DNA from: Periplaneta americana
Taxonomy: Eukaryota > Arthropoda > Insecta > Blattodea > Blattidae
Reading direction: 5' to 3'
Assembly (NCBI RefSeq): GCF_040183065.1
Contig: NC_091130.1
Location: 28,256,359-28,320,358, forward strand
DNA: 64,000 nucleotides
A program made the translations under genes and the position numbers. How positions within the stretch are numbered: the stretch's first letter is position 1; every line of letters begins with the position of its first letter. Of this stretch, positions 1 to 64,000 are shown piece by piece. Under the pieces are notes generated by a model. That model made no database searches. It saw nothing but the letters and a program-made list of their open reading frames with translations, and was not told the DNA's origin.

Positions 1-104
1 TGTGTCTGTGTCTGTGTGTATGTGTCTGTGTGTGCGTCTGTGTCTGTGTGTGCGTCTGTGTCTGTGTCTGTGTGTGTCTGTCTGTGTGTGTGTGTGTGTG
101 TGTG
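1..104. repeat. TG/TCTG-rich simple repeat
   Basis: Tandem TGTGTC and TG units run from the window edge and end at gtgtgtgatc. The long open frame across it is only the repeat read as Val/Cys/Leu and is not a gene. Confidence 0.95.
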
Positions 105-261
105 ATCAGACCTTCATATTACTAATTCATTATTGTTACACCTTATTAGCCAAGGCAATTGTGACATTTTCCATTAAGATGACTGTGTGTTTGTCTCAGG
201 GTCGTAATCACAAACTCAGGACTTATCACTCGTTATGATTTTTACCGTGAAATGAGGGTCA

Positions 262-1003
262 ATGTTGTTGTTGTTTTCTAATGCCAGACGTTTGACAATA
301 AAGTCATTTGACCTCTTGCACTCCAATATTTTTCAAAGATATTTTCATGGCCAGCCACTGAAGCACAGATTTTTAGGTATTCCGAATCCATTTCTTGATT
401 TGAATTGCACAATGGGCAGTTAGGGGACTGATATATTCCATTTCTATGCAGCTGCTTGGCCAAACAATCATGGCCTGTTGCCAATCTAAATGCAGCTACA
501 GACGATTTTCGTGGTAAATCGGGAATTAACTGTGGATTATGATGCAGAGAGTTCCATTTTTTCCCTTGGGATTGTGTTATAAAATTTTGTTTGTTGAAGT
601 CTAAGTATGTAGATTTAATAAATCTTTTCACAGAGTAATACGTAGATTTAGTAACAGGTCTGTAAGTAGCAGTGCTGCCCTTCTTTGCTAAAGCATCCGC
701 ATTCTCGTTTCCCAGGATTCCACAATGGGATGGTATCCATTGGAATACAATTCTTTTATTGAGTGATATTAATTGAGAGAGAATTTTAGTTATTTCTGCT
801 GTTTGAGATGAAGGTGTGTGTGTAGAGACTATTGATAGAATAGCTGCTTTGGAGTCTGACAATATAATTGCATTTTTTAATTTATTGATGTGGCATAGAA
901 GATTCCTGAGACTTTCACTTACTGCAATGATTTCTCCATCAAAACTTTGATCCATATCCAAGAGATCTATAAAGTGAGAAGAGACAGCACATAACACCTG
1001 CAC
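262..1003 (-). pseudogene. Non-LTR retrotransposon ORF2 C-terminus with RNase H domain
   Basis: The 241-residue frame is the 3' part of a LINE polyprotein. An RNase H type I domain occupies about residues 20-115. It shows GEIIAVSESL (second catalytic acid), LSDSKAAI (Asp) and WIPSHCGILGNENADALAK (His and Asp). The strand with the first Asp lies upstream and is missing, so the copy is 5'-truncated. A Cys-rich tail follows (HRNGIYQSPNCPLC). Just past the stop is a short CAA-type tail on this strand (bases 263-276), which probably marks the LINE 3' end. A second, more damaged copy of the same C-terminus lies near 52.9 kb. RNase H in a LINE points to an I/Jockey-type lineage; the exact clade is not resolved. 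Confidence 0.85.
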
Positions 1004-1069
1004 CTGTAATGTTAATTATGAGCAAAGAGTCTCAGAACAAACTGTCATAACACGGTGAATGCCAAGATC

Positions 1070-1380
1070 GTCAATCAAAACTGATTGTATGAATCAAAGG
1101 AAATTCCCCCTTCACTTTCAATCTCTCTAACAGTTATTTGACAATCTTGCATCACTAAAGGCCGCACTTCCTCGAATGTTTCGGGATTTCTGCTGCCCAA
1201 ATCTTCGTCACTCAAGTTCGGTCATTTTTTCAATGATACCACTCGTTAATCTGCATAATAACCACAGCTTCATTACCAAAAGCCTTATTTATCTTTTCAA
1301 TAATCTCCGATTTTGTGTCACCAAGATTTTTAACAAAATTTAATCCAAATCCTTTGCTTCATATGTTCGGTCATTTTGAT
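1070..1380 (-). pseudogene. mariner-type transposase N-terminal fragment (HTH)
   Basis: Read across several frameshifts, the minus strand gives IKFC..LGDTKSEIIEKINKAFGNEA..MQINEWY and then VRPLVMQDCQITVREIESEG. This is the paired helix-turn-helix DNA-binding half of mariner transposases, the family with FCVK..GKSATET..MI..A and V..LV..D.R.TVR.IA. No catalytic domain follows, so it is a dead fragment. Stops and frameshifts exclude a working protein. The 200 bases upstream show nothing else that I recognise. Confidence 0.6.
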
Positions 1381-2298
1381 TCAGAACATAAATGTGACAA
1401 ACACGAGTCACAAGTGCAAATATCATGGCTATCCCACAATGAATGAAGGGCTGCGCAGTCTGGCAAAAAATCACACTTGTGCTGTAGTATAAGTGAGGGG
1501 TCACATAAGAACAGTTCCTAAACAGCAAATTATGCCATCTTGTCAGTGTTGCCAACTGTTACCAGATATTACACGATCCTTAGTACTAAATGACTTATTT
1601 ACACCATACTTTATGTTGGAAGGTCATTCTAAATAATTCAACAATTTGTAACATATTTTCGTAGGCAAACTGTACAGGAAAGGGATCAACATGTCAAGTA
1701 TTTTGTCTGGCAATACGAAATTCACTGGTTTGACTAAACAATTCACTCACGAGACCTAACCTAAAAATGTATTTTGTTTTACCACATGAAATTATTAGTA
1801 CTAACTTCGAAAACGTACCTGACTATAGTCTTTAATTATAACCACAACACAACACCTCAAATAACTATTATGTATTAATATTAATACTGATATTAATTAA
1901 TTATTAGTATGTTCAAATTTCACTAGTTTCCATTAGCAGGCTCAGAAATCTAGTACAATTTCAATTTCATGGAATTCCAGTACCGACAAATATTGTCGAT
2001 ATTTATCTCAGCTGCCAACATATTAGCTACAAAATCACTACCATTTGTAGTATTTGTGAATATCGAAATTCGAAACGAAGTTGGCAAACGGAAATTCAAC
2101 CTGCAAACAAGAAATTCATCACAATCCACTAGCATATAGAGTAATGAGGAAAAAAAGTTAGGTTTCACCCTTGAGATATGAAGTAAGCTGACCCGGACTA
2201 TACCCCAGGTTGTATGCAGCAGTAGACATGCCTAGGGCTGCAACTGGTTGGCAAAAAAAAATATTAAATACTTTCTTAAAATTTGATCAAACCTTGTA
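1381..2298. other. Unassigned AT-rich stretch
   Basis: No gene, RNA or recognisable repeat was seen. The short open frames here lack domain signatures and codon structure. Confidence 0.5.
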
Positions 2299-2505
2299 TA
2301 CAGAGTGACGAGTAAGTAATGTCATTAATTTCAGGGGATTATTCTTTGAGATATTTCAAACAAAAAAGTTTATAATACAATTTTGCTCGTTTCTGTTTTC
2401 TTTTCGAGACAAAAATTGTTTTATATGAAATATTTCATAGCATATTTTGAGAAAGCCATTGATTTAATTCCCAATATGCTCAGTCAATTTAAGAGAGCAG
2501 TGTAT

Positions 2506-3262
2506 TTTGAATTTTACTTGAAGCAAGTAAAAAATAGGTTTGGAAGTAAATCCCGAAAAGGCTAAGTATATGATTATCTATCGTGACGAGAATATTGTAC
2601 GAAATGGAAATATAAAAATTGGAAATTTATCCTTTGAAAAGGTGGAAAAATTGAAATACCTGGGAGCAACAGTAATAGATATAAATGATAATCGGGAGGA
2701 AATTAAACACAGAATAAATATGGGAAATGCCTGTTATTATTCGGTTGAGAAGCTGTTATCATCCAGTCTGTTGTCAAAAAATCTGCAAGTTAGACTTTAT
2801 AAAGCAGTTATATTACCGGTTGTTCTTTATGGTTGTGGAACTTGGACTCTCACTTTGAGAGAGGAACATAGGTTAAGGGTGTTTGAGAATAAGGTGCTTT
2901 GGAAAATATTTGGGGCCAAGAGGGATGAAGTTACAGGAGAATGAAGAAAGTTACACAACACAGAACTGCACGCATTGTATTCTACACCTGACATAATTAG
3001 GAACACTAAATCCAGACGTTTGAGATGGTCAGGTCATGTAGCACGTATGGGCGAATTCAGAAATGCATATAGAGTATTAGTTGGGAGGCCGGAGGGAAAA
3101 TGACTTTTGGGGAGGCCGAGACGTATGTGGGAAGATAATCAAATGGATTTGAAGGAGGTGGGATATGATGCTAGAGTCTGGATTAATCTTGCTCGGGATA
3201 GGACCAATGGCACGCTTATGTAAGGGCGGCAATGAACCTCCGGGTTCCTTAAAAGTCAGTAT
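2506..3262 (+). pseudogene. RTE-clade LINE, 5'-truncated reverse transcriptase C-terminus
   Basis: The frame begins at ILLEASK..GLEVNPEKAKYM and runs through LKYLGATVI, GNACYYSVEKLL, LPVVLYGCGTWTLTLREEHR and FGAKRDEVTGE. A TGA at 2942-2944 replaces the Trp codon found in the 17-kb copy. The frame then continues as RKLHNTELHALYSTPDIIR and SRRLRWSGHVARMGEFR before decaying near 3230. It is the RT thumb and C-terminal region of an RTE-type element. The catalytic YADD is upstream of the truncation. The 3' end (GAACCTCCGGGTTCCTTAAAA) is the same as in the copy at 16.7 kb. The element sits in the left arm of the palindromic MITE. Confidence 0.85.
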
Positions 3263-3416
3263 GATAATAAATTATTGAAAGAATTTTAATTTTGTCCTTT
3301 AAATGTGCTTTTCAGAACGAAAAGTTACATTTGTTCAAATCAAATTTCTACACATTTAAAAGATAAAACTGAAATTCTTTCAAATAATTTATTATCACAA
3401 TAGACTGCTCTCTTAA

Positions 3417-3641
3417 CCCTTTCCAGCCCAAATTAAATTGAAAATTAAAAAATATATATTTTAACATGAAGGAGAAACGCTGCCCGGTAGTGTTTTGTTT
3501 CGGGATTTCAGGGGTGCCAGCTATCTTAAAAATAACTAAGAATATGGCTATGATAACATATGGAGCCATTTGGCATTTTACATGCATTCTCAGAGCAGGT
3601 AAAGTGTATGATGCCATATGGAATCATTGGGCTGGAAAGGG
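3417..3641. mobile_element. piggyBac-type MITE (225 bp)
   Basis: The terminal inverted repeats are CCCTTTCCAGCCCAA and its complement, and TTAA lies immediately outside both ends (3413-3416 and 3642-3645). A TTAA target and a CCC start are the piggyBac signature. The empty site survives in the opposite arm of the host palindrome at about 2488-2500, where cagtcaatTTAAgagagcag is uninterrupted. No coding capacity. The minus-strand open frame across it is fortuitous. Confidence 0.88.
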
Positions 3642-4039
3642 TTAAACTGACTGAGCATATTGGCAATTAAATCAATGGCTTATCAAAAACATGCTAAGAA
3701 ATGTTTCACATAAAACAATTATTATCTCGAAAAGGAAGAAAAAACGATGAAAATTGTATTAAACTTTTTTGTTTGAAATATCTCAAAGTATAATTCCCTG
3801 AAATTAATGATATTACTTACGCTTCTCTCTGTATATGAAACTCTTTAAAATGGGTGAAAATTCGCTGGGCATTCATTTCTCACTTCACTTGTAATGGGTT
3901 GATTATTTGTGAAACCCTGAGTGTGTCTGAGGGTATCAGTTAGTCTGTGATTATCCCATAAGTCACTTTGCCATGTTATCTAGATTCCGGACTTGTCTGA
4001 AATGGTTTACAGACTATGTAGGTTCATGTAATAACTTAC

Positions 4040-4229
4040 TATTGGCAAGTTTCAGCTGTGTAAGCTTCATACAAGTTACGCTGTCCTCCACAGGACAGTG
4101 TGCTTGGCCTTTTCTTTGAATCTTTTGGCACAGAAATGTTTCTGCCAGTTTAGAAAGTTTCGGTTTCTTCAAAATATTACCAGTACTATTAAAAATAATA
4201 CTGGTATCAATCACATATGGATGCATCAT
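4040..4229 (-). CDS. REXO5: REXO5-type RNA exonuclease exon carrying exonuclease motif III (host gene)
   Basis: This is the most 3' exon seen in the window. It has an acceptor TTTCTAG at 4230-4236 and a donor GTAAGT from 4039. The 190 bases encode MMHPYVIDTSIIFN, a Lys-rich linker and GQAHCPVEDSVTCMKLTQLKL. The HCPVED motif supplies the His and last Asp of a DEDDh 3'-5' exonuclease, and PYVIDTS is typical of the Rex/REXO family. The phase joins exactly to the exon at 9227-9427 (..LRVLK then MMHPY). The rest of the protein must lie beyond base 1. It is a host gene because all motifs are intact and splice sites are canonical, unlike everything around it. Confidence 0.85.
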
Positions 4230-4559
4230 CTAGAAAGGAAAATAATGCACGTTGAAACCTTCACCGGCAGTGAAAACTCTGGACAATGAAATGTGTTAAA
4301 ATGCATGTTGCCAACATTTTAACTGAAAATAAAATAAAACAAACACATAAACACAGAAGAAAAAGTTGTGATGTAATGATTAATCCAGTAATATTTGTAG
4401 TGAGTCTGAAAAGAAAATAAATTACTTGGAGAAATATTTATATTGAGGAAAAAAATCATATTTTTGTGCTAATAGGCAAGAAGTACCTAGGGGGTTCTAA
4501 TTTGATCCGGGCTATTTATATGTAAACATTACATAACAGATAACAATTCAAATCTTGAT

Positions 4560-4990
4560 TATTTTCAAATAGTTCTGCAGCTTATCACACATTTCTATCA
4601 GCGACCAGGAAGCTTCTTTAGTTCGTCTTGAAAGAACATCTTTGATTGGTTGCGCAGCCATTCCATACTTCTTTCATCAGCAAGTCATTTGTTGGGAACA
4701 TTATGCCTCCTCAGCTTTTCTTCAGCAGTCCGAACAGGTGACAATTACAAGGGTTTAAGTCTGGCTTGTATGGAGGATGTAGTAGCACTTCCCAGCCAAG
4801 TTCTATAAGAGCATCTTGTGTGATTTTTTCGCAATGAAGATGGATGATTTTCCACATCTTCTGAACCTTCTTTCAATTTATCTTTCAAAAGATGTGTACT
4901 ACACAGCTGCCAACCTTGCAGACGGGTTATCACATTATCAGTCATCCCATAATGTGCGTGCATATGCCCTCCTCTTCCTTCTGGCAAAGT
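4560..4990 (-). pseudogene. mariner-type transposase C-terminal fragment
   Basis: The minus strand reads ITQDALIELGWEVLLHPPYK, then PDLNPCNCHLFGLLKKS, a stop, then GGIMFPTNDLLMKEV..W. These match the mariner segment around the third catalytic Asp (PPYSPDLAPCDFHLFGPLK). Upstream, the HDNARPH block with the second Asp has decayed. At least three in-frame stops make it inactive. A T-run of about 26 bases lies nearby at 5084-5109. Confidence 0.75.
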
Positions 4991-6402
4991 CAGATGTAAA
5001 GCATATTATATATAATTACACATTATCTATCACTTCTCCTGCGATAAAAATGCTTTGTTGCATGTTTTGCATCTTGCAGCTGCTTTTTTTTTTTTTTTTT
5101 TTTTTTTTTCAAAATCTCTTCTTGGTTCATACTTCTTCTGGATCAGAAATCATTCCAGCGTTGATGTGTTTAATGTACGCCTCAAAATGGCGGTTCTTAC
5201 AAAAGTTAAAAAATGTCTTTCTTTGTCTTGCCTGCTGCGTATTGAACTGGTGTAGAGATTTCTCTTCTTCTACAACAATATTTTTGTGTTATTTTAGGAT
5301 CAGGGAACATTGTTCTAAATAAATATCCTACATAGTTAGAAACAGGTAATGGAATATTGTGTTCCAAATGAAATCATGTATTATTGTTAAAAAAAGAATG
5401 ATGAAATAGGCTGTTTCTGATTTCATTTGGCCACATGTTTTATGCTTCTTTGAATCAATGTACACAGAAGCAAATAGGGTTAACTCATTTCTTTCGCCTC
5501 TTTGGAAAAAAATATACAGGGTGTAAGGAATATAAGTGCCGTTCCTTTTCACAGTCGTCGGGGAAGGTCTACAAGATAAAAAATGTCCATACAACATAAA
5601 GTCAAAACTTTGTAGTTTTCCCAGAAAAAAATTCTTCCCTTATTTTATTAGCGTTATACTGCCTATATCGTTAGTAAAATTACGAAAACAATTACATCAG
5701 TAGATATATCTAGCAAAGAGTTAATATTAGTTTAAATACATATTTGTGTCTTCTATTACGTTTTCGTGAAATTAAATAATAATGCATGCCTAAATTTGTT
5801 AATATTCTGGCATGAGAGACGTGGCAATGTGTTCAGCAGGATTCATGCAGATGCCGTAGTAGTGGAGAGAGAAATCGGTAATAATTGGCACCTCTGGTAC
5901 TGGCACAGCCAAGTCTCATCACTTGCCACAATTCTATCCAGGAAGTCATGAGAACAAAATTCAACTCGTCTTTTTTTGTTTCTTAAGTCTAATTCCTGGA
6001 TATCCAATTTGCACACATGTTTTCAGAAACTTTATGGTGGTGAATAATTTACTTGGTGTTATCAACACTGATACAATTTACTTTCTTGGCCAGTTCACAG
6101 ACACTTATCATCAGTTTTTTTTCCAAATAAGTTATTCCATGTAACGAATCTTTTATTATTCCTCAACACATAAGTTGTAGGATGTGAAGCATATGAAATA
6201 TTAAAAAAATATAGTGCGCCCATCTTTAAATGAAAGACTATGGAATGAGGCAAATAGTTTTTCCACGCTGAAAAAATTGATGATAATTATTTCTGAAACA
6301 ATATTTGAGAGAGACATATCTTCGATGTTTGTTTTCTACTTCTAATAAAATTATGGACAGGAAAAAATTGTGGGTAATGGGAAAATACAAATCTTGTATA
6401 AT
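4991..6402. other. Unassigned AT-rich intronic stretch
   Basis: Apart from the poly-T tract at 5084-5109 I see no gene, RNA or repeat boundary. The stretch lies inside an intron of the REXO5-type gene. Confidence 0.5.
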
Positions 6403-7503
6403 TAGGCTTGCCAACCATCCCATTTTTTCCGCGATAGTCCCAATTTTGACCATTGCATCCCGCGTCCCAAAATAATTTGCACATGTTTCGAAATGTCCCG
6501 ATTTCATGGCATATTAGACATTTACAGCTGATTTTCGTTCCTATCAGATGGTTTGATTTAGTCTGGATTGGAAGATATTTCCGTACAGTTTCATATAGAC
6601 ATGCTTACGAAACGGAGAAATGACTCTAACACTACAGTTTAGTATATACAGTTGCGAAACTTGGGAAGATTTTTTGCATTTCTCGCGATAGTTGCTAGCC
6701 GTTTTGAGCGCTGTGAGTACTAGGAACAATAGACTGTGTCACTGCCATCGTGATTTAATATAGGCAGACCATGTGACTCGCTTAACCCGATCACGGAGGG
6801 TGGCGTTTCAACCATATAAATTAGTTGGAATGCATAAAGAATAACATATATTTCTCTAAAATGTAGTGTAATTCCATTAATAAATTTAAAACAATGATTA
6901 TGAGACACTTTAGACATAATTCACTTGCGAGTTAAGGTGTAATATTATTTTTGGTGTGAAAATTAAGTTGTTCGTATGTGTAATATCTGACTTTATTTGG
7001 ATTAAATATTGCGAAATTCTGGTACATTCATTTATAGGTTATGTTTACTGTACCAATACTTCAATATTCGCATTTATATATTATAATTAAGCATGTGTGA
7101 TAACTTGTAAATGCAATTTGTCTCTATTTCAGTTGTATTTATTCGTTTCTTACGGTACTCCAATCTGAAGTCTGATTAATGTACTATGTTAGTAGGCTAA
7201 ACTAGAGCAGAGGTAGTTCCTTTGTACTCATACTCCTTGCACATACGGATCTGTGACAGGTTAGGTTTGGTTAGTTTTGGCTTTTATTATGTCTTGCTTA
7301 TACGATCACCTGCACCTCCAAAAAATCTCTTATAAATTCAACGATTTTCACTTTCGAAATCGCAGGAACTATCTCAGCGCTAGTTCCACCGCTTTATGAG
7401 TGTTGCCTTATTGGCTCTCGGACACTTGACTATATTGAAATACGGTAACCTCACAGCGCTATTACTAGAGCAACTAGATTTACAAAGTCTCCAATGCCCT
7501 GCC

Positions 7504-7561
<58 letters not shown>

Positions 7562-8904
7562 CCTATGTTATGTCATATGGAAATTATAGGTTATTATTTA
7601 TATTCCTATATTCGCAATTATACATTATAACTAAGCATAATGTCATGTATGATACACCGCACATTCAATTTGTCTGTATTTTAATACTACAATCGAGTAC
7701 GTACTGAATTATTGTATTTATCTACTTCCTAAGAGACGAAGTAACACAATCGTACGTACACTAATTTCATAGGAGTGTATGGTAAATTTTCTATCTATAA
7801 TTAAGAAAGGTAGATGTGCTAAATTAAAATCGCAATATAAATTCTTTTAAATCTCAAAAGAGCTTCCATTCTAAACTTAAAATGTTCATGCGAAAAGATT
7901 ATATTAACATGTAAAATTCTCTTCACATTAAAATAACACAGTTTTGTAATTATTTCTGCAACATATTATGCAATAAGAAGTAAAGGGAACTTACGGACAC
8001 ATTACACTAAATAAAACTTAGGAATGATGCGCAATAAATTTATAATATAATATTTCACTGAGCTCCATACACTGAAATAGAAAACCCGAACATACATTGT
8101 CTGCTCGGGAAAGGGTCTGTGCTGAGGCGATAGTAGCGATCCTGGTGGTCAGCAACTATCTATGTATGCATATTTATTAAGTATTGAGCTTCGCAACTGT
8201 ATACACTAAACTGTGCTAGTACACATGTTCAAGACAGACATTTAATTCTCGTTGATGTGTCAACAGAGTGACGAGTGCAATGATCATAATACACAACTTA
8301 GGGCAAGTTTGATCACAGAATACTTACTGAATCATCTATCCTCTGCGCTTATCTTATGCACTTTGACTTTAGTTTTGCACCATTCCATATTATGTTCACT
8401 TTGTTTCACTTAATGTGTCATTCATTGGTTTCAGCGGAAAAGTGAAAAAAAAAAATAGATTTATACGACCTTTTCTATGACAGATATAAACGAGGACAAC
8501 AAAGACTTGTAAAATACCACAGCCCCTCACATGTGATAAGATCTGATAGCTCTAGTGATAAATCACGTAAACGTCTCTGTGTTTTCCGAGAAGTGCTGAA
8601 ATCTTTTATGTAGGTAGGTTAGGTTAGTTCGGGTTAGTTTATATTATGTTAAGTTAGGTTAGTTCATATTAGGTTAGTAATTATCAATAAGATGGGTCCT
8701 AGTTTCCAAAGAGTTAACATTTCTTTTATAAGGGATTTATACGGTTTTTCAACTTGTTTGTGGTCATTTTGGCAATGAGGTGGTTCTGTTAAAATATACA
8801 CATACTGTTGAATATGTGAATTGAAAGGTGGAAATAATTAGTGCAATAAAATTGTTAGTAACGTTTGTGTCCCTAATTTTCACTTATGAAAGTTGGCAAG
8901 CCTA
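6403..8904. mobile_element. hAT-like deletion derivative, 2.5 kb
   Basis: The ends are TAGGCTTGCCAACC (from 6403) and its imperfect complement ending at 8904. The 8-bp sequence TGTATAAT is present just outside both ends (6395-6402 and 8905-8912). An 8-bp target duplication is the hAT hallmark. The interior holds a (TA)n tract and TTAGGTTAG-like repeats near 8610-8680 but no transposase frame, so it is non-autonomous. The short terminal repeats could also fit another 8-bp-target family. Confidence 0.7.
7505..7559. repeat. (TA)n microsatellite
   Basis: About 27 uninterrupted TA units inside the hAT-like element. Confidence 0.97.
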
Positions 8905-9226
8905 TGTATAATAGACTACATCTATGTGGAATTATTATGAAAAATATTACTTTACTCCAAGAAAAAAAATGAAGTCCGGATAAAATATGAAACACCACAC
9001 CAATGTATTATAAAGAATAATCAGATATCCTGAGTGTAAGAATGTATATCACTTATTGTGAATGTCTGATTGCCATGTCTATCACTACTTAAAGGTTTCC
9101 TGGTTCAAATCTGACCAAGAATAATACATTTTTAAATATAATAAAATCCTTTGCATGGTTCCTTTCGAAATGATTAGTGATTCTCGTAGTATATTTACTA
9201 TTCGTAAAATAACTGCATGTCTTTAC

Positions 9227-9427
9227 CTTAAGCACCCTAAGGTCGCAATCGAGGGAATGTCCAACTAATATTGCATCTGGTGGCAACAATGATTTTATAC
9301 TATTTTGGACATCGTCCAAGGTTACATTGACATCATGTAGTAAATCTTGTGTGAGACCTGTTCTTCTAGTCTTGTAATCCTTGATGTCCTCTATATTTCT
9401 AGGTTTTACTGAAGTACTGTATACTAC
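9227..9427 (-). CDS. REXO5: REXO5-type RNA exonuclease exon, core of DEDDh domain (host gene)
   Basis: The exon has acceptor TTTATAG, donor GTAAAG and a length of 201 bases (67 codons, phase 0 at both ends). It encodes VVYSTSVKPRNIEDIKDYKT, TRRTGLTQDLLHDVNVTLDD, IKSLLPPDAILVGHSLDCDL and RVLK. LLPPDAILVGHSLDCDL holds the motif II Asp and is nearly invariant in REXO1/REXO5 proteins. The VKP..I.DY..R.TG block is the usual connector after motif I. The exon splices in phase from 24399-24543 and into 4040-4229. The flanking intron upstream is 15 kb of transposons. Confidence 0.9.
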
Positions 9428-9729
9428 CTATAAAATTCAAACAATCACAAAAATGAAATAATCTATTAGTACATATAAAGTGTTTTAGCAGAACTGGGTA
9501 TGTGTCCTTTGAAAGAGAATAAAACAAAAATACCTTATTTATCGAGTCGTCGAGAACAGGTTGTCTTAGAGAGCAGGTAGAATGGGTTGTGAACTACTGT
9601 CTTCGCGCTACGAGTTGGCGCGGGGAGTAGATAGGCGGAACGGGGGAACTTTACGCTACACTCTGACCTGAAAACTTCGTCCACTTACTTGGCTATATGG
9701 GAATGGAGTCAGACATAAAAGATTCCGCA
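9428..9729. other. Unassigned stretch with a GC-richer block
   Basis: A GC-richer block at 9590-9680 could be a repeat fragment. It has no open frame with recognisable motifs. Confidence 0.4.
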
Positions 9730-10790
9730 TCTTCGGTGCTGTCGCTATGACTATCATTATTACATTTTTCAATATTTCTGGAGTATGATCTGTCCATGAT
9801 AATCATCTGTTTATGTTCCAGCCGTGTATATTAATTCGAATCTCTCAACAAAGCCATTAGCCCCACCGCCCCCATCCTGATGAACAACAATGAGTGTTCT
9901 GGACACATTTATGGTAGTCAGAACTCCCGTAACATTTTTATAGAGCCAGAACTTGGGAAACGTTAAATTGGTAGGCCTATCTATCCGCATTTCGTCCAGA
10001 TACAAAATCGGTTTTTCCACTTTCCTAAGCTTTCTTATTTGCTGTAGATATCTTCACGTATTCTAATTTACAGTGTTTTCCTCAATTTTTTTGCTGCACA
10101 CTTCTTCCACCTGAAATCCTTTTTCTTCAGTATTCGTCTTAATGATGTCTTTCATTAGACGTTTGTTGCAGCTTGGTACTATTTTTTTACTTGTTATTTA
10201 ACGACACTGTAATAACTACTAGCTTCTTCAGTGTCGATTGAATTGATGATGGCGAGATGGTATTTGGCGAAATGAAACCAAGGATTCGCCATAGATTACC
10301 TGACATTCGCCTTCCGCTTGGGAAAACCTCGCAAAAAACCCAACCAGGTAGTCAGCGCAAACGGGAATCGAACTTACTCCCGAGCACAATTGCAGATCAG
10401 CAGGCAAACGCGCTACCTCCTGAGCTACGCCGGTGGCTCTCTTTCTTTTTCAAATAAAAATTCTCAATTATACCCTTTTTTTGTCAATCTCCCGTCGAAG
10501 TCATCTACATTTGCGTTTCGGTAGTCTGGACGTTTACATTTTTTTCTCCCTCAGGTGTCGACAACGCACTTTCTTCTGTGCAGTCATTCATTTCATTCCT
10601 TATACGCTGTATTGTTCTTGTGGATAGATTAGAGTACTTTTCAACCTTTGCTGTAGGTTTCGTAAGAGGAATGCAAAGGCAATGTTGTTCTTTTTCTTCA
10701 TCAGAGAATTATTTTGCACTTCTAATAATATTCCTTTCTTCGCTATAGATTGTCAATCCTTGTTTCCTCTTTGTCGACATATTTACAATA
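9730..10790 (-). pseudogene. Tc1/mariner-superfamily DDE transposase split by a SINE
   Basis: Two halves lie either side of a SINE. The upstream half (10790 to about 10450) starts MSTKRKQGLTIYSEERNIIR and shows VEKYSNLSTRTIQRIRNE, a DNA-binding HTH, then a LSTP..K linker. The downstream half (about 10180 to 9730) reads LRKVEKPILYLDEMRIDRPT and LIVVHQDGGGG...ELIYTAGT, then DDYHGQ after a stop. The YLDE block carries the first catalytic Asp of a DDE_3-like group common in insects. Stops, frameshifts and the insertion make it dead. The third catalytic acid is not seen. Confidence 0.75.
10190..10440 (-). mobile_element. tRNA-derived SINE, family B copy 1
   Basis: On the minus strand the head is tRNA-like. 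The A box region is TAGCTCAGGAGGTAGCGCG and the B box is AAGTTCGATTCCC. A body follows with GGTTTTCCC and GGTAATCTATGG, then a tail ending GTCGTTAAATAACAAGTAAA. Another copy is at 43943-44196. It is inserted in the transposase gene, so it is the younger of the two. Confidence 0.88.
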
Positions 10791-11113
10791 AACAAAAAAC
10801 TGCTATAAACCTAAATAACAATATACAATAACATAAATTCTATTAACTATATTATTATCAACACTATTAACACGAAAAGCAAAGGATAACTAAAGCAATA
10901 CAAGATTTGTGGTATACTGAAAACAATTGTCTTGTTGAAACTAATAAAACACTACAGTAAAACCCCGACTATTATTTTCACAAAGTCGCAAAGATTCATA
11001 GACACGTGCAGTAGATGTTTGTGAAACAGGAATATTACAGTGAACAGCACGGTGCGCATGCGCGGCTGTTTCCCCTCCGCCCCGTCTAAGTACTTCAGCC
11101 GCCTTCTCCTGGC

Positions 11114-12058
11114 GTGACAACAGTAGCAGTGTACCGGGCGAGGATCGATATCTGGGCGGCGCGGACGGTGAAGTGGATCCCGGCAGCTTCGGGCCAGGGG
11201 AGTGCGGAACCGACACTGAGCAGCTTTGTGATCCTTATACTAGCCATGCTGTTGGTGATTGAAGGAGTGGAACTGAACCCAGGACCTGTGGAATCTGTGA
11301 AGTGCGGAGTCTGCAGAAACAATTTGAGGACTGGCCTTCTGTGCATCGCGTGTTCGACGTGGTTTCACTTCAGCTGCCAAAAACTCAAGAGGGACCAGCA
11401 TATTGAGGAGAACTGGCGGTGTAAGGAATGTATGAGGGACATTGCTGTTGAGACCACGGACACAGAAATTGAGTTGCTGAAGAAAGAGGTGGCGGAACTG
11501 AAAGGAAAGCTGCAACAGACGGAAGAACGACTGAGAGAGATGGAAGCAGAGAACAGGCGGCTACGCGAGGAACGACACGGGGAGGCAAGCGAGGAGAAGC
11601 AGATATTGGTGATAGGAGATTCCATGGTGCGACATGTGGGACAGGAAAATAAGGATCTCGAAGTGCTGTGCTACCCGGGGATACGAGTCGACGAAGTGAA
11701 ACACAAATTGGAGCAACAGGAGAAAAGGGACATAAAAACTGTAATATTACATGTGGGGACCAATTACCTGAGGCGACGATTTGAGTACGTTATGTTGAGA
11801 TATGTACGACTTGGCGGTAAGAACGAAGGAGCTGTACCCCAAGGCGAAGATAATTATCAGCGGGATAGTGCGGCGAAGAGATTTTCACTGGACTCGGTGG
11901 CAGATAGAACGGGAGCAACATTCGTGGACCCAAATTCGTGGATCGGTGACGGGGACCTGGGACGTGATGGAGTCCATCTAAATCGACGAGGAGCGACGGG
12001 ACTAGGAGCGCTGTTCTCGAGGGCGGCGACAACGCAGAGAAGCAACGACCGGGAATGA
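11114..12058 (+). pseudogene. LINE ORF1: 2A-like, PHD finger, coiled coil, SGNH esterase
   Basis: The frame has 314 codons. Residues 49-58 read IEGVELNPGP, a 2A-like StopGo motif (consensus D-V/I-E-x-N-P-G-P, here G for D). A PHD finger follows at about 62-107 (CGVC..C..C...HFSC...WRCKEC). A charged coiled coil spans 115-155. An SGNH/GDSL esterase starts at ILVIGDSMVRH (Ser), continues with ILHVGTN (Asn) and ends with GRDGVHLN (Asp, His). Between about 11785 and 11890 the frame is wrong. The +1 frame there reads KELYPKAKIIISGIVRRRDF, the expected esterase strand, so two compensating indels have garbled it. A 2A motif followed by PHD and esterase is known from CR1/L2-type LINEs. Confidence 0.88.
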
Positions 12059-13445
12059 CGGCGGCAAATAGTATGTACGAGTACTATTACAACGGCGGAG
12101 GAAGCGGCGACGGCGACGGCAACGGGAGAGACGGAGGCGGTAGCGGCGGCCACAGCGGAAACAACAGGGATCACCAATATTATGCCATGTAATGGTAAGT
12201 CTTTAGTGGTGCTGCAGGTAAATTGTAGAAGTATTTATAATAAATCAATTGAATTCTGGAACCTAGTAGATTCGCATAATCCTGACGTCATAATAGGAAC
12301 GGAACCATGGCTTTCCAGCGAAGTAGCAGACTCAGAAGTATTTAGAAACGACTATGTAACATACAGACGCGACCGTGTAGGAACAGGGGGAGGGGTTTTT
12401 ATATGTGTAAAAGAGTGCCTGCAGAGCGCTGAAAATTTTAAGGACTCGGAGTTCGAAATGTTGGGTGTAGACATAGCGGATGATTATTCGCGAAACATAT
12501 TACACATCATCGGTTTATACAGGGCCCCGAAAGAAGGCTTGAAAGTACTGTATAAAATAAGAGATATGTTGGAAAATAGAAAAATCCGCGGGCAGTATGT
12601 TATCGTTGCGGGGGACCTAAACTTGCCCTAGGTAAATTGGCAGGATACAATAGAGGAAGGGATGAGTCAAGCCCAGTCATTAGTAATCTCACTCATCTGG
12701 AAACATAACTTAATTCAAGTAACAGACAGGGCGACAAGGGGAGGTTCATTACTAGACATATTTCTTTTAAGACCCTCAGAAATAGTCGCAGGTATTGAAG
12801 TGATTCCAGGCATTAGTGACCACGACGCGGTAATTCTTGAAATATTATGGAATGCTAAGTACAAGCAAAGAGGAAAAAAGAACAAAAATATCTTGCAATA
12901 TAACAAAGCGGACAGAGAAGGCTTCCAAAATTATCTTAGAGAAAAGTACTCATTATGGGTAGTAAAGGGCAGTAGTGTAGAAGAATGCTGGGCGGAGTTC
13001 AAGCAGATTATATTAACAGGAATAAAGAAATTTATCCTGGTTAAACGCTTATCAAACAATCCCGATCCGGAATATTATAATAAATACATACGGAAACTGA
13101 AAAGAAAACTAAGGAAATCCTATAGACAGCGCAAGGAAAGCCTTGCAAAACAAACAAAATTCACACAACTATCGAAAGAACTGCTTAATGCGAAGAAGAT
13201 AGCGCAGGAAAATTAACTAAATAAACTTTTCAAAGGTGAACAAAACGGGTGGGGGGAATTTTACAAATATATGAAGAGACGACGCAAGGAAAACTATTCG
13301 AGCCTCCCCCTAAAAAATGACCGCAATCAATTTATCGTTCAGGACAGCGAAAAAGCAGAAAAATTAAATTCCTATTATGCAAATCTAGTCTTTCAGGTGA
13401 AGCTCCCTGTAAAGCAGATTTGAATAATTTCAAGGGAAAAATTGT

Positions 13446-13516
13446 TCCGGGGCCGGGTATCGATCCCGGGACCTCTGGTTGAACGTACCAGCGCTCTACT
13501 ACTGAGCTACCCGGGA
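13446..13516 (-). other. tRNA-like module (GTT anticodon position), family 1
   Basis: The 71-nt sequence folds as a cloverleaf. The acceptor TCCCGGG/CCCCGGA has one C-C mismatch. The D arm is GCTC/GAGC, the anticodon arm CTGGT/ACCAG with loop ACGTTCA, and the T arm CCGGG/CCCGG with loop ATCGATA. The anticodon would be GTT. Position 33 is C rather than the invariant T, and position 54 is A, so it is a promoter-type relic and not a working tRNA. Confidence 0.75.
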
Positions 13517-13939
13517 ACTCCACCCGACACCGTCTCAACTTTTCCCTTTATATCCACACAACTCGCGTGGCTGACGAAACGCCAGAGACCCACAACGAGT
13601 GCACACAATCTCTGTGTGACTTGGAATTGTGGTTTTCTGTTAACGTACACAGTAACGTATATATTATGCAAATCTAGTCTTTCAGGTGAAGCTCCCTGTA
13701 AAGCAGATACCCGGCCCCGGAACAATTTTTCCCTTCAAATTATTCAAATCTGCTTTACAGGGAGCTTCACCTGAAAGACTAGATTTGCATAATATATACG
13801 TTACTGTGTACGTTAACAGAAAACCACAATTCCAAGTCACACAGAGATTGTGTGCACTCGTTGTGGGTCTCTGGCGTTTCGTCAGCCACGCGAGTTGTGT
13901 GGATATAAAGGGAAAAGTTGAGACGGTGTCGGGTGGAGT

Positions 13940-14010
13940 TCCCGGGTAGCTCAGTGGTAGAGCGCTGGTACGTTCAACCAGAGGTCCCAGGATCGATACC
14001 CGGCCCCGGA
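13940..14010 (+). other. tRNA-like module (GTT anticodon position), family 1, second arm
   Basis: This is the inverted partner of 13446-13516. It differs by G for A in the D loop (AGTGGTA) and by A for G in the T stem (CCAGG). Both internal pol III promoter boxes are recognisable (TAGCTCAGTGG and GGATCGATACC). Confidence 0.75.
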
Positions 14011-15599
14011 ACAATTTTTCCCTTGAAATTATTTAAATTCCTATTATGCCACTTGTTTTGGGATGAGGACAATAGTACCACACTTAGCTTCTGTGGAAAA
14101 TACGGGTCAGTTTTGTATCAAGCCTAGGGACATAAGGAGAAGGATCTCTAAAATGAAAACTCATAAATCAGTAGGACCTGATGGTATCGCCGGAGACGTA
14201 CTAAAATTGGGAGGGGAAGCCATGATTCCCTATCTAGTGCGTATATTTGAAATATCAATTAACAATGGTACTGTCCCGCGAGATTGGAAAGATGCAATAG
14301 TGGTGCCAATTTATAAGTCAGGGTCTCGCTCAGATACAAAATATTACACACCGGTCAGCCTTACCCTGTGGTTTGCAAACAGATGGAACGGCATTGGGAT
14401 GACTCAAATTGGTTACATAACTGTCAGCATGGATTTCGGGGGGGGGGGCTATTCATGTGAGAGTCAATTAGTAACGGTATGTCAGGATTTAGAAGAAGGA
14501 ATAGATTCCAATAGTCAAGTAGATGCAGTGATTATTGACTTTTTACGCGCATTCGATGTAGTCCCACACGATATATTGTTGGTTAAACTATAATCAACGG
14601 GGATTGACTTCAGAGTGCTCCAGTGGATCAAGGAATTTTTAACTTGTCGCACTCAGAGAGTATCGAACCCAATTGAAATTACTTCCGGGGTCCCGCAAGG
14701 GAGTGTGTTGGGGCCTCTTCTATTCTTGGCTTTTGTAAATGATCTGCCAGTTAATATCTTGTCTAGGGTTCGCTTATTCGCGGATGATTGTATGGTATAC
14801 AGGATAATAAAAAGTCATGAAGATACTACTCTTCTCCAGAATGACCTCAATAGAATAAACGATTGGCCAATAGCCAACAAAATGAAAATAAATTATCTAA
14901 AGAGCAAAGCCATCAGCTTTACAAGGAAAAGAAATAAAATAGTCGCATCGTATACGTTTGGGGGTGAAACCATTCCGGAAGTTAACAAATGTAAATACCT
15001 CGGAATAACATTTAGCAGCGATCTCGGCTGGGGGGAACACGTTACAGACACAGCGGGAAAAGCATGGAGAGCGTTACACTTTGTGATGAGGGTACTAAGA
15101 AAAGGTTCTGATAAATCCAAAGAGATTGCATATAAATCACTAGTACGTCCAGTAATGGAATATGGTGCTGCATGTTGGGATCCTTACAGATTAGAACATA
15201 TTAAGACACTGGAAAGGATTCAAAAACGGGCTCTTAAGTGTTGTCGGAAAAATTCACCATTAAAATGGGACACACTCACGGACAGGAGAACGCGAATTCG
15301 ATTATGCGCAATGTTCAAAACATACGGAGGTGAGCCTGCCTGCAGACAAATAAAAAATAGGTTGCAGCCGCCAAATTACTCATCAAGGAACGACCACAAA
15401 TATAAATTGAGGGAAAGAAGGCAGAGGACGGACACTGAAAGTTTTCTTTTCTCAATCGCGCTATCAGGGACTGGAATGCTTTACCTGCAGACTTACTAAA
15501 GGCTTTACCAACAACCAAAAATGCATTTAAAAATAGGCTTAAGGACCTTACTAATAGACGGTAATTATACACAGTATTTAAAGAGTGTAAATGATATGT

Positions 15600-15800
15600 T
15601 GTTATTGAAGTGTTGCATCAGTGAAGAATTATGTTGTGTCAGTGAAGTGTGTTGTATCAGTGAAGAAGTATGTCGTGTCAGTGAAGTGTGCTGTGTAAGT
15701 GAAACGTGTTCCTGTCAGTGAAGCTTTATAGTTTATAGTGGCAGTGCATAGTATTTGAACAGTGAAATGTTTTTGAAGTGTTAGTGAAATCAGGATAGAA
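15600..15800 (+). repeat. Imperfect tandem repeat in LINE 3' UTR
   Basis: Units of about 18-21 bases of the type GTGTYRTGTCAGTGAAG recur some ten times with drift. They follow the ORF2 stop directly. The run contains no stop in one frame but is not coding. Confidence 0.8.
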
Positions 15801-15992
15801 TCAGTGAAATGTGTCGTAGTTCCAGTGCAGTGAGTGAGTTGACAGCGAAATGAGTGTAATTTGAAAGGTACTTGTGCAGATATGAACATATCATACTCGT
15901 GGGTTTTAGTTCGATCTTAGTTTTAAGATACAAATTAGATTTATTCCAAATGTTATTTTAAGTGATCGTTTCATTTAATTTAGTATATTCCC

Positions 15993-15994
<2 letters not shown>

Positions 15995-16049
<55 letters not shown>
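15995..16049. repeat. (TTA)n microsatellite
   Basis: About 18 TTA units near the 3' end of the CR1-like LINE. Confidence 0.95.
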
Positions 16050-16057
<8 letters not shown>

Positions 16058-16474
16058 AGTATTAATTATTAGTATTATTAATTGTATTTTTAATTAATAA
16101 GTTTATTATTGTCATTATTGAGCGTAATTACTTATCATTGCCACCGGGTATATACTCATTGCAGTGTGAATAAATACATACACATAAGGCCTTTTTACAC
16201 ACCAAAAGGATTTTCTTAAAACCAGCTCTGATATTTCATAGGTACGGTACATTACATACGAGTATAACTAAACAACATAAAAGTGTCCTTATAACTATGC
16301 GAGTAAATATGTATCACACATTATGCATACTATTTCGTGGCACAGCTCACCACGTGAGACTCTATGAACGAAATATTCATACTTAGACCTCATCCCTATG
16401 GGACATATTAGGCCAAATCATTCATTATTATATTTTACGTGAGTGAAATTAAGTTTCAACTAGTGGAAGTAAGA

Positions 16475-16660
16475 TATTAAACACATGGTGTACGTGGATG
16501 GAACAATAGCATGCTGTATTTACTCGCGTAACGGACGTACCCAAATTTTTCGCTTTAAAATTTAAAACAAAATTCTCCACGTAATAGACACATACAGCAA
16601 TGTGAATCTGCGACAAATCATAGCAGTGTTTCTGAACCTGACAGTGAATGAGGTAAGGCT
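16475..16660 (+). mobile_element. Dispersed repeat R (left part, split by an RTE insertion)
   Basis: The sequence includes TATTTACTCGCGTAACGGAC and ATAGACACATACAGC, and ends TGAATGAGGTAAGGCT. It resumes at 19599. An unsplit inverted copy lies at about 29325-29612. Related end sequences (gcgtctattacgcgggtaaa) occur near 23.7 and 28.6 kb. The nature of the repeat is unknown; it may be the end of a pogo-like DNA transposon. Confidence 0.65.
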
Positions 16661-16724
16661 TACTTACTCACTCACTCGCTCACTCACTCACTCACTCACT
16701 TACTTACTTACTTACTTACTTACA

Positions 16725-16766
<42 letters not shown>
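16661..16766. repeat. (CTTA)n/(CTCA)n tail of the RTE element
   Basis: Tetranucleotide repeats form the 3' tail of the minus-strand LINE. They directly abut the target duplication. Confidence 0.93.
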
Positions 16767-16799
16767 TTGGCTTTTAAGGAACCCGGAGGTTCATTGTCG

Positions 16800-17692
16800 C
16801 TCTCTCATAAGCTCGCCATTGGTCCCTATTCTGAGCAAGATTAATCCAGTCTCTATCATCATATCCCACTTCCCTCAAATCCATTTTAATATTATCTTCC
16901 CATCTACGTTTCGGCCTCCCCAAAGGTATTTTTTCTCCGCTCTGCCAACTAACACTCTATATGCAGTTCTGTATTCGCCCATACGTGCTACATGCCCTGC
17001 CCATCTCAAACGTCTGGATTTAATATTCCTAATTATGTCAGACGAAGAATACAATGCGTGCAGTTTTGTGTTGTGTAACTTTCTCCATTCTCCTGCAACT
17101 TCATCCCTCTTAGCCCCAAATATTTTCCTAAGAACCTTATTCTCAAACACCCTTAACTTATGTTCCTCTCTCAAAGTGAGAGTCCAAGTTTCACAACCAT
17201 AAAGAACAACTGGTAATATAACTGTTTTATCAATTCTAACTTTCAAATTTTTTGACAACAGACTGGATGATAACAGCCTCTCAACCGAATAATAACAGGC
17301 ATTTCCCATATTTATTCTATGTTTAATTTCCTCCCGAGTATCATTTATATTAGTTACTGTTGTTCCCAGGTATTTGAATTGTTCCATCTCTTAAAAGATA
17401 AATTTCCAATTTTTATATTTCCATTTCGTACAATATTCTCGTCACGAGACATAATCATACAGTTTGTCTTTTCGGGATTTACTTCCAAATCTATCTCTTT
17501 ACTTGCTTCAAGTAAAATTCCCGTGTTTTTCCTAATCGTTTGTGGATATTCTCCTAACATATTCACGTCATCCGCATATACAAGCAGCTGATGTAACCCG
17601 TTCACTTCCAAACCCTCTCTGTTATCCTGGACTTTCCTAATGGCGTACTCTAGAGCAAAGTTAAAAAGTAAAGGTGATAGTGCGTCTCCTTA
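16800..17692 (-). pseudogene. RTE reverse transcriptase, catalytic to C-terminal part
   Basis: From 17692 downward the frame reads [18 protein letters not shown], then [16 protein letters not shown] with the catalytic YADD, then [21 protein letters not shown] frameshift near 17380 moves it to [20 protein letters not shown] and on through LPVVLYGCETWTLTLREEHK, EWRKLHNTKLHALYSSSDII and RLRWAGHVARMGEYR. The N-terminal RT motifs are missing because of the internal disruption. It is the same family as 2506-3262. Confidence 0.88.
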
Positions 17693-17693
17693 C

Positions 17694-19324
17694 AAATGAA
17701 AAGTTCTTCATCAGTGCTGCAGTCTTCCTATGCCCAACGACGACATTTTGAACATTGAGTTTATTTCTCCCCCTGGGCCCTGAAAAATATCCAGTGCAAA
17801 ACTAGCACTCTTCTTCATCATAATTTTCTCCATATTCCGAGTCACTAGAGTTAATTAATTGCATTTCCACATCGGATTCTTCATCACTGGACGAACTCGA
17901 GCAGTGCTTCTTGGACCGATTTTTTTCTGTGGTTTTTGTTGTTTCTCGAACAATTTCTTGCGAGCTCCATCTTTTCTTTGTTTTTCCTTATCTAAACTTT
18001 TTTCTCATTTGTTTCTGATAAAGAGTTGATATTATGATAGCTCCTTTTCCTGCCCTGGATACTTTACATGCGACTCCCCACTGGTTGAAGGTTGCGGCTC
18101 TTGAGGTGGTTGTTGCTGCTGCTTCTGTAACTGTGATATAACTAAAATCACCGTTTCTGGAGCGTGAAATAAGTAATGGGAACGTTGAGAGCGAATAACT
18201 TATCTTTGCCACAGTCTGTGGGCATGAAATCTGACAACTGTGATTGGCAGATTGTTAATGCCGCATCTGTTTAGGAGATGGTACCACTCTCGGCCGAAGT
18301 GGTAACAGATGCCACTGACTAGAGAGAGTACTTAAGGACACATCCCAGAAACGCAAAGTGCGAGTGTCTTGCCTTTGACGGAGTCAGTGGCCAATAAGAC
18401 TGACAACTGTGATTGGCAGATTGCTTACGTGACGTGTTGGGTGTTCCCGTTCTCAGCATTCCTGGCAACAAGTGCTCACTGACTGGCCTTTTACTCAAGG
18501 ACAAGCGCCACAAACGCTGGCACTGGCTGTAGTGGCGAGAGAGAATATTTCACGAATTACGCACTTATGTTTTGATCTTTAAGCAAGATAAATATTGTCG
18601 GACTAGCTAATTTTAATTGACTTTAGCTATTGATATTATTGTCATCTCAATGAATAATTAATTTCAGTCATTGATAATGATAACGTAATCATTTCAATTA
18701 GTAATTTTTGTAATGAATTATTGAGGACAATGGATAAAATTAATGATTGACCTAATTCGTAATTAATTTTAATTAATAGTTCAATTAATCTTTAATTGGT
18801 TCTTATGTAGTTAATGGCAGACAAACTGACACGACTAGAAGCATTAACGCCTTTCGTAAACTCTCAAAGGTGAGCATCATAACAAAACCAAATAAGAGTT
18901 TTAAATAAGAGATACTATCTCTTAATTGGACCCCTAGGTATCTCTTATTAGGGAACGGAATAAATAAAAATGATATAGCTATCCAAGGTCATAAATTATT
19001 ATCTTTCTTATTAGCAATCTACCTTATTATATGCAACATTTTGCTAGTAATTTTATAAAATTAATAATAAATTTGTTGTATCTTACATTAACTGCTGTTC
19101 ACTTCCTCAACAAAAACCACCAAAAAGTTCGAAGAGTGAAAAATTACTTTGCTTGCTCTCAGCTGCGTTGCTTACTTTCAACTGAGGTTAGACAAAGAAC
19201 ACGAAGCCTTAGAAGCACAAACATTGATTTCCCATAGTCGTCGAGAGATGGCAAATTATATCGGAGAAATTAACAATGTATCTCTTATTAGGGACCTGTC
19301 TCTTATTTGGGTACTTTACCTTAT
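17694..19324. other. Foreign segment inside the RTE element
   Basis: RTE homology stops at 17693 and resumes at 19325. On the minus strand about 17780-17960 encodes an acidic Ser/Asp/Glu-rich stretch with EYGENYDEEEC and FCTGYF. This resembles the C-terminus of Tigger/pogo-like transposases, but weakly. A 24-bp direct repeat, CTGACAACTGTGATTGGCAG plus ATTG, occurs at 18231-18254 and 18400-18423. Near 18885-18955 and 19275-19325 are inverted runs of CTCTTATTAGGG/AATAAGAG type. The origin is unresolved. Confidence 0.4.
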
Positions 19325-19578
19325 TTATGTATATCTTTATGGGGGAATGTTGTACTTTTGACAATTAAATTTTTGATGTGGCAAAGTTGACTAACCTAAC
19401 TCCATTATCATTACTAGTTACGAGTAGGCTCTCTTTTCCAATAGTCGGTTTAAAAATATCCTCCCGTCCTACTTCAGCATTGAAATCTCTCAATAAAATT
19501 TTAATGTGATATCTACTCGTAGGTAACTGATCAAAAGTCTGTTCCAATTCCTCATAGAAGCTATCATTTATATGGTCG
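19325..19578 (-). pseudogene. RTE APE endonuclease fragment
   Basis: The fragment reads EQTFDQLPTSRYHIKILLRD with DFNAEVGRED, the endonuclease Asp-Asn motif (GDFNAKVG in intact members, here RDFNAEVG). It then runs VRLVNFATSK and, in the next frame, NLIVKSTTFPHKDIHK. It is the 5'-most surviving piece of the RTE insertion; the truncation point is the target-site junction. Confidence 0.85.
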
Positions 19579-19598
19579 TCTTTGAATGAGGTAAGGCT

Positions 19599-19760
19599 AG
19601 TGTTAATAATAACAATAAAGTGTCTTATCTTATTGTCGCTTCATTCATTGTTACACGTTATCTGTTTATACAACTGCTGCTAACTATCGATCGTCTTAAG
19701 TGCAATGCAATCGATATATAAATTAGTTGAGGCCCAGATATCATTACATACTCTATCGAT
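19599..19760 (+). mobile_element. Dispersed repeat R (right part)
   Basis: This continues the repeat interrupted at 16660: AGTGTTAATAATAACAATAA, CAACTGCTGCTAACTATCG and TGCAATGCAATCGATATAT. The unsplit copy near 29.4 kb (minus orientation) confirms the join. Confidence 0.7.
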
Positions 19761-20290
19761 TATTTCAGTATTCAAGCTGACGAACAGTTTCCCTGGAAAA
19801 GAATGAGACAATTGAATATTCCTAAGTCTCAGATGTAAAACACTGCCCATGATCAGAGACCAGAGCACTGATACACAAGATAACGAATATTGAGTTACTT
19901 AAATGCAGGCTATTTGGTTTGTTACTAGCATCGTTCCGAAATTCACTTCAAAAACTGCAAAAAATATAATATTACGTAAATAAAAGATAAATATATACAT
20001 AAATCGTGTAGTTAAATCGACAATGGACCTTCATGACTAGATCGACACTCCGCACAGAAAGGAAAGCTTTCGTGTCGTTGCAATAGCTCAGGCGCTAAGA
20101 CTTCTGTGTGTTGTCTGGAAGAGAGTGAGTTCGATTCTTAGTCTACATCAACGATTTTTTGTCTAAATAACGTTAAAATAGCTAAGTGACGTTGAAATAA
20201 AGTTTTACAAAGTCCTCAGATAAAGTGTTAATGATCACAGACTATACAAAATTACAAGTTATAATATTTATAAAAGTTAATCTAATGAAT

Positions 20291-20344
<54 letters not shown>

Positions 20345-22050
20345 CACACACATATACAATGTAATTGCATATATATTAAAAACTAACAATTAAAATGAAA
20401 TTAAAAAAAATATTCCTAAGCCGCACAGACAAACTTTTACAAAGGTTTAGTGTCCTTAGGCTATGTCATTTGTTGAGTAATTATTACAATATTTTATTAG
20501 TAGCTTTCCCATATGTGTAATAAATGCACTCGCACAAAACAATTTTTTTTAAGTGTGGCTTTGGATTATTCCACTCTCACCCCTTCAGCTGATTTTAACT
20601 ATTCTATCTACGTGTTTGCAATAGTGTTCAATTTAATGTGCATTCAATTTCATTCATGTTATGACTGAATGAAAAAGCACTGTTGCAGTTATTGACTAAT
20701 TACATATATTAATACTGATTATTAAATGCACCTGTTAAGTAACCAATTGCAGTATCTTTTGCAAAATCTTGAAAGTTTAAGTTGTCAATAATATTTCTGT
20801 ATTATATACTATAAGACGTTAAAAGATTTTGAAATATATTTGGGATCCTCTACTTTATAATCACTGGTATTAATGAAAAAATATTTTCTTAGGATATTTC
20901 CAAGTTTAAATTTAATAATATTCAGAATAGCTTTAATTGCATTATCTGAATTTTGTACTTTTCTATTCAAATGTATTCTATTTCCCTCTTTCATATTTTT
21001 TTATAAATTGCACTGTACTTCTCGTAGTATTTAAGAACATGAGGATCATTACATTGCAACTTATTACATATAGATTCTTCTTTTTAATACATGAGATTTT
21101 TAAGTCTTTGCGTTATCTACATGTTTTTACTTTTGAATTTTTTCACAACATTGAGTGGAGAACATCCACTGAAGTGATTCTGAAATTAAGTGAATAATAC
21201 AATACATTTACTCTTAATATCAGTAGTACCAGTAACATACGTTTTTACAAGATTCATTTTGTAGACATAAATGTAAATAATCACTAGATACAGCATTTAC
21301 GACCCTTTCTTTAGTTTTTAAATTAATATTTTGAAATTGTTCAGTAACATTGGAAACAAGATTTGTCTATCATGTTCATACAAGCCATTGATTATAGTTT
21401 CTGTCGAATAGGAATTCAGTCTAATTCTGTGTACAAAACTTTTATCAATGGCTGTGCTACTTCAGCTTGTATGCTGGTGGGAAAATGACTCTACGACTAA
21501 GGTTTCCAGTTTCAAGGATTGAATTTAATTTACTTTTACGGAAAAGCTCCGACAGATAATCTAAGTTATGTTTATGTCACTACAGATCACAAATTCCATA
21601 TGAGATTTCTAAAGTCTTTTCTTTACAAATTCAATGTTGGCTATAAATATTAATAAATATTAAGAAATATGAATGATTGTAGTAAGAAGTCTGAGTTACA
21701 TTATAAAAAGTAAGAAGTTACATTCCTCGGCAAGATTCGAACTTTCGATGTTTGGTTTTGTCGTCCAACGCATAAGCACGGACGTATTCAATGCTTATCT
21801 TAATAACCTGCAAGTTAGCTGCAGCAAGCTGGTGTCATAACTTGGGGTTTGTTTACTTAATGTAATTAGATTTAATTTGATTAGTTTTGCAACAAATGTA
21901 TTTCCTGTTATATCCTGTTATTTAAATATTTAATTTAGGGTTGATTTATTAACTCTTACGGTGCAAGATGCTCCTTGTTTCAATAATTCTTTATCACGTT
22001 AAATAGTCATTGTCTACACTAAAGTATTATCGTCATCCCTCATTTCTCAT
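19761..22050. other. AT-rich stretch with two degenerate tRNA-like segments
   Basis: A (TA)n tract lies at 20293-20341. At about 20066-20150 (plus) ATAGCTCAGGCGCTAAG and GAGTTCGATTCTTAG look like pol III A and B boxes. At about 21725-21795 (minus) AAGTTCGAATCTTGCC is a B box. Both are probably SINE heads. No protein-coding sequence is recognisable. Confidence 0.4.
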
Positions 22051-22054
22051 CTTA

Positions 22055-23043
22055 ATGGTGAACCAACTTGACATGAGACAGTGTATTATAGCTCTAGTTG
22101 AGGCTAGATATGGGGCTAGATCTGCTGGCCGTTTGGTCGGTGTTCCTGGAAGTGGGTTCATCGTTAACAAAATTCAGGGGAAGTAGAATATCGCCCTATT
22201 CCTGGGCGTCCGCGGATTTCTTCATTGGAAGAGGGTGCTCTCTTATTCGAGACAGTTCGACAGGACCCCATTCGGACTGCTAACGAAATAAGAGCAGCAT
22301 CTAACTTTCCCGGTTCTTCACAGATTGTGATCAGCAGGTTGAGGAACCGCGGTATTAGGAGTCGGAGGGCTGCGCAAATGGAAATATTGGGGGAAGCACA
22401 AGCTGTCGACCGTCTTGCCTTCACTACCCATCGAGTGGATTTCGATTGGAGAAATGTAATTTTCTCCGACGAAACAACCATCTCGAGTGATTCCGAAGGT
22501 CCTGTCCGTGTCTATCGTGAGGATGGTCTTCGACATGATCAGCGCTATGTGCACCGAAGTGAAAGATCGGAGCGCTTTAGCATATCGTGTTGGGGGTGGA
22601 TGTCTTACGATGGACCTGGCGTTATAGAACGCATCGATGGCCAGTTTAATGCGGGGAACTTACGAGCACATTCTGGAAAATATATTCCTTCCTTCCGCTC
22701 CTAGAACGTTTTCCCGAAGGAACATTGCTGTTCCAGCAGGATAATCATCCCGTGCACTATGCCACAAGCATTCAAAGATGGTTTCAAAGGAGACCCGAGA
22801 TCGAAATCATTAATTGGCCTCCGAAGTCATCCGATTTCAATCTCTTCGAAAATTTATAGGCAGAATTAAAAAAGAGAAGGCTAGCCACCTATGCTCACCG
22901 ACGCCCTCGAAATCGAGACGAACTGTGGGATCAAGTTGTTGACACCTGGGAAGATCTCGCCGGGGATTAGAACTTATTCCACAATCTCGTGACATCCATG
23001 TCGGACCGATTTAGAGCTGTAATAGAAGCTGATGGCATGTAGA
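22055..23043 (+). pseudogene. Tc1-like transposase (DD34E), inactivated
   Basis: The ATG at 22055 gives MVNQLDMRQCIIALVEARYG and AGRLVGVPGS, a Tc1-type paired HTH. A frameshift follows near 22180. The next frame gives QDPIRTANEIRAASNFPGSS, VIFSDETTIS (first Asp) and RVYREDG..RYV.R. After another shift come LLFQQDNHPVHYA (second Asp) and INWPPKSSDFNLFENL-stop-AELKKRR (Glu), then VTSMSDRFRAVIEADG and a stop. The arrangement matches DD34E Tc1 elements at nearly full length. Terminal inverted repeats were not found by eye. Confidence 0.88.
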
Positions 23044-23254
23044 CAAGATTTTAAGTTAACAGGTCTCTTTTTGTTTCTTATGATGTTTGTTTGAGGAAGA
23101 ATACTTTTAACTTCCAAGTAAGATTTATTTTTTGACGAGGTTCAGCCCACTTGTAAGACCCAGAAATCGGGCTAAATTATTCATATTTTTTGACAAATTA
23201 GACAGTCGAGGAACTCTGAAGAAATTAATTACACCTCCATAAAAAAAGTTTTAC

Positions 23255-23330
23255 CTGAGATCAAACACGAGACGTTTCGGTTAAGCAGTGGAACCGACAC
23301 GCTACTATATGAGCTACCGACACAAGACAG
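23255..23330 (-). other. Degenerate tRNA-like segment
   Basis: The minus strand has GGTAGCTCATATAGTAGCG (A box region), a TCGGTT/AACCGA stem and GTGTTTGATCTCAGG (B box region). Probably a SINE head or tRNA relic. Confidence 0.35.
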
Positions 23331-23559
23331 TGACAGCAGCAGTCTAGAATGTAGATCCCATAGCAGGCATTTGCCATTCGGTACAGTGAAGCAATGATAT
23401 TTTGTGACCCGAGCTATGTTGTTAAATCGTGGCCTTAAATGGCTGTCTTTTTCGTGATCCTTATTCTGGTCCTTGTCCTTGATGTGATCCTTATAACAAG
23501 TCTTGTTGTATTGGTCATAGTACGTATCGTTACGTCGATATCTAGTGAACCGCGCTGTA

Positions 23560-23735
23560 GAACTTTAACTTCCGACGACCAAGAGTCATCTCATTCCTTT
23601 TAAGGTTAACTGTACATTTAATACATATTTCTTTTTTCACTAAATTTTTTTCCTCACATAAAGGACGCACCCTAGTTTTTTTGTTATAAAAATCAAAAAA
23701 TGGAAGTGCGTCTATTACGCGGGTAAATACGATAA
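23560..23735 (-). repeat. Dispersed repeat with GCGTCTATTACGCGGG end
   Basis: It matches 28556-28680 in inverted orientation over AAAACTAGGGTGCGTCCTTT, TAGTGAAAAA and flanks. The outer end gcgtctattacgcgggtaaa is also similar to repeat R. Confidence 0.6.
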
Positions 23736-24398
23736 TACATGCAATTATGTGTTGTATAAGAACAGGAAACAAGCAACAGCAGTAGTATAATTAAGGTAGC
23801 AGTGTGGTAGTAGTAACAGTAGTAGTAGGGAAGAAGGTACAGTTTCGGCCGAGACATAATTGGAGAGATGATGTAATGGAAGCTAAGAAGAAAACAAGAC
23901 TTCAAGAAGACTGCTTAGATCAGGCTTGCAAAACTGGGCGACAATTGTGGTGTTACGTCACACATCGGAATAAGTCACTCACCCCTTCCTTCCACCTCCG
24001 CATCATTAACTTGGTATGGGAGGGAATTTGTATTCAATGTCTGTGTTAAGTGATTGCGTACAGGCTACAGATACGTCATTCAACACTGGTGGACTGTGGA
24101 CGGGGAATCAACGCCTTCCTCATGCTTTCCACCCCTCTCTCGCCAGTACTGTATCCCTGGTTTAGACAGAATGAAATATAACTTGGGGACGGAGCTTTTT
24201 ATACAGCTTCATACATAGTTTCCATTGTTAACTTAAAATGCAAGGTTATGCTAAGGCACAGGGGTACGTAACAAAATTTCCATTCATTCAAAGCAGGGCA
24301 ATAGGATGATAACATACAATCTAATGAATAAAACATATTTCAATAAAGAGAATTGTTGTAATAGCTGTTTTCAATTTACTTAATAATGGAACACCTAC
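23736..24398. other. Unassigned intronic stretch
   Basis: At 23840-23905 the frame PRHNWRDDVMEAKKKTRLQE resembles a LINE ORF2 tail, but too briefly to call. Otherwise nothing is recognised. Confidence 0.35.
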
Positions 24399-24543
24399 CT
24401 CTAGTTTCTCATTTACCAATGCAACTTTAGTAACTTGAAGTGCTCCAGATTTTAAGTGGCACATTTCTGTATCTAAAGAAAACATTGGTGATTTGTGAGA
24501 TACTTCGTGGTAGTACTCCTTTGTAAGGACATAATCCTTGTAC
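24399..24543 (-). CDS. REXO5: REXO5-type RNA exonuclease exon with motif I (host gene)
   Basis: The acceptor is GTTGACAG and the donor GTAGGT; the length is 145 bases. It encodes YKDYVLTKEYYHEVSHKSPM and MFSLDTEMCHLKSGALQVTK, ending ALVNEKLE. The DTE of SLDTEMC is the DxE motif I of DEDDh exonucleases (LDCEMC in most relatives, here Thr for Cys). The first base completes the Lys codon begun in 25083-25278, and the last codon is complete, joining 9427 in phase. Confidence 0.9.
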
Positions 24544-25082
24544 CTGTCAACACAGCAGGGGAGTCAACATACGAAGTGAAGTATTATTATCACATACATG
24601 CTAAAGAAAATTAGTTCATAAGATTAATATAGCAGAATTGTTATTTTGACTCGTGGTTGTTCAGGAGACATATTAGGAAGCTCGAACTTATGTATTCATT
24701 CTTCTCGAAATAAACCACAACAGGTATTCATGTGAATGTTCGAAGACCTTTACAGGCTTATGCAGGCATTCATATATGCTTCCCAGCTAGACTGAGAAGT
24801 CCAAACTAAATGTAACTGTTTTGAATGTGCATTAACCTGGCGCTGGTCACTATGAGTATCAAATTCATTGATCCTTCATCTAATGATCGCTATTTACTTC
24901 ATTGCAATATTCATGCAGTTTAGAAATTATAGGCACGATAAAAGTGACCTGAAAATGTTTGTCAATCTTAGGGATGGCACCCTACTAGTGAACCGAACTT
25001 ACAGACGTATTCACGTCAAAAAAATGTTAAGACCAAAATGTTAATTAGTAATCATATAACTCATACTTGCTTTGATACTCAC

Positions 25083-25278
25083 TTCCCAAGATGACCGTCT
25101 TTAAAAGGTAAAGGAAAATTCAATTCTGCCATTTCTGAAGGGGAAAGTATTAATTGCTTTCGGGAAAATTTCATATCATCAGGATTATTTAATGATGCTT
25201 CAGAAATAGGGAAAATGGCACTAAATTGTTTTAAGGATTCTTCCTTTTCCTTAATTAACATATTTAATCCTGCATACT
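25083..25278 (-). CDS. REXO5: REXO5-type RNA exonuclease exon, pre-catalytic region (host gene)
   Basis: The acceptor is CTTTTTCAG and the donor GTGAGT; the length is 196 bases. Joined in phase to 32989-33212 it reads QYAGLNMLIKEKEESLKQFS, then SPSEMAELNFPLPFKDGHLG and K. The L.SP.EM..LNFPL segment matches the MxxxxFPLxG stretch that precedes the exonuclease fold in REXO5 proteins. No enzyme motif falls in this exon. Confidence 0.85.
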
Positions 25279-25440
25279 CTGAAAAAGAAGGAAAAAATAT
25301 AATAATATAATACTGGTGCATGTACATTATTACATCATGCAGAGATAACCTCATTATAATTAATAGTTTATAAAATTTAAGGAAATTTTAATTACCAGGA
25401 CTTATACAATGAAAGAGTAATGGAACGGAGAAAAATTCTC

Positions 25441-25511
25441 TCCGGCGCCGGGATTTGAACCCGGGTTTTCAGCTCTACGTGCTGATGCTTTATCCACTAA
25501 GCCACACCGGA
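25441..25511 (-). other. tRNA-like module (GTA anticodon position), family 2
   Basis: 71 nt. The acceptor is TCCGGTG/CGCCGGA with one wobble pair. The D arm is GCTT/AAGC, the anticodon arm TCAGC/GCTGA with loop ACGTAGA, and the T arm CCGGG/CCCGG with loop TTCAAAT. The A and B boxes are near consensus. Position 33 is C, not T, and the variable loop is one base short. It looks tRNA-Tyr-derived but non-functional. Confidence 0.78.
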
Positions 25512-25698
25512 TATAACCCCGACGCCGGTCAGAATCGTCTCAGATTAAGCTCTAACTCTTGGGTTCCCTCTAGTGGCCGCCCTCTGCACTACGTCATAGA
25601 TGTCTATAAACGCAGGACCGAAGTCCACACATGTGCTGAGGTGCACTCGAAATGAGTGACTAGTTGGCCGGGATCCGACGGAATAAGCGCCGTCTTAA

Positions 25699-27554
25699 CC
25701 CATTTATGCCCATTGGGTCGTTAACGACCCAGTGATTATAATTTGTATAAAATATCCCGGTAGTGTTATATTGTGACTTCTATAAATTAAGTTGGTAACT
25801 GAGAGTGTTGTCTTGAGTTATAAACATTTGTGTATGATTAGTGCTGCACCATTCACATTTTGTTTGAAACTATCTCTCAGCTTGCGTAATTGACTAGGAT
25901 TCTGCAGCACATAGCTAATAATTTCTATTTGTAGGCATCGAGTGTGGCTCATTGTCGAGCTTCTGAATACGAATCTAAAACATCAAAATGTAAGTAATAC
26001 AATATATCCTGATAGCATTGTAACAGTTACAGTAATATAGCAACAATGACAATAGTTTTTAGAGTGGGTCGTTAACGACACAGTGGGAAAATGAGAGGTA
26101 CCATTTTGTCGCTTAGTAATATTTATGTTTATATGATTCTTTTTCGTTAGTTATAGTTTATTTTTGTTTTGATATACTAGGAAGGGACTGAAAACTCATG
26201 AAATAATATCTGAACTTGAAGCAACAGACACAAGGAGCATATCTGGAGAAATTGTTTATATTGCACCACCTGTACATGGAGAAAGCGATGGGGATTCTGG
26301 AGATGAGGAGTGTAATAATCCAGACTGCTTGACGAGGACATTGTTGGAAGCAGAAGCTGAGGTAAGGTTTTCAAATGAAACAAGAGATGATGAAAATGAT
26401 TCCCCTGAGTCTACATTGGAGGCTACGGTATTGTTGGAAGTAGAAGCTGAGGTAGAGACTACAACTAAAACAAGAGGGCATAAAAACTATAATCCAAGAT
26501 CTGTACTGAATACAAAATATATTCCGCAGTGGAAGAAGGGTGAGACCCTCCCTAATTTTCCACCAGTTTATAATCCTGTCCAGTGGAGTCATCCATTATC
26601 ACTTTCTAAAGACAGTCATCTAGCTGAATATTTTGACAGTTGTTTCAAATGAGTTTGGCGTGCACCCTATAGGAAGAGCAGATCGGTACTCACCCAAAGA
26701 AAAGAAGAGGATATCCGTTACACAATCCACTCATCAAGAAATATAATAGTTTTATGGGAGGTGTTGATCAGATGGATCAAAACATAGCAGCATACAGAAT
26801 TGGAATAAGAGGGAAAAAAATAGTATGTTCTAATTCTTTTGTGGATGTTTGATGTCGCCATGAATAATGCATGGTTAACAGCAAGATCAAAAGGAATTTT
26901 CTTGGATAATTTGTCATTCAGACGGACAACTGTAATCGCTATGATGCAGAAATATGGAACACCAGTATCTTCACCGGGGCCCAGAAAGAATCTGAAAGTG
27001 GGAAATATAGTCGCAGGTCCAGCACGTCGCAATGCTGGACACTTGCTGGCGGTTGGTCAGCCACGTTGCCGATGTGCTGTCTGCAAAAACAAGACTACTA
27101 AAGGCTGTTCCAAACCTCCATGCCCGGCTCCGCTTCATGACAAGTGCGTCAGAGAGTTTCATACATAACATGGTAATTATGTGTTTGGATAATATTGAGT
27201 CATTTATATTTTACTATACGTATTTTTGTGACTAAACTTTATGTGAATATTTACTTGTGCACTGTGAAATTATAAATTACATGTAAAATATCAATAACAT
27301 GTTAATTCAATAACACAAAAAAATAATATTCACAATTACTGTCGTTACATGTAGTAATTTAGATATAAATAAAAAGAAAGAAAAAATGTATATCAGATTT
27401 TCCCACTGGGTCGTTAACAACCCACCCTGAAAATGCGCCTAAATGTAAAGATTCATCTGTGTTCGTTCATTTACAATTAAAGATGTGTAAAAACAAAAAC
27501 TGTGTGTGACACTCACAACATTTGGACAAAAATAAAGTTACGGGCATAAATGGG
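25699..27554 (+). mobile_element. piggyBac-family transposon, internally deleted (1.86 kb)
   Basis: The termini are CCCATTTATGCCC and GGGCATAAATGGG, flanked by TTAA (25695-25698 and 27555-27558). The palindrome GGGTCGTTAACGACCC lies just inside the left end (25715-25730), with degenerate copies near 26066 and at 27408. The intact pre-insertion sequence lies in the other arm of the host dimer at about 27780-27800 (aatcacttcgtgatTTAAgacggcg on plus). Transposase remnants lie inside. Confidence 0.93.
26180..27168 (+). pseudogene. piggyBac transposase remnant
   Basis: The N-terminal part is acidic (EIVYIAPPVHGESDGDSGDE and two EAEAEV repeats) and runs to SLSKDSHLAEYFDSCFK, then stops at 26650. 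The sequence then jumps to RYSPKEKK and, over frameshifts, GVDQMDQNIAAYRIGIRGK (third Asp region) and FDVAMNNAWLTARSKG. The end is the Cys-rich domain RCRCAVCKNKTTKGCSKPPC then HDKC. The core with the first two catalytic Asp residues is deleted. The product cannot transpose. Confidence 0.85.
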
Positions 27555-27981
27555 TTAAATCACGAAGTGATTTACGCATATCATATATATTATTTTAATG
27601 TACCGAAGTACATATGATATTTCCATGCAGATATTCTGCGTCATCATACGGTTCAAATCCCGGCGCCGGAGAGAATTTTTCTCCGTTCCATTACTCTTTC
27701 ATCGTATGATGACGCAGAATATCTGCATGGAAATATCATATGTACTTCGGTACATTAAAATAATATATATGATATGCGTAAATCACTTCGTGATTTAAGA
27801 CGGCGCTTATTCCGTCGGATCCCGGCCAACTAGTCACTCATTTCGAGTGCACCTCAGCACATGTGTGGACTTCGGTCCTGCGTTCATAGACATCTATGAC
27901 GTAGTGCAGAGGGCGGCCACTAGAGGGAACCCAAGAGTTGGAGCTTAATCTGAGACGATTCTGACCGGCGTCGGGGTTGTA

Positions 27982-28052
27982 TCCGGTGTGGCTTAGTGGA
28001 TAAAGCATCAGCACGTAGAGCTGAAAACCCGGGTTCAAATCCCGGCGCCGGA
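27982..28052 (+). other. tRNA-like module (GTA anticodon position), family 2, second arm
   Basis: Identical in fold to 25441-25511 and in the opposite orientation. A 3' partial of a third module (gttcaaatcccggcgccgga) abuts the dimer junction at 27653. Confidence 0.78.
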
Positions 28053-28163
28053 GAGAATTTTTCTCCGTTCCATTACTCTTTCATCGTATGATGACGCAGA
28101 ATATCTGCATGGAAATATCATATGTACTTCGGTACATTAAAATAATATATAGGACTTATACAA

Positions 28164-29324
28164 GCCAAAAATTTAACGTCTGGAACAAAAATCACTCAAT
28201 CTTAATTTAAGCAAGCTAATGCTGAATAGCATTCTCGAACTTTTTAAAAGTGAGAAGGAGTAGGATATACAAAACTATTAATGTATTTTATGTTCAATGC
28301 AATTACATTTTTAGGAAACTGGCATCTTAAAATTCTAAGGTTCTATATAAAGTTTTGAAACCATTCGTTAAATTATAAAAATACTGTCTCAACAATAACT
28401 CAAATGAAGCGTACCTTAATATTATATCTATTATCATTATTATCATCATTTTTAATCAAGTTCTCAAAAAATAAGGTGATTTTTAAATTAATAATAAATT
28501 AAGGAATGAAAGGGTTTCTGTGATACCAAAAATTTACAAGTCTGAAATATATTACTGTAATTATCCGCACAATAGACGCACTTTTCTTCTTCGATTTTAT
28601 AACAAAAAACTAGGGTGCGTCCTTTATGCGAGGAAAAAATTTTAGTGAAAAAGAAACACGTATTAAAGGTGCACCAGCTCGAATGCTGAAATAATCAGTA
28701 GAATATGTAACGTTATATGTTGTTGCTGTTTAGTCAACTGTCTGAAGACAGGTCTGAACCTCACAAGTGACACCAATAAGGCACCACTTGTGAGGCAACT
28801 AGGCCAGGAGATTATTTCGTAGGATGGTCAGTTCCTTTCTTCCTCCATTGCATACATTGCAGATTAGCTACATATTACACTAATCACACTTCTGATGCAT
28901 ACAAACAATTGTTCTTCCTCTGACACATAGCATCAAGTGAGGTGTACTGCCTGATAATTGGAGCTAGGATTCGTATGTAGTAAAAGCTAATATTTTTATT
29001 AGGTATAGTTTATAAACATGCAAGCCATGCCCCCCCACTCCTTATACTTGCCATTCTTGTCATTCAGTACTTCTATTGGTTAGCGCTAAGGGTCTTTAAT
29101 CCTCTTAACCACTACTTACAAAACAGCGGAGGGTTTAAAAGCTGCATTGTCTAGTCCTTGTGACTTTTCTTGCATTTCGAATCTTTCAATCAGGCTTAAA
29201 ATCTTCTTAACCGGCATCACATCGACTCAACTATACTCGGCGTCAATTTTTAATTCTTACTACATATAAATCCTAGCTCTATAATGTTAATATATGTACA
29301 TATCAGCCAGAACCTCAATCAGAG
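28164..29324. other. Unassigned stretch with two dispersed repeats
   Basis: 28556-28680 is a copy of the repeat at 23560-23735. About 28720-28870 (TGTTTAGTCAACTGTCTGAA, GACAGGTCTGAACCTCACAA) looks like another interspersed repeat. No coding sequence was seen. Confidence 0.45.
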
Positions 29325-29612
29325 GTGAACGATATATGGGCCGCGACTAATTTATATATCGATTGCATTGCACCAAGACAATCGATAGTTAGCAGCAGTT
29401 GTATAAACAAATAACGTGTAACAATGAATACAGCGACAATAAGACAAGACATTTTATTGTTATTATTAACACTAGTCTTACCTCATTGAGGTTCAGCATC
29501 ACTGCTATTATTTGTCACACTCATATTCCTCTATGTGTCTATTATGCGGGGATTTTTTTTATTTTAACGCGAAAAATTGGTGTGCGTCCATTACACGGGT
29601 AAATATGATATA
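29325..29612 (-). mobile_element. Dispersed repeat R, unsplit copy
   Basis: In inverted orientation it matches 16475-16660 and then 19599-19760 without the LINE between. The region actagtcttacctcatt (29471-29487) is the empty-site counterpart of the 16-bp target duplication, with one substitution. The outer end contains GTGCGTCCATTACACGGGTA. Confidence 0.7.
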
Positions 29613-29989
29613 TTCAGATATTTGACGCAAAAGCCATAAATTAAAATACAACCTTTTATCATAAGGTATGAGATAATTGAACAATTTTAATAAAACTAGA
29701 ATTTCATCAGCAACTGTTTCTTTTAAACAATGTCGCTTTCTACAGCCTCCAATTTGATTGAAATAAAAACTTTCTGATATTGTGCCAACGTGGACAGTTC
29801 AATTACATATTTTCTGATATCTCAGCACCTGCAAGGCAGAATTCATTAACCCAAAGACAGAAGAATAGCTGGAGATGGTGAACAGCAGAGATGAATTTTG
29901 ACAATAACAAATTAAATTGGTAGTCTATTCTAGATATCTCTTATTCAAGGTTTTTTATGTGCCATAAATCCCGTCATAAATTCTGAAGA

Positions 29990-30753
29990 AATAAATTGCA
30001 ATTTTATCTGTCAAGTAGATGAAATTGTTAATATTCTTATAGGAAACAACGATTATTCGTCCTTTATAAATAATTCACATAAACCTGGTACATTTTTTAA
30101 ACTTAATTACGTTACTGTTCAGCAGGTTTACACTACTATTCTGAAACTTAGAAACAATTCTTGTCCAGATGTTTATGGTATAAGTCCAAAAATTAACAAA
30201 ACTGCTGCTAATTTTACCTGTGAACTATTAATTCATATTTTCAACACTTGTATTGATAAATGCACCTTTCCAGACATCTTTAAATATTCCAAAGTTATTC
30301 CGATCCATAAAAAAGTAATCAGTTACATTATTCAAATTATAGACCAATTAATATAACACCTACACTTTCGAAGGTATTAGAAATTTTATTACATAATCAA
30401 ATTACAGATTACTTTGAATACAATCGTCTATTTGTTAATCAGTATAGTTTTATATCCTTCCACAATACAATTGAAGCCATAGTTAAATTAGTGGAGAAGG
30501 GTTTTAGTGTTTTAGAAACCCCAGGTTAATGTTAGGCCATTTTTACGATTTTACCAAAGCTTTTGATACCATTTCTCACGATATACTCGTACAAAAACTG
30601 AAATTTTATGGTTTTAATAATTCTAGTACTATGTTTTTAAATTCTTATTTAACAGGCAGACACCAATCTGTTTACTGTAATGGTGCAATGTCTCAATTTA
30701 AACCTGTCAAGTTTGGTGTCCCACAGGGTTCCGTTCTTGGTCCCGTGCTCTTC

Positions 30754-30807
<54 letters not shown>

Positions 30808-31875
30808 CGACCTCCCAGTCAGCATTGTGGATGACTGCCTTGACACTTTCATGTTTGCTGATGATTTGGCACTTGGAATTTCTCAGGATAATGATGTTTT
30901 GATGAAAAGACAGCCTGACAACATATCGTTCAGGATAAAGGACTGGTGTGATGCCAATAAACTTAGCATCAACTCTAATAAGACTGTAGATATTAAATTT
31001 TCTTTTAACAGAAATATTACTGACTTGTCTTCCACAGTTAATTCCTAGGCATTCACCTCGAAGCCGGTCTGGGCTGGAGTACACACATAGAATATCTTGT
31101 TAATAAAATTAATAAAGGAATTTTCATGTTACGAATCCTCAGACAAACATTATGTTATAATTCTTTACTTACGGTTTATTATGCCCATATTTACAGTCAC
31201 TTAAGTTACGGGACGCTTTTGTGGGGTAACCATACTTCGGGTTCTAAATTGTTTATTCTTCAAAAGAGAGCAGTGAGAATTATTTGTGATGTCTCTTCTA
31301 GAACTCATTGTAAACCACTTTTTGTACAACTAGGAATACTTACGTTGCCTTCAATGTTTTCTCGATTGCCTTCTGTGTGTTAAGCGTAATGTGCATAATC
31401 TTACTACTTGTTCATCTATTCATAACTATTCTACCCGTTCCAGACTTGACATATATTTCACCAAGTACAAATATATCACTACAAGCAATAGTTTTATTTC
31501 CATATCTTATAAACTTTATAACTCTTTACCATTGCATATAAGAAACATGTCATATTTTACTTTCAGAAGGATGATGAGAAGCATATTGATGGCAAATCCA
31601 ATCTACAGTGTCAATGATTTTAGCAATATTACGTTTTAGATACTATTTGTTTTAACCTCATGTAATGTCAAATTTGTACATTTTAACCTGATTTCATACT
31701 ATTTCTTTTAAAACTTTTAACCTGTTTTTGTGATTATCTGGTGATTGTATATTTATTTTTTATTTTATTTTTATATTTATTCATATTGTAGTAGCCATAT
31801 TTTATATATTTCCATTCTGATGTTGTCTCTGGCTGTAAATCGCTGAATGACATTAAATTCATCTATCTATCTAAT
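29990..31875 (+). mobile_element. Non-LTR retrotransposon (Jockey/CR1-like), 5'-truncated
   Basis: RT homology starts near 30060 (LKLRNNSCPDVYGISPKINK, PDIFKYSKVIPIHKK). After a stop it continues with YDFTKAFDTISHDILVQKL (catalytic Asp), KFGVPQGSVLGPVLFIIYI, INDLP, FADDLALG (catalytic pair) and SHLSYGTLLWGN, and ends at 31637-31639. The 3' end is TTAAATTCATCTATCTATCT near 31875, an ATCT-type tail. Frameshifts and stops are numerous. A (TA)n expansion interrupts RT between motif B and the FADD motif. Confidence 0.88.
30755..30804. repeat. (TA)n expansion inside RT coding sequence
   Basis: About 25 TA units lie between VLFII and NDLP. The normal LINE codons there (ttt att tat ata aac-like) are themselves TA-rich. 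The expansion shifts the frame from 1 to 2. Confidence 0.95.
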
Positions 31876-32094
31876 AGCAATGGCAACAACTCGAACACTG
31901 AGGAGGACTTGTTAGAATGATAAATACGAATTTTCAGATATGCTGTACTGTTCATGTGGATGGAAAGTGATCATGACAACATGTACACATGCAAGATTTT
32001 ATTTTTTCGGAGAGGAGGAGAGCCCGCAGGCAAGCACCACAGTTTTAGGCTTAATGTGCAACCTCTTTATATTGTAATGATTGTTGAAGTCCAT

Positions 32095-32450
32095 TTAGGA
32101 TCGCTCTTCAAGCGCATGATTCATTGCATGATGCCATTGTATCGATTCAATCATAGCATCCAGTTCTGACTGGAGATCATTCTGCCTGCCAGCGATGTTG
32201 TTCTGCAGCCTCCTTAGATCGATGGCATCTGTTCGCAATTCATGTGCCTGAATCTGCTGCATCTTCAACCAGAAGTCCATGCCATCATCGATTCCATGAC
32301 TCACCAAGGTGCCATCTATCCGAGGGAGCTACACTTCTCCGGTCACTTGTAGTCCGCTTATTAAAGCCCCTGCCCTGCGGCTTCTCCAGATGTGTGCAAC
32401 TCTCGCAGACAGATGCCATTTGTAGGTAGATCCTGATATCATGTTCGCCA
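32095..32450 (-). other. Unrecognised open segment
   Basis: The minus strand reads MANMISGSTYKWHLSARVAH, later a stop, then MDFWLKMQQIQAHELRTDAI and LQNNIAGRQNDLQSELDAMI, a helical, possibly coiled-coil stretch. Base composition is richer in GC than the flanks. It may be a decayed transposon gene. I do not recognise the family. Confidence 0.3.
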
Positions 32451-32465
32451 TGTTTCCTAATCAAC

Positions 32466-32705
32466 TTTTTTATTTTACGACGCTTTATCAACATCTTAGG
32501 TTATTTAGCATGTGAATGAGATGAAGGTAATAATGCTGGTGAAATGAGTCTGAGATCCAGCATTGAAAGTTACCCAGCATTTTGCTCATTTGGGTTGAGG
32601 GAAAACCTCGGAAGAAACCTCAACCAGGTAACTTGTCTCAACCGGGAATCGAACTGGGCCACCTGGTTTCACGGCCAGACGCGCTGTTACTCTAAAAGTG
32701 TGAAC
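32466..32705 (-). mobile_element. tRNA-derived SINE, family A copy 1
   Basis: The tail TTTTATTTTACGACGCTTTA is at the low-coordinate end, then the body (GGTTGAGGGAAAACCTCGG) and the tRNA-like head with B box AGTTCGATTCCCGGTTG on the minus strand. Other copies: about 32755-32935 and 42858-43111. Confidence 0.88.
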
Positions 32706-32754
32706 CCTAATCAACTTGTAACTATTAAAATGATTAATTAAATGATACTAATGA

Positions 32755-32935
32755 AGACGAAATGAGTCTGAGATACAATGCCGAAGGTTACCCAGCAATT
32801 CTGCGTCGAGTGGTTGAGGGAAAACCTCGGAAAATATTCCAACCAGATAACTTGTTCCAGCCAGGATTTGAACCCAGGCTCGCTCGTTTCACGGCCAGGA
32901 AAGCTAACCATTACTCCACAGCAGTGGACCACATG
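32755..32935 (-). mobile_element. tRNA-derived SINE, family A copy 2 (tail-truncated)
   Basis: It has the same body (GTTGAGGGAAAACCTCGG) and head (GGGTTCAAATCCTGG on minus; GTCCACTGCTGTGGAGTAAT) but lacks the terminal tail. It ends 54 bases short of a REXO5-type exon. Confidence 0.85.
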
Positions 32936-32988
32936 CAAGCTTACCTAAAAACAATTATTAAGAGAGAAACTGACTATGATGTACTCAC

Positions 32989-33212
32989 GTTTCAGCAGCC
33001 TGTGTTTCTGGTTGCACAATAAAGGAACTCTTGCCATTTCTTTTATTGCACATCCACCATATGCTATTGGTGTTATTAGTTCAAGTTTAGACTTGAAGTT
33101 GTCAGTGACTGCAGGAAATAAACTCTCATGACCTTGAAAGTCATTTAGGGAAAGCCCCTCAATTAACAGAACGATGATGTGACTTAGTTGGTTATACTCA
33201 ATTTCACACCAC
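32989..33212 (-). CDS. REXO5: REXO5-type RNA exonuclease exon, N-terminal domain (host gene)
   Basis: The acceptor is TGTGTGCAG and the donor GTGAGT; the length is 224 bases. It encodes WCEIEYNQLSHIIVLLIEGL, then LNDFQGHESLFP and TPIAYGGCAIKEMARVPL. The WC.I.....I..VVV.V..G(L/M)S segment is a REXO5 N-terminal signature, and it is what separates this gene from REXO1. The starting G completes an AGG codon with the exon ending at 53877, and the final C opens the Gln codon of the exon at 25278. All phases therefore agree. Confidence 0.82.
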
Positions 33213-34010
33213 CTGCACACAACCAAACACAATATCAGAGCAAATACAATTTGTATAAGTTTTAAGAACATTATTCATAAACGTGCATGAAATGAAGTAC
33301 AGTTGGAAAATGTATTGCAATGATTGTCTATCTAAAATACAAAATCGTCCTATTTCTGTTTGATAGAAGCTATAAAGGTGCAACTTCTTTATAAACGTAA
33401 AGTATCTCTAGGAGAATGCTACCATGAGTACCAAATGTTAATAATATAACATTAGTATGTAACTTTTAATCTGGCAAAGCACCATTAGTTCACAGATGCA
33501 AGCAGCGGCAGATGTGAAGGATAACACAAACACCAGTGAGGAATGATAAAAATAAACTAAACATTAGGGGATTCACCAACCATGCAAATAAAGGGAGGCT
33601 AACCCGTGAGAACAATTTAATTGGCATCTAGTGGTTAGTCATAAAACAGGCATGTCCAGTTCTGAAAACTTACAAAATACTATACAACATATGGGTAGTA
33701 CGTAAGTTTTCATCTGGCAAAACGCCGTGAGTTTGCAGATACAAGAAGTGGCAGTACTGGTGGGGACCTGCTCCTGGTTGGCCAACAAAAACATCGGAAT
33801 GTTCACTTGGACTCACTACTGTACAGTATATTAAACTTCTTATTATAAGCAACGGTACGTAATATTATGTTCCATTTTGGCTTTGTGTATTACATTTATA
33901 TCTGGGATAGTCATACCGAAATGTTTTATTTTCAATTTTCTTTTAAACTTGTAGAAGTAAAACTTTCAGTAAACTGTTGACTTGAAACATGGGATAAACA
34001 TACAGGTAAA
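33213..34010. other. Unassigned intronic stretch
   Basis: Two related segments (about 33450-33520 and 33690-33770) share TAACTTTTAATCTGGCAAAG / TAAGTTTTCATCTGGCAAAA and the text after it, so a small duplicated repeat is present. No coding sequence was seen. Confidence 0.4.
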
Positions 34011-34012
34011 TA

Positions 34013-35170
34013 CGAGGGCTTAATGTGAAACTAATGTAACTACAATCAATGATTTATTCACAACAAAATTCTTAACAGGCAATACGCTTATTTCACATGA
34101 ACTATACCATTATGTTTTGTAGTTACGAATTGTATTATACATAAGACTTTTCGGAACTGAGTTACGATTTTTTCTAATCGAGTACAGAGCTATTATTATC
34201 ATACGTCCCAGAAAAGAGTGGCCAGCCGCGCCCTGCGTGGTTTCCGCCGAGCATATAACCATTTTTCCGGCGCTTCTCCAATATATAACAGTACTAACAA
34301 TAAACGTTCAATAATTTGGACTTACCATGCTTAACAGTCGTTGCTGGAAATGGCCCCCATTTGCCGTCACACACAACTGACATCTTCTGATAAACGAATG
34401 AACAACACTCTGAAGTTCCACATCATTGATAGTTGGATTTCTTCTTGTATATAGTCTTTTAGTTCATCTATAGAATGAGGATTTTCCCTAGAAACCCTAC
34501 CTTTTAGTGTTACGCATAAATAAAAGTCACAGGGTGTTATACCTGGGCTTCGTGGAGGCCACAAATTATTACTGATTATTCTCGTACCGAAAATACGCCT
34601 CAATTCCCTCATTGACACTGCAGCTGTATGAGTAGTGGCGGAATCTTGTTGGAAGTAAACTGACAATCGTTCCGCGTAAGAACACTACGTTTTCTGCTTG
34701 ATTTTCGATTCTTCACTGAGCCTGTTTCTCCAAATCTTTTAATTGTTTTGGCCGAAGGCACAGGTCTGTTTGCAAACTTTATTCGAAATTTTCGTCTTGT
34801 TTTCGCACACGACCTTCTGCCTTTTATGTATGTATTGTACATATACACACGTTCACACAGTGAGAATTTGTTGCTAGGCGTTACCTAAATACACAATAAT
34901 CACTAAACTTTGTACACTAACGTTGTACACTTGAAGAATCGAGAGTTTCATTACATGACTTCTAAGCACACTGAATGCCATATGGCTACTGGAGCTCGAT
35001 TGCGCGGGAGAAACGGTTAGCGCGAGGCGGAAACCAAGTAGGGTGTGGCCAACCGGCTGGCCGCTCTTTTCTGGGACATATGATAACAGCTCTGTAGAAG
35101 AATGTATTTGCCATCGATTTGTATAAAAATGTCAGTTTTGTAGTTACGTTAGTTTCACACTAAGCTCTCG
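34013..35170. mobile_element. MITE split by a mariner-like element
   Basis: The inverted ends are CGAGGGCTTAATGTGAAACT (34013) and the complement of 35138-35170, about 33 bp with a few differences. TA precedes the left end; the right border is less exact. Without the nested element the MITE would be about 246 bp. Confidence 0.65.
34185..35094 (-). mobile_element. mariner-superfamily element, deleted (910 bp)
   Basis: The terminal inverted repeats begin CAGAGCTRTTATCATAYGTC and extend about 60 bp; TA lies at 34183-34184 and 35095-35096. The minus strand encodes YIKGRRSCAKTRRKFRIKFA, TIKRFGETGSVKNRKSSRKR (HTH domain of the DUF4817 type) and, in another frame, YFQQDSATTHTA (second Asp) with WPPRSPGITPCDFYL (third acid). 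The piece with the first Asp is missing, so it is an internal deletion derivative. Confidence 0.87.
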
Positions 35171-35528
35171 ATTACTCATATTAGTGAAATACAGTCCTAT
35201 CACTGGAACAGTTATATTTACACTACACTGCCAATGATAATTGGCAATGCTACATACCAAGTCACACATGCACAAAATACATTTTTCGTGATTGTTCCAT
35301 TGCTGTTACCTCATTCTAGTAAACAATTAGTTACAACAATAAAGATCATTTTTCACATTACAGTATTCTAAATACAGTAAAATCGCGCACTTTGGACAAA
35401 GAAAAGCATATTACCCACTGTCTATAGCTCACCTGAATAGCAGCTGCCACTGAGTATAATTATAGGTACCTCATAAACAGAATATTTACCAACAGTTTGT
35501 ACCAAGTGAATTTATGTTATTTTTACAG

Positions 35529-35670
35529 CACTTCTGAATGGGACCGATACTGGGAAACCAGAAGACAAATACATCAATGAAGATTTTTTGAATGAATGTA
35601 GGGCCCTACGCTTGGTCAAAATGAAAGTGGCCGCTCTCTTGAGCAGCGGAAATTTTCTAAGTCTCTTCAG
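35529..35670 (+). CDS. Orphan host-like exon, plus strand
   Basis: A 142-base open segment lies between acceptor TTATTTTTACAG and donor GTGAGC. It encodes LLNGTDTGKPEDKYINEDFL, then NECRALRLVKMKVAALLSSG and NFLSLF, with two bases left over at each end. The composition is that of an ordinary protein, with no transposon motif and canonical splice sites. It lies on the strand opposite to the REXO5-type gene, inside one of its introns. I do not recognise the protein, and no partner exon was identified. It could be a nested gene or a captured exon. Confidence 0.5.
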
Positions 35671-35746
35671 GTGAGCTCGCAGTTCACTACCGTAAACCTC
35701 CGTGCGCCGCTTCAGTTAACTCCATAATACAAGGCGCTGATTTGGG

Positions 35747-36592
35747 CTACCTCCACAGCGTGCTTCGAATCTCCGTAGTGAATTTTTTGTTCTTTCCTTT
35801 CTTTTATTTTTTACAACTCCTTTTAGAGTAATATAATGAAATAATTTTGCTTGTTACTTACAGATAATTACAAAATTGGTGAAAATTTGTGGTTATAATT
35901 CCAGGAAATCAGGATATATTTTGTCACGAGAGTTATGGTTTTTCTTCTTGTTTACAATAACTATGTTTAGGCCCTGATGATCACGGATTTAGGTTCGTAT
36001 AATAATCATATTCCCTTTAGCACAACTTGCAAATTAATTATTGCCAATTATTTAACCGTCAACATATTTACTGAATGTTCCTTTGGCAAGAGAGTGTAAA
36101 GCAGCAAGGATTAATAAAATAATTAACACAGCATTTTAATACCTCCACAGCATGCTTCGCGTGGAGCAGTGGTTAAGCTACTGAACTTCTATGAAGACAG
36201 TTCGAGTTCGAATATCCGTAGTGAATTTTTTGTTTTGTGCTTACTTTTATTTTTTGCAACTACTTTTATAGTAATATAATCAAATAATTTTGGTTATGTT
36301 AATTCATGTTACTTACAGATAATTACAAAATTGATGAAAATTTGTGGTTACAATTCCAGGAAATCAGAATATATTTTTTCATCAGAATTATGGCTTTTCT
36401 TCTTGTTTACAATTACTATGTTTAGACTCTCATGATCACGGGTTAATTATAATAATCATATTCCCTGTAGCACAACTTGCAAATTAATTATTGCCAATTA
36501 TTTAACCGTCAACATATTTACTGAATGTTCCTTAGACAAGAGAGTGTAAAGCAGCAGGGATTAATAAAATAATTAACACAGCATTTTAATAT
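35747..36592 (+). repeat. Direct tandem dimer of a third tRNA-like repeat
   Basis: Two units of about 400 and 445 bp share CTCCACAGC.TGCTTCG, TCCGTAGTGAATTTTTTGTT and, near their ends, GAGAGTGTAAAGCAGCA and ATTAACACAGCATTTTAATA. Only unit 2 keeps a tRNA-like part (GTGGAGCAGTGGTTAAGC, GAGTTCGAATATCC). In unit 1 the piece between them is deleted. Overall identity is roughly 90% by eye. Confidence 0.75.
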
Positions 36593-37337
36593 GAAAGCCC
36601 CTAATTGTCGTCTTTAGTGTTACTTCCATCTAGCGTCAAAAGTTTCTATTAACACGAAAAAAATAATAAAGCGAAAAGCATTGTAATGGTAAAAAAAATT
36701 ACTAAAACCTGTTATATTTTCACTGATGCATTTAAAAGGCAAGATTTGATCTCACGAGCTCTTAACTATCACTCTACAAACTACTCTAAAGGTCTGCGCA
36801 CACAGACACGGGACGCGGGAGCGGTAGCGAATGCGAAACCGACGCGAATTATTGTAACTACAGCGGGATATGAATCCACTCACACCAAGCCACAGTGGGC
36901 CAGAATCGACTCAAAATGGGACAAAATTATTTTATGTCTCTATTGTTTTCTTGGATGCATAAAATCAATAGTTATTCAATCCTTTTAAGAATGTGACCCT
37001 AAACAGCTGATAGACCGGTCGTATGTCATGAAAATTAGCAGAGGGCATCTTTAGACCATAAACAAATTTTTAAAAATAAAAACAAAGAAACGATTTTTTT
37101 AACAAAAATGGCAAAATCTCGCTTCAGTGTATCCTTGGGGACATTATACTGAAATTACTAACTTCCATATTTTTAAAGCTAAATTCACAAAATGTTAGCA
37201 CTAGTATATCTGGTTAATAATAACGCATGTACAAAATGTTGTCCCTCTATGATAAGTGGTTTGCATTTTATTAGTAACTTAATAAAATATTGTATTGCTT
37301 TATATAAAAAGTTCCTTGCGCCATAATTTACATTATT
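36593..37337. other. Unassigned intronic stretch
   Basis: A GC-richer block at 36795-36920 (GACACGGGACGCGGGAGCGG) resembles a block near 44.85 kb and may be a small DNA element. No gene was seen. Confidence 0.35.
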
Positions 37338-37381
<44 letters not shown>

Positions 37382-37442
37382 GAAGAAGAAGAAGAATAAG
37401 AATAATAACAATAATACTAATAATAATAATAATAATAATAAT
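37338..37442. repeat. (AAT)n/(AAG)n microsatellite
   Basis: AAT runs interrupted by AAG units abut the 3' end of the minus-strand LINE and probably grew from its tail. Confidence 0.95.
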
Positions 37443-39285
37443 GGCTTTATTTAACCTGGCAGAGTTAAGGCCGTAAGGCCTTCTCTTACACTCAACCAGG
37501 ATTAAAACTTGCTTACATAGTTGAACATAAAACTGGATCAGAATTAAGTAATTACATACTGATACAATTTAGGTACATAATGAGATCAAAATGGAAGTTA
37601 CGTAAGAATTTACCTCATAAAATAAAAATAAACATAGCGTGAAATACATATTAATGTTGTTGGAATCAAATACGAATCACATAAAAACAGAAGCCGATAA
37701 TTCAATAAAAAAAACTGTACACAGTAAAAATAAAAATAAACACATTAGTATACATATTAGTATTAGATTACAATTAAGTAGGATTTACATAATTAAACCA
37801 GAAAGCGATAATTGAATAAAATGTACACAAGAATAGATTAATAATAAAAAAACAACACAGTGGAATACATATTGGCGTTAAGTGATAAATAAACACAATT
37901 TACATGATTATACAATAAAAATAAGAAACAAAAAAGAAAATAAAAAATAAAAATAAATACAGTTGAACACATTCTATTAAATATTTGCAACGCGTTAGGT
38001 CTGGCAACTCATCATAAGATAGTTTTCTAATTTACATTTAAAGGAAATTAAAGTTCGGCAACCCTTGACTTCAGGTGGCAGAGAATTCCAGTGACGAGAA
38101 GTAGCAACAGTGAAAGATGAAGAATAAAGAGATGATGTGTGGAGTGGTATTTCTAGCGTGTTATCATATTGTGACCGAGTATTTAAGTTATGAAATCGAT
38201 AAAGACTGTGGAATCGGACAGATAATAAGAGAGAGTAGAGGTGTGCAAAATTCGGTATAAGAGAGAAAGGGAATGTAACTTTCTCCTCTCATTTAACCTG
38301 AGCCACAATAATTTATCGAAAGAAGGCGAAATGTGATCGTAGTAGCGGACATTACAAATGAAACGAACACACGCATTATGAACACGTTGCAGTTTATGGG
38401 ATAAATCCACCCCGAGATCACTATAATCGAAATGAGGCATAATAAGAGTCTGTACAAGCGTCTGCTTTAATTTAGCTGGATAGTGGTACAATCTTTTTAA
38501 TGAGTGAAGAGTGGAAAATACTTTCTTGCATGTGTGTTTGACATGCGTGTCCCAGATAAGGATAGATTCAAAATGAACTCCCAGGTTTTTTACAGTTGAA
38601 CTGAATGGAATGATCGCTTTATTCAGAGTCACAGGATGAAGATTCATCTTATTAATATCGGGGATTAATCTTTTATTCGAAAATAAGATAGCCTGTGATT
38701 TATCTGTATTTAAGTTAAGTCCGAATTGTTGAGACCAAGATGAAACGGATTCGAGATCTTTATTGAGTCTGTTAATACAGTCACTCAGTCTACCAGGACT
38801 GGCGGAAATGTATAATTGAACGTCATCTGCATAAATATGATATCTGCAATATTTAAATGACTTGGCGATATCGTTAATATAGAGACAGAAAAGCAATGGA
38901 CCCAATACCGAACCCTGGGGAAATCCTGACTCTACTCTCTGCCAGGAGGAGAACCGATTATTAAAGACAACACGCTGCTGGCGGCCAGTGAGGTAGGAGT
39001 GCATCCAGGTGATAACGCTGTCAGAAAAATTTAACACTCGAAGTTTATTTAATAGTAGATCCATGTCAACAGAGTCAAATGCTTTGCTATAATCCAATAA
39101 AATTAATATTGTTGCTAGTCGTTTATCCATAGCCTCTCGTATATCTTCAGTTAAATTCAATAAGGCAGTGTAAGTGCTATGCCCGCTTCTGAATCCAGAT
39201 TGGAAGGGGTCAATAATATTAAATTCAATCATATATTTGCTTAATTGCTTATGGAGAATACGTTCAAGAGCCTTTGATTTTCACT
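37441..39285 (-). mobile_element. Non-LTR retrotransposon, 5'-truncated, with largely open RT
   Basis: The 3' end (low coordinates) is AGAGAAGGCCTTACGGCCTT...GGTTAAATAAAGCCAT. The coding part runs from about 39285 (ALERILHKQLSKYMIEFNI) to a stop at 37995-37997. A similar hairpin-bearing 3' tail occurs at 52700-52756. Confidence 0.9.
37995..39285 (-). pseudogene. LINE reverse transcriptase, fingers to C-terminus
   Basis: The largest frame (39232-38183) has 349 codons. It includes DPFQSGFRSGHSTYTAL, LLDYSKAFDSVDMDLLLNKL (motif A Asp), GFPQGSVLGPLLFCLYINDI, IYADDVQLYI (catalytic YADD) and NLGVHFESILIWDTH. A frameshift near 38183 leads to FHNLNTRSQYD, SRHWNSLPPEVKGCR and the stop. RT motifs before FQSGFR and the endonuclease are missing. 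This is the best-preserved RT core here. Confidence 0.92.
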
Positions 39286-40238
39286 TATATGATTCTTTAT
39301 CTACATTGGAACAAACATTACTATTGGAATTTTCTGTAAAGTGAATGGGTAAATGACTAGGAATTTTTATGACTATTAATTTTTTTTTTATTTTTTATTA
39401 TAATAAAAATTGTAGTAATTTACTTATTAATTTTACAGCAAGCCTCTATAGTAAGCTTTGATTCCATGTATGTAAGGATCCATATAAGTGAATATCACTT
39501 AAGAATAATGTCAATTGTAGTGCAAACGACTTTTTATATAAAACGGTGCAATATCTAATAAAATATAAATAAAATGCAAATCAGTTATCACAGGCGGATG
39601 AAATTTTATGCATTTGTCATTATTAAGCAGATATACCAGTGAATAAAATTTGGTGAATCTAGCTTCGTAAGTGTGGTAGTTATTGATTTCGCTATTGTGA
39701 ACTCTTAAAACTAATTTCAGTATAGTGTCCTCTTATATGCGGAAGTCGGAGAGTTTGCACGAGGAATGCAATTGGAAATGTTTAGATTTATTGTTTTTTA
39801 TTTGCAACATTGTTGTTTGAATTTGTTACTTGTAATTTATGAAGTTCATATTGCTGTAATACCTATATCTGTGACGTTTATGAAGGAGTGTGTTGAATAC
39901 TTAAATGCGTATTTATGCTATAATAATAATTATTAAATGACGTTTTTATACATTTGCATGTTGACTGACAATAATGTTCTAAAATGTAAGAAGATCCTTT
40001 AGAAGTTTTTGCCCTTCAAATTAAAAATATCTGAGTTTTACTTTAAATATTCCTATCCCACGCGTGTTGAAAAGAAATAACAATGGCGGCCGACTCGTGA
40101 TTGCGCTACTCTGGTATATCCACGGACTCTGCTTTGATTCACACCGCAGCGATACAATCCCGCCTGGGTGGCGGGACTGCAGCGTTACTACTCGCAGTTC
40201 GCTGCAAGGTTTTCCCGCGCTCCGCATTCATTTTGGCA
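39286..40238. other. Unassigned, ending in a GC-richer promoter-like block
   Basis: 39286-40060 is AT-rich with nothing recognised. 40085-40238 is GC-richer and directly precedes the MADF exon ATG, so it may be its promoter or 5' UTR. Confidence 0.4.
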
Positions 40239-40311
40239 ATGGCGACTGAACAGTTAATACAGTGTGTTAGGAGACTTTCCATGCTATACGACATGAGCAA
40301 TGAAGATTACA
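40239..40311 (+). CDS. MADF-domain exon, left part (interrupted)
   Basis: It encodes MATEQLIQCVRRLSMLYDMS then NEDY, the start of a MADF domain (LI..V.....LYD....DY). The exon resumes at 42193 after a 1.88-kb transposon. Exact removal of 40312-42192 gives NEDY-N-VRKKDQLWDETGKEL in frame. MADF proteins bind DNA; they occur as host transcription factors and as accessory proteins of PIF/Harbinger transposons. Which applies here is open. Confidence 0.65.
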
Positions 40312-42192
40312 CTGGCCAACAAAAAAAATTTTTTTGAATGTTTCTTGCACTTCATGAGTCAATTCCTACTAATTTTGGGTTGAGAAAAACGAATATGACA
40401 ATGAAAAATTTTTCTTAGCTCTAGTTTCTGTGATACACTATAGGTGGAAATATTTCAGTTTAACGGATTAAGAGAAAACGATACATTTTAATTACATATG
40501 CCAACGACATTGAAAGTGCATTTAATTTTTTTAAATGGCAGTTACATTCTAAGAGTTCTAAATTTATGGAAGATACCTGGCAGATGGTTGGGTCTGAAGA
40601 GAATCATGTGTGGCTTCATGAGATCGTCTTTTAGCTTGCCTCTTGTGAGTGAGTTCCGGAGCATCCCTACGCAAAGACAGCAGTAATCCGCAAGCATTGT
40701 TTCATTCCAGCGACCCTGATATCTTCGTTCCATAACAGAAATATCGTGATGGAACCTTCCTCCGTGTTCATCACTGAAAGCTCCACAACTAGGAGGGAAA
40801 AAGTCTAGGTGGGAGTGCAGAAAATGGATTTTAAGGGACTTTTGCATCCGAGTTGATGGTATTTTTGCGGAGCACTGTCACCAACTGAATGTAGTTATCA
40901 TCTCTTTTGTTGCCTAAAAATCCATGAATAACTCCCTTGAAGGCTTCCCAAACTTACTTTACTTTCCCCGCCAAAACTTGATCAAATGCAGGATCCTTTA
41001 CAAGTTCTCGAATTTGTTGCCCGACAAAAATGCCTTCCTTGACTTTGGCATCACTTAATTTCGGAAATTTCTCTCTTACGTACTTAAAGGCTTGTCCTTC
41101 TTGGTTCATACCTATGACAAAATATGCAGGGGTGGAAGAAGAACATCTTTTGGGTCTACGAGAGGCTCGGCAACAACATTTTTCTCGCTAGGGTTATGAT
41201 TTCTTGCAGGCCAGTCTGCCTGAATATAATGTGATTTCCTATCCCTGCTGTCCCACATACATAAAAAGCAGCAATATTTTGTGTACCCCAGTTGCATTTC
41301 TAAGAGTACAGCAATGAGTTTTAGATCACCACAGATTTTCCACTTGTGTTCATGATATTCGATTGAGTCGAAGAGGGTTGTCATATTTGCATAAATCTCC
41401 TTCATGTGAACTCCATGACCAACAGGAATAGAAGGAAGACGGTTGCCATTGTGAAGTAATGTAGCTTTCAAAGTAAGCTTGGAGGAGTCTATGAATAGCC
41501 TCCATTCAATTGGATCATGGTTCAAATTCAAACATTTCATCAAGCCATTAATGTCGCAGCAAACAAGATTGTTTTTCTTCTAAAAAAAAAAAGGGAAGCA
41601 GATCCCTGTGACGTTGTCTGTACTGTGAGACCCTGACATCACGTTCGAGAAGATTCCATTGCTGTAGTCTAGACCCTAGAATTTCTGCCTTTTCCTTTGA
41701 CAGGTCAAGGTCTCTAATGAGATCATTCAATTCCACTTGACTCAGTCTGTGCTGTTTATCATCTTTTTTCCTCAAAATCAGGGTCCTGGGATGTGGAAGG
41801 CTTGTTGGGTTCTTCTTCTTGTTCCACACTGTCTTCATTTTCTACTTCAAACACACAATTTTCGTGGCATTTTTACAAATTTTATGCTTTAAAAACACTT
41901 CCAAACCAGAAATTCTGCATTAAAATTCACAGTGACAGTAACAATACCTATGTTTGTAACAAACAGCTGAAGAACATTTGTGTTTTGTTATTTGACAAGT
42001 GTGTCAACTCCCAAAACAAAATTTTCCCCAAATTTCCCCCAAACTGAAAATGTTGACTCTAAAAAATGAAATGTCACTTTATCTACAAAGCAAGAGCTAA
42101 TATGTCATTTTATGGTGATTTTTTAATTCAGCAGGTGGAAATACATAAGAATTAGCTATTTTTGAGCAAGAAACATTTTCATTGTTGACCGG
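40312..42192 (-). mobile_element. Unclassified DDE-type DNA transposon (1.88 kb)
   Basis: The ends are CTGGCCAACAA and the complement CCGGTCAACAA, followed on both sides by AATGTTTCTTGC after a short spacer. Inverted similarity extends inward about 100 bp with gaps (TTAGCTCT on both). It disrupts a MADF exon. No clear target duplication is visible. The coding part belongs to a protein family that I recall as multicopy in many invertebrate genomes. Confidence 0.72.
40542..41860 (-). pseudogene. Putative DDE transposase, recurrent multicopy family
   Basis: Across frames: LNDLIRDLDLSKEKAEILGS, EWRLFIDSSKLTLKATLLHN, YEHKWKICGDLKLIA (partly by eye), QLGYTKYCCFLCMWDSRDRK, PLVDPKDVLLPPLHI, EGQAFKYVREKFPKLSDAKV, EGIFVGQQIRELVKDPAF, IHFLHSHLDFFPPSCGAFSD, EHGGRFHHDISVMERRYQGR and WNETMLADYCCLC. 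Frameshifts lie near 41560, 41110 and 40860, with two stops. Candidate catalytic acids are Asp of FIDSS, Asp of CGDLK and Glu of SDEHG, with a C-x2-C between them. That order suits an RNase H-fold transposase with an insertion. The family name is unknown to me. Confidence 0.7.
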
Positions 42193-42250
42193 AATGTAAG
42201 GAAGAAAGATCAGTTGTGGGATGAAACAGGAAAAGAATTGCATGCACCTG
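42193..42250 (+). CDS. MADF-domain exon, right part
   Basis: It continues as VRKKDQLWDETGKELHAP, the W..I/T...L segment of MADF, up to a possible donor at 42251 (GTGTTTATC, suboptimal). It joins 40239-40311 in frame. Confidence 0.6.
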
Positions 42251-42407
42251 GTGTTTATCACTGCTTTTTAAATTTTCATTTTTTACTTGTATATACAGAA
42301 GGTAAATCTCAAAACTGCGTTCGTATTTTGGTGGGTCGGATAACAATAGGATACATGTAACATGGTACATTGTTCTGAATGAAGGGGGGGAGAGCAACGG
42401 TGAATTG

Positions 42408-42780
42408 TTCAATAGTTGAGCAGTTTGGACTTTTTCTATTGCTAATTGTCAAAAATTATTTACACAACGTTTCGAAAAGTGGATTTCTCTTAGGTTAGCC
42501 TGCCTGACTGATCGGCGATCGTCAGGTCGTTGCGAGATTTAAAGACGGAAAACTCCATGTCATAAGTTGCTGTAACGTGAAATATAGTATAAATAGAAGA
42601 ATACCATGGTTGTAACTAAATTAATTATATGGAACAATAACAGAGACAAGGAATAATATACATTAATAATCAACAGTGGAAATAGTGGAATTATGAAGCA
42701 ATAGGAATAATGAGCGCTATAATTTGTGTTATAATTTTTGAAATTAGCAATGGAAAAGTCCAAACTGCTCAATTATTGAA
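42408..42780. mobile_element. MITE, 373 bp
   Basis: Inverted ends of about 42 bp: CAATAGTTGAGCAGTTTGGA with CTTTTTCTATTGCTAATT, and their complement at 42733-42777. No coding capacity. The target duplication is not clear. Confidence 0.75.
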
Positions 42781-42857
42781 TGATATATTGTGGCACACAA
42801 TTTTACCAGATTAGGACCTAGCAATATATGTAAAAGTTTTATAGAATCATAGTTTTT

Positions 42858-43111
42858 AGTAGTTTATTTTACGACGCTGTATCAATATATCAGGTTATTT
42901 AGCGTCTGAATGAAGTAAAGGTGATAATGCCGGTGAAATGAGTTCGGAGTCCAACACCAATAGTTACCCAGCATTTGCTCATATTGGGTTTGGGTTGAGG
43001 GAAAACCCCGGAAAAAAGCCTCAACTAGGTAACTTGCCCCAAATGGGATTCGAACCCGGGCCACCTGATTTCGCGGCCAGACGCGCTAGCCGTTATTCCA
43101 CAGCTGTGGAC
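42858..43111 (-). mobile_element. tRNA-derived SINE, family A copy 3 (full)
   Basis: The minus-strand order is head GTCCACAGCTGTGGAATAAC, B box GGGTTCGAATCCC, body GGTTTTCCCTCAACCC, and tail GACGCTAAATAACCTGATAT then ATACAGCGTCGTAAAATAAA. Confidence 0.9.
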
Positions 43112-43189
43112 TAGAATTATAGTAGCTTATATATTATTGACTCATAAATTTAAAGAAACAGGTACCAAACATTACGTTAAAACAACATT

Positions 43190-43425
43190 GTACCGTTCAG
43201 AGCAGAAGTGGTTAAGTCAAAATTGGATAATGAGGTTTAAAGTAAAAATTCTGTAAAATACAGCGCGAAGTAGTAATTAATATGTCGTTCTTGCTATCCA
43301 CTGACTACTAATAGTTTAAATAAAGTGAATATTATTTGCTACTTTGCGCTGTATTTAACAGAATGTTTACTTCAACCCTCATTACCCATTCTTGACTTAC
43401 ACCACTTCTGGTCTGAATGGCTCAA
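43190..43425. mobile_element. MITE with about 80-bp inverted repeats
   Basis: GTTCAGAGCAGAAGTGGTTA...AATACAGCGCGAAGTAG (left) pairs with the complement of 43340-43425 (CCATTCAGACCAGAAGTGGT...). The loop is about 65 bp. It folds as a long hairpin. Confidence 0.8.
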
Positions 43426-43942
43426 TAATGCTCAATTTCAGAATGCTATAAAGCACGACTAATTTATTTGGTATAATATTGTATGCACGAAGTTCTTTTC
43501 ATTACAAATGAATTTCTTCAAGAATTCATTACAGGCCTACACTTTTGTTTAAGATGAAGTAATGACAGTTTTTTCACTGCTTATTTTTTAATCCCTACTG
43601 TAAGCTGAAGATTATTTATTATCAAGGTTAGCATTAATACACATAATTATAATAGGTTTACTAGGCAAAAACATAATTTAAAAACCCAACTATCGCTTAA
43701 GTAAGCCTAAGAGATAAATTTATTACGTGATTTGAGAAATTTTAAAACCAAAAATGTATAACAATTGATAACTTACGCTAATAATATTAAATTATCGGAT
43801 ACTTTTGTTCAATTATACAAATAAATTGGTGCCATGAGTCCTAACGCTGTAAATATCAGTGAACAAAAGACAACCTTCCTCTCATACCTATTAAAAATCA
43901 CTGATTAAGTGAGGTAGAGTGGGACGTTATGATTTATTTTAT
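43426..43942. other. Unassigned AT-rich stretch
   Basis: Nothing recognised. Confidence 0.5.
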
Positions 43943-44196
43943 TTTTTCACTTGGTTCTTTAACGACGGTGTATCAACTGCGGGGTTATTTAGCGTCGGTG
44001 GAATTGATGATAGCGAGATGGTACTTGGCGAGATGAGGCCAAAGATTCTCCATAGATTACCTGACATTCGCCTTACGGTTGGGGAAAAAGCTCGGAAAAA
44101 TCCGATCAGGTTATCAGCCCACGCGGGAATCGAACCCGCGTCCGAACGCAACTCGGATTGGCAGGCAAAGCGGGCTGAGCTATACCGATGGCTCGT
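43943..44196 (-). mobile_element. tRNA-derived SINE, family B copy 2
   Basis: Minus strand: head GGTATAGCTCAGCCCGCTTT, B box GGGTTCGATTCCCGCG, body AGGTAATCTATGGAGAATC, and tail GACGCTAAATAACC...GTCGTTAAAGAACC. Confidence 0.9.
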
Positions 44197-44362
44197 TATG
44201 ATTTATCTCGAACTATACACTGTTATTGTTAAGTATTTATTAGAGCAGTGGTATTCAATCTTTTTGCTACCGTACCTCCAACATAGGCTATATTTGTATC
44301 CCCAAACTGCATTGCAATTATATAAGAATTAACAACAGACTATGATTGTTGTTCTAAAAATA

Positions 44363-44365
<3 letters not shown>

Positions 44366-44443
<78 letters not shown>
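44366..44443. repeat. (ATT)n microsatellite
   Basis: About 25 ATT units. The poly-Ile frame across it is an artefact. Confidence 0.97.
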
Positions 44444-45328
44444 GATGCAGTAATAATACTAATGATTTACGTAAAATGTTATTCAAGCAAGGAAAAACAA
44501 GAATTGATATTGCAAAAGAAACTGTAATATAATGCAATAATTACCAACAAGTAGGCCTACAATAAAATAAATACGTTAGCATTTTATCATACGTAATCAA
44601 GACAACCATAGATTGAATTCCACTGTATTAGAGAATGCGTGCTATAGAAAACTACAAAATTTTCATGATCAGTGAAAGCCACAGAGGGTACAGTAAAGAA
44701 TGAGAACATATTGTAAGAAAAAAAGAATTTCTGTTCTCTTAAACGGAGTTTCGGTTAACCAAGGTTCTATATGACGAACCTATGATCATCTTCCGCAGCT
44801 GCAAAAAGCAGAAGTACTTCGTCATCAGAAGAACCCTATTCGCGACTGCATCCCGCTTTGGTGTGAAGACGACGACGAATTTCGCAGCGATCGCGGGACT
44901 ATAAGTTTCGCATTGTAACGATCAATGGTCATACTCCACCTGAGAACCTGTTATACAGTATATAGTGTTTGTGTTACAATATTCACTGTTTAGCCTAAAC
45001 AGTCTGAATGATCTGTATGTTTTAAATCTCGTATATTAATTATTTTCTCGGAAGATTTTAGTGATTAATAATTGTGTTCCCCATTATAATTACTAGAAGA
45101 ATATACGCAATCTTTTGAACAAAGCCTGGCTGTCCCGAGCGCTTACGGAAATACCCGATTCGAACTTAGTCTCTCAGACGCCGGCCACTTTCATTTTTAT
45201 CAAGTGTACCCAATCATTAGAAAGAAAGAACAATTTACAGCATAACTTAGAATGTAATACTCATTGGCCTCAACTAATCACGGACCAAAATAAAGTACAA
45301 TGAAAAGCAGTTCCGACATGATTTAAAG
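44444..45328. other. Unassigned stretch
   Basis: 44800-44910 is a GC-richer block like 36795-36920. No gene was recognised. The last 8 bases are the hAT target site. Confidence 0.4.
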
Positions 45329-45699
45329 CAGTGGTTCCCAAAGTGTGCTTCACAGATCCCTGGGGATCCGCCAACAGTTAGGAGATCTATGGTTGGTAAT
45401 ATATATTTTGAAATAAATAACATATAGGCTATCTATTTATTTACGAGAACTTCCTCAAATTAGAGGCTGCCACTAGGCAAAGCATACAAAACAAAAAAAG
45501 AACAAATAGATGATGAAAGATAACAAAGAAAAATGACAAACAAGTAAAGAAACAAGCAAACAAACAATGGCAGTTAACAGAATAAGAAAAGTTACAAACA
45601 AGTAGAAAAGCAATGAAAGCTAATAAGAAAAAGAAAAATGATAATGGTGCGTCAGTTTTTTCAGTACACTGAATTAGAGTCCATATAGGTGGTTCTATA

Positions 45700-45995
45700 A
45701 GAGTTTGACTGACTCTTTAATTATGAGGAGCGCAGATCATCCAGAAAAGATTTGTGCAGTCCTAGGGTCTTACAGAATTGAGAAGAGAAGATGGGTATCG
45801 TTTCTCTTGCTCCAAACATCAATCCCGCAACACTGATATCGTGAAGTTGGTATTTATCTTTATAATATGGGATGGTTGGAACGTAGATTGCTCGTTTCTC
45901 CTCATGTACGTCTGTAGGCTGTCGTTTATACGTTTCAAACCTGATGGTGGGGGCAATTATCATACCCTGGGACAAGGATTCACTAATGGCGATTA
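45700..45995 (-). pseudogene. R2-like non-LTR element, restriction-like endonuclease fragment
   Basis: It reads MIIAPTIRFETYKRQPTDVH, EEKRAIYVPTIPYYKDKYQL and ISVAGLMFGARETIPIFSS. The PTIRFE...EK..IY.P....Y...Y.....GL..GARGTI pattern is the C-terminal restriction-like endonuclease region of R2-type elements. Only this domain survives. It is nested in the hAT element. A related fragment lies at 59041-59532. Confidence 0.65.
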
Positions 45996-46696
45996 TGTCA
46001 AAGCGTCTGTTACTGCCATTGTCAGTAGTTCTGTGGACTTATTCATAGGAGGTGTATTTAATTTTCTAAGAGCATCAGCCAACTTAGTTCTAATTGCTAC
46101 TGTTTTTCTCAACGCGATAGTACAATACTGTATTCGACTGTACTTGTGAAAGATAGTATATTGGCAAGGGTAGATGACCAGATCTCACCCTTGTATAAGC
46201 TGACCTTCGAGCTGTTGTAGAAAACATGACTTTCTTTTTTCAGTTAAGGTAGTCAATTCTATTGAAAACTTTTGTCTGCTTGGTGAGGGTGGAGACTGGC
46301 GAGTTTTTAGTTCGTTGGTTCTTATTTGCTTGGTGTGTGTGAAAGTTTCCAGTTTTTTCTCTCGAGGCCAATAGTGTAAGAATAATTTTTTCTAAATGTG
46401 CTTGGAGACTTAATGTCTTAATTGTAAAATAAAATTGATTGACAATGTTATTTAATCAGCAATAAATTTTTGACACATATTTTTAAAAAGAAACGAATTT
46501 CGTCCATTGTTTTCAAGGCGTTCTGCTTCTGCAACTTCTATTAAGTCAATTTTTATTCATTCAGTACGAGCAGGCTTATGTGAGGTGTTCGTGTTAAATT
46601 ATGTGTTAATAACAACGTGTCTTTGATTCCCAACACAATAATATTAATTTAATATTACGAATAATTTTAATTTTCGTATTATATAGTGTCATCTCA

Positions 46697-47010
46697 ATGG
46701 ATTGGTGGCTAATAAAAGGTAATAAAATATGACAGTTCTACAAATTCAGAAACTAGTCGATCGCCTTGTCATGTATCACAATCCAGTGCTGCTAATTTAA
46801 AAACGGGTGAATCAATCAAAAATGAATATATAATGAATCATATTTGGTTCTTGGATTTACATATGCAGGCAATAAAATTGCTCCAGATGCCCTTTGTGTG
46901 CTATATAACAAAGTGTTAAGTAACAGATTTTTATTGTCCGCAAAACTGCGTAGACATTTGGAAACAATCTACCCCGAATGTAAAAACAAGAACATACATT
47001 TTTTAACGTA
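46697..47010 (+). pseudogene. hAT transposase N-terminus with BED finger
   Basis: ATG at 46697 gives MDWWLIKG. From 46829 the frame is YN then ESYLVLGFTYAGNKIAPDAL, CVLYNKVLSNRFLLSAKLRR and HLETIYPECKNKNIHF. It matches the ZBED5/hAT N-terminus (GFTW.G....P.CVVC...LSN....PSKL.RH). The second zinc Cys is Tyr here (CVLY), so the finger is broken. Confidence 0.75.
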
Positions 47011-47282
47011 AACTTGAAGGTTAAAACAGTGTCAGAATACGTTGATGAAAAATGCGAAAACCGACAATTAAAATGCTACAGAGACGTCATACCGGGTGAG
47101 TTGTGAGACAAGGAAACAACACCATTCATCAAATTAACAATTTGAAGGCAATTTTTTTTTATAATTATGGATGTAATTACTGAAAAAATACACGCAGTTT
47201 ATAAATACTACTGCATGTTTATAAACTAATGGCTATGCTCGATAATTAATGTAGTTGTAGACATATTTTCGAAGTTAAATAG

Positions 47283-49040
47283 GGTAAACATTGGTAATTT
47301 CGTGATAATTTCATGAAAACTAATTTAAAATGCAAATGTGTAAATATATCCTTATTCCGATTTTTTCATCTAAAAGACGATAACTTGCTGTACAAATCTG
47401 GAGACATAAAAGATTGGATACGTTCTTGAATATGTGCCAAAAATCACTTTTACAACTTAAGCTGAAAGGTTGGTTATTTCGTGATAACCTTGATAATTTC
47501 GTGATATTGCATTGATAATTTCGTGAGAGGTAGAAGAATTGTGGAAAAATTCATTAAAGTTAAATGAAATTCTCATTTATTGTTACAAGACTTCAAATAT
47601 AGTAATTCCGTCTAATATTCATAGCAAGAAAACATAGAAATACATATCAACACATAATAAGAATGAAATCAAAATAAAAATTGAAATTGAAAAGGGATCT
47701 TCTTTGCCCTGAAAGGGTGAACACTTTTATTACGGACACTACTATAGGCTATATTACTAGGGTAACTCCAAAAGTAATGCAAAACTTTTGTTAAAAATTA
47801 TATCTTTATCCTACAGCGTTGCTATTTTCACAGAATGTAGATACATCCTTCAGGAACAAAATGTCACTTTTCCACATAATCCCTGTCCCTTTCAACTGTC
47901 TTACGTAACCTAGGAACGAAGGCCTGTAGACCAGCACGGTAAAAGTCTGGACCAACACGTCTGAGCCACTCTTTAGCAGCGTGCACAAGGGAGTCATCTT
48001 CTAACCTCGTTCCGCGAAGGGATCCTTCAGTTTACCAAAGAGATGTTAATCGCACGGTGCCAGTTCAGGACTGTAAGTCGGATGTTTTAGTGTTGTCTAT
48101 CCGAATATTCTTATCTGGTCTGTGGTCTTGTGACTGACAAATGGCTGTGCATTGTCGTGCAATAGCAGAACATCATGCTTCTCACAACGTCGTCGAACAC
48201 GACTCAGTCGAACTTGAAGTTTCTTGAGAGTTGCAACATACCCATCAGAATTAATGGTGGTTCCGTGTGGCATGATGTCCACAAGCAAGAGTCCTGAATC
48301 GAAAAACACAGCAATAATTTTTCCTGTGGAAGGTGCACTTTTGAATTTCTATTTCTTTGGTGAATTTGCATGATGCCACTCCATTGTCTGCCTCTGTCTC
48401 CTGTCCAAAATGGTGGAGCCATGTTCCATCTTCTGTCACAATTCTTGCAAGTCATCTAACACTTATCATTGACACTTAGCATGATAACAAATCAAACAGA
48501 AGCTACACTGAACCCATTGCGTCTCCGTTTTCTTTTTAGTTGTCACATCTTGTCTTCAGATTTCTAAAATTCCTATTGTAATACATTTTATACTATTTTA
48601 AAAATTGTAACACTTAATGCTCAACAAAATTTCGCCTCAAACAGCTAAGATTTCTATCAGTAAAGCTAAGCCTATATGGCGACTACAGATATATCTAAAA
48701 TTCCAAAAACATTTCCTAAAATTGAATGAAGATACAATAAATCTTTGTACCAAATATCATATGCTTACCTTTAGTAATAAGCCTGTAATGTAATTACAAA
48801 CATCCACAAAATTTGTATGCCTGAAAAGTCGACGCAAACTTGCTCTCTCCAAACATAAAAGCTTACTGAAGCAACTACAATAGTCACACAAAGCTTAGCT
48901 GTGTGTTTCTGGAAACTGGACAACATATGCAATCCCTTGGCGGAAATTTGGATCTCGTAACACCATTGGTTAGTTCACAAAAGAGCAAAGAAAAAGTATC
49001 ACGAAATAACCACTGCCACGGAATTACCAATGTTTACCCT
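47283..49040. mobile_element. TA-flanked element with GTTATTTCGTGATA sub-repeats
   Basis: The inverted ends GGGTAAACATTGGTAATT (47283) and AATTACCAATGTTTACCC (ending 49040) are bordered by TA. The motif TTATTTCGTGATA or TAATTTCGTGA recurs near 47300, 47470, 47497, 47515 and, inverted, near 48995, as subterminal repeats. It has no gene of its own. A mariner relic is nested in it. The superfamily is undetermined. Confidence 0.7.
47757..48470 (-). pseudogene. mariner transposase, catalytic half with 3' terminal repeat
   Basis: The minus strand, over several frames, gives CDRRWNMAPPFW (degraded TGDETW.HHF), VHLPQEKLL, DSGLLLVDIMPHGTTINSDG, YVATLKKLQVRLSRVRRRCE, DVLLLHDNAQPFVSHK (second Asp), HPTYSPELAPCD (third Asp), HLFGKLKDPF and the C-terminal tail. 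GGTAACTCCAAAAGTAATGC at 47760 is a typical mariner terminal repeat. The 5' half is absent. Confidence 0.85.
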
Positions 49041-49198
49041 ACATACAGAATATAAACATGGAGGCATATTAAATTTATATCGATGGATTCATCTAGCGAC
49101 TAATTTAATTTAATTTAATTTAATTTGAAGATCCCTGAATCTTTTTTCCAGTCGAAAGGGATCCATGATCAAAAAGTCTGGGAACCACTGATTTAAAG

Positions 49199-49639
49199 TG
49201 AACAATTATTTTGTGGTATATCTGCCATAAAATGGACCGTTACTTTTCAAGAAAAATTCTGAAATTTCGCATGTGAAATAGACAAAAACAGTAAACAATT
49301 TGAGGTAAAAGACTCTCTGCAGACGGGAGTCAGATGACAACAGATACCAAGGATGTTGAAAATACATACTCCACCAAAACTTCCAAATTATACTTACTAC
49401 AGATCACTGTAAGTTCTACATACTTCATAACATAAAGATCTATAAAAGAAAAATTTTACCTTAACTCATTTCGTGGAGCAATATCTCCACATCCATACTC
49501 CAATAGTAGAGTTATACGGTGCAAAAAGAAGGGAATCCGTTGATCTTCTTGTACGGAGAGAGAAGCTCGTTTACCCAACTTTTTTAATTTAAATTTTGGA
49601 GTCTCCTGCAAAAAATCGCCACAATTAATTATTAAAATA
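49199..49639. other. Unassigned stretch
   Basis: No gene or repeat boundary recognised. Confidence 0.5.
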
Positions 49640-50205
49640 ATATACAATAATGAGCTGCTGCCAGGAAGTAAAAAGAAGGATAGCAATGGCCAAGGAAGCT
49701 TTTAATAGAAAAAAGAGCATCTTCTGCGGACCTCTGGAAAAAGAAATAAGGAAGAGTCTGGTGAAGTGCTTTGTATGGAGTGTGGCATTGTATGGGGCAG
49801 AAACATGGACATTACGACTAAGTGAAGAGAAGTGAATAGAAGCATTTGAAATGTGGACATGGAGAAGAATGGAATGTGTGAAGTGGACAGACAGAATAAG
49901 AAATGAAGCTGTGTTGGAAAGAGTGGGTGAAGAAAGAATGATGCTGAAACTAATCAGGAAGAGGAAAAGGACTTCGTTGGGTCACGAGCTGAGAAGAAAC
50001 TGGCTACTGAAGGATGCACTGGAAGGAATGGTGAACGAGAGAAGAGTTCGGGGTAGAAGAAGATATCAGTTGATAGACGACATTAAAATATATGGATCAT
50101 ATGAGGAAACAAAGAGAAAGGCAAAAAATAGGGAAAGTTGGAGAAAGCTGGGTTTGCAGTGAAAGACCTGCCCTTGGGCAGAGCACTAAATGAATGAATG
50201 AATAT
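49640..50205 (+). pseudogene. Non-LTR RT C-terminal fragment (second RTE-like family)
   Basis: It reads EVKRRIAMAKEAFNRKKSIF, VWSVALYGAETWTLRLSEEK, a stop, then FEMWTWRRMECVKWTDRIRN, RKRTSLGHELRRNWLLKDAL and EGMVNERRVRGRRRYQLIDD. These are the thumb and C-terminal signatures of the AETW-type LINE family. It ends with AAATGAATGAATGAAT, a tetranucleotide tail. It is truncated just before KRRI. Confidence 0.88.
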
Positions 50206-50590
50206 TATTATTATAAATGCTTCACACAAACAGATGCACATACAAACATACTTTCAATGGATTTTTGCTTCCACGGAGCTCACTTTTCGGTTGTGCAAAT
50301 TCGTCACCACTTATTTACGTATTTTGTAGGTTGAGGTGCGTGGGCAATGAAGGAAGACAGTCTATTCAGCAAGGCAGTAACACTACTATTACACTTTAAA
50401 AAAATACAGACCTAGCACTTAACATACTCGCAATAAAAGCAGGTTACTGAATGAAAATACGAAAATGATTCATTGTGCTTGGTTGTATAGATGTCTGTGA
50501 AATTATACCGTCTGTCCTTCTCAGATAACAATAACACTCTCTGTCCCTCATACACCACATGCCATCTCGTCAGCTCATAACTATCTATAC
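50206..50590. other. Unassigned stretch
   Basis: No gene recognised. It ends with the target site ATCTATAC of the next element. Confidence 0.5.
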
Positions 50591-50755
50591 CAGGGCTGGG
50601 CATCGGGAGCGGAACTAGACTCTAAACGGGGACGCTTAATATTCATCCGTCACTAAATCAACGCTGCGCGGTGTTCGGCGGGGAAGGAAGGAGATGAAGA
50701 GAAATCATATGGCTCCCCGTGAGAGAGTAGAATCCGCTCTTGCTGCCCAGGCCTG
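50591..50755. mobile_element. hAT-type MITE (165 bp)
   Basis: The ends are CAGGGCTGGGCATC and GCTGCCCAGGCCTG. The 8-bp target duplication is ATCTATAC (50583-50590 and 50756-50763). The CAG start and 8-bp target are hAT features. Confidence 0.88.
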
Positions 50756-50763
50756 ATCTATAC

Positions 50764-51088
50764 GAAGCCAGAAGAGGAAGGGGCGAGTGTAAACAGAAAT
50801 AGACAAGAATAGGGGAGAAATGGGGAGAGAAAAATCAGAGAACATACAAATTTAGAAACTGGTGTAAAGAAGAGCTAAAATGATGTGTGGTGGGCGGGTG
50901 CAATATGTAAAATCATATAAAGAAAGGGTATGGTAAGCATTACGTTGTTTATACGAAAGTACGAAGGGAATAAATTTAATAGCTGATGTGTTAGATTAGA
51001 AGATGATAATTAGGGATGTGTGACTGTAAAGAAGTAATACAGGAAAAAATAGAGGGCTTTTATTAACGGATTAAAATAGTGTTTTTAA
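50764..51088. other. Unassigned purine-rich stretch
   Basis: No gene or repeat recognised. Confidence 0.5.
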
Positions 51089-51090
51089 TA

Positions 51091-52207
51091 CAGGGACATC
51101 ATTTTATTTTTACTAACATTTTTAATATTAACCTGGCTATACCTTTGTATTAATGATTGAGACCCGGAAACACAGTTTGCTACCTCCTTCCACGACTGGA
51201 GTTCGATGGCACAGGCGTAAAATATAAACAAATCACTTTACTAGGTATAGGAGGAAAGAAAAGTCGTTCATCCATTTACGTAAAGTAGGAAATATCGCGA
51301 TTTTGAATTTGATAATTTTCATTAGGTTTTGTTTAATCAAAATACAGTATAGTGTTAACAATAAGTGTTTTTACTCACGAACTGAGTTATCCATGCGAAC
51401 GTATTCATTATGCAGTGTATATTATACTGTCTACAGCACATTATCGTACAATATAGAGAATGAAGTTAAATTGAAAAATAATCATAAAATGGATATTTAA
51501 ACACATTTTTGAAAATGGTGGCCGTTCATTTCGATACAGGCTTCAGATCTTTTGTGCATATTATCGCACTATAGACTATTGCATCTAATTCCAATTACCA
51601 ATTTCGTCCTTCATACTTAGTAACTCATGTTGAAATAATTCTGTACCTACTCTATAAAAGAGTACCTTACGTACTGTAAATCCAGTCTTCATTTCTGCCC
51701 GACCCGCACAGATAAAATTACTCAGACATGCTATCTACTGTCTGTCCAAGTGGTTATGTCGCAGGATCGTAGAAAGGGGGGGGGGAATCACGTGATAGTT
51801 AATTACTTAACGAAGCCCTTTTATTTAAGTTATTTTAAACAGTTGCATAATATTACGTAGACGTCCAATTAATTCCTAACAGAAATTAATGTTTTCTGAA
51901 AAGAGCTAAGAAAGTCCAGCCACTACTCTTTACAATGGAGCGAGCAGAAGCAGGTGGGGGAAATCTGGATGCACGTAGGCAAACGGACGACAGTACCTGT
52001 GCGAAAATATAATTCAATATTGGAAGTTTTCGTCACTGGAAAACGCGAACATATTTCTGAAACGTACTATACTCTCTAACTCAATACTGCGGTCTTGGTT
52101 CTGTGTGGAGAACAGTTGGAACTTCGTTAGTAGAAGGGGTGGGAGTGAAGTACATTCAAAAACTCAGGTACAATAAAAGTTGAAGTAAAAATAAAATGAT
52201 GTCCCTG
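51091..52207. mobile_element. TA-flanked non-autonomous DNA element (1.1 kb)
   Basis: CAGGGACATCATTTTATTTT (51091) is repeated inverted at 52184-52207, with TA at 51089-51090 and 52208-52209. No transposase was seen inside; the small open frame at 51303-51500 has no motif. Tc1/mariner/pogo type is inferred from the TA target. Confidence 0.82.
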
Positions 52208-52209
52208 TA

Positions 52210-52639
52210 CATTAATCATTGACAAATAGAAGACTGAATACTGAACTAATAAAAGGGACTGTTGCAAGCAAATGTGGAGAAAAAGGATAGAAGATATACC
52301 AATGAAAGATCGGAAGTGTGATAAAGAGGTATATGTGATAAGACGATTGTAATACTAATGATATAATATTGATAAATACCTATATTATTTGTCAGTGAGA
52401 GCTATCGAGGTTTTATTAACAGAAAACAATAATGTGTAAAAAATACCCTGTTCCTGAATGAAAGGGCTATAGGAAACATTTACAGGCCATTTCTAAATTC
52501 AATTCTGGAGGCAGCATGATGAACCCATATTAGTGACTAAGTGCCTGTAGATTTGTCCGACACTCCATCTATAATCCATCTATCCACCCACATTGAAGAG
52601 AAAAGTTTTTGTGCTAGAGTTAAACTAATAGTGAACTCA
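52210..52639. other. Unassigned stretch
   Basis: Nothing recognised. Confidence 0.5.
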
Positions 52640-52756
52640 TTATGTGAAGATATATGGGATGATTATTAAGTGAGTAAGAATAGATGTGCTACCTGGTAGG
52701 ATGGAAGAGAAGGCCTTATGGCCTTAATCCTGTCTGATTAAATAAATAAATAAATA
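52640..52756 (+). mobile_element. LINE 3' tail fragment
   Basis: AGAGAAGGCCTTATGGCCTT followed by AATCCTGTCTGATTAAATAA and (AAAT)n resembles the 3' end of the LINE at 37441-39285. Confidence 0.7.
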
Positions 52757-52839
52757 GTAGAGATCCAGATAATGGGTGAGACCTTTAATCACTCGAAGGG
52801 AATGGTGGTGCACATTCACACATCATTAAAATTGTTGGA

Positions 52840-53070
52840 TAATCCCAGAACTTCCTCGTAAATCTGCTGTTGCTGTTGAGGCTACTCACTGGCCATGATT
52901 AAGTAAACATCTCCACAGAATCGGTATACTGGCTTCACCAAATTGCCTGTTATGCTGTCAGGAGCAGGAAATGGATATGGCAAGCTGCACAGCCCTTCAA
53001 ATAGCTCAACACATCACGTTGAAATATTGGGAAGCACAAAGGTGAATGACTTCATTGTTGCCGGTAAATC
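52840..53070 (+). pseudogene. LINE RNase H C-terminus fragment
   Basis: PRKSAVAVEATHWP, a stop, LSKHLHRIGILASPNCLLCC and EQEMDMASCTALQ line up with the C-terminus of the 278-1003 copy (PRKSSVAAFR.., QLHRNGIYQSPNCPLC, QEMDSEY). Degraded by a frameshift and a stop. Confidence 0.75.
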
Positions 53071-53876
53071 AAGAGCATTAGATACATACATACATTAAAG
53101 TGGTTGGGTGAAGAAGATGTTACATCCTACAAAAATCATCTAAGGTTATCAGTATAAAAATTCGAGAAACTAACAACAAAATTAAACTAGCCTACGTGTA
53201 CCAAATATTGTCACATCATGAGAAATATGATCTAAAGGTTTGCTGTGGAGTCATTATCCCATTTTCTTCCTAGCAATCCAGTATAGTGCCTTCAGGCTGC
53301 GGTTTTTCTGTATGAATAGTTAAATTTACATTAAATAATGTTAATCATTTTTGCAGAGGACTAATGTAAAATCTAAGATCTATAAAACATATAGCTGTCG
53401 ATTTAATCAATTAATCGAACTGATTAACAGATGAATTTTAAAATTCAATTAACTCAACATATTACCGATCTATGTTTCAATCTATGTTGGAGTACCTAAT
53501 AGTGAAGGCTGTATGCGATATATATCAATAAAATTAAAAATGTTTGTGTGTTCTTTATAGTAAATAGAATTATTATAAAATGTAGTGCTGTTTATCGATA
53601 AAAATATTTAATCGATTAACTATTTCAATTTAATCGATTAATCTATCGATTTGAAAAATGTTTTAATATACTGTAATATACAATTGTTGTTAAATTTAAC
53701 TTGTGTTCGGTGATAAGCATAAGTATTAAATGTTGTATATATGTATATCGTTATATTACAAAACAAGTAATTTAATTAATTACTAATATATTTATTATGA
53801 GGCTTATAATTTATCGTATCAATTTCTCCGGAAATTTTTGGCACATACATAAATAACAAAAAGTATGAAGACTCAC
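53071..53876. other. Unassigned AT-rich intronic stretch
   Basis: Repeated TTAATCGATTAA-like words occur near 53400-53640 and again at 54600-54690. No gene was recognised. Confidence 0.45.
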
Positions 53877-53928
53877 CTAGTTAATACTGCTTCATCCATC
53901 ATTTTAAACATTTGAGTGCATTCATATG
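53877..53928 (-). CDS. REXO5: REXO5-type gene, small upstream exon
   Basis: The open end reads YECTQMFKMMDEAVLT plus AG, then donor GTGAGT. The two leftover bases join the G at 33212 to give Arg-Trp-Cys (..VLTR-WCEIEYN), aligning with the AVLGK...WC stretch of REXO5 relatives. The upstream border is unsure: a weak acceptor (CGGAG) fits at 53929. Otherwise the ATG at 53909-53911 (complement) could be the start, because an in-frame TAA lies 25 bases further upstream. Phase agreement over a 20-kb gap is the main support. Confidence 0.55.
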
Positions 53929-54701
53929 CTCCGAATTAAGTGCCGCCTGTATCACTAAACATGACAAAAACTTTTTTTCTGTAAAGTACTTCTCTACGAT
54001 CGTTCAATTTAAATCCAAACGTTTCACCGAGTTTACCTCTCAAATTCTCCTAATATGACATAATGGAGTTTACACTTTTCACAAACCACGAAAACTGTTT
54101 TTTTTTTTCTTTATCAAACTAAACACACAACCTTCATATACAAACTCAGTACAGAAACTGCAACTGCGAAAAGTATAGTAGTCGAAACAGAAGACTGGCC
54201 ACTATTGTAATCGAATTACCAGATTTTAGAAAGAGAAGAAGATAGTTACGCTTTCACTTGCACACAGTGTAGTAATAGTTATTTTATAAGGGATGAGGGG
54301 GACGACTCCCAGACAAGTATGTATTTCATATGCTAGGAAAATGAGTTCACAACCATAAAAATCACAAAACTTAATAAGAGTTTCGCATTACGTTTCAACT
54401 TTCAATGGAGGTAGACTAGGTCACTGTGCTCATACCTCCATCTCTTTGTGAAGTGTTTGTGCCAAGATTTTCCCTGCGCTATCTGGTTTACAGTTAGAAA
54501 ATAACAGTACTATTGTGCTTTTAAGCAAGTAATTTCCGAGAGAGAAATATTGTCGGAATTTTTAGTATGAGTTTGTATTAACAAAATAATAATTAATATC
54601 AACTACAACCGATTAATTTTAATCGACTCGATTATTCGATTAAATATTTTGATCGATTAATCTTACAACAGAAATTGATCGATTAATCTATTAGATTAAT
54701 C

Positions 54702-56622
54702 CAGCGGTTCCCAAAGTGTGCTCCGCGGAACCCTTGGGGCTCCGCGAGTGATTCTCAGGGGCTCCGTCAGCTGCAGTTTGAAGATGTAAAAAGTGACGAA
54801 CTTCATGCATTTCAGACAAAATTGTATCTCATGTAAAGACAAATAACAAGAAAACAATGGAAATGTCGTACTTCGGTAGTCATGATCTGGCTCTTGCTGG
54901 TAAACCTCACACTTGCTGAAACTAATAAAACCACTATTAGTGAAGGTAGTAAAGTGCATAGTGGATGGAAAAACTGCAAATTTAATCTCCGATGTGCTCT
55001 TATCAAATAACACTGTGGGTAATCGAATCCAGGACTATCAAACGATGTTAAAAATACCGTAATTTTCCGTATGAGTCTTAGGAAATTTTCGCTACAACTT
55101 GGCGAATTCACGGACGTTGCCGAATCAGCTGCGTTAATGATGTTTATGCGGTACGAATTTTTAGGTTCTTTTTATGAAGTCATTTTGTTCTGCAAGCTAT
55201 TGCCATCTTCTACAAGCGATACTGAATTTTTTCCCTCATAGATGTCTCCTTCATTGAAAACTCGATACCGTGGAATAATTTCATTGACGTATGCACAGAT
55301 GGCACAACGGCCATGGCAGGTCCTGTTGCTGGAGCTGTTACAAGGATCAAGAAAGCTTAAAAAAAACTGTACAAGTAGTCATTGTGTACTACACCGACAC
55401 GTCCTCGCAACGAAAAAAAATGTCAGCGTTATTAAACCAGGTACTAGACAACGCCATCAAATTTATAAACTTTGTTAAGATACAACATTTTATATGTAGG
55501 CTATTCAAAGTCCTGTGTGAAGATATGGCAAGTATACACAAGTCATTGTTATTACACACGTAAGTGCGATGGTTGTCGCGTGGTAAAGCGTCCCGTTTAC
55601 TTGAACTTCTAACGGAAGTTTCTTCACTTTTGAATGATCAAACAGTTTGCAAGCAGATTATTTGAATGATCAGAAATTGTTGTGCAAATTAAGTTACTTG
55701 GCAGACATTTTTTTCAAAAATGAACGAATTCAGCACATTCATACAAGGGAAACGGAAGACTAAATTCGATGCTAATGATAAAATTGCCACGCTGAAGGAA
55801 AAGAGAGCGTTCTACATAGAAAGCGTCGAGAATAAGGATCTACCATGTTTCTCATTGACTTCAAACTTTATAGAAGAAAATAACTTAACGATGAATGGCT
55901 CATTCATAGCAATAATAAAAGAACACCTTGACAATTTTCTTCAAAATATAAATTCATACCTTCCAAGGGACACTCAGGGATTGATTCGAAATAAATATGA
56001 GTGGATTGTACATCCATTTTCAGTGAATTCAAAACCAGCAGCCCTCACTGCGGGAGAATATGAGGTCCTTATAGGCATGGTTTCTGACAGCCACTGCCAG
56101 GCATAATTTAAAAGCAAACCACTTCCTGAATTTTGGTCTCAGTTAGGGGAGGATCTTTCCATATTAAGTTCAAAAGCTAAATTGCTCTTGCTGCTTTTGG
56201 TACCACGTACGTCTGTGAAACGGACTTTCAAGGTACATGGCTACAAAAACAAAATATCGAGCTCGTTTGGACTCAGAAGACGATATGAGTCTTCAACTAA
56301 CTTCTGTGACACCGTACATTGACAAACTCTGCCGCAAGAAATAGGAACTTCGGGTGTACATATAACACTGTAACATTTTTTTTAATATCTTAACTAGTTG
56401 CATCATTTTGTATATTTAAATAATATTGTCTCCAGTTTTTTTTACTATTGTTTCCTTTATTAATTTATGTACCTTATTATTCACACTTCCGTATACGTTT
56501 CGTCTGTAGTATGCTTCATAGAACATAGACAGGTAGAATTTAACTCTAAATATTTCTTGGGCTCCACGAGAAATTTTTGCTTCAAAACGGGTTCCGTGGT
56601 TGAAAAAGTTTGGGAACTGCTG
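54702..56622 (+). mobile_element. hAT (ZBED5-type) element, 1.9 kb
   Basis: The ends are CAGCGGTTCCCAAAGTGTGC and the complement of ...TTTGGGAACTGCTG. GATTAATC lies at 54694-54701 and 56623-56630. It shares its termini with the hAT element at 45329-49190 and complements it: this copy keeps the catalytic and dimerisation parts but lacks the BED finger. Confidence 0.93.
55066..56344 (+). pseudogene. hAT transposase (ZBED5/FAM200-like), decayed
   Basis: Across frames: RMSLRKFSLQLGEFTDVAES (first Asp), FCKLLP, QMAQRPWQ/AMAGPVAGAVTR, KNCTSSHCVLHRHVLATKK, LLNQVLDNAIKFINFVKIQH, RLFKVLCEDMASIHKSLLLH, VRWLSRGKASRLLELLTEVS and MNEFSTFIQGKRKTKFDAND. The hAT dimerisation end follows: LAAFGTTYVCETDF and KYRARLDSEDDMSLQLTSVT, with the stop at 56342-56344. 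HCVLHR..LA and VRWLSRGK are ZBED5-group signatures. At least five frameshifts or stops are present. Confidence 0.88.
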
Positions 56623-57657
56623 GATTAATCGATTATATCCCACAACACTAATAAAATGATATTAGTTGTTTTTTTCAAACTTACAAGTACTGTTTAAAAT
56701 TCGATAACCGGTCAATTAATCGGTTAAATGCATCCAGTTAACTGATCAAACATTTTAGTCGATTAGCAGCTATAATAAGAAATGTTCAATTTGTTTTATT
56801 TAGCTAGAAACTGTAATCAAATATACACATTACAAAGCACTTTTTAAGTCAAAAAACTTATTCAGATTTATATTTGAGTTAATTCTAGAGAACAAAGCTG
56901 GCAGCATACCTAATTCATGATAGGAAATAAAACAGCTTTATAAGAAGAAGGAGGAGGCAAAGAAAGAGAAAGAAAGGAATAAAGAAATGGAGAGAAAAAA
57001 AGAGAAATAATTCAGAAGATTTTTTTTTTTACTTTTACCATTGCTAGTAAAAAAACACAAAATTTCGTAGTTGGATCTGCCTTCGTCTTCAGGTGAACAA
57101 AGAGGGAAAAAGAGGAAAGAATATCCTATTCCTTAGGCTCACAGGGAGACAAAAGTAGGGCCAACTTTCAAAACGTTAAGTTTCTTTACATACTCGTACT
57201 TCAATTAAACGAGGCATGTTCTCTGGAACAAGAACTTAACTACAAAATCTTGAATTTGACATAAAAAGCATCAAACATTTTAGATCTGATATAACAGCAT
57301 TATACAGTACGACATTCAAATGTTTCTAAAGGCATTGTGTTTGTTCCAGGAAGGGAGATGCTATATATTCAATATGCTCAATATAGTATGCTGGAAATGG
57401 AAAAAAGAAGTAACGTACATTAAGATGTTATTCCAGTGAACACCTCAATTGCAATTGAAAAGTCCAAGTTATATATCTCTTCTGAGTACTCCAGTATTGC
57501 TTCCTCCATTAAGAAAGAGGAGTAATGTCTAATAACAAATAGCTAAAAGAAATTCGAGTACATACAAATACAGCCATAAAAGAATAGTACAATTTTTCGC
57601 TAATATTTTAGCATGTTCACACATTTAGGCCTATGTGCATAATGTGAAAACCCATAC
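56623..57657. other. Unassigned intronic stretch
   Basis: A purine-rich block (56940-57010) lies here. No gene or repeat boundary was recognised. Confidence 0.5.
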
Positions 57658-57738
57658 CGATGCTGATTCCTCAGTCTTCTTGATCTTTTTTGTTGTCACG
57701 TCTTGTTCTTCTTTAATTGGTTTCCTCTTGCCTGCCAT
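57658..57738 (-). CDS. Candidate first coding exon of the REXO5-type gene
   Basis: ATG at 57736-57738 (complement) opens 27 codons: MAGKRKPIKEEQDVTTKKIK then KTEESAS, ending at donor GTATGG. A basic, Lys-rich N-terminus suits a nuclear or nucleolar RNA exonuclease. It ends in phase 0, whereas the 53.9-kb exon seems to need one carried base, so at least one more exon is required if they belong together. The link rests on strand, order and composition only; it may start a different gene. Confidence 0.45.
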
Positions 57739-57956
57739 CTCGATCTAAGCATACATAATACAGATAGTATGTTAGTTTCCAATTCTGAGAATCCCCATCA
57801 CATCCTTCCTGTTCAACTCATGTCTTAATTGAAATATCTTACTTACATCAAAATGTTTATGTAGATTAATCATGTATGTGAAACATGCCTAAGATGGGGA
57901 AGAATTCATTACAGTGGTGAGCAACTGAAGTGAGGCAGTTGGACACACACCTCCCT

Positions 57957-58243
57957 GCAAATCTAGTATTTCAGGTAAAGCTTCCTGTAAAGCAGATTTG
58001 AATAATTTCAAGGGAAAAATTGTTCCGGGGCCGGGTATCGATCCCGGGAACTCCACCCGACACCGTCTCAACTTTTCCCTTTATATCCACACAACTCGCG
58101 TGGGCTGACGAAACGCCAGAGACCCACATCGAGTGCACACAAACTCTGTGTGACTTGGAATTGTGGTTTGCTGTTAACGTACACAGTGACGTATATATTA
58201 TGCAAATCTAGTCTTTCAGGTAAAGCTTCCTGTAAAGCAGATT
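57957..58243 (-). mobile_element. Single copy of tRNA-like repeat family 1
   Basis: It is bounded at both ends by the family's direct unit (GCAAATCTAGTMTTTCAGGT ... GTAAAGCAGATTT), at 57957-57999 and 58201-58243. The tRNA-like module keeps only its T and acceptor side (58023-58048). The stretch from the anticodon arm to the A box is deleted. Confidence 0.82.
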
Positions 58244-59040
58244 TGTCACATCATACCTCTAATCCAGAATGAGATGTAAGCCTTCAGGCCCTCCTCGGAA
58301 AAGAAAAAAATACTGCTCATGAGTTGCAATGCTCAAATGTTGTGGTACTACTTCCGAACACCACTGTGAAGTTTGCTGTTAGAGTTTGAAAGCACTCTCT
58401 GTATTATAACATAATCAACTAGTTTTGAGGATTAAGACCTACCTATTTGACTCATTACTCACCTTTCACTTTGTTAGATTACCGTATTATCACTAATGAG
58501 TGGTGCTAATCACACTGTATTTCCATAAGAATTATGAATGTTTTGTAAAAACACTGAATCATTTAGTGAAATAGATATATATGAAAATTGCGCATAGAGT
58601 ATGTAATAAATGCAAGAAAAAGAGTAACAAAAATATAAACCCATAACAAATTAAAATTTTGAAAGATCTATTTCACATACACAATATTTATTTCAACTAA
58701 CAAATAAAATTTGTTTATGTTGATCTTACTTTCATGTTTCCATGCTTACCATCACCATTGTTGATTAAGAACAAATAGCTTATGATATTTGATAGCTGTC
58801 CCAACCAGGGTTTAATAATTATTAATTATAATTATTAATCATTATTAATTATTAATCGGCCTCGTAATCAATTCTAAATGAACATTTATATTTAATTTAA
58901 TTTTTTTCTTTAATAGAAATCCTAGTTAGGTAGGCTATCATTGAAAAATTTATTGGAAATGCAACAAACAATTTAGGCTACAAGACAAATTACATTTTAT
59001 AAAGAATATAAATGATGATTAATTAAGCTAATCGATGACT
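58244..59040. other. Unassigned AT-rich stretch
   Basis: TTAATAATTATTAATTATAA-type runs occur near 58810-58850. No gene was recognised. Confidence 0.5.
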
Positions 59041-59560
59041 TCAGAGCATTGGAGGATATCATGTCCAAGGTGCTGTCAGGAACTTTTCATTTTCGGAAGA
59101 CTTCTAAGGACTCTCGTGGGATTGTGCCTCTAGCCCCAATCATAATTCCTATAACGTCCCATGTCTTGATTTTATATTTGGTCCCAAAATCGCTGGAGCA
59201 TGGCAGATAAATTGCCCGCTTTTCTTTGCAGACTTCTCTAGGTTGTTCCTCGCTGTTCTCAAAACGGACTGTGAGATCTAAAATGTGTCCACAATTTTTT
59301 TTCGGTCTATAACAATGATATCTGCTCTTCGAGTTGATCCGTCAGCGGAAAGGCACCCAATTTCCTCGTACACCTCATGCTTATCAGCCCGGCGAACTGC
59401 TTCTATCACGTCCGCTGTCATTAGGTTGAAGAGTAGGGGGCTGACGGGATCTCCCTGCAACACACCGTTTGTTTGCGTGATGGGCCTTGATGTTTTTAGG
59501 TTGTCGCTTATGTTCACATTATACTCTAACATATCCCTTATTATGTTAGTGAGATAATTC
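59041..59560 (-). pseudogene. R2-like element, RT and endonuclease fragment
   Basis: It reads NVNISDNLKTSRPITQTNGV, LQGDPVSPLLFNLMTADVIE, then directly IGCLSADGSTRRADIIVIDR. After a frameshift come ILDLTVRFENSEEQPREV and GIMIGARGTIPRESLEVF. RT motif B (QGDPVSPLLF) is fused to the endonuclease motif (RRADIIV..ILD.TVRFE) with the RT catalytic pair deleted. Same family type as 45700-45995. Confidence 0.75.
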
Positions 59561-60342
59561 CGTCCAAACTTGGTCTCCAGCTTTGTAACTAATATCTGTC
59601 TGTCTAGCTCTAATAATAATTAATATCTTTAATTGATGATCTAGTGGACTTACTCGTGTTAAATATGTAATATTTTCCGGCTTACAGCTGTTTCAGTGCA
59701 TCACGCACCATCATCAGAGCCTACTAGATCTCGGCGTCATCTCGAACTTCTCTGCCTGTTAGGAGGGTGTGTTTTATTGTTGGAATGTATTGGATTGTGT
59801 GGTCGAATAGTGTGTGTGTACTGAAATTGATCTGTGTGTTGAGGATTTGATCGGGGTGTGTTTTAGTGTGTTTGTATATTTCGTATTGTTCTAGTGTGTT
59901 GAGTTACGAAATATACAAACACACACACACTAAAACACACCCCGATCAAATCCTCAACACACAGATCAATTTCAGTACACACACACTATTCGACCACACA
60001 ATACAACACATTCCAACAATAAAACACACCCTCCTAACAGGCAGAGAAGTTCGAGATGACGCCGCACAGTGGTCAATATCGCGATATTAGGAGGACAAAA
60101 GTCGAAATTTCGAGTTTCCCTGATGATGTTTTGTTGTATGGGAATGCGATAACAAAGAACCAAAGCTTTCTAAACTGAATATAGTTTATGGCTTCGATGT
60201 TTGTATTAAACTTGAGAGAGGGTCAAAGTTATGGGTTCTTGCGTATCCCTCAGTCGTGCGTTATCTGCAGTGTGGAGCGATCGCATTTCTTGTGTGGTTC
60301 TGTGTTACTGGTGAAGTGTTTCGTTAAATCTGTTGTGCAGGA

Positions 60343-62542
60343 ATGGAGAAGAATGTTGAAGGTATGTTTTACATTTTATTCCAAATCTATAACATTAATA
60401 GTTTGGGTGTACATGCTTAACACTTATGCGCGTAAAATATTATAATTTTAAATATATTTCGCAACTTGCTCTTGGAATATAAAAATTGGTTCACGATGGG
60501 TCACGATAAAATCTTAGCAGTCAATTTCCCTAGACCTTAATCTCTAAGCCTGCATATATTTTATTTGCCGAGGTTTGCTCGTTTTTTCAAAATATCTACT
60601 TTCTTGCAGATTGTGCGACTGCAGTTACGCGCCGCGATCTATTCACTTTTCTCCAAAGCACAAACTGTGTAATGAAAGCAAGGTCATCACAAGTGTTACA
60701 ACAATTACTTTCATATGCATTGTCAAAATTGAAATTTGAAGGTTGTGATGAAAACCTTAAGTCAGAACTTTTAAAAAAAATTAGAATTTTTTCATGTAAC
60801 CTGTTACGAAGGTGGAGGTCATGTAATAGGACAATGTCGCGATTTTTAGAGAAATATTCAGAATGGCTTGATATAGAATTGTCAGTTCCAATACCTACTG
60901 AGGAATCTTGCCAAGGAGAAGCCTCGGGTGCAGTTAGAGGGCGCCCAAGGAAACTGTTTTCTTCGAGTAGTGTAAAAACAAAGAAAAGAAAAGTGGAAAA
61001 TCTTTCAAAATCTTGTTCGTCACAAGAACTTGCCCTGGCAACACAGATGTCTCTTACGTATGAAGGTAAAAGAAATGTGGCAACAATTATTCAGAATCTG
61101 TGTCGAAAAGTCCGAGATCAGTCCGGAAAATAAAAACAATTTGCCAACAGCCAGCCATTGAGCCTAATTGTAATACATATACAACAGAGGAGGCACTAGC
61201 TTTGCTTGTTGATTTAAAATTAACAAAACATCAATATGTAGCATTACAAAAAAGTGCGAAAGAAAGAAGCGCAAACATCTACCCGCCATATTATAGACTG
61301 CTAAATGCAAAATCAGAATGCTATCCCAGTCAGGAAGCGCTAATAATTACAGATTCACTGGCAGAAGTAAAATTACAATGTTTACTTGACCACACTGTTG
61401 AGCGTTTATCTATTGTTCAAAAAGAAGTTCTTGAACATTCCTTTCAAAACGAAGAAAACTGAATTCACAAAATTCAAATGACTTACAAATGGGGGTGTGA
61501 CGGGAGCTCAGGCCATTCCCTTTACAAACAAAATATTTCGGGGTATGAAGGAGCTACAGATTCTGAAATACTTTTGTCTTCAATAGTGCCTTTACAACTC
61601 CTGGGTGAAGATGAAGAGTCTGGGCGAAAAACGGTTCTCTGGCAAAATCCAACTATGGTCGACGGCAAAATATGCAACGCTCTCATGGATAATCCTTCAG
61701 CCCAAGTGTGTTACATATGTGGTGCTAAGCCGAAAGACATGAATGATTTGAAAAAAATACAGTCATTACCTATAAATAAAAGTGCATTTGAATTTGGACT
61801 TTCGACACTGCATGCAAGAATTAGATTTTTTGAATGTTTGCTTCATATTGGGTACAGAATAGAAATAAAGAAGTGGCAGGTACGCGGGGATCAAAGGAAG
61901 AAAGTAGCTTATGAGGCAAGGAAAGAAGAAATTATTAACAAATTTAGAACTGAAATGGGCCTTTTAGTTGATGTTGTGAAACCAGGTAGTGGTACCACGA
62001 ACGATGGCAACACTTCTCGCCGATTTTTCGAGAATTCAAAGAAATTGTCTGAAATAACTGGCGTTGATGAAGCTCTTATTCATCGTTTCTCCGTAATTTT
62101 GGACGTTATGTCAAGTGGATATAGCCTGAACATTGGTGCATTAAAAAAGTATGCCTTAGACACTGTTGATCTCTATGTGAAATTGTATGGACGGTACTAC
62201 ATGCCTGCCACTGTCCATAAAATACTTATACATGGTGCAGATGTTATGAACAACATGATATTGCCTATTGGACAGTTATCAGAAGATGCCCAAGAAGCCA
62301 GACATAAAGAGTATAGATTTTTCCGAGAACACAACACTCGAAAAATCTCAAGAACAAATTGTAACAAGGACCTTTTGCACATGCTTCTAATTTCTTCTGA
62401 CCCGCTTATTTCAAGCAAAAGGAAATTACCAAGAAAGAAAAGTTCCCTTGGCAGTGAAGTGTTAGGTTTGTTGGAAACACCGAGACTGGACAGCATTGCC
62501 CATGGTTCAACGGATGGGAGTTCAGAAGAGGATAGTGATTAA
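60343..62542 (+). pseudogene. Transib/RAG1-like transposase, one intron, two lesions
   Basis: Exon 1 (60343-60361, MEKNVE) has donor GTATGT; exon 2 starts after TTTCTTGCAG at 60610. Spliced, it reads in frame DCATAVTRRDLFTFLQSTNC into the frame at 60672. RGRPRK (about residue 118) recalls the GGRPR nonamer-binding motif of RAG1. After a frameshift near 61100 comes EALALLVDLKLTKHQYVALQ. A TGA at 61460-61462 interrupts, then YKWGCDGSSGHS (first Asp), MVDGKICNAL (second Asp), VCYICGAKPKD (zinc CxxC), STLHARIRFFECLLHIGYR, KILIHGADV and SEDAQEARHKEYRFFREHNT (Glu). The full protein would be about 650 aa. The gap between the two Asp residues is 54, against 108 in RAG1, so an internal deletion is likely. 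Confidence 0.88.
60362..60609 (+). other. Intron of the Transib transposase gene
   Basis: 248 bp, phase 1, GTATGT...TTTCTTGCAG. The reading frame is continuous only after its removal; the intron itself holds stops. Confidence 0.7.
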
Positions 62543-62696
62543 GGCCGTCTCTTCCTGTGATTGATGGGAAAGAATACCGTCTTCATTTTACAATAATATC
62601 AGGTAATTTATATAATATTTGTAGAAGTTAACAATGTTTATAAATTAGTTGTATCTAAATATCTTGTAACAGTAGGGCATGTTCGTAAAAATTATA

Positions 62697-62745
<49 letters not shown>
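62697..62745. repeat. (AAT)n microsatellite
   Basis: About 16 units, complementary to the ATT run 80 bp downstream. Confidence 0.96.
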
Positions 62746-62749
<4 letters not shown>

Positions 62750-62825
62750 TATTTTCATTATCATTATCAACATGAAGTTGATATTTAGTTAAGTTAACTT
62801 CTAGTTGTATCGCATGTATTTTGAT

Positions 62826-62872
<47 letters not shown>

Positions 62873-62877
62873 CATTA
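62826..62877. repeat. (ATT)n microsatellite
   Basis: About 16 units; it can pair with 62697-62745 as a long hairpin. Confidence 0.96.
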
Positions 62878-63168
62878 TTAAATTTTACGTCTTGTAATCT
62901 TAAGAGTGTCAATTACTAACAGGAAAGTAAAAAAAACCGATGCTATTGCCAGTAGAGAACAAAAAATAATTTTGTCCTCCTAAAATCGAGAAATTGATCA
63001 CTGTGCGCCGCGATCTAGTAGGCTCTGATGATGGTGCGTGATGCACTGAAACAGCTGTAAGCCGGAAAATATTACATATTTAACACGAGTAAGTCCACTA
63101 GATCATCAATTAATTATATTCAAGTGTTAAAAGTGGTGTACGCAAGATTCAAAAATGAATTAATATCT

Positions 63169-63958
63169 GTCTAGCTGTCTGTCTCCTTCTTCTTAACCTT
63201 ACCAGTTCCTAGTAGGGTCCTGTGGATGGTAGCCAGTGCTGCGGTCTGATATCATCTACGAAATATGTCTCTCTCATGAGCTCACATACAAGGCGGGATG
63301 GCACTGCTTTTCCGACTAATGCAAACTGAAGTCACAATATATGATTAGTACAATTGTGCGATTTTTCTTGCAGTGGTGAAATAAATAATAGGCCTGCTGA
63401 TTAATCTGTAGTGGGTAGTAATAGCAAATGCTGTGATATTTTAGTGTGTGTGTAAACAGTTTTTTAAATTAGGAATTAGAATTAAATTAAATTAGGAACT
63501 TAGTCTGCAGTATACGTAGATAAGAAATGGTTTCCACATTTGACGATTTTCCAAAACATAAACAAATATCTCAGGACATAGAGGGATTATGGGGGGCACT
63601 GCCCCTCCAAACTTGCCTCAGCTCTTTTTTCTATTAACGTTAGAAAATATTGAATTCATAAGATCTTTTTTGCTTTTGTTTATGATTAAGTTTCTGTGCT
63701 TAAATTGATGAATTAATGTCTTCAGACCATGTGTCTGGACTACAATATTTATTTTAAATTTCTGAATATAAGAGAATTTATATACCTCATTTGAGGAAAT
63801 GGAAGCACTGTAATGTTTCTTTTTTAATAGCCTGTACTGATGTGTTAGAAGTCTGCAGTGTTTAAGCAGGCACTTGGGAGAAATATGAATTATATGAATA
63901 ACATATTGCATAACAATGCAGAAAAAAAGAAAAGTAATCCCGGTATAATGTGTAAACT
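63169..63958. other. Unassigned stretch
   Basis: The first bases continue the genomic sequence that flanks the insertion. No gene was recognised. Confidence 0.5.
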
Positions 63959-63962
63959 TGAC

Positions 63963-64000
63963 TGCCTCCGTGGTCTGTTGGTCAGCATGCTGGTTTACAG
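63963..64000 (+). mobile_element. Start of a tRNA-derived SINE head (cut by window end)
   Basis: GCCTCCGTGGTCTGTTGGTC followed by AGCATGCTGG has the look of a tRNA 5' half with an A box (TGGTCTGTTGGTC). The B box would lie beyond the window. Confidence 0.5.

Follow-up and report, generated by a model that had tools for sequence, protein, structure and literature searches.

Within the window, by which we mean the whole stretch of 64,000 nucleotides of Periplaneta americana DNA that we analysed, lies a copy of a Transib DNA transposon that moved recently but is defective. Transibs are insect relatives of RAG, the enzyme that cuts vertebrate antibody genes. The features of the copy, in window coordinates, are as follows.

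60060 to 60064, no strand: target-site duplication CGCCG, left copy (Transib elements prefer CGNCG targets; PMC4735498)
60065 to 63005, plus strand: Transib element, a copy of the short (deleted) subfamily, 2,941 bp
60065 to 60100, plus strand: left terminal inverted repeat (CACAGTG, 23-bp spacer, ACAAAA, then GTC)
60343 to 60361, plus strand: predicted first exon beginning with ATG, placed by GT-AG and frame, no transcript seen
60362 to 60609, plus strand: predicted GT-AG intron
60610 to 62542, plus strand: reading frame of the transposase, interrupted by a frameshift, a TGA and a 171-bp in-frame deletion
60936 to 60953, plus strand: RGRPRK, the GRP motif of the N-terminal domain (by motif and fold alignments)
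Between 61070 and 61133, plus strand: frameshift in the transposase (by frame reading)
61460 to 61462, plus strand: in-frame TGA (by frame reading)
61499 to 61501, plus strand: first catalytic Asp, HzTransib D126 (by alignment; residue number from PMC6941560)
61645 to 61652, plus strand: deletion junction, with 171 bp (57 residues) fewer than in the long subfamily (by copy comparison)
61661 to 61663, plus strand: second catalytic Asp, HzTransib D225 (by alignment; PMC6941560)
61709 to 61720, plus strand: CxxC (CYIC), zinc site (by motif)
62216 to 62233, plus strand: HxxxxH (HKILIH), partner of the zinc site (by motif)
62294 to 62296, plus strand: catalytic Glu, HzTransib E436 (by alignment; PMC6941560)
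62970 to 63005, minus strand: right terminal inverted repeat (CACAGTG, 23-bp spacer, ACAAAA, then TTA)
63006 to 63010, no strand: target-site duplication CGCCG, right copy (by flank comparison)

Both termini begin with the exact heptamer CACAGTG, at 60065 and at 63005, as the initial annotation of this DNA had claimed, and a recount returned the same nonamer scores at 23 bp: the left end continues with ACAAAAGTC, matching the RAG nonamer ACAAAAACC at 7/9 positions, and the right end with ACAAAATTA, matching at 6/9. Over the whole window and both strands, at least 6/9 is reached at 1.6% of positions and at least 7/9 at 0.25%. The inverted repeat is 36 bp long, with 32/36 positions identical, and stops directly after ACAAAA. 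The spacers are symmetric, 23 and 23 bp, rather than those of a 12/23 RSS pair. The duplication CGCCG, also claimed at the outset, was found on both sides of the element and is a 5-bp GC-rich target duplication of the Transib type. The insertion interrupts one arm of a palindromic fold-back repeat, and the opposite arm (59622-60031), when reversed, is 92% identical across the junction and lacks the insertion, thus providing an empty site. The fold-back repeat itself (59622-60064 and 63006-63140, the outer limits being estimates) has long arms that are 92% identical over a 415-column alignment. A minus-strand open frame at 59278-59532 contains the stretch NGVLQGDPVSPLLFN, which we take to resemble a non-LTR reverse transcriptase motif. 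In the 3' part of the element (62684-62889) there are (TAA)n and (TTA)n microsatellites that match one another as an inverted repeat and are perhaps a source of length variation among copies.

The transposase is the only protein of any size that the element holds, no other frame opening with ATG, GTG or TTG reaching at least 100 codons. It is homologous to Transib transposases, with the DDE residues in order, and its best match by far is the transposase of HzTransib; together with the CACAGTG ends found across copies and groups (see below), this bears out the assignment to the Transib superfamily with RSS-type ends. In Pfam, the three window frames, P0001 and four relatives gave nothing above the curated cut-off, and P0004 and P0043 matched RAG1 below that cut-off. 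Searches for relatives in viral contigs and in prokaryote genomes each returned 21 pattern stretches, none of them confirmed. The order D, D, CxxC, E together with RGRPRK, described earlier from the sequence, is right, and HxxxxH can be added to it, but the frame that carries these motifs is interrupted; the frameshift, the in-frame TGA and the 171-bp in-frame deletion had all gone unmentioned. The deletion takes out residues 293-349 of P0001 (57 residues), which lie in the catalytic domain between the first two catalytic acids and include three residues invariant across 123 sequences. As a result the two Asp residues are 54 residues apart in the window copy versus 104-129 in the 123 sequences, although all three DDE acids are retained. 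Because of this catalytic-domain deletion, the nonsense codon and the frameshift, the window copy would not be expected to encode a working transposase.

The P. americana assembly PAMFEO1_priV1 comprises 3.23 Gb in 91 scaffolds with an N50 of 188.1 Mb, according to PMC12774602. We searched 3,231,669,367 bases in 91 pieces, with 40 of 208 candidates scored in the DNA search. Forty loci were taken, the window copy included, and four without a clear end (L021, L022, L033 and L045) were dropped before counting, leaving 36. A perfect 5-bp duplication flanks 32 of these 36 copies; 21 of the 32 duplications are CGNCG, a known preferred Transib target (PMC4735498; table in PMC5704228), and all 32 start or end with CG. 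Of the remainder, L010, L028 and L039 are one base off and L043 shows no match. With up to two mismatches allowed, the genome holds 90 instances of the 30-bp end (42 on one strand, 48 on the other), or about 45 copies' worth, and the reversed pattern used as control does not occur at all. Since other genome copies carry the same ends with their own duplications, a chance origin of the ends is excluded. The initial annotation had said that different ends in other copies, the lack of a GC-rich 5-bp duplication or a best match to an unrelated superfamily would speak against it; we found none of the three.

Within a family the copies differ too little to put the nonamer-like block to the test, and for this reason separate groups were compared: A (the window), B (L050), C (L051), D (L054-L056), E (L057), F (L058, with L052 and L053), G (L049) and H (L062). 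Groups B-G share 41-50% protein identity with P0001 and H shares 49% with P0123, identities being measured against A and F; family A also has decayed relatives in L059-L061, with protein identities of 81-88%. The ends of B-F were located by repeat and duplication, with only CAC and five of seven bases common to both ends required. In G and H only left ends were located, preceded by CGGCG and CGACG; since a heptamer-like pattern was used to find them, their heptamers are partly chosen. The right ends of these two groups were looked for and not found. The inner block played no part in locating any end.

All 14 ends (eight left, six right) start with CACAGTG, those of G and H being partly selected for it, and in all 14 a GG followed by an A-rich block stands at 28 or 29. 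The block has the form GGNCAAAA in ten ends, the same form without the N in B left, B right and F right, and the form GGAGAAAA in E right. Computed after one hand-placed gap in B, D, E and F, identity between the eight left ends is 100% in the heptamer, 93% in the block at 29-36, 41% in the spacer and 43% in the next eight bases. The initial annotation had proposed testing whether ACAAAA at +30 is conserved beyond chance; across groups it is. Across spacings of 3-59, the mean match to the RAG nonamer peaks at 22 and 23 (5.36-5.75 of 9) against a median over spacings of 2.5. At one of these two spacings, the best match is 6-8 of 9 in the eight left ends and 5-6 in the six right ends, with the core of the nonamer kept and its tail not; the left end of group G reaches 8/9 at exactly 23 bp. 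In groups A-F the block sits at an equal or nearly equal place in both ends. Summed over the eight left ends, the best match is 53/72, a value reached by 0 of 20,000 shuffles (maximum 41). The shuffles ignore common descent; of the two arguments, the contrast between block and spacer is the stronger.

Genome-wide, the 23-bp form CACAGTG-N21-GGNCAAA occurs 3,706 times (1,831 and 1,875) versus 31 times for the reversed pattern. Of 100 such places listed, neighbours no more than 6 kb apart form 19 inward-facing pairs and no outward or tandem ones. The spacing is not strict, since the left ends of L027 (which has a matching 5-bp duplication) and L061 have spacers of 20 instead of 23 bp; either the missing bases were lost after insertion or the transposase tolerates the shorter spacer. 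Elsewhere in the window, at 36891-36926 on the plus strand, there is a lone Transib-like end with CACAGTG, 23 bp and ACAAAA within a GGNCAAAA block, for which no partner was found within the window.

Could the inner ACAAAA block nonetheless be functionless, an A-rich stretch whose likeness to the nonamer is accidental or simply reflects the shared ancestry of the ends? Apart from the uniformity of copies within one family, which cannot discriminate, this reading can appeal to the homology of Transib ends in general and to groups D and E, which look plainly related by their ends, so that the groups would not be independent. It can appeal also to HzTransib, which is active in vitro (PMC6941560) and whose ends have by report little or no similarity to the nonamer; PMC8289069 presents this as true of Transibs more widely, most families of which are said there to have symmetric ends. 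Neither chance nor descent sits well, however, with a block conserved more than twice as strongly as the spacer beside it in eight groups, with a nonamer match that peaks at spacings of 22-23 beyond any of the shuffles, or with the excess of the forward over the reversed pattern in the genome, and we consider a functionless block unlikely.

A candidate partner for the block lies in the N-terminal part of the transposase. Ahead of the core, the GRP motif is conserved in the 123 relatives (G in 115/123, R in 119/123 and P in 114/123). Fold alignments of the transposase model made by VIA-align had 30 RAG1 rows among their matches. Nine of the 30 (5zdz, 6oet, 6dbl, 6dbv, 6dbw, 4wwx, 6cim, 6cik and 6dbx) reach the GRP region, starting where residue 55-60 of the model meets residue 390-395 or 409 of the chain, which we take to be the start of the nonamer-binding domain (NBD) of RAG1. 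Their rmsd is high, 5.1-10.0 A, and might be put down to a hinged domain. The other 21 rows leave out the N-terminal region and start at 131-134; these include 3jbw, which is titled as having the NBD. When the N-terminal GRP region was searched by itself against PDB sequences, no RAG1 chain came up at E values up to 10. An equivalent NBD with conserved GRP positions is described for both Transib subgroups in PMC9435367. In the solved HzTransib structures (Helicoverpa zea; PDB 6pqn, 6pqr, 6pqu, 6pqx, 6pqy and 6pr5) the chain aligns only from model residue 132 onward, without the N-terminal part that holds the GRP motif; since that chain seems to start near native residue 18, little of it would be missing. 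The GRP domain probably pairs with the inner block, which is present here and, by the report cited above, has little or no counterpart in HzTransib.

The 171-bp deletion defines a short subfamily with 14 full copies among the 36, each 0.2-0.65% from its consensus, the 22 copies of the long subfamily being 0.9-2.9% from theirs. Short copies differ from one another by less than 1.2% and occupy different sites with their own duplications. In the tree they form one clade with moderate support (0.73), joined with two long TGA-bearing copies at a support of only 0.245. From the second exon 27 of the 40 copies could be read (13 had no anchor), and no fully open frame was present among these 27. The TGA at 61460 is carried by all 12 readable short copies and by two of the 15 readable long copies, another two of which gave no answer at this position. 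As the deletion and the TGA are common to short copies at separate sites with their own duplications, both predate the spread of the subfamily, and that spread therefore needed transposase from elsewhere. To judge from these comparisons, the short subfamily was probably mobilised in trans. That the window copy is instead the relic of an autonomous element that degenerated where it stands is very improbable: a frameshift and a nonsense codon are what such decay would leave, but the deletion and the nonsense codon are shared with nearly identical copies elsewhere.

One candidate source of transposase for the short copies is a further Transib group, represented by L062 and 19 other places with 47-49% identity to P0123 from query residue 135, 137 or 141 to 603. 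Taking rows of this kind together, 17/20 matches are stop-free over the core, and TGA is found in 5/14 of the upstream pieces listed; from its sequences, the group is perhaps currently active in the P. americana genome. Other Transib groups also hold uninterrupted frames, of 702 codons in L050 and 690 codons in L052.

The window element is, very probably, a non-autonomous cut-and-paste Transib mobilised by a transposase acting in trans. A Transib transposase from another copy or family would bind its ends, with the catalytic core acting at the CACAGTG heptamer, presumably by the hairpin mechanism of HzTransib, for which cut-and-paste activity with flank hairpins is known (PMC6941560). The N-terminal GRP domain would probably hold GGACAAAA, the inner block, which lies about two helical turns inward of the heptamer. 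After excision, the element would be joined to a target of the CGNCG type at cuts staggered by 5 bp, and the CGCCG duplication would result. In contrast to the active HzTransib, the window copy is defective.

With the RAG1-RAG2 recombinase and its 12/23 RSSs the element has in common the CACAGTG heptamer, a nonamer-like core and the RAG1-core fold, to which the GRP motif, set at the presumed NBD start by nine of the 30 fold alignments, may be added. It differs in transposing rather than assembling genes, in lacking RAG2 and 12/23 asymmetry, and in matching only 6-8 of the 9 nonamer positions at left ends. HzTransib and the window element presumably both belong to Transib Subgroup II. A RAGL transposon or a near direct ancestor of RAG, as the exact heptamer, the 23-bp spacing and the RAG1-core fold might suggest, is scarcely credible here, given a best match by far to HzTransib, equal or nearly equal spacing at both ends in groups A-F, no frame for a RAG2-like gene anywhere in the 2,941 bp and hence no convergent RAG1L and RAG2L pair, and the report in PMC9435367 that Subgroup I, not Subgroup II (most known Transibs), is nearer RAG1L. 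ProtoRAG and the other RAGL transposons of amphioxus, oyster and nemertean carry both RAG1L and RAG2L, and those of protostomes have a second conserved block directly after the heptamer (PMC7204232, PMC8289069).

The ordinary Transib that remains is an addition to a known family. That Transib ends resemble RSSs in having a spacing close to 23 bp and a nonamer-like block has already been published (PMC8355894, citing Kapitonov and Jurka 2005), so the element adds no new type of evidence. The insect families described there are other families, likewise with RSS-like ends and 5-bp duplications; some are reported with symmetric spacers of 20-22 bp, others with 12/23 asymmetry. The cockroach ends are symmetric, their heptamer is exactly CACAGTG and the spacer measures 22 or 23 bp. 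Titles and abstract openings of the literature on Transib in cockroaches or P. americana contain nothing on these elements, and the main text of the assembly paper (PMC12774602) does not mention Transib; the family may already be catalogued in Repbase or Dfam.

The Transib origin of RAG1 and of RSSs is widely held. The initial annotation called the element a good model for how signal sequences arose, and here the RSS-type ends and the conserved block stand, but the claim is too strong for a defective element with symmetric 23/23 ends that do not model the 12/23 rule, and the resemblance of Transib ends to RSSs was already published. Its usefulness lies in the two-part signal resembling that of RAG which its ends carry together with those of related families; a defective subfamily has also spread, presumably in trans. 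It is tempting to propose, though we hold this only tentatively and would sooner bet against it, that two-part recognition, of the heptamer by the core and of the nonamer-like block by the N-terminal GRP domain, was ancestral in Transib in a symmetric 22/23-bp form, that domain and block were lost together in the HzTransib lineage, and that RAG inherited both and added 12/23 asymmetry and RAG2. The origin of nonamer recognition has been hard to test because the N-terminal domain is not seen in the solved HzTransib structures and the ends of HzTransib are reported to lack the nonamer. The P. americana genome holds several Transib groups with exact RAG heptamers, an N-terminal GRP domain and, 22 or 23 bp from the heptamer, a conserved inner block, and since some of these have uninterrupted frames, nonamer recognition is open to direct binding and cleavage tests.
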